A DNA stretch of 48,078 nucleotides. Source: Candidatus Bathyarchaeota archaeon (GTDB taxonomy: Archaea > Thermoproteota > Bathyarchaeia > Bathyarchaeales > SOJC01). Shown here in pieces: positions 1 to 48,078 of this stretch (within the stretch, counting starts at the first letter, position 1; every line of letters starts with the position of its first letter). Under the pieces are notes generated by a model. It saw nothing but the letters and a program-made list of their open reading frames with translations, was not told the origin of the DNA and made no database searches. Both the position numbers and the translations under genes were made by a program. The stretch spans positions 1-48,078 of the forward strand of contig JAOUKM010000009.1 of NCBI GenBank assembly GCA_029882535.1, given 5' to 3'.

Positions 1-216
1 TTACTACAAAAACAAACCCAACACAAACAACTCAAAAACCACCCACAAAACACCCAAAAAACACCACAAACCAACACCAAACACAACCCAAAACAACAAC
101 CAAACCAAAAACAAAACCCAAAAAACAAACACAAAAACACAAAAAACCCCACAAAAAAAACCCACCCAAAACCTACAACCACAAACACCCCCCACTCACA
201 CAAACATCACCCAACA
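1..216. other. G-free, A/C-only-like tract downstream of pyrE
   Basis: The plus strand contains no G from base 1 to about base 233 and only a handful of T, so it is almost entirely A and C. The minus strand, which is the sense strand of the pyrE transcript, is therefore a U/G tract with many U-runs and almost no self-pairing potential. It directly follows the pyrE stop codon. U-rich downstream tracts are the known termination signal for archaeal RNA polymerase with aCPSF1/FttA, so a long termination region is the simplest inference. A frame without stops crosses the minus strand only because stop codons need A; its translation is a low-complexity W/F/V/G string and I do not call it a gene. 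Confidence 0.6.
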
Positions 217-828
217 CTAACCACCCTTCCTCTGCTTCAAAACCACATCCAACTCCACATCCGATATAGCCCCCACCTCATGCAACGTACTTGCAGCCTC
301 ACCAGCTCTCAACAAACAATAAAGCCTAATATCATCCTTCGCCAACACTTCCTTCCCCCCCTCTTCCCTATCAATCAACACCACAGCATCACCGACTACC
401 CCACCCTCCGCCCGAATTGCAGACGCCGCCTCACGCAACGATCTACCCGAAGTAACCAAATCATCTAACAAAAGAACTTCATCGCCCGGCATCAACACAC
501 CTTCAACTCTACGTTCTCTACCATGCCTTCGCCGGGTTGGACGAGTGTAGAGAAAGGACTTGTTGAGATTATACGCAGTTACGGAAGCAAACGGTAAACC
601 TGCTATGGGAATTCCAGCGATTCGCTTGAAGTTGTCGATTCCAACGTTATCCTTTATGAGTTTAACGTAAAGATCACAAATTTTGTGGAAAGCATCGGAA
701 AAACTAGGCACTATCCGGAGGTCGATGTAGTAGGGGCTTATTTTTCCGCTTGTGAGCCTGAAAGTGCCGAATTTCAACGCGCCAATCTTATAGAGTATTT
801 GGCAAAGCTGCCCTTTCATAAATTCCAT
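217..828 (-). CDS. pyrE: Orotate phosphoribosyltransferase
   Basis: Transfers the phosphoribosyl group of PRPP to orotate to give OMP in de novo pyrimidine synthesis; cytoplasmic. The type I PRTase PRPP-binding motif is clear: VLLLDDLVTSGRS, about residues 118-130. Upstream of it lie the TSGKISPYYIDLR segment near residue 26 and the RPTRRRHGRERRVEG flexible loop. With the start at 828 the protein is 203 aa, normal for the family. An in-frame start at 870 would overlap the upstream gene by 35 nt. ATG 828 lies 7 nt after that gene's stop and has a purine-rich GGAAAGGA just upstream, so I prefer it. It is co-transcribed with the MBL hydrolase at 836-1537. The 3' third becomes strongly G/T-rich on the sense strand, merging into the G-free tract beyond the stop. 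Confidence 0.93.
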   Translation of the reverse strand: MEFMKGQLCQILYKIGALKFGTFRLTSGKISPYYIDLRIVPSFSDAFHKICDLYVKLIKDNVGIDNFKRIAGIPIAGLPFASVTAYNLNKSFLYTRPTRRRHGRERRVEGVLMPGDEVLLLDDLVTSGRSLREAASAIRAEGGVVGDAVVLIDREEGGKEVLAKDDIRLYCLLRAGEAASTLHEVGAISDVELDVVLKQRKGG

Positions 829-835
829 CTCTACA

Positions 836-1537
836 TCATCCTTTCCGCTCTTTTCCAACAATGTAAACATTACCTCGTTTAGCTACAAGACACTTTACCT
901 TCAAAGCTTCTTTCGCTAACATTCCACAGAACCTGCTCAAGTCATCCCTCGAAGCCGTATGATAGGGTACTGCAACCTTTGGTTTAACGAGCTTTACAAT
1001 TTCGATTCCAGTCTTGGGCGACGTACCCGGCGCTATGCCAACCGTGCAAAAAACAATGTCTGGCTTGTGGTTTTTGCCTATATCTTTCATTTCTGGAAAA
1101 GGCATGCTGTCAGCCGTGTGAAAGATTCTAACTTTGTCTTCACTAGTTATGAGAAATGTAATTGGTGTAGTTGCAGGCGGGTGATTACACATTTCCGCTC
1201 TTACTGTTACGTTATCAATTTTTGTTTCTGTTCCAAGAGTCATTTCTTGCAGTTTTTCTAAGGGAATCGTGTTGCTAAGTTTTTTAGTAGAAGTGGGGTC
1301 TGCGAGTATCTGGCATTGAGTTCGTTCCTGTATCTTTCTTATTAAGGGTCCGTCTAGGTGGTCGTAGTGTTCATGTGTGATAAGTATAGCATCTAAGGTT
1401 GTGAAGTTTTTAGCATTTACATCTACAGGATCTACTACTAGCGTTTTCGTTGGCGTTTTCACAGTGACACCAGCATAGTCGTTAAACCATTTAAAGGCTA
1501 TTTCATTCTTTTTTGGAACCGTGCTTTCTATAGACAT
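836..1537 (-). CDS. UlaG-like MBL-fold metal-dependent hydrolase (UPF0173 type)
   Basis: A 233-aa single-domain metallo-beta-lactamase fold protein. The metal-binding signature HEHYDHLD is at residues 55-62; further candidate ligands are the His of CNHPPATTP, HTADS and VPYHTAS, in the order expected for the family. This group (L-ascorbate-6-phosphate lactonase/UPF0173) has no settled function in archaea, so the substrate is unknown. It is the first gene of a two-gene unit with pyrE, whose start follows 7 nt after this stop. The promoter region is shared divergently with the LarA-like gene. Confidence 0.85.
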   Translation of the reverse strand: MSIESTVPKKNEIAFKWFNDYAGVTVKTPTKTLVVDPVDVNAKNFTTLDAILITHEHYDHLDGPLIRKIQERTQCQILADPTSTKKLSNTIPLEKLQEMTLGTETKIDNVTVRAEMCNHPPATTPITFLITSEDKVRIFHTADSMPFPEMKDIGKNHKPDIVFCTVGIAPGTSPKTGIEIVKLVKPKVAVPYHTASRDDLSRFCGMLAKEALKVKCLVAKRGNVYIVGKERKG

Positions 1538-1619
1538 AAAAATTCCCGATAAGTGGTATGGTGTTTTTGGTTAAAAGAACTTATGCTGGCACTCCCCTTC
1601 TCAGGCAATCTTCGATACG

Positions 1620-1628
1620 CTTAAAAGC
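1620..1628 (+). promoter_or_regulatory. TATA box of the LarA-like gene
   Basis: CTTAAAAGC is centred about 45 nt upstream of ATG 1669. Archaeal TATA boxes sit about 26 nt before the transcription start, which predicts a start near 1650 and a short leader. This supports ATG 1669 over the in-frame ATG at 1558, which would lie upstream of this TATA element. Confidence 0.5.
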
Positions 1629-1668
1629 AATAGGGTTCAACAATTCCTTCACTCGGAGTGCCATTTCT

Positions 1669-2934
1669 ATGGTAGACGTCTGGCTTCCATACGACAAAAC
1701 AGAGATTTGCGCACGCATTCCAACTCGCAGCTTCCTCGGTATCATCAAGCCAGAGGAAAAACCCGGTGTGCCCGATGCAAGAGCTGAGATTTTGCGGGCG
1801 TTAAACGAGCCTATTGGTTCTAAACCCTTAAGTGAAATAGTAAATTCGAGCAACAAAGTCGCGATCGTTGTGGACGATGTTACTCGTCCTGCTCCCAGCC
1901 ATTTAATAGTTCCTCCACTTCTCGAAGAGCTAAACCGACTCGGGGTTAAAGACGAGGATGTTACGATAATCTTCGGTTGCGGCACCCATAGAGCTGTTAA
2001 GCCCGACGAGGCTAGAGAACTCTTAGGCGAAGACGTTGTTAACCGCGTTAAAACTATAAGTCATGACTGCCACGCCGAAGACCACGTTTACATGGGAACG
2101 ACCAAGAAATATGGAACAAAAGTTTTTGTCAACAAGATTTTCGCAGAAGCAGATGTCCGAATTCTGACGGGCGACATCGAAATGCACTATTACGCAGGTT
2201 TTGGCGGTGGCAGAAAAAGCGTTTTACCCGGCGTTAGCGGTACCAAAACAATTCAACACAATCACGCCATGATTTTGAATCCCAAAGCCAGAACCGGCAT
2301 TTTAGAGGGAAATCCTATCCACGAAGACATGGTTGAAGCCGCAAGGCTGGCAAAAGCCGACTTTATTCTAAACGTTGTAACAAACAGTAAAGGCGAAATT
2401 GTACAAACTTTTGCTGGTGACTTGGAACAAGCTTTCTATAAGGGTGTGAAGCTGGTTGAGGAGATGTGCAAGGTGTCAATTGACCGCCGTGCAGACATCG
2501 TTATAGTAAGTCCTGGGGGGCACCCCGCAGACATTGACCTTTACCAAGCATACAAAGCGGTTGACAACGCCTTGGACAGCGTTAAGCATGGCGGCGTTAT
2601 TGTTTTGGTGGCTGAGTGCCCAGAAAGCTATGGAAACGAGGTGTTTTATGAGTGGATGATGAAATTCAAAGACTCAAAGTCCATGGAAAAGGAAATTAAG
2701 AAACACTTCGCAATTGGTGGACACAAGGCTTACTATTTGTTGAAGGCTTTACAGAAAGCGCAAATTATCATTGTTACCACAATGCCCGATTATTATGCAG
2801 TCAACGTGTTCAAGCTTCGAACTGCGAGGGCTTTGAACGATGCTTTGGATGAAGCCCTCAAGATTGTAGGCAAAAAAGCAAAAGTTTGGGCAATCCCCAA
2901 CGGTCACATAACTTTTCCACTAGTAAGAACTTAG
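1669..2934 (+). CDS. LarA-like nickel-pincer racemase/epimerase (DUF2088 family)
   Basis: LarA-family enzymes use a nickel-pincer nucleotide cofactor to racemise lactate or to epimerise related 2-hydroxy acids; cytoplasmic. Seen here are the N-terminal domain motif VDDVTRPAP, the IFGCGTHRAV segment with its conserved His, the SHDCHAEDHVYMG loop and the signature GFGGGRKSVLPGVSG followed by TIQHNH. In this family the GGRK lysine anchors the cofactor and nearby His residues bind nickel. From ATG 1669 (MVDVWLPYDK) the length is 421 aa, typical for LarA. The frame is open back to 1558, but the extra 37 residues are not LarA-like and cover the promoter. No larB/larC/larE cofactor genes are in the window. 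The substrate may not be lactate. Confidence 0.85.
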   Translation: MVDVWLPYDKTEICARIPTRSFLGIIKPEEKPGVPDARAEILRALNEPIGSKPLSEIVNSSNKVAIVVDDVTRPAPSHLIVPPLLEELNRLGVKDEDVTIIFGCGTHRAVKPDEARELLGEDVVNRVKTISHDCHAEDHVYMGTTKKYGTKVFVNKIFAEADVRILTGDIEMHYYAGFGGGRKSVLPGVSGTKTIQHNHAMILNPKARTGILEGNPIHEDMVEAARLAKADFILNVVTNSKGEIVQTFAGDLEQAFYKGVKLVEEMCKVSIDRRADIVIVSPGGHPADIDLYQAYKAVDNALDSVKHGGVIVLVAECPESYGNEVFYEWMMKFKDSKSMEKEIKKHFAIGGHKAYYLLKALQKAQIIIVTTMPDYYAVNVFKLRTARALNDALDEALKIVGKKAKVWAIPNGHITFPLVRT

Positions 2935-2992
2935 TTGCACAAAACTAACGTGCCCTTTGACATGCACAACAAGCCAAATGGTCTGTGAGAAG

Positions 2993-3535
2993 TTAAGCTT
3001 CTATGGCATCTTGGTGCGTCAAGATTAATCCCATGTAACCCATGTCATGGTATTTCCCATCATCACCAAAATAGGCATCTTTACAAATGCCTTCAATTTT
3101 AAAGCCCAGCTTTTCATACATGTGTATGGCAATCTTGTTATCTGCCACAACGCTGAGGCCAATTCTATGCAGCCTCTCTTTCTTGGCTAGTTCGATCAAG
3201 TATTCGTTCATTGCCGTTCCAAGCCCAACATTGTGAAAATCTTGGTGCAAATAAATGAGCAATTCACCTATTCCTCTGTGTCTCGGGTTTGGATGTTTAA
3301 ATATTTGAGCGTAGCCAACAATTCGGTTTCTGTATTCTGCCACAAGCGCGATAAGATGTTGTATGCGTGACCACCAACCTCTCTCTAAACGATCTTTTGT
3401 GTACGGTGGCATCGCCCATTCAAGAGCCTTCTTAGACATGGAGGCAAACATCTCAACCACTTTCTCTTTGTCCTTAGCCGTAAACCGTCTTACAACGGAT
3501 TCTCTACCGTTCTTGAGTCTAACTCTTTTCAACAT
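2993..3535 (-). CDS. GNAT-family N-acetyltransferase
   Basis: A 180-aa protein with the GNAT fold. The acetyl-CoA pyrophosphate-binding loop (DFHNVGLGTAM) lies mid-protein, followed by LSVVADNKIAIHMYEKLGFKIEG, the classic C-terminal GNAT strand-helix. The N-terminal part (VRRFTAKDKEKVVEMFASM) is typical for the family. The substrate cannot be told from sequence; small-molecule or protein amines are both possible. It stands alone, convergent with the LarA-like gene. A 13-nt near-palindrome, CTCATTTAATGAG (3562-3574), lies about 30 nt upstream of the start and could be its TATA element or an operator. Confidence 0.85.
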   Translation of the reverse strand: MLKRVRLKNGRESVVRRFTAKDKEKVVEMFASMSKKALEWAMPPYTKDRLERGWWSRIQHLIALVAEYRNRIVGYAQIFKHPNPRHRGIGELLIYLHQDFHNVGLGTAMNEYLIELAKKERLHRIGLSVVADNKIAIHMYEKLGFKIEGICKDAYFGDDGKYHDMGYMGLILTHQDAIEA

Positions 3536-3657
3536 AACTCTTCAAAAAATCAATACATTGTCTCATTTAATGAGTTTTTCCTTCAATTTTTAGAACCCCT
3601 TCATCAGTTTAAAATAGATGCTCTATACACTTAAGACGGAACAAAACTTTCCTCAAG

Positions 3658-4587
3658 ATGAAGTCAATGAGCAACATTATCGTGCAAACAGTAATCCCTA
3701 TTTTTCTTCTAATCGGGATTGGTTTTCTTTCGAGGAAAATCGGAATTTTGAAATCGGGTGATGAACGGGTGCTCAGTGCCTATGTATATTACTTTGCACT
3801 ACCTGCCTTATTTTTTGTCAATATGGCTGAAATAGATTTTACTGCAGAAATTCTTAGATTCATGTTCGCAGGAATCACCCCAATCCTTGTGGTGTTGACA
3901 ATATACACAGTTCTTTACTCCGTATTCAGATTTTCAAAGGATACCCTTTACCTTTTGATTTTGAGCACTATTTTCGGTAGCTTAGCTTTCTTTGGCATAC
4001 CCTTCATAACGCTTGCTTTCCCCGATAGGGAGCACCTGGCAACATTATCTGCGGCTTCCATTTCTGTAGTGAGCGTCACAACATCTCTAACAATCCTCGA
4101 GCTGTATAAGCTGGAGAAATCCACAAGATGGGAAGGAATAAAACACGTCGTCAGAAGACTTTCAAAAAATCCGTTGATCATATCAATTCTATCGGGCATT
4201 CTGGTATCTCTTATTAGAATAGAATTCCCTACGCCCATTTCAGCGTCCTTACACATGCTAGGAAGTACGACCTCCACTGTAGCTATTTTTATGCTTGGAG
4301 TCTTTCTCTACGGAAGAAAGTACACAAACATAACTAAAGCTTTAAAGTTGAGCCTGCTGAGAATAGTTTTCTTACCAGTAGTGGCTCTTTTAACTATCAA
4401 ATTATTTGGACTGATAGGCATAGAACGCTCAGTGTTAGCACTTATGCACAGTATGCCAGTCGCCATTTCTATGATCATTCTCAGCGAACGTTATGACTTT
4501 TATAAAGAAACAATCGCCTCTCTTATCTTAATTTCCTCGCTTGGAGCCGCGGTGTATCTGAATTTGTGGCTTTTGTTACTGGATTAA
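3658..4587 (+). CDS. AEC-family transporter (auxin efflux carrier-like)
   Basis: A 309-aa polytopic membrane protein with about ten hydrophobic segments in the two-times-five arrangement of the AEC/PIN family. The N-terminus (VIPIFLLIGIGFLSRKIGIL) and YYFALPALFFVNMAEIDF are characteristic. Prokaryotic AEC members are secondary carriers that export or exchange organic anions such as malate; the substrate here is unknown. A TATA-like GTTTAAAATAG (3608-3618) is 45 nt before ATG 3658. A second in-frame ATG lies three codons later. The gene is monocistronic and convergent with the PP-loop gene. Confidence 0.85.
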   Translation: MKSMSNIIVQTVIPIFLLIGIGFLSRKIGILKSGDERVLSAYVYYFALPALFFVNMAEIDFTAEILRFMFAGITPILVVLTIYTVLYSVFRFSKDTLYLLILSTIFGSLAFFGIPFITLAFPDREHLATLSAASISVVSVTTSLTILELYKLEKSTRWEGIKHVVRRLSKNPLIISILSGILVSLIRIEFPTPISASLHMLGSTTSTVAIFMLGVFLYGRKYTNITKALKLSLLRIVFLPVVALLTIKLFGLIGIERSVLALMHSMPVAISMIILSERYDFYKETIASLILISSLGAAVYLNLWLLLLD

Positions 4588-4621
4588 TAAAAGAAGCGTT
4601 TATTTTCGCTAGTGCGGAAGA

Positions 4622-5602
4622 TCATTTTATTCTTAGCTCTTCAACTTCAGAAGCATCCAAAGCTGAAACTACAACTGATTTGTCCATTTTTTCTCTACCA
4701 AAATGAACCAATGTTTTTTCTTCTTTTTTGTCAGAGTAACGCAGAGTCAAAGCAGCTGCCTTCCTTAGAGCCTCCTTCGTTTTCGGTCCTTGCAACAAAG
4801 TGATGGGGCTACCACAATCGGGGACTTCCAAAAAATAACCGTTTTTTCCTCGCATTTTCTCTAATTGTTTGTTTTCATTTTCGTTCCTTCCAACGATTAT
4901 TTTGTTCTTTCCAAATCTGAAATGTCTCCCTATCTTTAGCAAATTGATGTCTCTGGTTTCAACTTTTTTCTTGTGTTCGAATAAATCTTTGACTTTCAAT
5001 GCAAATTCTTTATAGGTTAGCAAACAACCGCCAGCAGGACATGGATAGTCTTTAACGCCGAACTCTTTGGCGAGTTCAATTTGTTTCTTTCTCGATCTAC
5101 CGCTTATGCCTAGCAGTTTTTCTCTGTCGACCCATCCTTTCTTTTCTGCTTCGGTCTCTGGCAGCAACTTCGCTGATAAAGGTCTCAAGATTTTTCCTTC
5201 TAAACCTGCCTCTTTCTCAATAAGGCTTAATGCTTTTCTATTCTGAGACATTGGTCTTTCGTTGAGGACTTCTCCTGTGAAAATGAAAGAAACACCAATT
5301 TCTTCAGCATATTTCTTGGCTTTTTTAAGCATGAAGATTCTGCAGTCAATGCAGGGATTCATGTTCTTTCCATAGCCATACTTTGGGTTCCTTAACACCT
5401 CAAGATAGTCTTTGCCCAGAGTAATCATTTTGAGTGGTATTTTGAGTTGTTTTGCCACTTCAGCAGCGCTGCGTTCACCTTTTCCATAAACATAGAATGG
5501 AGAGGTGAGATTCAATGCCACAACGTCTATTCCCTGCTTTTGAATTAGCTTCACAGCTAGTGTGCTGTCTAAGCCGCCTGACAATAACGCTAAGGCTTTC
5601 AT
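4622..5602 (-). CDS. PP-loop ATPase, ThiI/MnmA-like tRNA sulfurtransferase candidate
   Basis: A 326-aa ATP-pyrophosphatase. The PP-loop SGGLDS is at residues 8-13. Two Cys-containing segments follow, NPCIDCRIFML near residue 100 and YPCPAGGCLLTYKEF near residue 200, matching the paired cysteines of tRNA thiolases of the MnmA/ThiI superfamily. The C-terminal third (LLKIGRHFRFGKNKIIVGRNENEN) resembles an NFACT-R-like module found in related archaeal proteins and may bind RNA. The likely role is adenylation and sulfur insertion at a tRNA uridine; the exact base cannot be assigned. The ATG is preceded by a purine-rich GAAGG. Divergent from the GNAT gene at 5733. Confidence 0.7.
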   Translation of the reverse strand: MKALALLSGGLDSTLAVKLIQKQGIDVVALNLTSPFYVYGKGERSAAEVAKQLKIPLKMITLGKDYLEVLRNPKYGYGKNMNPCIDCRIFMLKKAKKYAEEIGVSFIFTGEVLNERPMSQNRKALSLIEKEAGLEGKILRPLSAKLLPETEAEKKGWVDREKLLGISGRSRKKQIELAKEFGVKDYPCPAGGCLLTYKEFALKVKDLFEHKKKVETRDINLLKIGRHFRFGKNKIIVGRNENENKQLEKMRGKNGYFLEVPDCGSPITLLQGPKTKEALRKAAALTLRYSDKKEEKTLVHFGREKMDKSVVVSALDASEVEELRIK

Positions 5603-5732
5603 ACTGAACCTTCTAGATTTTCTACGCTCTCATTTGTTCTTATCGGTTTCGTAAACATATACATAGCGTACATAAATGCCAAAACATTTAACTTTCATAC
5701 AAGTTGCCTAAACATTAGCGAGGAAGCAACAC

Positions 5733-6215
5733 TTGCAGACAACCTTCACCCTTCGACCTTTTAAGCCCGGCGACCTCGAAAAAGTCGTAAGCATAAACCG
5801 CGTTTGCCTACCAGAAAATTATTCACATTATTTTTTCATGGACATATACGAGCGGTATTCAGCTACCTTCATCGTGGCTGAGCAAGAACAGAACATTGTA
5901 GGGTATATTATGTGCAGAATTGAAACAGGCTTTTCAAGTTTTGGCTTGTTCGGCATTCCTAAAAAGGGACATGTGGTTTCCGTTGCGGTATTGCCTGGGC
6001 ATCAACACAAGGGCATAGGCAGTGCTCTTATGAAAGAAGCGATGAAGAACATGCGCTTGTATAGAGCGAAAGAATGCTATTTGGAAGTGAGGGTCAGCAA
6101 TGTTCCTGCGGTGAACATGTATAAAAAGTTAGGTTTTCAAGTGGTACGTACAAAGCGCGGGTACTATGCTGATGAAGAAGACGCTTACGTCATGGCAAAA
6201 AAACTAAAGCAATAA
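5733..6215 (+). CDS. rimI: RimI/Ard1-like N-alpha-acetyltransferase
   Basis: A 160-aa GNAT protein of the RimI/NatA catalytic type, which acetylates N-termini of proteins. Motifs include the N-terminal LRPFKPGDLEKVVSINRVCLPENY, the acetyl-CoA loop within VAVLPGHQHKGIGSALM and the YLEVRVSNVPAVNMYKKLGF block diagnostic of RimI/Ard1. The first codon is TTG at 5733 with GAGG about 9 nt upstream; no ATG near the N-terminus fits. A TATA-like CATTTAAC (about 5685) gives a short leader. It converges on the proteasome alpha-like gene with a 9-nt gap. Confidence 0.85.
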   Translation: MQTTFTLRPFKPGDLEKVVSINRVCLPENYSHYFFMDIYERYSATFIVAEQEQNIVGYIMCRIETGFSSFGLFGIPKKGHVVSVAVLPGHQHKGIGSALMKEAMKNMRLYRAKECYLEVRVSNVPAVNMYKKLGFQVVRTKRGYYADEEDAYVMAKKLKQ

Positions 6216-6224
6216 AAAAAGGAA

Positions 6225-7061
6225 TTAGGGAAAAATCCTCTTCCAAAGTTTTTGCTTTTCCTTTTGCGTTAGCTCTCGAATTTCTTTTGTTTTCAAGTCG
6301 AGTGTTGCAATTAAAACTTCCTTTGGCTCTTTTTTACGTCTTAGAGTGGCCTTTATCGCTAGTATGACGGCTTCTTCTAAACTCATGTCAGCTTTATATC
6401 CCCCTTTCAAGACTCCCTTCGTTTCGTCACCACCTTTGCCTTCCATGCAAGCTCTGTACTCTTGGGATGCGCCTGCGCTGTTAATCATGAACAATCTCGG
6501 CCTGTTTTGAGAATCCAAGCCTCCAATTATCATGGCTACTGCCAAGGGTCGGAAACCCTTTTTTTGCGCGTAAGGCTGCATAAATAGAGTCAATCCCTTA
6601 GCCAATGCTTCGACATCTACGTTGGCGTTTTCTTTCTTGAGTATCCCTGTTTGTTTTTTTGCTTCTTCTAAGACGAGAAGAGAGTCTTGTTGTATTCCAG
6701 AAAATGCTATAGCTATTGTTTCGGTTATTTTGAATATTCGATAAAATGGATTTGGCAGTATTAAGAACTCATCGCTAGGTGTTTCTTTAGCTAGAACAAT
6801 GCCGTGGTTGCAGCATATACCCACCATTGTTCCACCTCGCTTCATAGATTCCATTGCATATTCTAGTTGGAATATTCTGCCATCTGGAGAGAACGCGGTT
6901 TCCACGTCGTAACCCTTTTGCAGTTGTGTTGGAACTGTGGAGAGGAAATATGTCAATGCTGTTCTTGCTAATTCCGCTTTGTTTCCTGCAAATCCCGCTT
7001 TTATCAAACTGTCTAGAGCCCTGTCTAAATCTTTCGGTATCACGAGTCTTACTTCAGGCAT
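6225..7061 (-). CDS. Proteasome alpha-like subunit with N-terminal ribbon-helix-helix domain
   Basis: A 278-aa protein. Residues 51-76 carry the proteasome alpha signature (GYDVETAFSPDGRIFQLEYA) with the Tyr, Asp, Pro and Tyr gate residues; the rest follows the alpha fold to LDLKTKEIREL. Residues 1-44 are an unrelated ribbon-helix-helix-like unit: strand EVRLVIP, helix KDLDRALDSLIKAG, turn FAGN, helix KAELARTALTYFL. RHH domains bind DNA as dimers; canonical archaeal alpha subunits have only a short gating peptide there. The alpha part is divergent: the YDRAITVFSP stretch is one residue shorter and the Lys that anchors the HbYX tail of PAN in Thermoplasma appears as Arg. ATG 7061 has a strong GGAGGT 8 nt upstream, so the fusion is translated as one unit. 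It may be a second alpha paralogue or a DNA-tethered proteasome homologue. Confidence 0.8.
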   Translation of the reverse strand: MPEVRLVIPKDLDRALDSLIKAGFAGNKAELARTALTYFLSTVPTQLQKGYDVETAFSPDGRIFQLEYAMESMKRGGTMVGICCNHGIVLAKETPSDEFLILPNPFYRIFKITETIAIAFSGIQQDSLLVLEEAKKQTGILKKENANVDVEALAKGLTLFMQPYAQKKGFRPLAVAMIIGGLDSQNRPRLFMINSAGASQEYRACMEGKGGDETKGVLKGGYKADMSLEEAVILAIKATLRRKKEPKEVLIATLDLKTKEIRELTQKEKQKLWKRIFP

Positions 7062-7108
7062 CCATCAAACCTCCATATAAACGGATAGATTTATCAATGA
7101 TCTACAAT

Positions 7109-7120
7109 CTTATAAATTTA
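7109..7120. promoter_or_regulatory. Shared divergent TATA element (alpha-like / AbrB genes)
   Basis: CTTATAAATTTA is a TATA match on both strands. On the minus strand it lies about 50 nt before ATG 7061 and predicts a transcript start near 7087. On the plus strand it predicts a start near 7140, which would favour ATG 7154 for the AbrB gene. A second plus-strand TATA-like GATTTATC (7087-7094) would instead serve ATG 7130. Confidence 0.45.
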
Positions 7121-7129
7121 TGTGGTAAA

Positions 7130-7363
7130 ATGCCCGTCAAAAGGGAAAACATAATGGAGATCATTGAGAATTTCTTCAAAACAAAAATCGACGAACGTGG
7201 GAGAATCTACATACCTAAATCTGTGAGACAAAGGTTTTCAATAAAGCTCGGCGAAAGACTCTATATTAAACTTGAAAACAACCACTTTAGCATATATACC
7301 GCAACAGCTATCAAGAAACTACAGCTAACCAGAAAGTTATCGGGGAAAGAAAATGTCTTCTAA
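7130..7363 (+). CDS. AbrB/SpoVT-type swapped-hairpin DNA-binding protein
   Basis: A small protein (77 aa from ATG 7130, 69 aa from ATG 7154) that is almost entirely one AbrB/MazE-like domain: FKTKIDERGRIYIPKSVRQRF followed by LGERLYIKLENNHFSIYTA. These domains bind DNA as swapped dimers and act as transition regulators or antitoxins. The frame is open much further upstream (from 6854) but that part is antisense to the alpha-like gene. The choice between 7130 and 7154 is unresolved; a GTGGT precedes the first and AAAGGG the second. It overlaps the next gene (CYTH) by 11 nt, so the two are surely translated from one mRNA, but no toxin domain is present. Confidence 0.7.
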   Translation: MPVKRENIMEIIENFFKTKIDERGRIYIPKSVRQRFSIKLGERLYIKLENNHFSIYTATAIKKLQLTRKLSGKENVF

Positions 7364-7886
7364 AAGCCAAAGGGTTCAACATGCAATGGTTGAGTTGAAA
7401 GCCAAAGTAGACGGTTTAGAGACGATTCGAGATAAGTTGATTCAATATAGCGCTAAGCAAGTTGGCACTTTTCATCAAATCGACACCTATTACAAAGTTC
7501 CGAAAGGTAGGTTGAAACTGCGGGAAGTAGAAGGCAAAAGTGATGCTGAACTAATATATTACGAGAGAGAAAACGTTGCAGAGCCAAAAAGAAGCTCTGT
7601 TTTCATTCTAATAATTCCACAACCTCAAGTCTTTAGACAGATTCTTGAACGAATCATGAAGATTAAAGTTGTGGTGGATAAGGTTAGGGAAATTTACTTT
7701 TACGAGGGTATTCAGATTCACTTGGATATTGTTGAAGGGTCGGGTTCTTTCATTGAATTTGAACGTATAACCTCCCAAGATTCAGAGCAACAAAAAAAAG
7801 ACCTCTCTAAGTTGGAGAAGCTCAGAGAAAAACTAAATATTAGCCCCCAAAGTTTAGAAAGGCTTTCTTATAGTGGTTTAATTTGA
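7353..7886 (+). CDS. CYTH-domain protein (CyaB-like class IV adenylate cyclase/thiamine triphosphatase family)
   Basis: A 177-aa triphosphate-tunnel fold protein. Typical elements are AMVELKAKV at the N-terminus, FHQIDTYYKVPKGRLKLREVEG, ELIYYERE, VVVDKVREIYFYEGIQIHLDIVEGSGSFIEFE. The family binds triphosphates with metal and hydrolyses or cyclises them; archaeal members are mostly unassigned. The hallmark ExExK is imperfect: the first Glu position is Met12, leaving M-V-E-L-K. That may reduce metal binding or reflect a variant. Translated with the AbrB gene (11-nt overlap) and convergent, with a 19-nt overlap, with the membrane operon on the other strand. Confidence 0.8.
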   Translation: MSSKSQRVQHAMVELKAKVDGLETIRDKLIQYSAKQVGTFHQIDTYYKVPKGRLKLREVEGKSDAELIYYERENVAEPKRSSVFILIIPQPQVFRQILERIMKIKVVVDKVREIYFYEGIQIHLDIVEGSGSFIEFERITSQDSEQQKKDLSKLEKLREKLNISPQSLERLSYSGLI

Positions 7887-8338
7887 TATCTCAACCATTG
7901 TTCTTCTCTTTCGTTCATCCAGTTCAAAAGTTTCAGCATGTTTTTTGCAAAGCCCAGCATACTGCCTAGAACTAATATAGCGAGGAAGAAACGCAGGTCA
8001 ACCATCAGGTTAGTCTGCTCTATATTAACGTTGATTATGCCTGTGTTTAGAACGTAGCTGAAGTAAAGCACCATCATCAAAGAGTTCGCTATGCTGAAGA
8101 TGTGTTGAAAAACTGTGCCGTGAGCCAGTTCGATTACGAAGACAAAGAATAAGAATAAAACGATCAAGGCTGTAAAGAGCGCTTGATAGTCATAAAAACC
8201 TTCAAAAGGAATCAGGAACGATGAAAAGACGACATAGAGAAGGTAAGTAATCGCTGTTTTAAACAATGCTTTAAAGAATCGTGGTATCATAATCCTCATC
8301 GTAAACCTGCCGTCTTTTTCCTTTACTACTTTATCCAT
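7868..8338 (-). CDS. Four-TM membrane protein, third gene of a membrane operon
   Basis: A 156-aa protein with about four hydrophobic helices (TAITYLLYVVFSSFLI, LFTALIVLFLFFVFVIEL, IFSIANSLMMVLYFSYVL, FFLAILVLGSMLGFAKNML) and short charged ends. I do not recognise a family. Its start overlaps the stop of the upstream gene by 8 nt, so translation is coupled. The 3' end overlaps the convergent CYTH gene by 19 nt. With the two upstream genes it probably forms a membrane complex whose job is unknown. Confidence 0.7.
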   Translation of the reverse strand: MDKVVKEKDGRFTMRIMIPRFFKALFKTAITYLLYVVFSSFLIPFEGFYDYQALFTALIVLFLFFVFVIELAHGTVFQHIFSIANSLMMVLYFSYVLNTGIINVNIEQTNLMVDLRFFLAILVLGSMLGFAKNMLKLLNWMNEREEQWLRYQIKPL

Positions 8339-9107
8339 AGTTTATCACCATAGGACCATAATCGAACATCTCAGTCTCAACATAAACACGAATCTGTCCT
8401 CTCTCTGTAAGCATTCCTGCATTAACCAACATTCCAATCTCGTTGTCATAATCCGCGTTGGATGGGACATCTATTGAAGCAGTGTCCTCTCCCATTAGTT
8501 GGTTTCTGTCATTGAAAATCTCAATCCGTATTGTTCCAGTTACGGTGAAGTAAGGTGAATGATTTTGGAAGCTGATTGGCACATTTACTCCTAAATGCGT
8601 AGTGTTATATGCGCTGTATTCAGGCATATCAGTAGTGAAATTAAAAAGTGGCGCGCCCCAAGGTATTGTTGCGTTTGCTTCGAATCCAAACGGTATTAAA
8701 TTAGCATAGTTCAAGTAGATTGAACCGTAAAGAGTGAAGTTTGAGTCATCAAAGAGATAGTCTACTCGCGTCATAATTTCATTTACGTTGAAACTAACAT
8801 TGTGAAAGATAATTGCGTTATTTTGAGGAGGAATTTGCGCTATGTAAGCAGCAGCTTTTGAAATTTGCCTATTTTCATAGTCTACAATGAGTGTTGTGAC
8901 GTTGAAATCAGCTATGTTGTAGTAGCCTTTGTTGTCAAAGATAATCGGCAATGTTACAGTGAAGTCTTCTTCTGTAGAGGTCAAGATTGGTTCGCCGAAG
9001 TTTACACGAACTAATGTGACAGAGTAGGCACATGTTACGGCAAAAGCTAGGACCATTATCCAGAAGAAACGTGTGGCCCAGCTTAGCGCCCGTATTGGCA
9101 CGTTCAT
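8331..9107 (-). CDS. Membrane-anchored extracytoplasmic beta-rich protein
   Basis: A 258-aa protein with one N-terminal membrane segment (about residues 13-32, WATRFFWIMVLAFAVTCAYS), then a long hydrophilic beta-rich domain with many N-x-S/T sequons (NVTT, NVSF, NFTL, NATI, NFTT), consistent with export and N-glycosylation. There is no known catalytic motif. It is the middle gene of a three-gene minus-strand operon: 6 nt after the Pro/Gln-rich protein and overlapping the four-TM protein by 8 nt. The ectodomain looks like two similar Ig-like halves, each ending in a strand with paired hydrophobics; this is only a visual impression. Confidence 0.7.
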   Translation of the reverse strand: MNVPIRALSWATRFFWIMVLAFAVTCAYSVTLVRVNFGEPILTSTEEDFTVTLPIIFDNKGYYNIADFNVTTLIVDYENRQISKAAAYIAQIPPQNNAIIFHNVSFNVNEIMTRVDYLFDDSNFTLYGSIYLNYANLIPFGFEANATIPWGAPLFNFTTDMPEYSAYNTTHLGVNVPISFQNHSPYFTVTGTIRIEIFNDRNQLMGEDTASIDVPSNADYDNEIGMLVNAGMLTERGQIRVYVETEMFDYGPMVINYG

Positions 9108-9113
9108 TTGGGC

Positions 9114-9701
9114 TTATTCTTCCCTTTGGTTTTCAGGTGGAATGAGTACTGCTTTAGGTTCTTCTTGTTTGGGTTCTGGTATAGGTTGAGATGTTTGTTC
9201 TTGTGGGGCTGGAAGCGGAGACTGTGGCTCCTGTCTAGGTTGCTGAGGAGCTGGCTGCGGTTGTGCTGTCGGTGTTTGCTGCGCTTCTGGTTGAGGTGTT
9301 AGTTTCGGTTGCGGTTTTGGCGGTGGTTGTGCAGTAGGCTTTGGCTGTAGCTTTGGTTGCGGAGTTGGTTTTGGCTGTTTTACCAGTTGTGGTTTAGCTT
9401 GAGTTGCCGCTATTGGCGTAGCAACAGGAACAGATTTGTGTGTTACTAATGGGATGCCTCTGATAGTTAGTAGCGAACCTATCCATCCCATGATGCCGAG
9501 ATACATTAAACGTACGCATGCTTGAATAAGAGGGGCTAGAGCCTCACCGAAAACCCTTGCTAAGTCGCCTGTAGCGACTATACCGAGTGGTTCTTGAAGG
9601 AATAAAAAGGCGTTTATGAAAGTGAAAGCTAAGAGAGCTACTCCGGCGAACAGAATAATAATTCCAGTGAGTTGAGGCTTATTGGATAATCCTATAGGCA
9701 T
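9114..9701 (-). CDS. Two-TM protein with Pro/Gln/Lys-rich tail
   Basis: A 195-aa protein. Two hydrophobic helices occupy about residues 11-35 (LTGIIILFAGVALLAFTFIN) and 55-80 (LMYLGIMGWIGSLLT). After about residue 88 comes a hundred-residue tail of P, Q, K, A and T in irregular PKP/QPK/PQP repeats, ending in acidic EPKQEEPKAVLIPPENQREE. Such tails act as disordered linkers or interaction arms. ATG 9701 has GAGGAG about 11 nt upstream. It is the first gene of the membrane operon 9701-7868. The family is not recognised; the tail side cannot be decided with certainty, though two helices would put it on the same side as the N-terminus. Confidence 0.7.
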   Translation of the reverse strand: MPIGLSNKPQLTGIIILFAGVALLAFTFINAFLFLQEPLGIVATGDLARVFGEALAPLIQACVRLMYLGIMGWIGSLLTIRGIPLVTHKSVPVATPIAATQAKPQLVKQPKPTPQPKLQPKPTAQPPPKPQPKLTPQPEAQQTPTAQPQPAPQQPRQEPQSPLPAPQEQTSQPIPEPKQEEPKAVLIPPENQREE

Positions 9702-10054
9702 TTTTTCATGTTCTCCTCTGTTTGGATTTGTATGTAATGGTAGTATCGTATTAAATCTTCTGTAGCAATAAACAATATTCCTTTACACACTTCCCACTTC
9801 AGATTCAAACTAACACATAACCTTGAGCTTGACAGAAACATACACGCACCTCATTTGCTTTTCATGTCTGGCATCTAACTGTATCCGAATAGATCTAGGA
9901 AGGCGCAGCACCACCTACACGCCATCAAACCTACATTCACAGCTTGTTAGAAGCGTATAGTACAAGACTTAGCCTAGTTGACATACAAGATCACCGCAAT
10001 AAACGATTTTAATGCCTTCTAACAAATAGTGCCGTTTAGTTACCTTACAGGAGA
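9702..10054. other. Intergenic region between divergent units
   Basis: About 350 nt between the membrane operon and the beta-CASP nuclease. I find no tRNA, conserved RNA, repeat or plausible coding frame. The right end holds the nuclease promoter: a TATA-like GATTTTAATG (10005-10014) about 45 nt before its start. The left end holds the GAGGAG ribosome site of the operon. Confidence 0.5.
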
Positions 10055-11053
10055 ATGTCCTTGAAAGCAGACGTAACAAAGAGAGGTGCAATCCTTTTAG
10101 GAAAGTATGTTGCCTGCGACGCCTTTGAAAAAACAAGGCCCTTAAGAGTTGTTACACACGCCCATGCCGACCACATGACCGGGTTGCAAAAAAGCCTAAA
10201 GAACTGCGACACTGTGGTGATGACGCCGGCAACTAAAGACTTAATCGACATTATGAAAGGACCATACTTGCTTTTAAGAGGAAATGTGAAAGCAATCGAA
10301 TACGACAAGCCTTTAACTTACAACGATGAACAGTTAACGCTTCACAAAGTTGACCACATTCTTGGAGCAGCACAAGTGCTAGTGGAAGACGCTGAGGAAA
10401 CACGTATTCTCTACACAAGCGACTTTCGAATCACAAACACTCCTGTCATCCAGTCAGACATCCTAGTAATAGAGGCCACATATGGCAGTCCATGGCACAC
10501 AAGAAACTTCGAAGACGAAGTGAAACAAATGTTAATGTCCATTGTTGAGAAAGGATTGAAACAAGGCCCCGTCTATGTTTTCGGTTATCATGGAAAACTT
10601 CAAGAAGTAATGCAGATACTACACGAAGCAAGAATTAAAGCGCCATTCATAATGCCTGAAAGGATTCTTCGAATCTCGAAAATCCATCAGAAGCATGGAG
10701 CGAGAATTTGTAGACCTTTATTCCAAACTAAACATCCACTACAATCTACTCTCCAAGAACAAGAGCGTTATGTTGCTTTTTACCATATGAGTTGGCGCAA
10801 GAAAGTCGGTTTAGAGGGCTTTAGAGTGTGTGTGAGCGGGTGGGAGTTTGACAGGCCTTGTAGACAAACGGGTGAAAAGGAGTATGTAGTAGCCTTAAGC
10901 GATCACTCCGACTTCAAAGGCTTGCTAGAATACGTGAGGCAAAGCAAGCCAAAGCTGGTCATAACTGATAACTACCGAGGGCGAAACGCAGAGACGCTTG
11001 CAAAACAAATAGAAAAGCAACTAAGAATCGAAGCAAAACCTCTTCCATCATAA
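10055..11053 (+). CDS. MBL-fold/beta-CASP-type exonuclease (COG1236-like)
   Basis: A 332-aa nuclease of the RNA-processing/DNA-ligase-associated MBL family. Motif II is THAHADHM near residue 35, motif III is DHILGAAQVL, motif IV is YTSDF and the distal motif is SDHSDF near residue 290. The middle GPVYVFGYHGKLQEVMQIL matches the beta-CASP insert. The expected activity is metal-dependent 3'-end cleavage or exonucleolysis of nucleic acid. It is shorter than aCPSF1 and lacks KH domains. AGGAG is only 1 nt from ATG 10055; the in-frame TTG at 10061 has better spacing and could be the real start. No ligase gene is adjacent. Confidence 0.8.
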   Translation: MSLKADVTKRGAILLGKYVACDAFEKTRPLRVVTHAHADHMTGLQKSLKNCDTVVMTPATKDLIDIMKGPYLLLRGNVKAIEYDKPLTYNDEQLTLHKVDHILGAAQVLVEDAEETRILYTSDFRITNTPVIQSDILVIEATYGSPWHTRNFEDEVKQMLMSIVEKGLKQGPVYVFGYHGKLQEVMQILHEARIKAPFIMPERILRISKIHQKHGARICRPLFQTKHPLQSTLQEQERYVAFYHMSWRKKVGLEGFRVCVSGWEFDRPCRQTGEKEYVVALSDHSDFKGLLEYVRQSKPKLVITDNYRGRNAETLAKQIEKQLRIEAKPLPS

Positions 11054-11263
11054 CAATTCTATTTCATATCTTCATGATTCCTCCCCCTATGATAGTCTTC
11101 AAATATAGAATAGAAAGAAAAAGAGAACGTAGTCAACATTCTGTTTTAGCCTTGATGAAAAATACCGATTTCAGAGACACAAGTATTATAAAACCAGAGT
11201 AAAACAATAGATTATACATCAAGGAATAATTTGAGCAAAAGAAATGTTAAAAGTTGAGAAACT

Positions 11264-11272
11264 CTTAAAATA
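11264..11272 (+). promoter_or_regulatory. TATA box of sepF
   Basis: CTTAAAATA is centred about 25 nt before TTG 11293, so transcription would start at or beside the start codon. A GAGG at 11278-11281 also precedes it, and another TATA-like TGTTAAAAG (11245) could give a short leader. Confidence 0.4.
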
Positions 11273-11292
11273 GTATAGAGGAAAGTGTTCTT

Positions 11293-11664
11293 TTGTCAAG
11301 CTTAGAAAAGACCGTTCGAAGTCATAACAGAAAATCAGAAACCTCTAAAGAAAGCGGCGCTTCTGAAAATCAAATTCCCAAAATCTACTTGAAGGCGATG
11401 CCTCTCAGAAACCTTTCCGACTTGGACACAATAAAACGCGAAGTCAAATCAGGCAACATTATTATAGTCAAAGTAAGCCCTCTGGCAAACAAAAGCATCA
11501 AAGACATCAAAAAAGCTGTAAATGAGTTATGCGAATTTGTTAAAACAGTAGACGGCGACATCGCTCGATTAGGAGAAGAACGAATAGTCATCACTCCCTC
11601 TGGCGTACGAATTTGGCGAGAAAAACCCGTTGCACCTCAAGAACAAGTCTCTACCGCAGCCTAA
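11293..11664 (+). CDS. sepF: SepF-like cell division protein
   Basis: A 123-aa protein with the SepF core from about residue 30: IYLKAMPLRNLSDLDTIKREV, GNIIIVKVSPLANKS, then DGDIARLGEERIVITPSGVRIW. In FtsZ-using archaea SepF is the membrane anchor for FtsZ at the division ring. The N-terminal 28 residues are polar and low complexity; an amphipathic membrane-targeting helix is expected there, but only MSSLEKTVRSHNRK fits weakly. The start codon is TTG (11293). ftsZ is not in the window. The 3' end overlaps the convergent aCPSF1 gene by 14 nt. Confidence 0.85.
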   Translation: MSSLEKTVRSHNRKSETSKESGASENQIPKIYLKAMPLRNLSDLDTIKREVKSGNIIIVKVSPLANKSIKDIKKAVNELCEFVKTVDGDIARLGEERIVITPSGVRIWREKPVAPQEQVSTAA

Positions 11665-13567
11665 GAGTTTCTAAAGTTTCAGGCGCCACCGCATCAATTT
11701 TAAATCTTCTTCTAAGAAAGTTCGAGACGCCTAGACACTTTGTCTTTTCACCGTGACAAACTATTACCTTCTCAGGCCTTGGCGTGACGCGATGAATGTA
11801 ATTAATAATCTGCCTCCTGTCTGAATGCCCTGAAAAGCCTTCAATTGACTCAACCTGAAGTCTTGCTTTTATAACTTCGACTCTGCCCTCATTGTTCACG
11901 ATAGGAGTTTCGGTCAATCCCTTTTGCACTCGACGCCCCAAAGTACCTTCAATTTGATAACTGACGAATATCACTGTGTTAAGTTTGTTAGAGGCTAATC
12001 GCTTGAAATAATCAATCACAGGTCCGCCCTCAAGCATGCCTGCAGTTGCCATAACAATACTTGGTTCTCCTTCCACTATTTCTTCTCGAGCGCTTGGATG
12101 CTCCACTATAGTAAAGTAGTCAGATTGAAACGGGTTTATTCCCTCATGTAAAATGCTGTTTCGAACCTCCCTAGCTAAATATTCCGGATAGGCTGTGTGA
12201 ATTGCAGTGGCTTCTGAAATCATTCCTTCAATAAACACTGGAGCCTCTTTCATTAATCCTCTTTTCATATAACCGTCAATAATCAACATAATTTCCTGAG
12301 CTCGACCAACTGCAGGCACCGGAATTATAACTTTTCCGCCGCGTTCTAATGTTTCATTTATTATTGACGAAAGCTTTTCTTCGGCAGCAATTCTTGAAGG
12401 CATAACATCTTGAGGAGCCCCATATGTACTCTCAGTTATTATTGTCTCTACTCTAGGAAACTCTGTGGCTGCCGCTTCGAGAAGAGTTGTTCTTCCGTAT
12501 TTATAATCTCCCGTATAAACAAGATTATGCAATCCTTCTCCAATATGTAAATGAGTTACTGAAGAGCCTAGAATATGTCCAGCGTTATGTAAAGTCAAAC
12601 GAATATCAGGCGATATGTCAGTTACGGCGCCATAACGCAACGGCAAAGTGTGAAGAACACATTTACGGACATCTTTCTGATTATAAGGGGCTGTAGAACC
12701 TTGTTTACTTGCGACATCTAAATAGTCTAATTGAAGCAAAGTCATGAGATTTGATGTGGGGGCAGAACAGTAAACTGGGCCGTCATAGCCGTATTTGAAT
12801 AGAAAGGGGAGAAAACCACAGTGGTCAAGGTGTGCATGGCTTATGATTACAGCGTCGAGGGTATCTATGTCAAATCGGGGTACGTCGAGCCGTGGGAAAG
12901 CATTGAGAGGGTTGGTTGAGCCAGGGTTAATGCCACAATCTAAAAGCACTTGGCTTTCTCTTGTTTGTAGGAAAATCGCTGAACGACCAACCTCTCGAAA
13001 TCCACCTAAAGCTGAAATTCTTACGTCACCTACTTCATGGATCATGGGTCGAAAAATTCTTTCACCTATATTGCGCAGTATCCTCTCACGTTCTTTGGTT
13101 TCTGAGTGGAGATAGTGACGCATGTGACTAATGATTTTTGATGCAATAGGAGAACTCCTCAAGATTTTAGGGCGCCATCTTGTTTCCTTTACAATCTCCT
13201 GCAATACCGCCCCGTTCTTTCCTATGACCAGACCTGGCTTCTTCGCATCGATTATGACTTCGCCAAGGCTTGGGTCAAAGTTTATGTTTGTAATTTCAGC
13301 TTCTTTAGGAACCGCTTTTCCTATAATCCTTATTGTGTCTTTTTCAGGTAATCTCACAGAAGGATCGGCTCTCACAACTATCCTCTTGCGAATTAAGCTA
13401 ACTATGTCTGCAATAATGGAACTCTGCTCAATCAGAATTTCGGGTCTTTTTGTGTAGACCGCTAATGCTGGGCCTTCAAATTCTATCCTAGTAACTTCTG
13501 CCTTTTCAGGTATATGTTGTAAGACTGCTTGGCTTATCTCGACTTTGCTCTTGCCAGCGGTTGTCAC
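11651..13567 (-). CDS. aCPSF1/FttA: KH-MBL-beta-CASP ribonuclease and transcription terminator
   Basis: 638 aa, the normal length for archaeal CPSF1 (FttA), the endonuclease that cleaves nascent RNA at U-rich sites to end transcription. Tandem KH-like domains cover about residues 1-150, with GLVIGKNGAVLQEIV at 112-126. The MBL core carries HAHLDH (244-249), then GHILGS, YTGDYKY and ESTYGAP. The beta-CASP part has PVPAVGRAQE, VMATAGMLEGGP and the distal EGFSGHSDRRQ, so all catalytic His/Asp positions look intact. The start is GTG 13567, overlapping the psmB stop by 4 nt (GTGA). This psmB neighbourhood is known in other archaea. The long G/U tract after pyrE is the type of signal this factor would use. 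Confidence 0.95.
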   Translation of the reverse strand: MTTAGKSKVEISQAVLQHIPEKAEVTRIEFEGPALAVYTKRPEILIEQSSIIADIVSLIRKRIVVRADPSVRLPEKDTIRIIGKAVPKEAEITNINFDPSLGEVIIDAKKPGLVIGKNGAVLQEIVKETRWRPKILRSSPIASKIISHMRHYLHSETKERERILRNIGERIFRPMIHEVGDVRISALGGFREVGRSAIFLQTRESQVLLDCGINPGSTNPLNAFPRLDVPRFDIDTLDAVIISHAHLDHCGFLPFLFKYGYDGPVYCSAPTSNLMTLLQLDYLDVASKQGSTAPYNQKDVRKCVLHTLPLRYGAVTDISPDIRLTLHNAGHILGSSVTHLHIGEGLHNLVYTGDYKYGRTTLLEAAATEFPRVETIITESTYGAPQDVMPSRIAAEEKLSSIINETLERGGKVIIPVPAVGRAQEIMLIIDGYMKRGLMKEAPVFIEGMISEATAIHTAYPEYLAREVRNSILHEGINPFQSDYFTIVEHPSAREEIVEGEPSIVMATAGMLEGGPVIDYFKRLASNKLNTVIFVSYQIEGTLGRRVQKGLTETPIVNNEGRVEVIKARLQVESIEGFSGHSDRRQIINYIHRVTPRPEKVIVCHGEKTKCLGVSNFLRRRFKIDAVAPETLETLRLR

Positions 13568-14226
13568 GCTTTTCTCCTCGTCTCAGACACCGTCTCCGCT
13601 ATGTCGTTTTTCTCTCCATCATCTAGTTCGCGGTAGCCTTCTTTATCAATTAAGCTTACATCAAAGCTGTCGCCACTTGCCGTGTTCCTTTTCATAGCTG
13701 CTTTCACGGCATGAACAACGATTGGTAGCAGCTTCTTTGTAGAAACTCCTTCTCGATATTTATCCTCAAGAACACCATAAGCTACTGGAGAACCTGAACC
13801 TGTAGCAACACATTTTTCCTCTGTTAAGCTGCCTAGAGGATCAAGCGAAAACACGTGAGAACCTGTATCGTCGACTCCTCCGATGAGAATTTGAGCAATC
13901 AATGGGGCATAGCGAGATGAGAATAGAATATTTGCGACTAGTCTAGAAGCGGCTTTTATTGGAATTGGTCTTCCAATATTCATTTTGTACAGTCGTGCAT
14001 TTGCTGTAAGTATATCAACAACTTGTTGTGCATCTGCGACGCTTCCTGATATTGTTATAGCAATGTGGTCGTCGATTTTGTATATTTTCTTTCCTTTTTT
14101 GTGGGCTATAAAAGTGCCCATTGTTACGCGGGTGTCTGAGGACAGAATTACGCCATCACTACAGACGACACCTACGGTGGTAGTACCTTTAAGGACTAAC
14201 TGATTTGATGTTTCACGCACTTCCAT
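13564..14226 (-). CDS. psmB: Proteasome beta subunit
   Basis: The catalytic 20S core subunit. The propeptide MEVRETSNQLVLKG (14 aa) ends at Gly before TTTVG, so autocleavage leaves Thr1. Mature Asp17 (SSDTR) and Lys33 (KKGKK) are both in place, as are the C-terminal GSGSPVAYGVLE and SGDSFDVSLID (Ser/Asp of the active centre). ATG 14226 has AAGGAG just upstream. A frame open to a TTG at 14271 would start upstream of the transcript start predicted by the TATA at 14285-14294, so I reject it. It is the first gene of an operon with aCPSF1, with a 4-nt overlap. The alpha-like gene at 6225-7061 is a possible but unproven partner. Confidence 0.95.
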   Translation of the reverse strand: MEVRETSNQLVLKGTTTVGVVCSDGVILSSDTRVTMGTFIAHKKGKKIYKIDDHIAITISGSVADAQQVVDILTANARLYKMNIGRPIPIKAASRLVANILFSSRYAPLIAQILIGGVDDTGSHVFSLDPLGSLTEEKCVATGSGSPVAYGVLEDKYREGVSTKKLLPIVVHAVKAAMKRNTASGDSFDVSLIDKEGYRELDDGEKNDIAETVSETRRKA

Positions 14227-14284
14227 GTTCTCCTTGAAAATCGAAAACGCTATTTTGCGATTATCTTCCAAAGGAAGTTAATTG

Positions 14285-14315
14285 CCATTTATACATTACC
14301 GAGTTATTTAAAAGG
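14285..14315. promoter_or_regulatory. Divergent promoter pair psmB / G1P dehydrogenase
   Basis: The minus-strand TATA GTATAAATGG (14294-14285) serves psmB and the plus-strand TATTTAAAAGG (14305-14315) serves the dehydrogenase. The boxes are only about 20 nt apart, so both units share one control region and may compete for TBP/TFB. Confidence 0.6.
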
Positions 14316-14373
14316 ACTTCGTGAATATTACTAGCAGATGCAAAAACCAAGTTTGCTGGAATAGTGATTTGCT

Positions 14374-15429
14374 TTGACTATGAAGCTTCATCAGATGCAG
14401 CTTCCACGAGAAGTCGTAGTTGGAAATGATACTTTAGGGCTTGTTGTGCCAATTTGTAAAAAGCTTGGATTTTCAAAGTCTGCTTTTGTAGTGACAGGTG
14501 TTATAACATACAAGGTTGCAGGACATAGGGTTATCGACTTACTTGAGGATTCTGGAATCAATGTAGGTCATTTACTTGTGTCCTCTTCTACCATGAAGGA
14601 CGTGGATGTTGTCAGAGCGAAAATAGAGGAAACAAAGCCTCAAGTGGCTCTCGGAGTTGGAGGTGGCACAAAAATCGATGTTGCGAAGCTTAGCGCTGCA
14701 CAGCAAGGCATTCCCTTTATAAGTGTACCCACTAACGCGTCGCATGATGGTATTGCGAGTTCTCTAGCATCAATCAAGGGATCAGAGAAGCCTTATTCTA
14801 TTATGGCACAGGCTCCTATGGCTATAATTGCTGACACAAACTTGATTGTTCAAGCTTCTCACCGTTACACAGCCAGCGGATGTGGTGACGTTATTGCCAA
14901 ATTCTCCGCGGTCCGCGACTGGCATCTTGCACACAGAGTAAAAAATGAATATTACGGTGAATACGCTGCAAGCTTGGCGCTGATGAGCGCAAAACTCGTT
15001 GCAAAAAACGCTGAATCAATTAAGCCAAGGAATGAGGAAGGGCTAAGGGTTCTTTTGGAAGCGCTCATAAGCTGTGGCGTTGCTATGAGTATAGCGGGCA
15101 GTAGCAGACCTAGCAGCGGTTCAGAACATCTGTTCAGCCACGCTTTAGACCTAATTGCACCCAAGCCTGCAATGCATGGGGAACAGGCAGGCGTTGGCAC
15201 TATAATGATGGCTTGCTTGCACGAATTGAATTGGCGCCGCATTAAATCGAAGTTAGAAAAGGTTGGAGCGCCGACAACTGCTGAAGAACTTGAAGTTGAA
15301 CCTCAGGATGTTATAGAATCTTTGGTGAAAGCAAGAACCGTTAGGTCAGAGCGGTATACTATTTTGAACGAAAAAAAGTTGACTTATAAATCGGCTAAGG
15401 CGCTTGCGAAGAAAACTAGGGTAATATAA
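14374..15429 (+). CDS. egsA: sn-Glycerol-1-phosphate dehydrogenase
   Basis: Reduces DHAP to sn-glycerol-1-phosphate with NAD(P)H, the first committed step of archaeal ether-lipid synthesis; cytoplasmic, Zn-dependent. 351 aa, typical length. The NAD(P)-binding GVGGGTKIDVAK is near residue 95. The Zn and substrate segments are VPTNASHDGIASS, the SGSEHLFSHALD block and PAMHGEQAGVG. The first codon may be TTG 14374, with GTGAT 5 nt upstream, or ATG 14380 two codons later. Divergent from psmB and convergent, 14 nt apart, with the FKBP gene. The family is unmistakable and marks the window as archaeal. Confidence 0.95.
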   Translation: MTMKLHQMQLPREVVVGNDTLGLVVPICKKLGFSKSAFVVTGVITYKVAGHRVIDLLEDSGINVGHLLVSSSTMKDVDVVRAKIEETKPQVALGVGGGTKIDVAKLSAAQQGIPFISVPTNASHDGIASSLASIKGSEKPYSIMAQAPMAIIADTNLIVQASHRYTASGCGDVIAKFSAVRDWHLAHRVKNEYYGEYAASLALMSAKLVAKNAESIKPRNEEGLRVLLEALISCGVAMSIAGSSRPSSGSEHLFSHALDLIAPKPAMHGEQAGVGTIMMACLHELNWRRIKSKLEKVGAPTTAEELEVEPQDVIESLVKARTVRSERYTILNEKKLTYKSAKALAKKTRVI

Positions 15430-15443
15430 AAGCTGAAATTGTC

Positions 15444-16205
15444 CTATTTCTTTCGTGGTTTCTTTGCTTTTTTTGTTTGCTTCTTCTTCGTCAACGTTTC
15501 TTTTTGTGGCTCTGTTGCTTTGAGGCTTTTGAATGTTTCAACGAATTCTACTTTTGTGATAGTTAGGAAGAAGCGTTGTATGTCAGTGGCTACGCCTCTT
15601 TTTGCTAGTTGGAGACCTTCTATGTAAAATGCCTCTTCTGGAACTCGTATTACTACATCAGTTTTTTCGATGCCTAGCTTGAACTTTGTAATATTAACTA
15701 CAGGTATTCTTCGGTGGATTAATGCGGATATTTTTTCTTTGCGTGTTCTAAGTTTTTTCTTCGCTGTTACTTCGTAGACTAGGGTTTTGCCTGCGAGGGG
15801 TGGATTGAAGTCTAGTGTTACTCTGCCTGCTCCAACCGTTCTTATCGTGGCTAGTTTCTTTTCATATTCAACGCGCATTCCGAGTTTAGGTGTTATGCCT
15901 TTGTCTCTGAGCCTTCTTAGCGGGACCATCTTTAGTTTTTCTGGGTCTCGGGGGCCGAATGCTTTGTCCGGTGGAATTTCGATTGTTTCTGGCTTTTTTA
16001 GTTGTAGGGATGAGAGGCTGTCATCTAATGCTTTAAGTACCCATCCTTCGCCGACGACTACGAGGTTTGGCTCGTAGATTTCTCCTTCCTTGTATAGTCG
16101 TTCTTTTTTCGCCACATCTTCCTGAGTAGTGTCGAATGCTTCTCCTGTTTCTTTTACTTTGGCTGTGTATTCGATTAGTAGAAAGTCTCCTTTTTTGAAT
16201 GGCAT
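15444..16205 (-). CDS. FKBP-type peptidyl-prolyl isomerase (SlyD-like, extended)
   Basis: A 253-aa isomerase/chaperone. The FKBP core starts at KGDFLLIEYTAKVKETGEAFDTT, continues with VVVGEGWVLKALDDSLSSL and IEIPPDKAFGPRDPEKLKMVP; an inserted-in-flap domain follows (GMRVEYEKKLATIRTVGAGRVTLDFNPPLAGKTLVYEV). Residues after about 155 form a C-terminal extension seen in long archaeal FKBPs, ending in a Lys-rich tail (KKKQTKKAKKPRKK). No His-rich metal tail as in SlyD. It catalyses prolyl isomerisation during protein folding. Its sense strand is rich in A and C. The purine-rich AGAGATGAAG before ATG 16205 is the ribosome site. Confidence 0.9.
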   Translation of the reverse strand: MPFKKGDFLLIEYTAKVKETGEAFDTTQEDVAKKERLYKEGEIYEPNLVVVGEGWVLKALDDSLSSLQLKKPETIEIPPDKAFGPRDPEKLKMVPLRRLRDKGITPKLGMRVEYEKKLATIRTVGAGRVTLDFNPPLAGKTLVYEVTAKKKLRTRKEKISALIHRRIPVVNITKFKLGIEKTDVVIRVPEEAFYIEGLQLAKRGVATDIQRFFLTITKVEFVETFKSLKATEPQKETLTKKKQTKKAKKPRKK

Positions 16206-16554
16206 TTTGCTTCATCTCTTGGCTTTGTTGTTTATGGCTTTTTTGACTTGCCTTATTGTGAGTGTAGTATTGCTGTGTGTATGGCTTTTAAGCGTTGCCC
16301 GATGTTGGTTTATTGTGTGGCGTTTTGATTGGGCTGTTCTAATAGGTTTTTAATAGGTGGCTAATAAGCTTCAAATATGAGTGCTTCTGTAACAGAATTT
16401 TGGGTGGTGTATCTTTAGATTCTCTGATCCTATATTTGTTCAATCACTTTACAGGTTTTATCTCTTAAGGACAATTGCTTGCGGAATCGAAGTTAAAGGA
16501 AAGAACAAGTGGAAGACTTTAATCCAAAACACAAGCATTAGATAATGAAGAAGT
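16206..16554. other. Intergenic region with phased TAATA repeats
   Basis: About 350 nt between the FKBP gene and the next plus-strand gene. The left 150 nt are strongly G/T-rich on the plus strand and hold the FKBP promoter (weak TATA-like CATAAAC near 16230 on the minus strand). TAATA occurs at 16340, 16351 and 16362, exactly 11 nt apart, the first two extended to TAATAGGT. I see no RNA gene or coding frame. Confidence 0.4.
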
Positions 16555-16950
16555 ATGCAGGGCAAATATAAGTTTCCTTCGTCAAGGATGTATGTGACTT
16601 TCGCCGTACTTCTCCCTCTTTGCATTCTAATTATTTTGTTATGGGTGATTCGTCCTTCTGAAAATCCTACGCTTAAGAAATGGTTTGTTTTAGGTATTTC
16701 CATTTTGGTAATTGGATTTTGGACATTTATTGTTATTAATCGGTATAAGAAAAAACAAACTATAATGCACTCTGCAAAAGTCATCAACCGATTTTTTACA
16801 GGGAGTCTAGTCAACCGAAGACTTTACAGAATCCTTTGGAGTAAAGTTTATATTTTCGTTGAAATTGCTTACTCTAGAACTTACTATTATGGAGACATGA
16901 GAAATGGCTTATTTGACCACTCAAGGCGGACAACCAATACTAATTCTTAA
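16555..16950 (+). CDS. Possible two-TM membrane protein overlapping the thermosome start
   Basis: 131 aa. Two hydrophobic helices cover about residues 12-33 ([20 protein letters not shown]) and 43-61 ([19 protein letters not shown]), followed by a basic KKKQ stretch and a polar tail. The amino-acid make-up and codons look like a real small membrane protein. However, the last 47 nt overlap the thermosome gene in another frame and its 3' part contains the thermosome promoter. There is no strong ribosome site. The family is not recognised; it may be a spurious frame. Confidence 0.45.
16847..16894 (+). promoter_or_regulatory. Thermosome promoter and ribosome site
   Basis: TATA-like TTTATATT (16847-16854) lies about 53 nt before ATG 16904, giving a predicted start near 16878. 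GGAG (16891-16894) sits 9 nt before the start codon. Confidence 0.5.
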
Positions 16951-18550
16951 AGAAGGAACCGGCAGGAAACGTGGACGAGAGGCTCAGAGAAACAACATAA
17001 TGGCAGCACGAATAATAGGTGAAGTACTCCGCTCTACACTAGGACCCCGCGGAATGGACAAAATGCTCATTGATTCGCTAGGCGACATAACGATAACAAA
17101 CGACGGCGCAGCCATCCTCGACGAAGTAGATGTTGAACACCCTGCGGCAAAAATGATGGTAGAAGTAGCTAAAACCCAGGATGACATGGTTGGCGACGGA
17201 ACAACAACAGCCGTAGTCCTAGCAGGCGAACTCCTCAAACATGCGGAAGCTCTCCTAGAGCAGAACATCCACCCACTTATAATTGTAAGCGGCTACCGCA
17301 AAGCCTCGCAAAAAGCAGTAGAACTCCTCAACAAAATAGGCATCCCAGTAGACATAAAAGACCGCGCAACACTCAGAAAAGTTGCGTTAACTAGTATGGG
17401 AAGCAAAGCAGTAGGCAGTGCAAGGGAAACATTAGCAGACATTGCCATCGACGCTGTGATGCAGATTGCCGAAAAACGCGGAGAAAGATGGATAGCTGAC
17501 ATAGACAACATCCAAATCACCAAAAAAGAAGGAAAAAGCCTCTTCGACAGCCAACTTGTAAAAGGCATCATAATCGACAAAGAAGTAGTCCACGCAGGAA
17601 TGCCGAAAACCATAAAAAAGGCAAAAATTGCCCTACTTGATTGCCCCCTTGAAGTCGAAAAAACCGAGTTCAACGCCGAAATACGCATCAAAGACCCAAC
17701 ACAAATGCAAGCATTTCTAGACCAAGAAACGCACATGCTCCAAGACATGGTTAAGAAAATCGTCGCCTCAGGTGCGAATGTAATGTTCTGTCAGAAAGGC
17801 ATAGACGACATGGCGCAACACTTCTTGGCTAAGAAAGGCGTCCTCTCCGCGAGAAGAGTAAAGCAGTCAGACATGGAAAAACTCGCCAGAGCAACCGGCG
17901 GAAAAATCGTCACAAACTTAGGAGACCTCAAGTCGAAAGATTTGGGAACTGCTGGTCTCGCAGAAGAACGCAAAGTCGGCGACGACAAAATGATATTCGT
18001 AGAGAAATGCAAAACACCCCACTCAGTAGCAATCCTGATCCGTGCAGGCTTGGAGCGCATGGTTGACGAAGCTGAACGTGCAATGAATGATGCCCTTTCA
18101 GTGGTCTCAGATGTCATCGAAAACAACAAAATAGTCCCCGGCGGCGGAGCAATCGAAGCAGAAATAGCAAAGGAAATCCGCGAATACGCCACAAAAGTCG
18201 GTGGAAGAGAACAACTAGCCATAGAAGCTTTCGCAGACTCTGTGGAAATTGTGCCAAAAACACTAGCAGAAAACGCAGGGTTGGAATCAATCGACATTCT
18301 CGTAGGTTTGAGAGCTGCCCACGAAAAACGGAAAGGGCATCTTATGGGAGTAAACGTTTTCACGGGCAAAATCATCAACATGGAGCTTAGCGGCGTAATA
18401 GAACCTGTGGCTGTGAAAGAACAGGCGATAAAATCTGCTACAGAAGCCACGTCTATGATACTACGCATAGACGACGTAATAGCTGCGACAAAACCAAAAG
18501 AAGGCCCAGGCCCAGGCGCAGGCGAAATGCCTGAAGGCGGAGAATACTAA
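16904..18550 (+). CDS. thsA: Thermosome (group II chaperonin) subunit
   Basis: 548 aa, full length. A cytosolic ATP-driven folding chamber. Motifs: [11 protein letters not shown] (45-55), ITNDGAAIL (64-72), the ATPase [12 protein letters not shown] (97-108), IVPGGGAIE near residue 410 and the late NVFTGKI. The apical domain contains the group II helical protrusion region. The C-terminus [15 protein letters not shown] is the short Gly/Met tail of archaeal chaperonins. Only one subunit gene is present here; others may lie elsewhere. Its sense strand is A/C-rich with many C-ending codons. The stop is followed by CTCCTTTTTTC, a plausible terminator. Confidence 0.96.
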
Positions 18551-18556
18551 GCAACT

Positions 18557-18566
18557 CTCCTTTTTT
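18557..18566 (+). terminator. Poly-T terminator after thermosome
   Basis: A T-run preceded by CTCC begins 7 nt after the thermosome stop. Short U-runs are intrinsic terminators for archaeal RNA polymerase. No hairpin is present. Confidence 0.5.
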
Positions 18567-18678
18567 CTACATCCTAAAATTAAGCACAAACTGTATTTTC
18601 TAGTTCTTTGACGGTTCGGATGGATAGTCTGGCTGGAACTCTCTTCGAGAGAAATATCCCCAGCATACCCCATTTTAT

Positions 18679-18731
18679 GTGCGCGCAAAAATTATAAATA
18701 CAATCATTCGATTGATAGTTCAGTTTGGAGG
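18679..18731 (+). promoter_or_regulatory. Promoter with GTGCGCGCA element
   Basis: GTGCGCGCA (18679-18687) is followed directly by AATTATAAATAC, a strong TATA box (about 18690-18700), and then by GGAGG (18727-18731) 9 nt before TTG 18741. The GTGCGCGCA 9-mer recurs exactly at 19557 and 35952. Confidence 0.55.
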
Positions 18732-18740
18732 AATTGTGGC

Positions 18741-19094
18741 TTGGCAGCTGATTTGACAGCGCTTGTTATTGGTGTTGTAATAAACACAATTGTAATTTCA
18801 CCAGTTCTCTGGTTATCAGGAAGAGGGCTTGTCGGAAAAGAGAAAGCAAAGCTCGCTGACGCAGTCTGGATAGTTATAATCGGCACGGTGGTTGGAGCAC
18901 TACTTGGAGTTTTTATTACAGGTTTAGTGGGCGCGGTCGTTCAACTGGTAATTTGGCTGGCTTTGGTGAAACATTTCTTTGACTGCGGATGGTTGAAAGC
19001 ACTTGCGATTAGCATATTTGCAGTAATCATTTTCATAATTGTAATGCTGATACTGGCTTTCGTTGGAATAGTAATTTGGGTTCTTTGGTTCTAA
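18741..19094 (+). CDS. Small polytopic membrane protein
   Basis: 117 aa with three to four hydrophobic helices covering almost the whole length (LIGVVINTIVISPVLWL, VWIVIIGTVVGALLGVFITGL, AVVQLVIWLALV, ISIFAVIIFIIVMLILAFVGIVIWVLW). No family is recognised; it resembles the many short uncharacterised archaeal membrane proteins. The start is TTG 18741, backed by GGAGG at 9 nt and a strong TATA box. An AGCGCGCAG follows 12 nt after the stop. Confidence 0.7.
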   Translation: MAADLTALVIGVVINTIVISPVLWLSGRGLVGKEKAKLADAVWIVIIGTVVGALLGVFITGLVGAVVQLVIWLALVKHFFDCGWLKALAISIFAVIIFIIVMLILAFVGIVIWVLWF

Positions 19095-19190
19095 ACATTA
19101 CAGTCGAGCGCGCAGTAGGATTAGCTATTTCTTGGTTAAACCGAGAGGGCTGCCTATTATTCCTAAGATTGAACCGATTGTAATTGAGGA

Positions 19191-19469
19191 CTAAAAGAGT
19201 GATGGCGTGGATATTCCTTGTGTGATTAAGAACCAGTAAACAATGTAAGGAATAGAAAAAGATAGTGCCAATACACTGCCTGCGATTCTAAACCTTTGCT
19301 TCTCAATCAGAATGGCGCCTATTATAATCAAGAAGCCTAAAATGAGCAAAACATAGCTACTCTCGCCAAACAGCCAAGTTAGACTAGAACTAAGGAACAC
19401 ATTGATTAACCTCGCAACTAACGATAAAAAGTAACCATATTTTGCTTCTGTCACTTTTCTAGCCTTCAT
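19191..19469 (-). CDS. Small three-TM membrane protein
   Basis: 92 aa with about three hydrophobic helices (LVARLINVFLSSSLTWLF, YVLLILGFLIIIGAIL, IAGSVLALSFSIPYIVYWFLI) and a basic N-terminus MKARKVTEAKYGY, as in positive-inside topology. No recognised family or motif. The ATG at 19469 has no clear ribosome site and the TATA is weak. It is convergent with the 117-aa membrane gene. Moderately likely to be real because hydrophobic segments and charged loops alternate regularly. Confidence 0.55.
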   Translation of the reverse strand: MKARKVTEAKYGYFLSLVARLINVFLSSSLTWLFGESSYVLLILGFLIIIGAILIEKQRFRIAGSVLALSFSIPYIVYWFLITQGISTPSLF

Positions 19470-19616
19470 GATTTTTAGTCTAGCATATGCTTATCTTCGT
19501 TCAGGAGGTTTCGAATATGAACCATCAGCTTCTATAGACAGCTAGTCTTCGAACAGTGCGCGCATGGTAAAGTTGATATTTAACCCCAGCCCCTACTACA
19601 AACAAAACCGCAACAA

Positions 19617-20471
19617 GTGAAAAAACAAATGGCCATCCAACAACGAAAACGTCTCATATTCCGCTGGACTACACCCAAAAACCTCCTAGCCATACTCCTT
19701 TTCATCATCCTCACAATCATAGTAGAATTCATCATCATCACCTTCGCCATCCCCACAGCAGCGAAAGACCCAACAGCGACCACCCTATCCCTCCTCAATG
19801 TCACCATAAGCCTACTATACCACATAATCCCCGCAGCAGTCATAGTCACCCTCACCACAAGCTTCACTCATCTCGCAACCCACACTGCCAACATCCCCAA
19901 AAAGACCCAAATACCAAAAAAACCGCAAACACAAAAATCCACCCGCCTAAAACCCCTACGGCAATTCCACAAAAAAATTCGAAGAGCCACACGAAAAATC
20001 AAAACCAAAATTCTAAAAACTCCTGCCATAGCCTACATTAAACAACGAATAACCCTAGCAAAGGCCATCATAAAAAGCGCTACAACAATTACACTTACCT
20101 TTATCATTATAATTACCCTCGTCACCATCGCAGCCTACCCAAAAATCATCCCCACCGCCACCGCCGACTTTTACCATTGGAACACAGTCTTCCTCAGCTT
20201 CGTCACTACGACAATAAAAGCCTCTGAAACTATTGCAAACACTATCCCACCAATAGGCGCCGTAGCAACAGCAATACACAACGCACTAATCGCCGCCGCA
20301 CCTACATTCCGTAACACGCTTGAGGCAGCAGCATCCGCCATAACAAGCGGCCTCGTCTCTCTCAACCCAACCGAAAAATACCTCATAATTCAAAACGCCG
20401 CCGCTTGGATCATAGCTATTGCAACGCTCAGTTACAGCCAATACATCAAGAACCGCCGTTACAGACGGTAA
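19617..20471 (+). CDS. Membrane protein of strongly A/C-skewed composition
   Basis: 284 aa. Hydrophobic segments lie near residues 23-46 (LLAILLFIILTIIVEFIIITFAI), 58-85, 154-175 and at the end (LIIQNAAAWIIAIATLSYSQYI); the middle (about 93-140) is very basic and Thr/Lys/Pro-rich (KKTQIPKKPQTQKSTRLK). No family is recognised. The sense strand is dominated by A and C, with ACA/ACC/ATA/ATC/AAA/GCC codons, unlike neighbours such as MoeA. The amino-acid content (Thr, Ile, Lys, Ala) follows that skew. The start is GTG 19617 (or ATG 19629), about 35 nt after the TATA-like GATATTTAACC. The next gene starts 6 nt after the stop, so they likely share a message. Confidence 0.7.
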   Translation: MKKQMAIQQRKRLIFRWTTPKNLLAILLFIILTIIVEFIIITFAIPTAAKDPTATTLSLLNVTISLLYHIIPAAVIVTLTTSFTHLATHTANIPKKTQIPKKPQTQKSTRLKPLRQFHKKIRRATRKIKTKILKTPAIAYIKQRITLAKAIIKSATTITLTFIIIITLVTIAAYPKIIPTATADFYHWNTVFLSFVTTTIKASETIANTIPPIGAVATAIHNALIAAAPTFRNTLEAAASAITSGLVSLNPTEKYLIIQNAAAWIIAIATLSYSQYIKNRRYRR

Positions 20472-20477
20472 ACAACC

Positions 20478-21356
20478 ATGCCTGACAGACCAAGATTTGG
20501 CCCTGCAGGAATTCCCTTCTGGTTTAAAGAATTAAAAGCATCAACTAGTGAATTGCCCGGTCTTCTGAAAGAACAAGGACTCGACACGCTCGAATACGGG
20601 GCGGTGCGATGGGGACAAAAACCCCAAATAAAGCAAGAAGAAGCAGAAAAGTTGGGAAAAAACGCTGAAAAACACGATGTTTGGCTGACAATGCATGGCT
20701 CCTACTACATAAATCTCCTCAGCGACAAAGGAACACTTGAAGCGAGCAAAAAACGCCTAATCGCCTGCGCCACCGCTGCCCAATGGATGAAAGCCCACAC
20801 AATGGTGTTTCACCCAGGTTACTACAGCCAAAAACAATCCCACAAAAAAGATTTGCAAAACTGCATAAAGACACTCAAAGAAATCGCAGAAACCATGCAG
20901 TCAATGAACATAAAAGTTAACCTTGGACCCGAAACCTCAGGCAAACTTGCCCAACTTGGAAGCCTAGAGGAAATCTTAACCATATGCGAAAATGTAGAAC
21001 AAACTCAGCCAGTCATCGACTGGGCACATATCCACGCGAGAGGAAGAGGCAACCTCAGAGCTGCTAATGACTTCGAACAGGTTGTAGAAAAAATAGAAAA
21101 TCGCCTTGGAACCACAGCTGCCAAAAACCTTCACTGCCACTTCTCGCTAATCGAATACACTTTCCGTGGAGAAAGACGGCATCACCATTTAGGCACTCCC
21201 GGCTACGGCCCGAAATTCGAGTTATTAGCAGGGGTTATAGTTAATCTTGGCTTGAAACCAGTGATTGTTAGTGAAACTTCACTTCCTGGCGAAGACGCCA
21301 AAAAAATGCGTTACATATTCTTCCAAAAGTTGAAAAGCGCCAGTGTTCTACGATAA
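20478..21356 (+). CDS. Endonuclease IV/AP-endonuclease-2-family TIM-barrel protein
   Basis: 292 aa. The xylose-isomerase-like TIM barrel with the Nfo metal-ligand order: LTMHGSYYINL (His), VFHPGYY (His), LGPETSGK (Glu), VIDWAHIHARG (Asp and His), LHCHFS (His), IVSETSLPGE (Glu). Nfo cleaves DNA 5' of abasic sites with three Zn ions. All ligand positions appear to be kept, so abasic-site endonuclease activity is likely, though sugar isomerases share the fold. It lies 6 nt after the A/C-skewed membrane gene. ATG 20478 has no strong ribosome site of its own, consistent with coupling. Confidence 0.8.
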   Translation: MPDRPRFGPAGIPFWFKELKASTSELPGLLKEQGLDTLEYGAVRWGQKPQIKQEEAEKLGKNAEKHDVWLTMHGSYYINLLSDKGTLEASKKRLIACATAAQWMKAHTMVFHPGYYSQKQSHKKDLQNCIKTLKEIAETMQSMNIKVNLGPETSGKLAQLGSLEEILTICENVEQTQPVIDWAHIHARGRGNLRAANDFEQVVEKIENRLGTTAAKNLHCHFSLIEYTFRGERRHHHLGTPGYGPKFELLAGVIVNLGLKPVIVSETSLPGEDAKKMRYIFFQKLKSASVLR

Positions 21357-21398
21357 GTTTTTCTGCAATGCTCTCTTGCAATGAAGTGGTGCGCTTAG

Positions 21399-22649
21399 TT
21401 GGTACGACTTAAGGGATTCCAAGAGCTTACACCCGTCAATGAAGCCTTGGAAAAATTCTTCGAAACACTTCAACCAAAACGATTAAACACAGTTTTCATT
21501 CCAGTAGAAAAAGCGCTGGGGCGAGTCACAGCCAAAGAAATCATTGCACAAATAAACTTGCCTCCTTTTAACCGTTCAGCAGTAGATGGATACGCCCTAA
21601 AAGCAAAAGACACTGTTGCAGCCTCACAATTTCAACCAAAGACTCTCCGCCTTGTCGAGAAGGAAGTTGTAGAAGACGGAGAGGCAAAGGAAATCTGGAC
21701 AGGGAACATCCTTCCAAAAGGTGCATATGCGGTCGTGATGCTGGAACATACAAAAAAGATGGATGGTGGAATCGGAGTTCTCGTTTCTTTAACGCCTGGC
21801 GCCAATGTTTCCAAGAAAGGCGAAGATGTAGAGAAGGGTGAAGTTGTGATAGCGGCAGGAGTAAAACTGACTCCATATCATTTAGGCTTGTTGGTTGCGC
21901 TAGGGATGGAGAAGATTGAAGTTGTGAGAAAGCCGAAAGCTGCAATTTTGGCAACAGGCAACGAACTAGTCGCGCTAGGAGACAAGTTGGAGCCGAATCA
22001 AATTGTTGAAGTTAACAGCATAATATTGTCAGGTATGTGTGCTGAACTCGGGGTCGAGGCTTTTAGTCTCGGCATCGCAAAGGACGATGAAAATGAGATC
22101 AGAGAGAAGATTAGCGAGGGCTTAGCAAAGGCAGACATGGTGATTACAACTGGTGGAACAAGTGTTGGTGTCCATGATTTGGTGCCTAAAATAATTGAAC
22201 AGATGAAGCGTCATGGCGTTGTCGTTCACGGGATAGCTATGCGTCCAAGCATGCCGACCGCGCTTGCTGTTGTGCACAGAAAACCAGTGATAATTTTGTC
22301 TGGAAATCCTGTGGCTGCAGTAATAGGGTTTGAAGTTTTCGCTCGTGCGCTTATTCAAAAACTACTGGGAACGAGGAATGGCGCGAGGGTGAAGTTGAAG
22401 GCTAAATTAACGCGGAGAGTTGCAGGAGTTTTGGGGCGGCGTGTCTTCCTTAGAGTGAAAGTTGTGGAAAAGGACGGAGAGTTTTTAGCTGGGCCGATTC
22501 GCGTTAAAGGTTCTGGCATCATCACAACAATGACGAAAGCAAACGGCTACGTAATCATCCCTGAAGATAGAGAAGGCTTGAGAAAAAACGAGGTAATCAT
22601 TGTTCATCTTTTTGACAATGTGACGGGAGAAAAAAGAGAAAATGTTTAA
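21399..22649 (+). CDS. moeA: MoeA-type molybdopterin molybdotransferase, paralogue 1
   Basis: 416 aa. MoeA inserts molybdate (or tungstate) into adenylylated molybdopterin. Signatures: LPPFNRSAVDGYALKA near residue 54, GNELVALGD, ITTGGTSVGVHDLVP, AMRPSMPTALAVV, LSGNPVAAV. The first codon is TTG 21399 with GTGGTG just before. It is complete, without a C-terminal periplasmic-binding domain. The next MoeA overlaps by 8 nt, so the pair is translationally coupled. Many archaea keep two MoeA types, thought to serve Mo and W; which is which cannot be told here. Confidence 0.93.
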   Translation: MVRLKGFQELTPVNEALEKFFETLQPKRLNTVFIPVEKALGRVTAKEIIAQINLPPFNRSAVDGYALKAKDTVAASQFQPKTLRLVEKEVVEDGEAKEIWTGNILPKGAYAVVMLEHTKKMDGGIGVLVSLTPGANVSKKGEDVEKGEVVIAAGVKLTPYHLGLLVALGMEKIEVVRKPKAAILATGNELVALGDKLEPNQIVEVNSIILSGMCAELGVEAFSLGIAKDDENEIREKISEGLAKADMVITTGGTSVGVHDLVPKIIEQMKRHGVVVHGIAMRPSMPTALAVVHRKPVIILSGNPVAAVIGFEVFARALIQKLLGTRNGARVKLKAKLTRRVAGVLGRRVFLRVKVVEKDGEFLAGPIRVKGSGIITTMTKANGYVIIPEDREGLRKNEVIIVHLFDNVTGEKRENV

Positions 22650-23889
22650 AAAACTGCTTAGTTTAGACGAAGCGAAAAAGAGAATTGAAGAAGCGTTTTC
22701 TCCAAAACCTCTTCGAACTGAAAAGATTCCTTTGCTGAAAGCTGTTGGACGTGTATTAGCTGAAGATGTGGCTTCTCCTATTAACGTTCCACCATTTCAT
22801 CGCTCAACTGTGGACGGTTACGCAGTTAGAGCTGAAGACACGTTTGGCGCAGAAGAGGACAGTCCGGCGGCGTTAAGGTTGATGGGACATGTGAATGTGG
22901 GTGAAATGTCAAGTTTGACTGTGGAAAGAGGCAGCACAGTAGAGATTGTGACTGGTGCGCCGTTGCCTACTAATACAGATGCGGTCGCCATGGTGGAGAA
23001 TACTACACAGAAAGATGGAAAAATTCTAGTTTACAAGCCTGTAGCGAGGGGTGAAAACATAATGCCGTCGGGCTCGGACATCCACAAAGATGAAACCGTG
23101 TTAAAGCGTGGAACTAGCGTGTCTTCTCGCGAGTTAGGAGTGTTAGCTGCATTAGGGGTCATGCAGGTGAAAGTGTTTAAGCAGCCTAGAGTTGCAATTG
23201 TCTCAACAGGAGCGGAAATTGTAGAGCCTGGTAAGCCTTTGCCTCCGGGAAAAATCTACGACATAAACACCACCACGTTAGCTGCAGCGGTTTTAGAAAG
23301 CGGTGGAGAACCAATTGGCTTTGGAATCGTTCAAGACGATGACGAAGAACTATTGAAGGAGACGCTGAGAAAAGTAATAGACGTTGCAGACGCTGTTATA
23401 ACTTCGGGCGGAGTTTCTGTTGGACCAAAAGATGTTGTTCCACAAATTATAGACAAACTTGGGAAGCCTGGGTTGGTGGTTCACGGTGTGGCTGTCAAAC
23501 CTGGAAAGCCCGTTGCAGTCGCAATCATAGATAGTAAACCAGTTTTTTCACTTCCAGGTAATCCTACTTCTTCGCTTCTAATGTTCCATCTGCTTGTTCG
23601 CCCTATACTTTTCAGGATGGCTGGAAAGGAGGAAAAACCGTTTGCCACCGTGAAGGCGATTGTTACAGCAAAGTTGTTTTCAGCACGGGGACGGCGAACT
23701 TTCGTCACTGTTACTCTTTCTCGTGACAATGAAGGTCGATGGCTGGCTTCTCCCGTTCCAACAGGGCAGTCAGGCGCCATCACCACGTTGGCAAAGGCTA
23801 ATGGCTATGTGGAATTAAAGGAGACTCAACAATTTATTGAGGCTCGAGAAGAAGTTAACGTTTTTCTGTTCAAAGCTTTAGAAGATTGA
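22642..23889 (+). CDS. moeA: MoeA-type molybdopterin molybdotransferase, paralogue 2
   Basis: 415 aa. Same domain order as its neighbour: VPPFHRSTVDGYAVRA near residue 51, GAEIVEPGK, ITSGGVSVGPKDVVP, VKPGKPVAVA, SLPGNPTSSLLMF. It differs from paralogue 1 in the metal-site loops (TSGG against TTGG; LPGN against LSGN), which fits divergence for Mo versus W rather than recent duplication. The ATG overlaps the upstream gene by 8 nt. The 3' end is 7 nt from the convergent membrane-protein gene. Confidence 0.93.
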   Translation: MFKKLLSLDEAKKRIEEAFSPKPLRTEKIPLLKAVGRVLAEDVASPINVPPFHRSTVDGYAVRAEDTFGAEEDSPAALRLMGHVNVGEMSSLTVERGSTVEIVTGAPLPTNTDAVAMVENTTQKDGKILVYKPVARGENIMPSGSDIHKDETVLKRGTSVSSRELGVLAALGVMQVKVFKQPRVAIVSTGAEIVEPGKPLPPGKIYDINTTTLAAAVLESGGEPIGFGIVQDDDEELLKETLRKVIDVADAVITSGGVSVGPKDVVPQIIDKLGKPGLVVHGVAVKPGKPVAVAIIDSKPVFSLPGNPTSSLLMFHLLVRPILFRMAGKEEKPFATVKAIVTAKLFSARGRRTFVTVTLSRDNEGRWLASPVPTGQSGAITTLAKANGYVELKETQQFIEAREEVNVFLFKALED

Positions 23890-23896
23890 GAGCTTT

Positions 23897-24277
23897 CTAT
23901 TTTAGGTTCTTTCTTTTTGCGGCAACATATATTGTTGCCACACAAGTGAGGATGAAGTACACTGTCCATGCAGTAATAGCAAATAGGCTGCTTATGTCAG
24001 GGGTTGCTGCGTAGTTTGTCAAGAAGACGTTAAGCATGAGGGCAATATGAGTTGTGGCGATAAAGAACAAGCCGACAACAAGCCATAAAGACCAGCTTTG
24101 CAGCCGATACAGTCCAAAGGCAGCAATCAAGCTTAAAACCGCTACCAACGCCACGTGAAAGAGGCCTAACCCATACATTCCTAGGACTATGAAGTTCACA
24201 ACGCCAGCTACCAAGTAGAAAACGGCGAAAAAGAACATACCTTTATATTCAATTTCCAATCTCGACCTTAAACCCAT
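23897..24277 (-). CDS. Four-TM membrane protein
   Basis: 126 aa from ATG 24277 (137 aa from the GTG at 24310). Four hydrophobic helices: MFFFAVFYLVAGVVNFIVLG, LFHVALVAVLSLIAAFGLY, LWLVVGLFFIATTHIALML and ITAWTVYFILTCVATIYVA, with a basic end AAKRKNLK. No recognised family. ATG 24277 has AGAAGG 7 nt upstream and fits a TATA-like TTTATTACT near 24325. Convergent with moeA paralogue 2. Confidence 0.65.
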   Translation of the reverse strand: MGLRSRLEIEYKGMFFFAVFYLVAGVVNFIVLGMYGLGLFHVALVAVLSLIAAFGLYRLQSWSLWLVVGLFFIATTHIALMLNVFLTNYAATPDISSLFAITAWTVYFILTCVATIYVAAKRKNLK

Positions 24278-24310
24278 GCTAGAGCCTTCTTTTAGACTAT
24301 CGCTATACAC

Positions 24311-24703
24311 AATTAAGTAATAAATCTATTTCCCCACCGTTTTCAGCTATTACAACATCGTCGGTCTGCGAAATGTCGGTTGACTATTTACGTTTCCTGA
24401 AGACTTTATAGTCATGTGGGTACGCGTGAAAGCTTTTCTAAGATCTCTTAGTTAAATTTGGGGAATTGTTGTAAGATTTCCTGAAAAGACTATACTAAAA
24501 ATTCCGGATATGCACGCATGATTGCTGAAGCTTTTAAGAAAGAGTTTCAGAGATCCTTTAAGTCGTGATCTAATGCCCCAGGAAGTATCACTTAGACAGA
24601 TTCCACAAAAAACAGATGCTTAGCTTTATGGTCGACTTGACTTTTAAAGATTGAGGAAGTTGCCAAGAGTTTGTTTAACTATATTCCTGTGGGTGCGTGG
24701 ATT
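24311..24703. other. Intergenic region between housekeeping block and glycan island
   Basis: About 390 nt between two minus-strand genes. It holds a short inverted repeat CTAAGA-TC-TCTTAG (24438-24451), a GTACGCGTG, a TGCACGCATG and several CTTTTAA-type AT stretches. I find no tRNA, no clear promoter for a plus-strand gene and no believable coding frame. It marks the boundary to the surface-glycan genes. Confidence 0.4.
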
Positions 24704-24713
24704 TTACGCGCAC
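24693..24713 (-). repeat. GTGCG/CGCAC inverted repeat at the deacetylase stop codon
   Basis: GTGCG (24693-24697) and CGCAC (24709-24713) are perfect arms around an 11-nt loop that contains the stop codon of the 1031-aa gene (24704-24706). It may act at transcript end or be one of the recurrent GCGC-type elements of this island. Confidence 0.4.
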
Positions 24714-27700
24714 GGCTTTAACATGGTTTTAGTTGTTCTCTTCGTTTCCCTTTCTACTTTAAGGAGCTTGTTTTGCAAACGTAGTGAATAGATCAGAATC
24801 TGTGCATGCAAACATAGAATAATGTTAGAATAAAGGCTTGTAAGTTTCTGAAGATCACAGAAATTAATAATCTCGCGCTTAACTGTGACATCTTCGATTT
24901 TGTCGTTCAGCACAGCTGAGACCTCAATGAATAGACTGCCCTGCGATTTAATTTGAAAGAGTTCTGTAGCTTGCGTTAGGGTTAGCACTGGCATTTCTTC
25001 ATTTTTGAGTTTTTTCAGTAGGTATTCGAGGTTTTCCATCGAGTTTTCCTGGGATCCAAGCTCAGGGTTCTCATATATTCCGTGGAGAGCGAAGACCCCG
25101 ATTCCCCCTTTTTGATTTGTCTCATTCAGCCAGTAGTCAATCATTTCTGTGGAGAGACTTGTGCCAACTATGGGAATGTGAGTGCGGTAGTATTCGTCGT
25201 TTGGATTCCAGATCATTCTTGGTTCTTGGCCTTCCTCCCCAAGTCTTTGATATACGTATTGTTCATCGACAATTGAGTCCCAATGCACCTCGCCGTAGGG
25301 ATAGACGAAGCATGGATTCTTAATGGGTCCGAAGTGGTTGTCAATCCATTCCTTGCTTCCTTCGATCTCCCAGCTTGCAAAGTATTCTTGTAGACTGCTT
25401 AAGTGAGGGTGGCTTTGGCTGTGGCTTACTATTTCCCATCCCTCGTTTTGCATGGTAAACAGTTCCTGCAGAATCATGATTGGCTTGTCTTTCCATTGGT
25501 CATCATCCCAAACGTAACGTTCACTTTCATAGTTTCTGGCCATCCAGGTTATCGCTGAGACGACACCGGTGTAGCCATAGTGTCTTAGGATCGGCCTTGC
25601 AGCTTCATAAGTGTTCAATAGTCCATCATCAAACCAGAGAATGACACCTCGGTCGCGAGGAATTGGCTCGCCTTCCAGGAAGTTTCTGTTGTATTTTGCT
25701 ATTTTGTTCCACCAGTATGAATGTGTGTACAGACTCGCCGTCTCCATACCCACCTCATGCGTTTCTGGCTCATATCCCGTCCAAACAGCGAAGCGTTGTA
25801 TTTCATGATTGATTGCGTCGCCGTATCTGCAGATTATGTCGTTTAGGCTCACATTTTTCCAGGTGTAGCCGAGGCCTCCGTATGACCAGAGCCAAAGATA
25901 GGTGCCTAGAGTTCGGGCATTTAGCAAGGGTATTAGAGCTGAAAAGTCTACATTGGGTGGAGAGTAGATGTCTACGTGAAAGTTGCTCCAGTCATATTGA
26001 TCGATGAACTGGTAGAGTCCTTGGTATGGTGTCTGGCTCGACATGTAGAAGCACAATATGATGTTGTTATGTTGGACGTTGTCTATGGCTTTTAGGAGAT
26101 TTGACAGTGCCGAAGCGCCGTACAGCATGTAGAGCGCGTCAACGTCGTCAATGTATATTCTTTTGGACGGGCTGGCAGAAATCTCGCCTTGGAGAATGTC
26201 GGCGAAGTCTTTTTCAGTTTCCGCGTTTTCGAAAAGATAGTAGGGAACCCATCTCCAAAATCTGATGTCGTATCGAGCTAAGTTCTGCATGCTTCTGTTC
26301 TGGTCTGGGTCATATCGCACCACTACGTTCTGAAAGGAAAGGTTGTACGCCCACTCAGCAAGGGTCAGATTGACATGTTGACCTATCCATGTGAACGTGG
26401 CTTCTGGTTGTTCCAAATCGATGGAGATTTTTATGGCAGTCTGGTTGTTAGTTGGGTTTTCATCAGTCTCAAGTATTGCTTCTGCGGTCAGGCAGTATTC
26501 GTCTGGGGCAATGTTTGATGTATTCCAGTTGAATGAGAGGGTGATGGAATCTTTTGAGGTTAGCGTCAGTGTTCTCGTGTCAATGGAGGTTGTGCCGTGT
26601 GCAACTTCGATGTCAAAGGTTTCTTCATAGTCTCCCAGATTCTTGACGCCTACGTTGATGGTCACGATGTTTCCTAAATACACCTTGGGTGGGGCAGAAA
26701 GGTTAGTGATAGCTACGTCGTGTATCTTCACGGGCGGTTTGGGGATAGGCATTAAGGCGAAGGTCACGTTGACTGTGGCTAGGATGTCAACGAAAATCCC
26801 CGACTTGGTCTCGTTGTAGTATCCGTCTGCTGTGACTATGACATAATAGGCACCTAGCGAAGGGACCTCAATATTATAATAACCAAACAAGTCGGTTGCA
26901 GCTATATGAGTATCAGCAGAAACGGTAGCGCCCACAATCGGAAGAGATGTTGCACGGTCAGTGACGTAACCTTCAATCCAACCGACACTAGGTCTGATAA
27001 CAATTGATGTGTTGGCAGTATTACTAGCTTGAGTCTCATCTGTAGCAAGGATGGCTTCCGCGGTTATTGTGTAGGGTGCAGGAGAGGTGTCTGAAGTGTT
27101 CCAGCTAAACGTCTCAATTTTCGTGTCTTTCGAGGCTAGAGAGACAGTTCTGATTCCAACGGAACCTTCATCGTAGGTAACTGCCAAGCCAAAGATCTCT
27201 TCATAGTCACCAAGGTTCAACAGGTACACTTCGATGAGTATAACCTGTCCTTGGTATGCTTCATCTAGGGAAGAGATGCTGGACACAGCTATATCGTGCT
27301 TTCCTGCAACTGGCTCGAACTCTGAGGGCGCGAGTGTCAGGTAGAAGTTTACTACGACTGTGGCTTGGATGTTGACGAAGATGTCGGTAACAGTTTGGCT
27401 ATAATAACTGTTGGCTGAAGCCGTGAGATTGTATCTTCCTGGAGCTGGAACTTCGATTCTATAGTATCCCCTAACATCTGATGTGGCATAGGTTTCATCG
27501 ATCTTGACCGTCGCTCCTTTAATCCGGGTGCGGGGTGTTGAAGTTTCAGTGACGATGCCCACGATCCAACCAAGAGCCGGTTCAGAACTCGGGTCTGGAC
27601 TTGGGGTCTCTTCTGGAGGTGGTTCAGGACTTGAAGTTGCTCTATCGTTCCTATAGACCAAAATCACGTTTGTAACCGCCATCAGCGCGGAGGAAGATAA

Positions 27701-27799
27701 GATGATTGAGATGCATACAAAAAGCACTAGAGTTGTAGAGTTTGTTTTGCTGATCAAGTGTCCTATTGTACTTCGCAATTCTACAACCATGATATACAA
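24704..27799 (-). CDS. Large secreted multidomain polysaccharide deacetylase (NodB fold)
   Basis: 1031 aa. A membrane/signal segment covers residues 23-48, followed by a Pro/Glu linker. Two repeats come next: a CarboxypepD-reg-like domain (78-155) plus a CARDB-like domain (168-268), then the same pair again (about 273-350 and 358-465). A region of about 240 residues with a glycosidase-like feel (FTWIGQHVNLTLAEWAYNLSF, IYIDDVDALYML, YLWLWSYGGLGYTW) follows. The NodB domain starts near 715 with the motif-1 FDDG (about 720) and has motif-2 HSQSHPH near 791, so both key Asp and His sites are kept; it should remove N-acetyl groups from surface glycan. The last 75 residues look unlike a domain. TATA-like CATATATAG lies upstream of 27799. 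Confidence 0.85.
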   Translation of the reverse strand: MYIMVVELRSTIGHLISKTNSTTLVLFVCISIILSSSALMAVTNVILVYRNDRATSSPEPPPEETPSPDPSSEPALGWIVGIVTETSTPRTRIKGATVKIDETYATSDVRGYYRIEVPAPGRYNLTASANSYYSQTVTDIFVNIQATVVVNFYLTLAPSEFEPVAGKHDIAVSSISSLDEAYQGQVILIEVYLLNLGDYEEIFGLAVTYDEGSVGIRTVSLASKDTKIETFSWNTSDTSPAPYTITAEAILATDETQASNTANTSIVIRPSVGWIEGYVTDRATSLPIVGATVSADTHIAATDLFGYYNIEVPSLGAYYVIVTADGYYNETKSGIFVDILATVNVTFALMPIPKPPVKIHDVAITNLSAPPKVYLGNIVTINVGVKNLGDYEETFDIEVAHGTTSIDTRTLTLTSKDSITLSFNWNTSNIAPDEYCLTAEAILETDENPTNNQTAIKISIDLEQPEATFTWIGQHVNLTLAEWAYNLSFQNVVVRYDPDQNRSMQNLARYDIRFWRWVPYYLFENAETEKDFADILQGEISASPSKRIYIDDVDALYMLYGASALSNLLKAIDNVQHNNIILCFYMSSQTPYQGLYQFIDQYDWSNFHVDIYSPPNVDFSALIPLLNARTLGTYLWLWSYGGLGYTWKNVSLNDIICRYGDAINHEIQRFAVWTGYEPETHEVGMETASLYTHSYWWNKIAKYNRNFLEGEPIPRDRGVILWFDDGLLNTYEAARPILRHYGYTGVVSAITWMARNYESERYVWDDDQWKDKPIMILQELFTMQNEGWEIVSHSQSHPHLSSLQEYFASWEIEGSKEWIDNHFGPIKNPCFVYPYGEVHWDSIVDEQYVYQRLGEEGQEPRMIWNPNDEYYRTHIPIVGTSLSTEMIDYWLNETNQKGGIGVFALHGIYENPELGSQENSMENLEYLLKKLKNEEMPVLTLTQATELFQIKSQGSLFIEVSAVLNDKIEDVTVKREIINFCDLQKLTSLYSNIILCLHAQILIYSLRLQNKLLKVERETKRTTKTMLKPCA

Positions 27800-27921
27800 C
27801 GCGAAAAGTGTATTATGTCTTACGTCGCACTATATATGATTAAATTTAATTAGGGAAACTACATATTGGCTGTGTGTATCACTAGTATTAAGCGTGAAAA
27901 CCCGTTCAGGTTGCAAAAATC

Positions 27922-29076
27922 GTGCGCGTGTTAGTCTCTTCTGCGGCATATGTTCTCTCCGACCATTTGCTTTCCAGCGAGGGGATCTCTTGTTATCAGT
28001 TGTTGAAAAGCATGGGGAAGATTGGCTACTCCTTCGATGCTATTTCAGAGTTCGTCAGGATTCGAAAACCATTAAGAAACGTCAACTTTCACCAGGTTGG
28101 ATCCTTCAAAATTATGCCTAAGAGCAGCCTCGTTACAAAGTACCTAGGGCACACGGAGTTCATAACCCGCAGCTACTTAAAATGCGCGAGAATTCTAAAG
28201 GAGAAGAAGGTCAACATAATACATCATATGTTCCCTGCAGTTTATAATCAAAGCTTTAGCCTCCTTGCATTGACAGGGAAGACGAGGAAGCATCGCTTTG
28301 TTATTGGCCCTCTCTCAGCTCACTATTATACGAGGCCTCTGGACGAAAGAACGATCATGGGACTCACGTCCAAGCTTCACCGGAAGACCATTCAAGAATC
28401 TGATGCAGTCATAACGATCAGCCAAAAGGTCAGGAAACTGTACGAAGGGGTAGTGGATGACGAAAAAATAAGCGTCATACCTTTAGGGGTTGACACAGGT
28501 ATTTTCAAACCTGCAGAGAAAAGGTTTCGCAAAGATGGCTATGAAATTCTTTACGTTGGTTACTTGTACGAGCTAAAAGGCGTAGAATATCTTATTAGAT
28601 CTATGGCACTGGTTGCAAGGGAACGGAGAGATGTCAAGCTGAGAATTGTTGGTGAGGGACCGGAGAAAAGTAGACTTATGGCTCTGACAAAAGCTCTAAA
28701 TCTTGAAGAAAGAGTTCTTTTCGAGGGATTTGTACCTCACACGCGAATTGTAAGATGCTACCAGAAATGCGACATTTTCTGTTTTCCAACACTTGGAGAA
28801 CCATTTGGAAAGGTGGTTTTAGAGGCTATGGCGTGTGGCAAACCCGTCATTGCTTCAAATGTTGGAGGACCCGCAGAGATCATAGAAAACGAAAGAACCG
28901 GCTTTCTAATTCCTCCGGCTCAGCCCCTAATTCTAGCGAAAGCAATCCTCGGACTAATTGCCGACAAGCAAAAGATGAAGAAGATTGGAGTCAATGCGAG
29001 AACAGCCGTCGCACAACGTTATTCTTGGCAAAGTATAGCTGAAAATTATCAAAAATTGTATAGTAGCTTCGCATAG
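27922..29076 (+). CDS. GT4-family glycosyltransferase
   Basis: 384 aa, GT-B fold. The C-terminal half carries VIPLGVDTGIFKP, ILYVGYLYELKGVEYLI, LRIVGEGPEK and the E-x7-E motif EPFGKVVLEAMACGKP (about 292-307), followed by GGPAEII. Retaining transfer of a sugar from a nucleotide donor is expected on the cytoplasmic side. The first codon is GTG 27922 within CGTGCGCGTG. It is divergent from the large deacetylase (123-nt gap) and opens the plus-strand glycan cluster. Donor and acceptor cannot be told. Confidence 0.9.
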   Translation: MRVLVSSAAYVLSDHLLSSEGISCYQLLKSMGKIGYSFDAISEFVRIRKPLRNVNFHQVGSFKIMPKSSLVTKYLGHTEFITRSYLKCARILKEKKVNIIHHMFPAVYNQSFSLLALTGKTRKHRFVIGPLSAHYYTRPLDERTIMGLTSKLHRKTIQESDAVITISQKVRKLYEGVVDDEKISVIPLGVDTGIFKPAEKRFRKDGYEILYVGYLYELKGVEYLIRSMALVARERRDVKLRIVGEGPEKSRLMALTKALNLEERVLFEGFVPHTRIVRCYQKCDIFCFPTLGEPFGKVVLEAMACGKPVIASNVGGPAEIIENERTGFLIPPAQPLILAKAILGLIADKQKMKKIGVNARTAVAQRYSWQSIAENYQKLYSSFA

Positions 29077-29158
29077 TCTGACAGATGTGCTTGCATGAAG
29101 GTTTTCTTAAAAACCTTTTTATCATAAAATACTTGAGAATAACAATGAAGGGTCGGTA

Positions 29159-29992
29159 TTGAGAATCCCATTTTTCCTTTTTAAGCGGAGAACTCTAAGG
29201 TTCTGGGATTATTGGCTGCTTTCAAAATTCAGTGGAAAGGTTTTGAATATTCCAAGATGCGGGCGCATAAAGAAGACTGTTGTTTTGTCCTTTGATGTAG
29301 AAACTTGGGATGGGAAATGTGGTGGGCAAGAGGAATTATCAGCTAATCCTGAGGAGGAGTATTTCCAATATCTTCCAAGGCTTTTAGCAATTTTGGACAA
29401 GTATTCTGTCAAGGCCCAGTTCTTCGTTTGCGGGAAGGTTTTGGAGCTGTATTCCGAAGCTTTTGAAGAGGTAGCTCGAAGAGGGCATGGAATAGGCGGG
29501 CATGGTTACTACCATGAAAATATGTCTATGCTTTCCTGTGACTCGCAGAAGACGGTTGTTAGTATGGTTAAACGTCTCATGCACAAAAAGCTTGGAGTAG
29601 AAATGCGAAGTTGGCGTTGCCCTGGACTGAAGGCAAATATTGAAACGTTTAAAGTCTTAGAAAGACTAGGCGTTAGATACTCGAGCAATTGCTACAGAGT
29701 TAAACCTTTAAGCATAAATGGTGTCCTTGAGATTCCGCTGTCGGCCAGGATGGATTATCATGTGCTCAAGTCTCAAGGCCAGAAAAACACCGACGGTAAT
29801 CTGTGGGCGGAATACGTGAAAAAGAAAATAATAACAAGCAGTGGGCTTCTAGTTTTCGGCATGCACACGTGGGTCCAGAAAAAATACGATCCTGAATGCA
29901 ATGGAGTTGAAAGTTTACTCGATTTTCTTAGCTCCGCTTGGAGCAGTGTTTGGATAGGAAGGTTCGATGACTTTGAGGAGATCGTCGTCTAA
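29159..29992 (+). CDS. Polysaccharide deacetylase (NodB fold), cytoplasmic type
   Basis: 277 aa without a signal peptide. Motif 1 is VVLSFDVETWDG near residue 44, motif 2 GIGGHGYYHENMS near 113, motif 3 RSWRCPGLKAN near 153, and a late FGMHTWV His motif. This SFDVE/HxYYH pattern is that of the PuuE/PgdA-related deacetylases found in glycan clusters. It likely deacetylates an N-acetylated sugar lipid or glycan before export. The start is TTG 29159, with AAGGG about 8 nt upstream and a TATA-like TCATAAAATAC (29122-29132). The last 26 nt overlap the methyltransferase gene. Confidence 0.85.
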   Translation: MRIPFFLFKRRTLRFWDYWLLSKFSGKVLNIPRCGRIKKTVVLSFDVETWDGKCGGQEELSANPEEEYFQYLPRLLAILDKYSVKAQFFVCGKVLELYSEAFEEVARRGHGIGGHGYYHENMSMLSCDSQKTVVSMVKRLMHKKLGVEMRSWRCPGLKANIETFKVLERLGVRYSSNCYRVKPLSINGVLEIPLSARMDYHVLKSQGQKNTDGNLWAEYVKKKIITSSGLLVFGMHTWVQKKYDPECNGVESLLDFLSSAWSSVWIGRFDDFEEIVV

Positions 29993-30593
29993 ATACTGGT
30001 CTCAGATAGCAAAGCGTTATTATCGCGCCAGAAGAGACTCTTTGGATACAAACATTTTACTGAATTTGCTTAATGAGAACATTGGCGCCTATAATCCTCA
30101 CTCGGTCCTCGAGATAGGGTCCGGACCTGGAATATTTACTGAAAACTTGTATAGAAAAGCTTGGACAGTGTCCACTGACATCTCTCGCCGCATGCTCAAG
30201 TTTACAAAGCGTAGAGGAATCAAAGCGGAGTTTATCCAGGCAGATATGGAACATTTACCTTTCAAGCACGATAGTTTTGATATGATTGTTGCGTATAGAG
30301 TGCTTGAATATTCAGGGAATGGCACACAGACTTTGAGGCAATTTTCGAAAATAGCTCCCATAATGTTGGTTCAGATTCCCCGGCACGATTCATTTAGGGG
30401 GTTCATGCTCCTCTTATATCGGTGGGCGCGATTTCCCGTACTTCTTCTATTCAAAAAGAACGTGAGGTTCAAATCTTACTCCTTTAAAAGCGTGGCAAAG
30501 CTCCTGAAAAGATCGAGATTGAGTCAAGTGAGATTGATAACCTATAACAATGGGCTGGACATTCATGTAGTGCTTAGGAGAAACCAACATTGA
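29967..30593 (+). CDS. Class I SAM-dependent methyltransferase
   Basis: 208 aa. The SAM motif SVLEIGSGPGIFTENL begins near residue 46; TDISRRMLKFTKRRG and AEFIQADMEHLPFKHDSFDMIVAYRVLEY follow as in Methyltransf_11 proteins. The C-terminal VRFKSYSFKSVAKLLKRS is also common. It probably methylates a sugar or lipid intermediate of the neighbouring glycan pathway. It overlaps the deacetylase by 26 nt, so they are coupled. The 219 nt downstream hold no gene but contain AACGCGCAC and ACGCACGTGC elements before a TATA-like TAAAATATATTAC (about 30687). Confidence 0.85.
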   Translation: MTLRRSSSKYWSQIAKRYYRARRDSLDTNILLNLLNENIGAYNPHSVLEIGSGPGIFTENLYRKAWTVSTDISRRMLKFTKRRGIKAEFIQADMEHLPFKHDSFDMIVAYRVLEYSGNGTQTLRQFSKIAPIMLVQIPRHDSFRGFMLLLYRWARFPVLLLFKKNVRFKSYSFKSVAKLLKRSRLSQVRLITYNNGLDIHVVLRRNQH

Positions 30594-30812
30594 CAAAGTG
30601 AATAGGAGGAAACGCACAAACTAGACACGCGTGGGAGGTCGCCATGAACATATGCTATGAGTTTCGAACGCGCACTACGCACGTGCTAAAATATATTACA
30701 AACTGGACATACCTTCTATCAAGAACGAATAGCTCCAAAAACAGTGATGGGATAGACTGAATGTGGCTTTGCGACTATTCATCTATGCATACCCTTAGAA
30801 AAATAATCTAGG

Positions 30813-32006
30813 ATGACCTCCATGAAGACATGCTTCGCATCCTTTGAATATCCACCTTCGATTACGGGAGGAGCTGGAGTCTATGCGAAATTTATGTCCA
30901 GAGAACTTGCGAAACTAGGCCATGAGGTCCATGTAATATCACCGACTACCGAACACTTCTTCACCAGAAAGGTAGAGAACGATCTGATTGTGCACAGAAT
31001 TCCAATCATAGATAGGCCACTTCTAAAAATCCCTTCTTATTGGTTGAAGTTAAGAAGATTCTATAAAGAGCTAGACACACTGGAAGGCTTCGATCTATTA
31101 CACGGAAATGTTACGAGCGATCTGAGTTTGACGAAAAACCTGGTCAAGATACCAAGAGTTGTTACCATACATCATTTAGCTCGTTCTACATTCCAGATGA
31201 TAAATCCTTCTTGCTTCGAGATGTTACAGAATCCTGAAGGAGAGGTTGGTATTGCCGCATGGTTGGAAAAGGAGACGATAGATTTCGATAAAAGAGTAAT
31301 CACTCGAGCTGATAAGGTAATTACTGTAAGTAATTTCGTGAAACGTTGCATAGTGAACATCTATCGAATACCTGAATCTAAGATTGAAGTTATTTACAAC
31401 GGAATATGTCAAGATTATGAACCGGGTGAAAATGATATTCTGCAGATGAGAAATAAGTATGGCTCAAATGGTTCGATTGTTCTGTTTGTTGGAAGATTGG
31501 AGAAGAGAAAAGGTTTGCCGTTCTTGCTAAAGGCGTTTAAAACCGTCTCGAAGAGCACAAAATCGACCTTGGTGATAGCAGGTTCGGGAAGAGTAGAGCC
31601 TTTCAGAAGTTTGGCCACTGCCCTCGGAATAGGTGAACGAGTCGCTTTCACCAGTTTCGTAGATTACGAAACTTTAAAGAAATTGTATCATGCTTGCGAC
31701 GTATTTGTTCTACCCTCATTACTGGAAGGGTTCGGTTTGACAATTCTAGAGGCGATGGCGGCCGGGAAACCGATTGTTGCCTTCAATGTGGGAGGGATTC
31801 CAGAAGTTATGAGAGATGATGTCCATGGAAGATTAATAGATCCAAAGAAACCTAATGAATTGGCCAACGCTATCATTTATTTTATTGAGAACGCACAGCT
31901 GTCTGTAAAGGTTGGCAAAAGAAATAGAGACTATGTGGCACGAGAATTCAGCTGGAAGAAAACCGCAAAACAAACAGAGAGATTGTATAGAAGTCTTATC
32001 CGTTGA
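30813..32006 (+). CDS. GT4-family glycosyltransferase
   Basis: 397 aa, GT-B fold. The N-terminal FEYPPSITGGAGVYAKFMSREL is a clear GT4 Rossmann start with the GG loop. The C-terminal half contains VIYNGICQDYEPG, ILFVGRLEKRKGLPFLLKAF, LVIAGSGR and EGFGLTILEAMAAGKP near residue 304. ATG 30813 or ATG 30822 may be the start; GGATGA sits just before the second. Cytoplasmic; the sugar donor is unknown. It stands between two GCGC-containing intergenic stretches, with GCGCATGC at 32081. Confidence 0.9.
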   Translation: MTSMKTCFASFEYPPSITGGAGVYAKFMSRELAKLGHEVHVISPTTEHFFTRKVENDLIVHRIPIIDRPLLKIPSYWLKLRRFYKELDTLEGFDLLHGNVTSDLSLTKNLVKIPRVVTIHHLARSTFQMINPSCFEMLQNPEGEVGIAAWLEKETIDFDKRVITRADKVITVSNFVKRCIVNIYRIPESKIEVIYNGICQDYEPGENDILQMRNKYGSNGSIVLFVGRLEKRKGLPFLLKAFKTVSKSTKSTLVIAGSGRVEPFRSLATALGIGERVAFTSFVDYETLKKLYHACDVFVLPSLLEGFGLTILEAMAAGKPIVAFNVGGIPEVMRDDVHGRLIDPKKPNELANAIIYFIENAQLSVKVGKRNRDYVAREFSWKKTAKQTERLYRSLIR

Positions 32007-32170
32007 GTTTAGCCGCCACCAGATGACTGGCGACATGATTGTAGGAGTACTGATAGTAACTTCCTAAGCATCCTTAAAATGCGCATGCACCAAAATTCTA
32101 AAAAGAATCTTGGGTTAATAAATGAGAGCAAAACAGTCTCATAGCGATTATAGAAACGTGGTAGAACCAG

Positions 32171-34879
32171 TTGAAAAGAGTCAAAAGTGTGGACATACTT
32201 AGAGGCATTGCGGTTCTGTGGATGATTACGTTTCAAACCTTCGATTTTTTCAGTATGGACTTTAAAATGTACGGAGATTTCTTCTACATTTTCCTGAATT
32301 CTTTCAATTGGTTGTCCATCTTCATGTTGGTGAGTGGCGCTAGTTTGTGGCTTATGGTTAACAAGAGACTTCAGGAGGGATACCCCAAAACAAAAATTCT
32401 TCTTAACGGCTTAAAACGGTATGGTTTTTATCTTGTTTTAAGCTTTTTTTTGAGTCTGTGGTGTTTCAATTTCGATACTTTCTTGAAACTAAATGAGATT
32501 TTAGGGGCAATTGGCGTTTATGCTTTAGCCTCCTTAGTGCTGCTGCTGGTCTTTTACAAAGTGGAGTTTTCATTCTTGCCCCTTATGTTTCTGGTTTTCA
32601 GCTCGTCTTTTTGGGCTAAGGATCTCTTTCCTGATCGTTTTTTCCCATTTTGGTTTATCTTGCCATTTTTCCTCTCGGGCATGTTCCTTTCCAAACTAGT
32701 TTTGGAGAAGAAAGTTAAGCAATTGCTATTGTTTGATCTTCTATTGTCACCTATTATGTTTTTTCTTGTCCTTTTAGGCGACAACATCTCCTATGTTGAT
32801 AAGTCCTTGAGCTTCGTCGTTTTCAATGTTTTTGTTGTTGTGTCTTTGTTTGTTTTGGTCATTTGGTTTGAAAACTCTAGATTTTTGGATTTCTTTAGTT
32901 TTGTTGGCAAACATGCATTGTTTTTTTATGTTTTTCATTTTGTCGTGTGGTTCAAATTATTGGTATATTTCAACGTGTTTCAAAGTTTTAATCAACTGAA
33001 CAGTGTCTTACTTACTTTTTTGGCGATAGCCATCATGTTCGTGGCCACTAGGATGAGTGACATATTCCATGTGAAGACACTTATGTATGTACAAGAAGTG
33101 GCTAGGAATCTGAGCCATGGAAGATGGGGAACCAGCATCAAATACTCAGCGACTTTGATCTTAGTTCTTCTCTTGATAATCGTAACACCCTTAATGATGC
33201 CACGGCAACCCCTCCTAGATAGGCTTTACCTGCATCCTATTAAGGGAGTTTTGAGCACAGACAGCTACCACAATTATCCTTACAAAACTAAAGATCTGGA
33301 AATTGGCTTTTCAAGGTATGGGGAATTAGTCACTCCTCAAAATGGATCCTATTATGAAGATGGAATACTGATGGGTAAAGGCCTAAGTTATGACGGGCAC
33401 GAAGCGTTTGCCTGCCCAGACGAGAAAGGTGAATATTATCCCCTGGAAGGCTGGCTTCTACAGTTTTCTTACCTTGATTATGCTACTAACACAATAGAAT
33501 CCGACGTTGCTCACGCACTCTACAGCAATTTGGAGAACAGAGTTCCTGAGGCCGGTCGAACGCAAAACATTCTCGCCGAACCTTTAGAAATCGTGTACGA
33601 TGGGGCAAGACGTTTTGTAGGCCAAGCCTTGATCCATATTTTCCACAACCATGTCAACATAATTGATCTTAAACAGACAATCGTGTACAATAAGGTGTCA
33701 AAGTATGTGACCATTCTAATGGACGTCAAGTTCCTCGAGCCTACCGATCGTGTAGGGCCGCTTCAACTGAGTTTAAGTCGCAGGGTAAATTTCAAGCTGG
33801 CGCATAGCCTGACATCGAAGCAAGGACGCACTGATCAGGTCTACGCTATGTTGAAGCGTGGACTTGAAACTCCTTACCGATCCCTAGGTTGGCTTGGTCA
33901 TAATAATACTGGTTACTATGATGTTGTTACTGTTTACGTTACGTCGGAGCTCACCGGAGAAGAAGATTATACTGGCTTTGCCGCCTACTGGCCTAACGTT
34001 ACAGACACCCGTCTTTACGGGTGGAGCGACTGGAACCAACCAATAGATGGTCACGAATCTGCTAGCCCTGAACCAAGAACCGCGTTAGTGATTGGTGAGT
34101 GGGATGCTTTCATACTACCCAATGCATCCAAACGATTTGTTGTAGTATATGGAATTGTTGATGGAATCTTGAGTAATGAGCTAGAATTTCAGCTTGACAT
34201 GGTTTTCAATCCTTGGGACCTACAGGAAGCTGTCAGCTCAGAGACTAAATATCAGTGGATTCTTATTGGTCGTGATGCGGCGGAGATTGACCTTGACAGT
34301 GTGACTCTTATGGCACAAAGTATCAAGGTCGGCTTTCTAGGATTTGACATGTACAACTGTAGTGTTCCTAATGCACCACATCTATTACAGATTTGGAAGA
34401 ATACCGGTATGAACCGTTCTGATTATCTCGATCCTCATGGTCGGCTTCACTTTATGGACGAATGGAGGGGGGAGAAAGTTGCTGGATCCGGCATCATCAT
34501 TTTGGGAGGACCCACAGCAAATCTGGCAGCTGAATACTTCAATGATTTTTGTGACGTCATTGTCACCCAGACAGGAATCTATGCTCCCGCCTACTTGGGC
34601 AGTGTGTTTTCTCCATCATTCGATGGCTCTGTAAGTTACGCTATTATCTCTGTCTGTAAGGATTTCAACAACACCTTTTCATTCATTGTATGGGGGCTCA
34701 ACGCCGAAGATACGTACTATGCAGCGTATGTTCTCCAAGGCGGATTACTCGAAGAGTTGCGAACTGTTCCTAATGGCATAACGACTATTTTGATGAAGTT
34801 TAACTATGATTACGATGTGTCTGATGTCAGATTTTGGACGATCGCCAAGTATCTTGGGGTCATCATCGAATTTGACTGA
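32171..34879 (+). CDS. DUF1624/HGSNAT-like membrane acyltransferase fused to a surface ectodomain
   Basis: 902 aa. The N-terminal part to about residue 345 is a roughly ten-helix membrane domain starting RVKSVDILRGIAVLWMITFQTFDFF, the signature of the DUF1624/heparan-alpha-glucosaminide N-acetyltransferase group; these move acetyl groups across membranes onto sugars. After the last helix (LILVLLLIIVTPLMM) comes a 550-residue extracytoplasmic domain with IGFSRYGELV (about 377), YDGARRFVGQ, FAAYWPNVTD, VFNPWDLQEA and LGGPTANLAAEYF (about 775). Those motifs recur in the VWA protein at 45838 and partly in the 581-aa protein. The start is TTG 32171. The low-complexity F/L/V-rich helices use T-rich codons. 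Confidence 0.75.
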   Translation: MKRVKSVDILRGIAVLWMITFQTFDFFSMDFKMYGDFFYIFLNSFNWLSIFMLVSGASLWLMVNKRLQEGYPKTKILLNGLKRYGFYLVLSFFLSLWCFNFDTFLKLNEILGAIGVYALASLVLLLVFYKVEFSFLPLMFLVFSSSFWAKDLFPDRFFPFWFILPFFLSGMFLSKLVLEKKVKQLLLFDLLLSPIMFFLVLLGDNISYVDKSLSFVVFNVFVVVSLFVLVIWFENSRFLDFFSFVGKHALFFYVFHFVVWFKLLVYFNVFQSFNQLNSVLLTFLAIAIMFVATRMSDIFHVKTLMYVQEVARNLSHGRWGTSIKYSATLILVLLLIIVTPLMMPRQPLLDRLYLHPIKGVLSTDSYHNYPYKTKDLEIGFSRYGELVTPQNGSYYEDGILMGKGLSYDGHEAFACPDEKGEYYPLEGWLLQFSYLDYATNTIESDVAHALYSNLENRVPEAGRTQNILAEPLEIVYDGARRFVGQALIHIFHNHVNIIDLKQTIVYNKVSKYVTILMDVKFLEPTDRVGPLQLSLSRRVNFKLAHSLTSKQGRTDQVYAMLKRGLETPYRSLGWLGHNNTGYYDVVTVYVTSELTGEEDYTGFAAYWPNVTDTRLYGWSDWNQPIDGHESASPEPRTALVIGEWDAFILPNASKRFVVVYGIVDGILSNELEFQLDMVFNPWDLQEAVSSETKYQWILIGRDAAEIDLDSVTLMAQSIKVGFLGFDMYNCSVPNAPHLLQIWKNTGMNRSDYLDPHGRLHFMDEWRGEKVAGSGIIILGGPTANLAAEYFNDFCDVIVTQTGIYAPAYLGSVFSPSFDGSVSYAIISVCKDFNNTFSFIVWGLNAEDTYYAAYVLQGGLLEELRTVPNGITTILMKFNYDYDVSDVRFWTIAKYLGVIIEFD

Positions 34880-34932
34880 TAATCGCGCGTGCTAGCTTAA
34901 GAACACTATGAAATGGATATGTATGTCTTCTA

Positions 34933-35832
34933 TCAGCCTCGCTGAACGGGTTTGCGTGGGCGCGATAAGAACAAATCCACAAACTCTTTGCCTTCACATG
35001 ATTCCATAATTTCATCAACATGCGTTTGCTCTGTAAATTCTTTTTGTATTTCTATGACATAAATTTTGAAACCGTATTCGAAAAGTTTGTTTAGAAATTC
35101 TCTAGGAGAAAAACCACTTCTCGAAATTGCTGTAGGGCCAAATTCAATAAACATCTTCAAGTTTTCGTTAGCTTTAATTACTCTGTCCATTCCTAAAAGA
35201 GCCGCCATCTCTGCACCTTGAATGTCAATCTTTATGACATCAATGTTGTCATGTTCATTTCTAAAATACTCATCCAAAGTCGTACCTTCTACAGTGATCG
35301 ATTTCCTACCGTCATGAGAGTCATATATTCTGTGGTCGCCGAGATTGTCAGAGTTTAAGAATAATCTAATAGATCCATAGCGGTCGAGGACAGCTTTTCG
35401 TTCTATAATTACATTGCTGTAACCATTTAATTGCACGTTTTTCCTAAGTAAAGCACAGTTATCTGGCTCCGGTTCAAAGGCGTATACTTTTCCTTTCTTG
35501 CCTACGAGTTTTGCCGCAATTAGCGTATACCAGCCAATATTGGCCCCTAAATCTACAACAATCATCCCTTTCCTGACCGCTCTTTTGAACAATTCGGTTT
35601 CATGCATTTCCCAAACTCCATAATTCAGCAGAGTTGGAGTAATTGTCTTATCTCGTGCATTCACATACATTTTGTGTCCTTGAAGTGAAGTCCACAGGTA
35701 AGAACGGAAAATTTTCTTAACGAGCGACAACAAACGCGCGCGCGCATTTTCAAGCCCTCTGTTCCTGAATGGCACAAGAAATATTCTGACTATTTGAAAT
35801 CGTACACGCGAGCACACATCTTTTGTTTCCAT
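34933..35832 (-). CDS. FkbM-family methyltransferase
   Basis: 299 aa. SAM motif VVDLGANIGWYTLIAAKLVG (92-111), then YAFEPEPDNCALLRKNVQLNGYSNV and the FkbM hallmark VIKIDIQGAEMAAL (about 199-212). The family O-methylates sugars and other hydroxyls in secondary glycan and antibiotic pathways. It is the only minus-strand gene inside the plus-strand cluster, with its own promoter region (35833-36076 side). Near the N-terminus a run of alternating CG (35735-35745) encodes ARAR, like other GC-alternating elements of the island. It may be a later insertion. Confidence 0.88.
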   Translation of the reverse strand: METKDVCSRVRFQIVRIFLVPFRNRGLENARARLLSLVKKIFRSYLWTSLQGHKMYVNARDKTITPTLLNYGVWEMHETELFKRAVRKGMIVVDLGANIGWYTLIAAKLVGKKGKVYAFEPEPDNCALLRKNVQLNGYSNVIIERKAVLDRYGSIRLFLNSDNLGDHRIYDSHDGRKSITVEGTTLDEYFRNEHDNIDVIKIDIQGAEMAALLGMDRVIKANENLKMFIEFGPTAISRSGFSPREFLNKLFEYGFKIYVIEIQKEFTEQTHVDEIMESCEGKEFVDLFLSRPRKPVQRG

Positions 35833-35951
35833 CTTTTTCCACGTATCATAAACGGTACGTTATTGATTTTATCATAGTGTTACATCTATGTTATCAATTT
35901 TTTCAAACATGAAACGCGTAGGCAGTAACGCGCGCGCATTTCCAGAGAAGC

Positions 35952-35960
35952 GTGCGCGCA
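35952..35960 (+). promoter_or_regulatory. GTGCGCGCA element upstream of the 581-aa gene
   Basis: GTGCGCGCA, an exact copy of the 18679 and 19557 9-mers, sits 20 nt after CGCGCGCGCA (35929-35938) in the 244-nt region between the FkbM and exoprotein genes. A TATA-like CATATAAAC (36009-36017) follows, and AAGGAG (36063-36068) is 8 nt before TTG 36077. Confidence 0.4.
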
Positions 35961-36076
35961 TGCATGCTACTAGTACTTCAGCAACCAAAGTTGAAAAATA
36001 TCAGAATGTTCATATAAACTTTTTAGGTCGGATTCTCAACGGGTTAAATGGACAAAGAACTCAAGGAGCGAAATAA

Positions 36077-37822
36077 TTGAAACTTCGCCATGTTTTGGTC
36101 GGGTTCATTATGGTTACCATTGCTATAACAACGGTTTTCGCGTATCTAACTTTTCAAAGAAGGTCGACACCCATAGAGCACACACCTTTGAGCGAGCTCA
36201 AAGAGCTCTTAAGCTCTTCTTCTGGGCCCCCATATTTCTTGTATCCTGAAGGAATGGAGCTGTCAGATTATCTCTCAGCCAAGGAAATCTCAAGAACTTT
36301 TGAGGATTTCTTACACATACGCGCATTCGAATATAATTATCAGGTAGGTGACGAGTACATTGACTCGAGGGGGCTTCCAAAACTGGAAGCAATTCATCAA
36401 GGCAACTTGGTCGTTCTCGTTGGCGGGCCTTCAACTCAGGCCGCCGTCAAATATTATGAAGATACAAAAGAAACTCTAGTTGTTTCAAAGGAGAATGCCA
36501 CACATTTTTGGTTGGAAACGAGGGAGGGAGTAGTAATCCCTGAAACGCTGCATACCTTCGAAAATCTAGATGCTCATCACGATGTATTTTTGGTTGAGTT
36601 CTTTAAGGATAAATGCGACAGATACATCCTGATACTTTACGGATACGGTTGGCGAGGGACTATGTTAGCTACCCTACACTTTAATAGGGTAATATTCCCT
36701 CAAATTTCGGACTACGATGAATCTTATTACATCTACAACTGGGTCGATTCGAGTGACATTAATCAGACTCTTACTGACGAAGCCGAGGGAGGCCAAAAAT
36801 ATAGTGTCATCCAAGCTTCAGTCGTTAGCTTTGCAAATGAAACCATAATCCGGTCGTTTGCCGACGCTGTTCATTCTAGAGGCTTGAGGATGACCTGGTA
36901 CGTTTCAAAACTTAACATGGAACAGACCATTTTTTCTTTAATAAAGAGTTATGCATCTTATGGAGATAAGATTGAACTTTCCTTTGGTAATATTTTCTTC
37001 AACGAATTAGAGCCAGAAAAACGATTGTACTATGTGGACGAGTCCATGGAGGCGTTTAAGAAGGCGTTTGGAGATTATCCATCGATGGTTCAATCATATT
37101 ACATTGATGCATATACACTAAGCTACATTTCGTTGTGGTACCCCAGCGTCAAAGGAGCTATTACCTTTGTTAATCACGAAGTTTTCGGTGACCAATTCAA
37201 GTCAGCCGGTGCCTACTACATGCCTTACTATCCTAGTAGATATAACACTTTAGTTCCAGGTGAGGGAAGAGACAAGATAAACATTGTTGCATTTCCGTTC
37301 TTTCAAAGGGACATCACAAATTCAATTCTGAACCGGAGGATCGTCTATAACCTCTCACCACAAGATGGCCTTATGATAGTGAAAGATTGGAGACCTTACT
37401 TCCGAAGACTGTTCGCAGCTTTCATAAATGGATGGGATCAATTCGGGCTAGCAATTTATCTCATAGATCTAACTTGGCCGTTTATCCCTCTGGAAGTGAT
37501 CGAAGAAGACCTGGCTCAGATTCAATTTGAAATAGAATCCGGCAATTGCACGAACGTTTTGGACACGAACTTCGTGAAATGGTTCAGGTCCGAGTTTGAG
37601 GATTCACCTAATTACAGGTGGGCTTACGAAGACCCTGAACAGGAGTCGTTCTCATCAGAATGGTATTTTTCACCAGCAGTTAGAATAGGCTACCTAAATG
37701 AGTTCATGTTTGAGATGGTTGTGTATCCGAGCAAAACATACGAAGCGGGCTATGCGAGAAAGATTTCTCCGTACGACAACAGTTTATTTATGCTGTTTGG
37801 GGATAAAGAACGCTTTGAGTGA
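36077..37822 (+). CDS. Membrane-anchored exoprotein with GGP-type surface module
   Basis: 581 aa. One N-terminal membrane segment (about residues 5-24), then an ectodomain. Residues about 112-129 read VVLVGGPSTQAAVKYYED, comparable with the ILGGPTANLAAEYF element of the acyltransferase fusion, and YGYGWRGTMLATLHF matches its WGLNAEDTYYAAYVL, so the two share a module. The region after about 245 (VIQASVVSFANETIIRSFADAVHSRGLRMTWYVSK) looks like a NodB/GH-superfamily TIM barrel but lacks the canonical Asp-His-His motifs. No function is assigned. The start is TTG 36077 with AAGGAG. The stop overlaps the next gene by 4 nt (GTGA). Confidence 0.7.
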   Translation: MKLRHVLVGFIMVTIAITTVFAYLTFQRRSTPIEHTPLSELKELLSSSSGPPYFLYPEGMELSDYLSAKEISRTFEDFLHIRAFEYNYQVGDEYIDSRGLPKLEAIHQGNLVVLVGGPSTQAAVKYYEDTKETLVVSKENATHFWLETREGVVIPETLHTFENLDAHHDVFLVEFFKDKCDRYILILYGYGWRGTMLATLHFNRVIFPQISDYDESYYIYNWVDSSDINQTLTDEAEGGQKYSVIQASVVSFANETIIRSFADAVHSRGLRMTWYVSKLNMEQTIFSLIKSYASYGDKIELSFGNIFFNELEPEKRLYYVDESMEAFKKAFGDYPSMVQSYYIDAYTLSYISLWYPSVKGAITFVNHEVFGDQFKSAGAYYMPYYPSRYNTLVPGEGRDKINIVAFPFFQRDITNSILNRRIVYNLSPQDGLMIVKDWRPYFRRLFAAFINGWDQFGLAIYLIDLTWPFIPLEVIEEDLAQIQFEIESGNCTNVLDTNFVKWFRSEFEDSPNYRWAYEDPEQESFSSEWYFSPAVRIGYLNEFMFEMVVYPSKTYEAGYARKISPYDNSLFMLFGDKERFE

Positions 37823-38547
37823 AAATCACAATGACTTCGACATTGAAGCAGGCCACTATCCAACATTTCGCAAAGAGAAAAAGCTTCTACAAGAAACTTT
37901 ATCACCAATATCCTTTTCTTGACATCGTCGCAAGATATTACAAGCCAAATTCGAAAACACTTGAAATTGGATCCGGAATAGGTGCTTTTCTTCACGAGAT
38001 TTCAAGTTCGCAAAACGTTTTAGTTGGCATCGATATTTGCAAGACATTCATACATGAAGCGCATAAAAGGTTTCCAACAATTAGTCTTTTAGTTGGAGAC
38101 GCAGAGAAGCTACCTTTTCGATCAAAGTTTTTCAAGACAGTGTTTATGCGAAACTTATTACATCATCTGGTAGCTGAAACACCGAATCTTTCACAGGGAT
38201 ATATGACTAAAGTTTTAGAAGAAACTTACAGAGTATGTGATAAGGGAGGAGATCTTTTCGTGTTGGAACAGTGTATCTTGAGCAGGATTATTGGGTGGTT
38301 ACTGTTTTGGTTCTCCCTTTTTATGAGTCGACTAAATCTGTCGTTCCATAGGATAAACCTGCATGAGGGAGTGGTTATATCGTTCCTAGCTTCTCACCAG
38401 TTAGTTCAACTATTAGAAAAAACGAACTTCAAAATTCTTAAGGATTTTTCTCATCGGCCGTGCACTGGGCTTCATCTAGGCGTCAATTTTGGTGAAGTCA
38501 TCATCTTCGCTCGCGCAGAACAGGGAATATCGGAGAGCGTCATATGA
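37819..38547 (+). CDS. Class I SAM-dependent methyltransferase
   Basis: 242 aa. TLEIGSGIGAFLHEISSS near residue 48, VGIDICKTFIHEAHKRFP, LLVGDAEKLPFRSKFFKTVFMRNLLHHL, all typical for Methyltransf_11/UbiE-like proteins. A hydrophobic helix, IIGWLLFWFSLFMSRLNL, near residue 160 could touch the membrane. It likely modifies a lipid-linked glycan. The start may be GTG 37819, overlapping the previous stop, or ATG 37831. Its stop overlaps the GT-C-like gene by 4 nt, forming a tight 36077-42089 operon. Confidence 0.85.
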   Translation: MKITMTSTLKQATIQHFAKRKSFYKKLYHQYPFLDIVARYYKPNSKTLEIGSGIGAFLHEISSSQNVLVGIDICKTFIHEAHKRFPTISLLVGDAEKLPFRSKFFKTVFMRNLLHHLVAETPNLSQGYMTKVLEETYRVCDKGGDLFVLEQCILSRIIGWLLFWFSLFMSRLNLSFHRINLHEGVVISFLASHQLVQLLEKTNFKILKDFSHRPCTGLHLGVNFGEVIIFARAEQGISESVI

Positions 38548-41500
38548 TTCAACAGAGTATTCGGGAAAAGATACAGTTCCATATACATAGCTTTGCGCGC
38601 GCGCGCGGAAGAAGCGTTGTCGATGTGAGTATTATGATCCTTCTAGCGGAGATCCTTCTGTCTAGACTGCTTTTTCATTCAGCTCTACCAGCTGGAACTG
38701 ACTCACTCTCTTGGATCGCGCAGACAGCATTTCAAGCTAGGGATTTTAGGTGGCTCTATGCGTGGCGTCTGTTTGGTTTGGGTTTCCCTCAGTCATCTAG
38801 CTTATTTGACCTTCTTCTTATATTTGTTCATAGCTTAGTAGGTGACCCCTCAATAGCTATCAAGCTCTTCACACTGGTTGCGTTTTGCACTGCAGAGTTT
38901 TCCATGTATAGTTACGTTTTTCATCATACCAAACGACATAATGCTGCTCTTATCGCCGCTGTCGTGTACCTTCTAAACCAATTTGTCTTTGCTGAATTTT
39001 CGGAGGGGCATATCGCTCTCCTATTTGGCTATGCTCTAGCCCCGTTGCTGTTTCTTCTCCTTGATAAAGCATGTGCGCGCGGTCGCGTTAAAGATTGTTT
39101 TTCTCTTGGCTTGATGTTTTCTATCTTCATAACGGGTGTTCATCTAGAGTGTGTTTACATCTATGGCTGGTTTATGCTACTATATTTTCTAATATACATT
39201 ATAGTCCCAAATCGTCGAACCAAAGGAAGAAGAGACACGCTGAAGCGTTTTTTCAAGGTATGGGGAATCAGCATACCGATCGGTATATCTCTGTCTTCGT
39301 TTTTCTTGATGCCGATTATTTTAGATATTAAACCTGCATACCTATCTCTAAGCTATCAATACACTATAGAGGAAACGAGTGGCATACTAGACATTTTTAT
39401 TAATCAGATAGGATTTCACATGCTGTTTCTGTTCTTTCCTATTTCCTTGACAACCATCGCCTTATACAGGGATAGGCGCACAGTCTTCTTTTCTCTATCA
39501 GCTTTCATTGCAGCTTTTATCGCTAAAGGTACCCTTCCCCCCTTCCCCGAAGTCTTTGAGTGGCTTTTTGTTAATGTCCCGTATATGCACGTTTTTCGGG
39601 CGACATCGAGATGGTTCATGGTGACATGGTTTGCTGGCGCATTTCTCACGGGTCTACTTGTTGCCAAATCGGAAGAAACCCTCAGAAACATCCTTCGCAA
39701 GGCTAAACACGAGTTACCTTCTCACATAATAGATAAGACAAAGATCCTTTTGACCAGCCTCATGATAGGAATAGTTCTTCTAAATGCTAGTTTGTCTGGC
39801 CTACAATTTCTCGGTTCTCCTTTGACTTATAGTCTTCCAGAACAAGACGTAGTTTCCTCTCAATGGATCGGCTCTGTCCCAGGTAACTTTAGAGTAGTAA
39901 CAGTTGGTTCTTGGGGTCTAGGTAGTAATTTTATAATACCGGGTCCTCTTGGATCTGGATATCGAGAGATTTCTAGTGAAGGTTACTACCTGCATGATAA
40001 AGTAGTAGTACAAAATGGAGGATGGGAGCCATTAGCTCGGAGCTTCATTGAATTTGTGTACTCCTCTGCATACCAAAGGAAGATAGATGATCTTCTGCGA
40101 ATATTAGGACTCTTTGACGTGAGGTATGTAGTATTGTCAAGCAATGCACCAACCGAATGGGCTGAGATATTCTACAAACAATATGGCTCCAAGCGTGTCC
40201 TAAACTACTCTGGATCAGTTGTCCTAGAAAATGAATTCTGGACTCCACACATTTTTGCGGTTTCTAGATACGCTGCAATATTAGGTGGAAGAGCAACCCT
40301 TAATTCACTCTCAAAAGTTCCCAACCTAGATTTTGCAGGGTGCGGGTTGATATATTTAGACCAGAACATTGGTTCCATGACTAATCTCCTGCAGAATGCA
40401 GATTATCTAATAATCTCAGATAGTGACATAACGGACATGGCGATGTTATTATTGGAAGAGGACTACGTAACCCCCCTTGAGGAGTATGGCTACCCATCCT
40501 CAAATCCAGAGAAACACTGGATTGTGGGTTTAGCAGGGATTGACTATGGGAAACTTACAAGAGGTACTCTCACTACTGGGGGAAACAACAGCATAACAAT
40601 GCCTTTCGAAGCAAAAGAAGAAGGCGAACACGAAGTTTGGGTTAGAGTATGTTCTGGTATTGGAAGGGGCACACTTCAACTAGTTGTTGACAATACAACA
40701 ATAGGCAGTGTACTTTCTGATGCCAGTTTTCCCGTCTCAAAATTCGATTGGTTGAGTGTTGGATCAATACATCTTGACAAGGGAAAACATACACTGACTT
40801 TAATCAACCACTCGCCTGGATATAACGATGTAGATGCAGTAGCGATCGTTCCTCCATTCTTGATGCAACAAAAGATGGATGAAGCATCTAACCTACTTCA
40901 AGCCTTTCATTTTCGGACGATACTAGTCAGTGAAGCAGAAGACTTTTTTGGGGAGATTCCGGCCCTTCATCTAAAAGGCTGGAACATCCATCAGTCCTCG
41001 TTCAATGCAAGTAATGGCTTTGTTATTCAATCCTCAGGCAGATATGAAAATGTCGCATTAGAAGGTAGTGCCTCGGCAAGTTCGATTCAAGGTTCAGGAT
41101 TTGAAGCAAGCAATGCAATCGATGGAGATAGCGCAATCGAAATGACCAGATGGGCTTCAGAATTTGGCAGAATGCCACAGTGGTTTCAAATCGAGTGGGA
41201 ACAGCCTAAAGATATATGGGAACTGCGCATTTTCTTCGAGTCAGCCTACGCAGAAGATTATCAAGTTCAGATATGGGACGGCGAAAAATGGATCAACCAA
41301 ACAATCGTAGAAGGTAATGCTGCTCTGAACCGTAACCACATATTCAGTCAGCCCATAACCACAAATAAAGTTCGCCTTTACTTCACGAGTGCTCCGGAAC
41401 AAGATTCGGTTAGCGTATGGGAGGTTGAGGTATACTCTACTTATCTCTCAAAAGAAATCTATGTTCCCAAAACGGCGTCATATATGCTTGGTCTTCGCCT

Positions 41501-42089
41501 TGCAACCGGTCCCAATCTTGGCAACATAAGATTTGAATTTGGAAATGTCTCGAGAACAATCCAAACTGGCAACCCAAACGCTACATATTATAAATGGTAC
41601 GAGATAGGACCTATTGAACTGAACGCTGGTGAAGAATCGCTTAACATGAGCTGGGTAGGCGATTTGTACTTCGACGAACTCATCCTATATTCTCTGAAAA
41701 AAGGGGAGGAACCTCTTCCACTCGATAGCCTTCTTCAACCCAGCGCAATACCCATCATCACGCACGAACGGATCAATCCAGGTAAATACAATGTCCAAGT
41801 TAGCAGTGATGAACCTTTTTTACTTGTATTTACCGACACCTATCATCCCTCGTGGAAGGCTTACTTTGGCAACCTTGAAGTGCCTCCGGTTGTTGCATAT
41901 TCCGTCGCGAACGGCTTTTTCATCAACAAGACAGGCAATTTCGATGTCATAATATCCTTCACTGGACAAGCCTACGCTGACTTGGGATGGAAAATATCAG
42001 CTGTCACAGTTTTCGTGCTAGCAGTGGTTCTGGCAACTCCATCCAAGGTTTTCAAAAGTTTAAGAAATTACATAAGACGACGCACATGA
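38544..42089 (+). CDS. GT-C-like polytopic membrane protein with lectin-like ectodomains
   Basis: 1181 aa. About ten to twelve helices fill residues 25-440. The first external loop has LPAGTDSLSWIAQTAF (Asp near 53), placed like the catalytic Asp of GT-C glycosyltransferases that use lipid-phosphate sugars; AftD/YfhO-type proteins are the nearest picture. Then an exodomain: a CBM-like part (about 679-773, TMPFEAKEEGEHEVWVRV to VDAVAIVPPF), a discoidin F5/8C-like part (about 835-962, NVALEGSASASS, AIDGDSAIEMTRWAS, IWELRIFFES), and a closing Ig-like part ahead of a last helix near 1152. It probably glycosylates on the outer face while gripping the glycan. CGCGCGCGCG in its 5' end encodes FARARG. 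Confidence 0.8.
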   Translation: MIQQSIREKIQFHIHSFARARGRSVVDVSIMILLAEILLSRLLFHSALPAGTDSLSWIAQTAFQARDFRWLYAWRLFGLGFPQSSSLFDLLLIFVHSLVGDPSIAIKLFTLVAFCTAEFSMYSYVFHHTKRHNAALIAAVVYLLNQFVFAEFSEGHIALLFGYALAPLLFLLLDKACARGRVKDCFSLGLMFSIFITGVHLECVYIYGWFMLLYFLIYIIVPNRRTKGRRDTLKRFFKVWGISIPIGISLSSFFLMPIILDIKPAYLSLSYQYTIEETSGILDIFINQIGFHMLFLFFPISLTTIALYRDRRTVFFSLSAFIAAFIAKGTLPPFPEVFEWLFVNVPYMHVFRATSRWFMVTWFAGAFLTGLLVAKSEETLRNILRKAKHELPSHIIDKTKILLTSLMIGIVLLNASLSGLQFLGSPLTYSLPEQDVVSSQWIGSVPGNFRVVTVGSWGLGSNFIIPGPLGSGYREISSEGYYLHDKVVVQNGGWEPLARSFIEFVYSSAYQRKIDDLLRILGLFDVRYVVLSSNAPTEWAEIFYKQYGSKRVLNYSGSVVLENEFWTPHIFAVSRYAAILGGRATLNSLSKVPNLDFAGCGLIYLDQNIGSMTNLLQNADYLIISDSDITDMAMLLLEEDYVTPLEEYGYPSSNPEKHWIVGLAGIDYGKLTRGTLTTGGNNSITMPFEAKEEGEHEVWVRVCSGIGRGTLQLVVDNTTIGSVLSDASFPVSKFDWLSVGSIHLDKGKHTLTLINHSPGYNDVDAVAIVPPFLMQQKMDEASNLLQAFHFRTILVSEAEDFFGEIPALHLKGWNIHQSSFNASNGFVIQSSGRYENVALEGSASASSIQGSGFEASNAIDGDSAIEMTRWASEFGRMPQWFQIEWEQPKDIWELRIFFESAYAEDYQVQIWDGEKWINQTIVEGNAALNRNHIFSQPITTNKVRLYFTSAPEQDSVSVWEVEVYSTYLSKEIYVPKTASYMLGLRLATGPNLGNIRFEFGNVSRTIQTGNPNATYYKWYEIGPIELNAGEESLNMSWVGDLYFDELILYSLKKGEEPLPLDSLLQPSAIPIITHERINPGKYNVQVSSDEPFLLVFTDTYHPSWKAYFGNLEVPPVVAYSVANGFFINKTGNFDVIISFTGQAYADLGWKISAVTVFVLAVVLATPSKVFKSLRNYIRRRT

Positions 42090-42191
42090 GCGCAGAAGTG
42101 AAACTCTGCACATATATACGCGTCCGAAATTGTCTTCTAGAGTTATCTTCCGTCTTGTTTTTAATAGAATGATAATGCAGTGTTGAATGGT

Positions 42192-42215
42192 GTGCGTTGA
42201 AATATCGATGCGCAC
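42192..42215 (+). repeat. GTGCG/CGCAC inverted repeat before the GT2 gene
   Basis: GTGCG (42192-42196) and CGCAC (42211-42215) are arms with a 14-nt loop in the 289-nt gap before the GT2 gene, the same arms as at 24693-24713. The TATA-like ACTTAAAAGC of the GT2 gene follows at 42306-42315, with TTGGAGAAGAGAAG before ATG 42379. Confidence 0.4.
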
Positions 42216-42378
42216 GCTATGATAAATCTACATCGTTGCTAAGAATCGTTGATTCAAAACTCTCTCTTTAGATACATGCACAGTCCACGAACTGAAACTG
42301 CAAAGACTTAAAAGCCAATTACCTGATAATAGAGAAACCCTAAACATTAGAGAACAATACGTATTTGGAGAAGAGAAG

Positions 42379-43173
42379 ATGAAATGTCTTGTAATGCTTC
42401 CTTGTCACAATGAGGAACAAAACCTTGAAAGGCTAATTTCATCTCTCCATGAAGCCTTGCACACTCACATGCCATACCAGATTATAGCAGTCAATGACGG
42501 CAGTACTGATGGAACAAGCGGAATTCTCTATAACCTTTCGGAAAAATATCCAATCATGGTGGCGGAGCATAAAAGCAACGGTGGCTTAGCCTCTGCCTTT
42601 CGAACGGGCTTAAGGTTGGCAATGGAACATGCCTCAGCGGAAGATTTGATCGTTACAATGGATGCTGACAATACGCATGACCCCAAATACATCACACGCT
42701 TAGCCGAGGAAGCTTGGAGGTCGGGAGTTGTAATAAGTTCGCGTTATGCAAAGGGCGGCAGGCAGCTTCACGTTCCTAGTTATCGCGTAGTATTGAGCAG
42801 AATTATTAACTTTCTTATTAGAACACTCACGAGGATACCTGTCCATGACGCCACCAGCGGATACAGATGTTATAAAGCTTCAATCCTCAAGAAGACCATG
42901 CGAATATTCGGGAAAAAATTTATTGAATCCAAAGGGTTTGAGGTTTCTTGCGAAATTCTGCTGAAAACGTACTGGTGCAGTGGGTCTGTAGGAGAAGTTC
43001 CGAACACCTTGGATTACAGTAAGAAGGTGGGGAGAAGCAAGATAAGGATTATGCCCACGATATTCAGTTATATTATACTTCTCGGGAAAGCAATCTTGTG
43101 GAAATCTTTAGGAGCACCTAGCTGTGAGACTCGCTATTCTCTACAGTCATCTAAGAGAATTCGGTGGGGTTGA
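42379..43173 (+). CDS. GT2-family glycosyltransferase (polyprenyl-phosphate sugar synthase-like)
   Basis: 264 aa, GT-A fold. MLPCHNEEQNLERLISSL, AVNDGSTDGTSGIL near residue 37, VTMDADNTHDPKYI (DxD near 94) and SGYRCYKASIL, the pattern of dolichol-phosphate mannose/glucose synthases. Such enzymes load lipid-phosphate with a sugar, which GT-C enzymes such as its upstream neighbour then use; this pairing is inference. Only one hydrophobic stretch near the C-terminus (IMPTIFSYIILLGKAILW). The last 50 nt overlap the next GT4 gene, whose GTG start lies within it. Confidence 0.88.
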   Translation: MKCLVMLPCHNEEQNLERLISSLHEALHTHMPYQIIAVNDGSTDGTSGILYNLSEKYPIMVAEHKSNGGLASAFRTGLRLAMEHASAEDLIVTMDADNTHDPKYITRLAEEAWRSGVVISSRYAKGGRQLHVPSYRVVLSRIINFLIRTLTRIPVHDATSGYRCYKASILKKTMRIFGKKFIESKGFEVSCEILLKTYWCSGSVGEVPNTLDYSKKVGRSKIRIMPTIFSYIILLGKAILWKSLGAPSCETRYSLQSSKRIRWG

Positions 43174-44332
43174 AAGGGTAGTTCTGAAACAGGCTGAACT
43201 CCTTCGAGGTCAAGGGCACGAAGTCACTTGTCTTTTCGCTTATGTTGATACAAAAAGGTTCACCGAATATGTGAAGGACAAGGTCACAATTCAAAGTTAT
43301 TTCAACCCTTTCATACCAAACAACGAGACTCTGAGAGTTGTCCTTTCCCTTCCATTTGCTCCTTTAATATCACCAGCTTTCAAAGGCATGAATCTACTGA
43401 TCTGCCATGGGTATGGACCAGCACCCTGGATCGGTTACAACATAAAACTAATCAACGGAATAAATTACCTAACCTACGTCCACAGCATACCACGCTTTCT
43501 ATATCTCGGATCTAAGGAGAGGAGACTTTGGAGACAGGATCCTACTAGGAGAAGAATCTTTAGTCTCGGAAGGTTCTCTTTCCCCCTGATAGCCAAAATC
43601 GATCGGATGAGTGTCATAAACTCGAAACACGTTTTTGCAAACAGCCATTACACAGCGGGTCAAATCAGGAAAATATACGGAAGCAAAGCTTCTGTGTGCT
43701 ATCCCCCCGTTGACACAAAACTGTTCAAACTAATCAACGACAAGAGTCTCATCGACGAAGTCTGTTCAAGATATCGCGTCTCCAAACCTATTGTTCTCTC
43801 TACGGGCAGGATCATTCCCTTGAGAAAGCTGGAGTGGTTGATTCACGCAATGAAGTACATCGTAAAGATTTTCCCATCAGCCACCCTAGCTATCACTGGA
43901 GAAGTGTCTGCAAACAATGCGGACTACGTACGCACATTGGTAAGAGTGGCACATTCCTTGGGTGTTGAAAAAAGTGTGAGACTTCTAGGTTTTGTCCCAA
44001 ATGATGAATTGGTGAAGCTGTACAACACTGCAGACGTATATGTCCACTCATGTCCCCATGAGGCTTTCGGCTTGAGTCCTGTAGAGGCTATGGCTTGTGG
44101 AACGCCTGCAGTTGTATGGGATGATGGAGCGGGCCCATGTGAAACTGTCATCAATGGGAGAACAGGGTTTAGAGCCAGACCTTATGACGTTGAAGATTTC
44201 GCTGAAAAGATAATGAAGATTTTCGACATGGATAACCAGACAGTGAGCAAGTTTTCTTCGGAGTATGTACAAAGGAATTTTTCATGTGAAAAACATTTGG
44301 AACTGCTAAACAAAGCTATAGGAAAACTCTAA
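43124..44332 (+). CDS. GT4-family glycosyltransferase (Alg2/Alg11-like)
   Basis: 402 aa, GT-B fold. The N-terminal LYSHLREFGGVERVVLKQAELL has the GG-V-E-R motif of Alg2/Alg11-like mannosyltransferases. VFANSHYTAGQIRKIYG, VCYPPVDTKLF, ILSTGR-like VLSTGRIIPLRKLEWLI and EAFGLSPVEAMACGTP near 312 follow. The N-terminal similarity suggests a lipid-linked glycan acceptor. The start is GTG 43124 with AGGAG about 10 nt upstream. The 50-nt overlap with the GT2 gene shows coupling. Confidence 0.9.
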   Translation: MRLAILYSHLREFGGVERVVLKQAELLRGQGHEVTCLFAYVDTKRFTEYVKDKVTIQSYFNPFIPNNETLRVVLSLPFAPLISPAFKGMNLLICHGYGPAPWIGYNIKLINGINYLTYVHSIPRFLYLGSKERRLWRQDPTRRRIFSLGRFSFPLIAKIDRMSVINSKHVFANSHYTAGQIRKIYGSKASVCYPPVDTKLFKLINDKSLIDEVCSRYRVSKPIVLSTGRIIPLRKLEWLIHAMKYIVKIFPSATLAITGEVSANNADYVRTLVRVAHSLGVEKSVRLLGFVPNDELVKLYNTADVYVHSCPHEAFGLSPVEAMACGTPAVVWDDGAGPCETVINGRTGFRARPYDVEDFAEKIMKIFDMDNQTVSKFSSEYVQRNFSCEKHLELLNKAIGKL

Positions 44333-44448
44333 AGAAGCTTAAGCAAAGCAAAAAACGTCATGGGAACAAAGCTTGTACAATTCACACACATACTCTCAAA
44401 AGGATTTTAGTTTGAATTAGACTATACTCTTTTAGGAAGGATCATACC

Positions 44449-45657
44449 ATGCGCATCTTCAGTGTGTTTTTCCATCCAGATCCGTCTATAAGTGCTGTAG
44501 GTGGAGCTGAGAAAAGGTTTGTTGAAACCTTGAGGATCTTAAAGAAGCAAAAGGAGATTGAGGTAACCGTTATAGAGCCAAAGCCTTCTCTGTTAGCTGG
44601 ATTTGGAGTTTGCTGCGAAGAACACGAGGTCTCCAACCCTATTTCTGCTCTCAGGGGTGGATGGCCGGGTATTTATGTTGGTTGGATCGTGTGGAGTGTG
44701 AGAGCATTTTTCAGATGTTTGCGAATAATTCGGGGTCAAAAATATGATGTAGTGCTCGCCCCAAACAGTACAGTACCCAATCTCATTCCCGCCTACTTCG
44801 CCCATCACGTGTCCCACCTGCCGTTATGCGTCGTCATCCATCACATAGACATTATCTCGACCGATGCATCTCCGAGTTTCTTAACGGTTTATCATACGTA
44901 TAGGAAGACAGGTTTTGGCAAGTCCACTTCTTTCTTTAAAGCCTTGGCATTCCTTGTAATTCTCGCAGTGTTAAGGCGTTGCGATGTCTGCATAACGGTT
45001 TCGAATTCCACAGCAAGAGCCCTAGTAAACAATGGAGTACCTGAGGAGAGGATTTACGTAAGTGGGAATGGCGTCGACATGAAGTATATTGATAGCTTCA
45101 AGTTTGAGGGCATAAAATCCTATGGCGGGGTCTTCGTTGGCAGGATCAGCAAGGAGAAAGGCGTCTTTGACTTAGTTGCCGCTTGGCGTAAAATTGTCGA
45201 TGTGAAAAACGACGCTCAACTTCTTTTTATCGGTAGTGGACCGGACATTAACGCGGTTAGGCGTACAGTTGAAGAGCTCGGTCTGGAGAGGAATATTGTA
45301 GTCAAGGGTCGTTGCGTCGACAGGGAGATGTACACCTTGATGAAGGCGAGTAAAGTGTTCGTTTTTCCAAGCTCGTTTGAAGGTTGGGGCTTAGCTGTTG
45401 CCGAGGCTCTGGCATGTGGTTTACCTGTTGTATGTTATGATATACCCGCTCTACGGGAGGTTTTCGGCAAATGTCGCAGCGTTTTTCTTGTACCAGCAGG
45501 AGATTTCGAGAAACTTGCAGTGACCGTCTTAGAAGTTCTTAACATGAATCAAACAAAGGAGCTAACTGAAGCCTCGAGAATGTGTGTTAAACATTTAAAT
45601 TGGGAGATGGTCGCGTTGAGAGATTTGCAGATATTGAACTCTTGTTGCCATCATTGA
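44449..45657 (+). CDS. GT4-family glycosyltransferase
   Basis: 402 aa, GT-B fold. The N-terminal FFHPDPSISAVGGAEKRFVETL is the sugar-acceptor loop; VCITVSNSTARALVNNGVPEERIYVSGNGVD, GVFVGRISKEKGVFDLVAAW, LLFIGSGPD and EGWGLAVAEALACGLP (near 310) form the donor half. A hydrophobic segment AFLVILAVLRRC near 170 could contact the membrane. It has its own 116-nt upstream gap after the previous GT4. Right after its stop an imperfect GCGCGCACG hairpin begins. Donor unknown. Confidence 0.9.
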   Translation: MRIFSVFFHPDPSISAVGGAEKRFVETLRILKKQKEIEVTVIEPKPSLLAGFGVCCEEHEVSNPISALRGGWPGIYVGWIVWSVRAFFRCLRIIRGQKYDVVLAPNSTVPNLIPAYFAHHVSHLPLCVVIHHIDIISTDASPSFLTVYHTYRKTGFGKSTSFFKALAFLVILAVLRRCDVCITVSNSTARALVNNGVPEERIYVSGNGVDMKYIDSFKFEGIKSYGGVFVGRISKEKGVFDLVAAWRKIVDVKNDAQLLFIGSGPDINAVRRTVEELGLERNIVVKGRCVDREMYTLMKASKVFVFPSSFEGWGLAVAEALACGLPVVCYDIPALREVFGKCRSVFLVPAGDFEKLAVTVLEVLNMNQTKELTEASRMCVKHLNWEMVALRDLQILNSCCHH

Positions 45658-45658
45658 T

Positions 45659-45685
45659 GCGCGCACGACTTTTCCGTGTCCGCGC
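45659..45685 (+). repeat. Bulged GCGCGCACG hairpin after the GT4 stop
   Basis: GCGCGCACG (45659-45667) pairs with CGTG-TC-CGCGC (45675-45685), giving a nine-pair stem with a TC bulge, two nt after the stop codon. It may act as a transcript-end structure and belongs to the recurring GCGC-alternating elements. Confidence 0.45.
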
Positions 45686-45785
45686 TCTTTCATGCATGAT
45701 TATCTAATTCGATGCTCATTTAGGATTTTCCTGTATCATTTATGGAAGATTGATCTAGAAAAAAACACTACAAATTTTTTATTCC

Positions 45786-45829
45786 CACCTAAGTATAGGT
45801 AGCACACGGAAAAAATAAAGAAAGAGGAG
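45786..45829 (+). promoter_or_regulatory. Promoter/leader of the VWA surface-protein gene
   Basis: A TATA-like AATTTTTTA (45773-45781) precedes the palindrome ACCTA-AGTA-TAGGT (45786-45799) near the expected transcription start; a strong AAGAGGAG (45822-45829) stands 8 nt before TTG 45838. The palindrome may be an operator. The strong ribosome site fits a highly made surface protein. Confidence 0.4.
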
Positions 45830-45837
45830 AAAAAGAA

Positions 45838-48078
45838 TTGACAAAAAGACTAGTTGGAATAGCTGTTTCTCTGATAATCGTTATAATGATGAGTACATTT
45901 ATCCCAACGCTTGCGATTGTAGAAACCGGAAAACACGATGACGATTGGTATATGACTGTTAATGGTGTTTTGGACAGTGACTACTACACGCTCTATCCCT
46001 ACGACGAACCACCTTTCGAGTCTTTAAACATCGGCTTCTCCAAATACGGGGAACTCATCGGTTCTGATCCTTCAGAGCCTCCAGATGATGTTCCTCCCGC
46101 AACCGCGGATGGGTGGACGGGCTTGGAACTGGGTGGACTCGACCCCTTCGCCAACCCTGGCGTGCCAATGGACCGATGGATCAACGGATGGATGATAGAC
46201 ATCGAATACATCCACACTTCGCCAGTCATCGACCCAGACAGACACGTCTGGGCAATGGCATTGTTCTCTGACGGCGGCGCTTGGGGATACGACTGGATAC
46301 AAACAACCAGCCCAGAACTGGAACCACACGGTGGCAGAAAAACCAACACAAGGGTTGTTACGGATGACATCAGAGTCATCTACGACGGTCCAAGAAGATT
46401 TGTTGCCCAGATGACGAATCACATCTGGGACCAAGAACCAGGGCTCCCAGACTGGCCTGTCCTTGACGTGATCATTACAATCGACTTTAACAAGGTTAAG
46501 CACCAAGTAAAGTTGCTCAAGGACATAAAGCTCACCATACCATCCAAGGATCTCAAAGGACGGATGAACGTAGAGTTCAGCGAACGCGAAGAATGGGATC
46601 TCGGACCAGCGCCAAGCTTCTACAGCTACGCCCACTTCTACGAGGAAGAACTGGAAACCTGCTATGGATCGGAGTGGCACTTGGCAGATGAGATACTGCG
46701 ACACTATGAAGGCTTCAGATATGGAGACAACGGAGTGACGTATGCCTTGCAAAGTTTCATTCCGCCTTTGCCAAAATTACCTGTAGCCGAAGGCTACATT
46801 AAAGTCTACGTTGACGGAGTACTAATGAGACGCCCATCAGACTACAACGTTGACTATCAAAGTGGCATGATCAATTTCACCGACGTAGTCACCCCCTCGG
46901 AAAAGATCGAAGTAGTATGCAAATACGTTGACAAACCTGAATTTCCACACCTCTACGACCTCGCCCAGTTCATCTCTGCAGACATGCAATACGTGGGATG
47001 GTCAGCTTACTGGCCAGTCCTGTCCCAATACACCGTTGACGGCTGGGACCAAGCACTCGATAAACTCATAAACACGAAAATCCCCGATGGCGCAAGCGAA
47101 CCGTTCATACCCTTCATGATCGCTCAATGGGACTTCCTGCTAGACCCTGCAGACATACCGCAATACAGATGCGTGGACGTCAAAGGAGTCACATACTACC
47201 ACAACGCCATAGACGAGCAAATGGGACCTGCAAACCCAACTAATATGGACGCCCACAACATAATTGACGCAGAAGTCATGTACCAACTCGACGAGATCTT
47301 CAATCCGTTTGACCTGAGACAAGCAGCTCACAAGGAAACAATGAGATGGGTAGAATTCTTCACAGGAAATGGAGTGACAACAACATTCTGGCTTGACAAC
47401 GCTCCAATCGTGTGGGACAGCTTCTGGGAATACTGCACGTTCCCCGAGAGAGTGCTAGTAAACGGCGACCTTAAACATAGAGACTACCCACAGTACCAGT
47501 GGGAGATAGGCATAAACATCCATAGAGAATACGACCTCCTAATGGCTCCCGACGGTTCGGGCGCGATAAGCTTCTACACGCCTCCACCTAGCGGCGCGGT
47601 GATAAAAGTACTGTACTCCACTAAGGAAACAATTGTCCCCGTAGGTGGATTGGTACAATTGGGACTCACCCTTGACAGCTCCGGAAGTATCAGTTCCGGT
47701 GATTTTGCTATCATGCTTAGCGGTACCGCAGAAGCCGTGCGGAGCAACTTGCCCCACGACGGAACAGTGGAACTAACTGTGGTTCAGTTCGGCACCGTAG
47801 CGAGTCTAGAAGTCGCTCCATCTGTGATCACCGAAGCCAACTTTGAGGCCGTGGCGACTGCGATTGAGGGCATAGTTAAGTATGGCGGCAACACCGCTAT
47901 GGCTGCTGGCCTCAACCTGACATGGTTCGAAATGAAAAACTCGCCAAACGCCGCAGTAGCCATGAAGCAAATAATCAACTTAGCCACCGACGGACAGCCC
48001 AACATTCTGCTGCCGGTCAACTTTACCACTGGCGATGCTCACGACGACGTTACGTTGGTTCGTAACAATGCGGCAGGC
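45838..48078 (+). CDS. Secreted VWA-domain surface protein, 3' end beyond the window
   Basis: An open frame of 747 codons from TTG 45838 to the window edge. A signal peptide covers about residues 1-29 (KRLVGIAVSLIIVIMMSTFIPTLA). The next 550 residues contain IGFSKYGELI (64-73), YDGPRRFVAQMTNHIW, VGWSAYWPVLSQYTVDGWDQ and IFNPFDLRQAAHKETMRW, each paralleled in the acyltransferase-fusion ectodomain. From about 605 a von Willebrand A domain begins: the MIDAS LDSSGSIS (Asp near 613), the Thr in GGNTAMAAG near 684 and the Asp in ATDGQPN near 718, so metal-dependent ligand binding is likely. Minus-strand frames here are shadows. It may be an S-layer or adhesion protein. Confidence 0.85.
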   Translation, partial: MTKRLVGIAVSLIIVIMMSTFIPTLAIVETGKHDDDWYMTVNGVLDSDYYTLYPYDEPPFESLNIGFSKYGELIGSDPSEPPDDVPPATADGWTGLELGGLDPFANPGVPMDRWINGWMIDIEYIHTSPVIDPDRHVWAMALFSDGGAWGYDWIQTTSPELEPHGGRKTNTRVVTDDIRVIYDGPRRFVAQMTNHIWDQEPGLPDWPVLDVIITIDFNKVKHQVKLLKDIKLTIPSKDLKGRMNVEFSEREEWDLGPAPSFYSYAHFYEEELETCYGSEWHLADEILRHYEGFRYGDNGVTYALQSFIPPLPKLPVAEGYIKVYVDGVLMRRPSDYNVDYQSGMINFTDVVTPSEKIEVVCKYVDKPEFPHLYDLAQFISADMQYVGWSAYWPVLSQYTVDGWDQALDKLINTKIPDGASEPFIPFMIAQWDFLLDPADIPQYRCVDVKGVTYYHNAIDEQMGPANPTNMDAHNIIDAEVMYQLDEIFNPFDLRQAAHKETMRWVEFFTGNGVTTTFWLDNAPIVWDSFWEYCTFPERVLVNGDLKHRDYPQYQWEIGINIHREYDLLMAPDGSGAISFYTPPPSGAVIKVLYSTKETIVPVGGLVQLGLTLDSSGSISSGDFAIMLSGTAEAVRSNLPHDGTVELTVVQFGTVASLEVAPSVITEANFEAVATAIEGIVKYGGNTAMAAGLNLTWFEMKNSPNAAVAMKQIINLATDGQPNILLPVNFTTGDAHDDVTLVRNNAAG

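Follow-up and report, generated by a model that had tools for sequence, protein, structure and literature searches.

A ribbon-helix-helix domain fused to a divergent proteasome alpha subunit and paired with an AbrB/MazE-like gene in Bathyarchaeia

The N-terminus of a proteasome alpha subunit is located at the axial pore of the particle, and ribbon-helix-helix (RHH) domains, as in CopG, Arc, MetJ and ParD, work as dimers. A gene on a 48,078-nucleotide stretch of DNA from a Candidatus Bathyarchaeota archaeon (the window; contig C9 of genome G000, which is 1.73 Mb and 97.5% complete) appears to join the two in one protein. A preliminary description, made from the letters of the window alone, read this gene as an RHH domain fused to a divergent proteasome alpha subunit. 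Here we ask whether that fusion is real, what its two parts are, and what such a subunit might do. The features are collected in Table 1.

Table 1. Features of the RHH-alpha locus, with positions in the window
Feature	Position	Strand	Remarks
RHH-alpha fusion gene	6225..7061	-	278 aa plus stop; orthologues in five other genomes
Ribbon-helix-helix domain	6924..7061	-	residues 1-46; strand about 3-8, helix A 10-21, helix B 28-48
Proteasome alpha-type core	6228..6914	-	residues 50-278; Y51, D52, P59 and Y68 kept; N-terminal Thr absent
Divergent promoter/leader	7062..7129	.	about 68 bp, between the fusion and the AbrB-like gene
Conserved palindrome TATCCGTTTATATGGAGG	7070..7087	-	arms TCCRT/ATGGA, 4-nt variable loop; overlaps Shine-Dalgarno GGAGG
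Candidate TATA-like box AAATTTATAA	7110..7119	-	about 50 nt upstream of the fusion start; weak, identified by eye
AbrB/MazE-like DNA-binding-type protein	7130..7363	+	77 aa; PF04014 E 1.7e-5

A fusion shared by six genomes

The open reading frame of the fusion begins with ATG and runs without interruption, opposite a plus strand that is rich in stop codons. A class-wide search recovered the full-length fusion in 6 of 257 Bathyarchaeia genomes, belonging to two families of one order, and three orthologues aligned from residue 1 in a search of 61 genomes. No further fusion was found in a phylum sample of 398 genomes, nor outside Bathyarchaeia in a scan of genome contigs. The other five copies are 51-64% identical to the window copy over the whole protein and 66-82% identical over the RHH part; the junction, the start context and 27 N-terminal residues are invariant across all six. 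Since the same full-length fusion is present in five other genomes, as the preliminary description had proposed to check, its recurrence exceeds chance and the fusion is confirmed as real. A mis-called start, a frameshift or a chimeric assembly of an RHH gene with an alpha gene, for which the missing single-sequence Pfam RHH match at threshold might have spoken, is scarcely credible and is ruled out by the shared junction and invariant residues of six independent genomes. The fusion also has its own Shine-Dalgarno sequence (GGAGG, 7070-7074), as had been described. In two genomes the start codon differs (ATA in G007, L008:1501; ATT in G003, L039:6001) with the Shine-Dalgarno sequence kept; because the PEVR codons just downstream are still present, this codon is probably the start, possibly a non-canonical one.

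Residues 1-46 alone fell below the Pfam RHH threshold (best RHH_8, E 0.17, in two orthologues), so profile-profile and fold comparisons were used instead. With hhalign, a profile of the six N-termini matched stand-alone RHH proteins of related genomes at 97.6% probability (E 3.4e-12; 40% identity across 42 aa); a control comparison with an AbrB profile gave 3%. A search of PDB sequences with the N-terminal profile yielded chance matches only. AlphaFold2 modelling of the whole protein, from an alignment without RHH rows, predicted helices at residues 10-21 and 28-48; the strand did not form in this monomer model, as expected when the dimer partner is missing. In Foldseek, a model of the N-terminus whose alignment included RHH rows returned RHH chains (e.g., ParD, NikR and VapB) as nearly all of its top PDB matches, with weak E-values (best 0.2). 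The predicted strand-helix-helix plan within about 45 residues is that of the CopG/ParD/MetJ type, and the reading of residues 1-46 as an RHH unit, from profiles and models together, is well supported. The preliminary description had named as adverse findings a profile search without RHH similarity, homologues starting at the alpha core with a poorly conserved N-terminus, or an assembly frameshift; none was encountered, and conservation is higher in the N-terminus than in the alpha core.

No segment of the fusion is more conserved or more constrained than the RHH head. In close pairs of orthologues, dN/dS was about 0.02 and 0.11 in the RHH (45 codons), against 0.14 and 0.13 in the alpha core and 0.21 and 0.29 in the AbrB-like partner discussed below. 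Three positions of the strand correspond in our alignment to those turned towards DNA in CopG-type RHH proteins: E3 and R5 are invariant and position 7 is aliphatic; because this face is not the typical basic or polar one, the predicted DNA binding of the head is uncertain. The closest stand-alone RHH in the same genome (E 0.003, 40% identity), at G000:C15:6383-6502 (L043), passes PF01402; it is CdrS-like and lies directly upstream of an ftsZ-like gene, which was identified by eye. CdrS-like/CopG regulators (PF01402) have the strand-helix-helix plan in common with the fusion head, but CdrS is a free, stand-alone protein of about 55 aa (PMC7439475), whereas the RHH of the fusion forms the N-terminus of a proteasome subunit.

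The alpha part of the protein (residues 48-274) carries both Pfam families that mark a 20S alpha subunit, i.e., Proteasome (PF00227; residues 73-238, E 2e-32) and Proteasome_A_N (PF10584; residues 55-71, E 1.9e-8), each above its cut-off. Solved archaeal alpha subunits align to it from about residue 48, and its predicted fold matches archaeal alpha rings. The gate anchors Tyr8, Asp9, Pro17 and Tyr26 (T. acidophilum numbering) are invariant in all six fusions. At the position of the catalytic Thr1 the fusion has Gly77, internal to the chain, so the subunit is catalytically inactive and not a protease by itself. Among 53 near-invariant positions of canonical alphas, 30 are kept and 23 differ in one or more of the fusions. 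Lys66 of the HbYX pocket, a Lys in all canonical alphas, reads R, Q, Q, R, K and K in the six fusions and is thus lost in four; the Arg noted earlier holds for the window copy but not as a trait of the family. One eukaryotic alpha pocket likewise does without this Lys (PMC13022661), so its loss does not exclude alpha identity. Sequence and model together make the identity of the core as a divergent proteasome alpha subunit well supported.

A search for a canonical psmA elsewhere in the genome, another check proposed at the outset, located one at G000:C5:48387-49061, adjoining an SBDS-type gene (named from sequence). This canonical copy makes the fusion a second, highly divergent alpha paralogue, as had been suspected, with 36-38% identity between the fusion core and its own canonical PsmA. 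Canonical PsmA (TIGR03633) likewise has PF00227 and PF10584, the gate anchors, an inactive nucleophile position and the alpha fold; unlike it, the fusion has a head of about 45 residues, an unconserved HbYX Lys and a TIGR03633 equivalog score of 165.8 bits against a cut-off of 287.35.

Two beta genes are present in the genome, one in the window (13564-14271) and one on contig C27. A beta gene is found no more than about 10 kb from the fusion in the window and in G007 (G007:C4:27504-27992); none is near it in the regions seen of G003 and G017. A beta fragment at G000:C51:6822-7070 (L005), near-identical to the C27 copy (L002), runs off its contig end and may reflect strain variation, duplication or MAG contamination. 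No PAN above the family cut-off was found in this genome; the best match of that search was a Cdc48-type ATPase whose C-terminus (...KPTTPVA) is without an HbYX motif (the loci concerned are G000:C5:52707-54284 and G000:C57:2801-3496). No conserved operon of the fusion with an ATPase or beta gene was found, its neighbours varying among genomes.

The divergent partner gene and its shared promoter region

Two features absent from the preliminary description are a co-conserved AbrB/MazE-like partner and a palindrome in the promoter region that it shares with the fusion. The partner scores 25.1 bits against a PF04014 (SpoVT/AbrB) cut-off of 24.7, and an orthologue scores 35.9. All six fusions face an orthologous gene, adjacent and divergent in each case. 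Across the 151 genomes of the order that were searched, orthologues (E below 1e-32) occur in the six fusion genomes only, the next AbrB outside this group appearing at E 2.5e-9. Such constant head-to-head pairing with the same regulator gene suggests that proteasomes or regulators are targeted to specific DNA sites.

The AbrB-like gene overlaps at its end with a CYTH-domain gene (window 7353-7886, plus strand), and a CYTH-like gene occurs in the opposite arrangement near the pair in G103 (L037 4969-5556), with none seen by the other four. Being near the pair in only two of six genomes, this neighbour was rejected as a part of it.

The motif TATCCRT-N4-ATGGAGG lies in the gap in six of six genomes, its first T being C in G103. 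In each genome five pairs can form between the arms (GU-tolerant in two sequences) around a loop of variable sequence; the chance of such a palindrome is about 0.018 per sequence, the six being non-independent through shared ancestry. The window site is the sole exact match in its genome. A regulon did not emerge from a genome search allowing up to two mismatches, which gave 23 sites and 15 for a reversed-pattern control, a count not far above it. An A/T-rich element similar to the candidate TATA-like box is present upstream of the other five fusions. Either the RHH or the AbrB-like protein may use the palindrome as its operator, or the palindrome may form an mRNA hairpin that masks the Shine-Dalgarno sequence.

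A candidate accessory subunit of the 20S proteasome

We tentatively prefer to read RHH-alpha as an accessory, inactive alpha subunit with an RHH domain on its gating N-terminus, i.e., a minor, autoregulated component of 20S particles that docks on DNA or on regulators. Assembly, DNA binding, autoregulation and targeting are steps that we infer as follows. As a minor subunit, RHH-alpha would be incorporated into 20S core particles, either side by side with the canonical alpha in mixed rings or within a special subtype, and the axial entrance of these particles would carry RHH dimers. The dimers may dock the particle onto DNA sites or DNA-bound regulators, with the AbrB-like partner as first candidate for a substrate, and could attach to the palindrome between the two genes, limiting RHH-alpha's own expression. 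Both beta genes and the canonical alpha are at hand as potential assembly partners, which supports entry into 20S particles. The preliminary description had pictured seven RHH units on one ring; this needs correction, since RHH domains are obligate dimers and an odd seven cannot all pair in a homoheptamer. With one head left unpaired, mixed rings or pairing across particles would be more natural. It is common for archaea to have genes for two or three alpha or beta subunits and to shift subunit composition with conditions (PMC13022661), and in H. volcanii, which has alpha1 and alpha2, alpha2 enters 20S subtypes (PMC2910475); because archaea mix alpha subunits in this way, an accessory alpha in a subset of 20S particles is favored.

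The single origin of the six full-length fusions, the constraint on the RHH, the kept gate anchors, alpha signature and alpha fold, a partner found in exactly the same six genomes and a palindrome conserved in all of them support this accessory-subunit reading. The drifted alpha positions, the HbYX lysine lost in four fusions and the atypical strand face count against it, as does the palindrome insofar as it may instead be an AbrB site or a hairpin over the Shine-Dalgarno sequence. The main rival, somewhat unlikely in our estimate, places the protein outside the 20S particle as a transcription regulator that borrowed an alpha domain for oligomerization or sensing and forms a two-regulator switch with the AbrB-like protein. 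An RHH more constrained than the alpha core, the low identity of that core to its own canonical copy, the unkept HbYX lysine and the constant partnership with another protein of DNA-binding type across a palindrome would all fit such a switch. Against it, all six fusions keep the gate anchors and the N-terminal alpha signature invariant, features that have no role outside a ring.

The RHH might otherwise be a protein-protein module only, with paired heads locking or linking alpha rings into latent or ATPase-independent proteasomes that never touch DNA. This is quite unlikely: the Glu/Arg/aliphatic strand face, the frequent loss of the HbYX lysine and the absence from this genome of a PAN above cut-off agree with it, but the invariant divergent DNA-binding-type partner and the conserved palindrome are left unexplained.

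Origin of the pair and comparison with known systems

In an unrooted alpha-core tree, the six fusion cores form one clade (support 100/100) on a long branch apart from the Bathyarchaeia alphas and from three other archaeal alphas, which indicates a single origin. These three served as outgroup, two of them rows from solved-structure alignments; the Thermoplasma row is a sequence that we take to be that of its alpha subunit. Among G000, G003 and G007, the canonical alphas share 85-88% identity; the fusion cores of G003 and G007 are 88% identical, and that of G000 is 48% identical to either. Family-consistent groupings of the fusions were mildly rejected (AU p 0.045 and 0.021), and the genes next to the pair are unrelated between genomes. 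G012, sister to G007 and sharing about 97% identity with it along the right flank, is without the fusion, and homology resumes 10 bp past the fusion stop. Patchy distribution together with tree conflict suggests that the fusion and the AbrB-like gene move as a horizontally transferred cassette; old paralogy with loss could be an alternative history. Beside the pair in G007, a dockerin-type gene has a short repeat on either side (L122 6260-6317, 7112-7149), and the same repeat occurs by a different dockerin-type gene at the corresponding place in G012 (L159 3173-3230).

The same pattern would accommodate a mobile, addiction-like regulatory cassette in which antitoxin-type folds, a ParD-like RHH and a MazE-like AbrB, spread together and tap the host proteasome. 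We consider this very unlikely, since a toxin gene is absent, PADLOC gave no match, mobile-element genes were not seen, no relative of the fusion was found in viral contigs, and MAG sampling or old paralogy with loss could also give the pattern.

Among known systems, Haloferax volcanii alpha2 (PsmC) is likewise an accessory alpha paralogue beside the main one (PMC2910475); unlike it, the fusion belongs to a separate lineage confined to Bathyarchaeia in the genomes searched. WPH, PHI, Anbu, BPH and connectase (PMC8665760) share its superfamily, but the extra domains of the homologues described there are C-terminal or inserted, whereas the fusion is a true alpha with an N-terminal RHH. The main text of a 2021 survey of proteasome homologues makes no mention of an RHH fusion. 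In the papers searched, no second alpha subunit turned up that bears a DNA-binding-type domain at its N-terminus, and the literature on proteasome alpha subunits with RHH or DNA-binding domains or on Bathyarchaeota proteasomes, subscription papers aside, yielded no such fusion. To our knowledge, no other proteasome core subunit has a DNA-binding domain, and RHH-alpha would be the first if it binds DNA.

Extra archaeal alpha and beta subunits are common and their purpose is mostly unknown (PMC13022661). With a recognition domain of its own on the gate, a fixed regulator as partner and a probable operator, RHH-alpha offers a concrete, testable case of subunit-based proteasome specialization, possibly one that needs neither ubiquitin-like tags nor a dedicated ATPase. 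In its most specific form, which we regard as unlikely, mixed 20S rings would be tethered to operators through the RHH-alpha heads and would feed DNA-bound regulators, for example the AbrB-like protein, directly into the pore. If true, such a DNA-tethered proteasome would be a transcription switch made by fusing a repressor domain to the gate of a protease.
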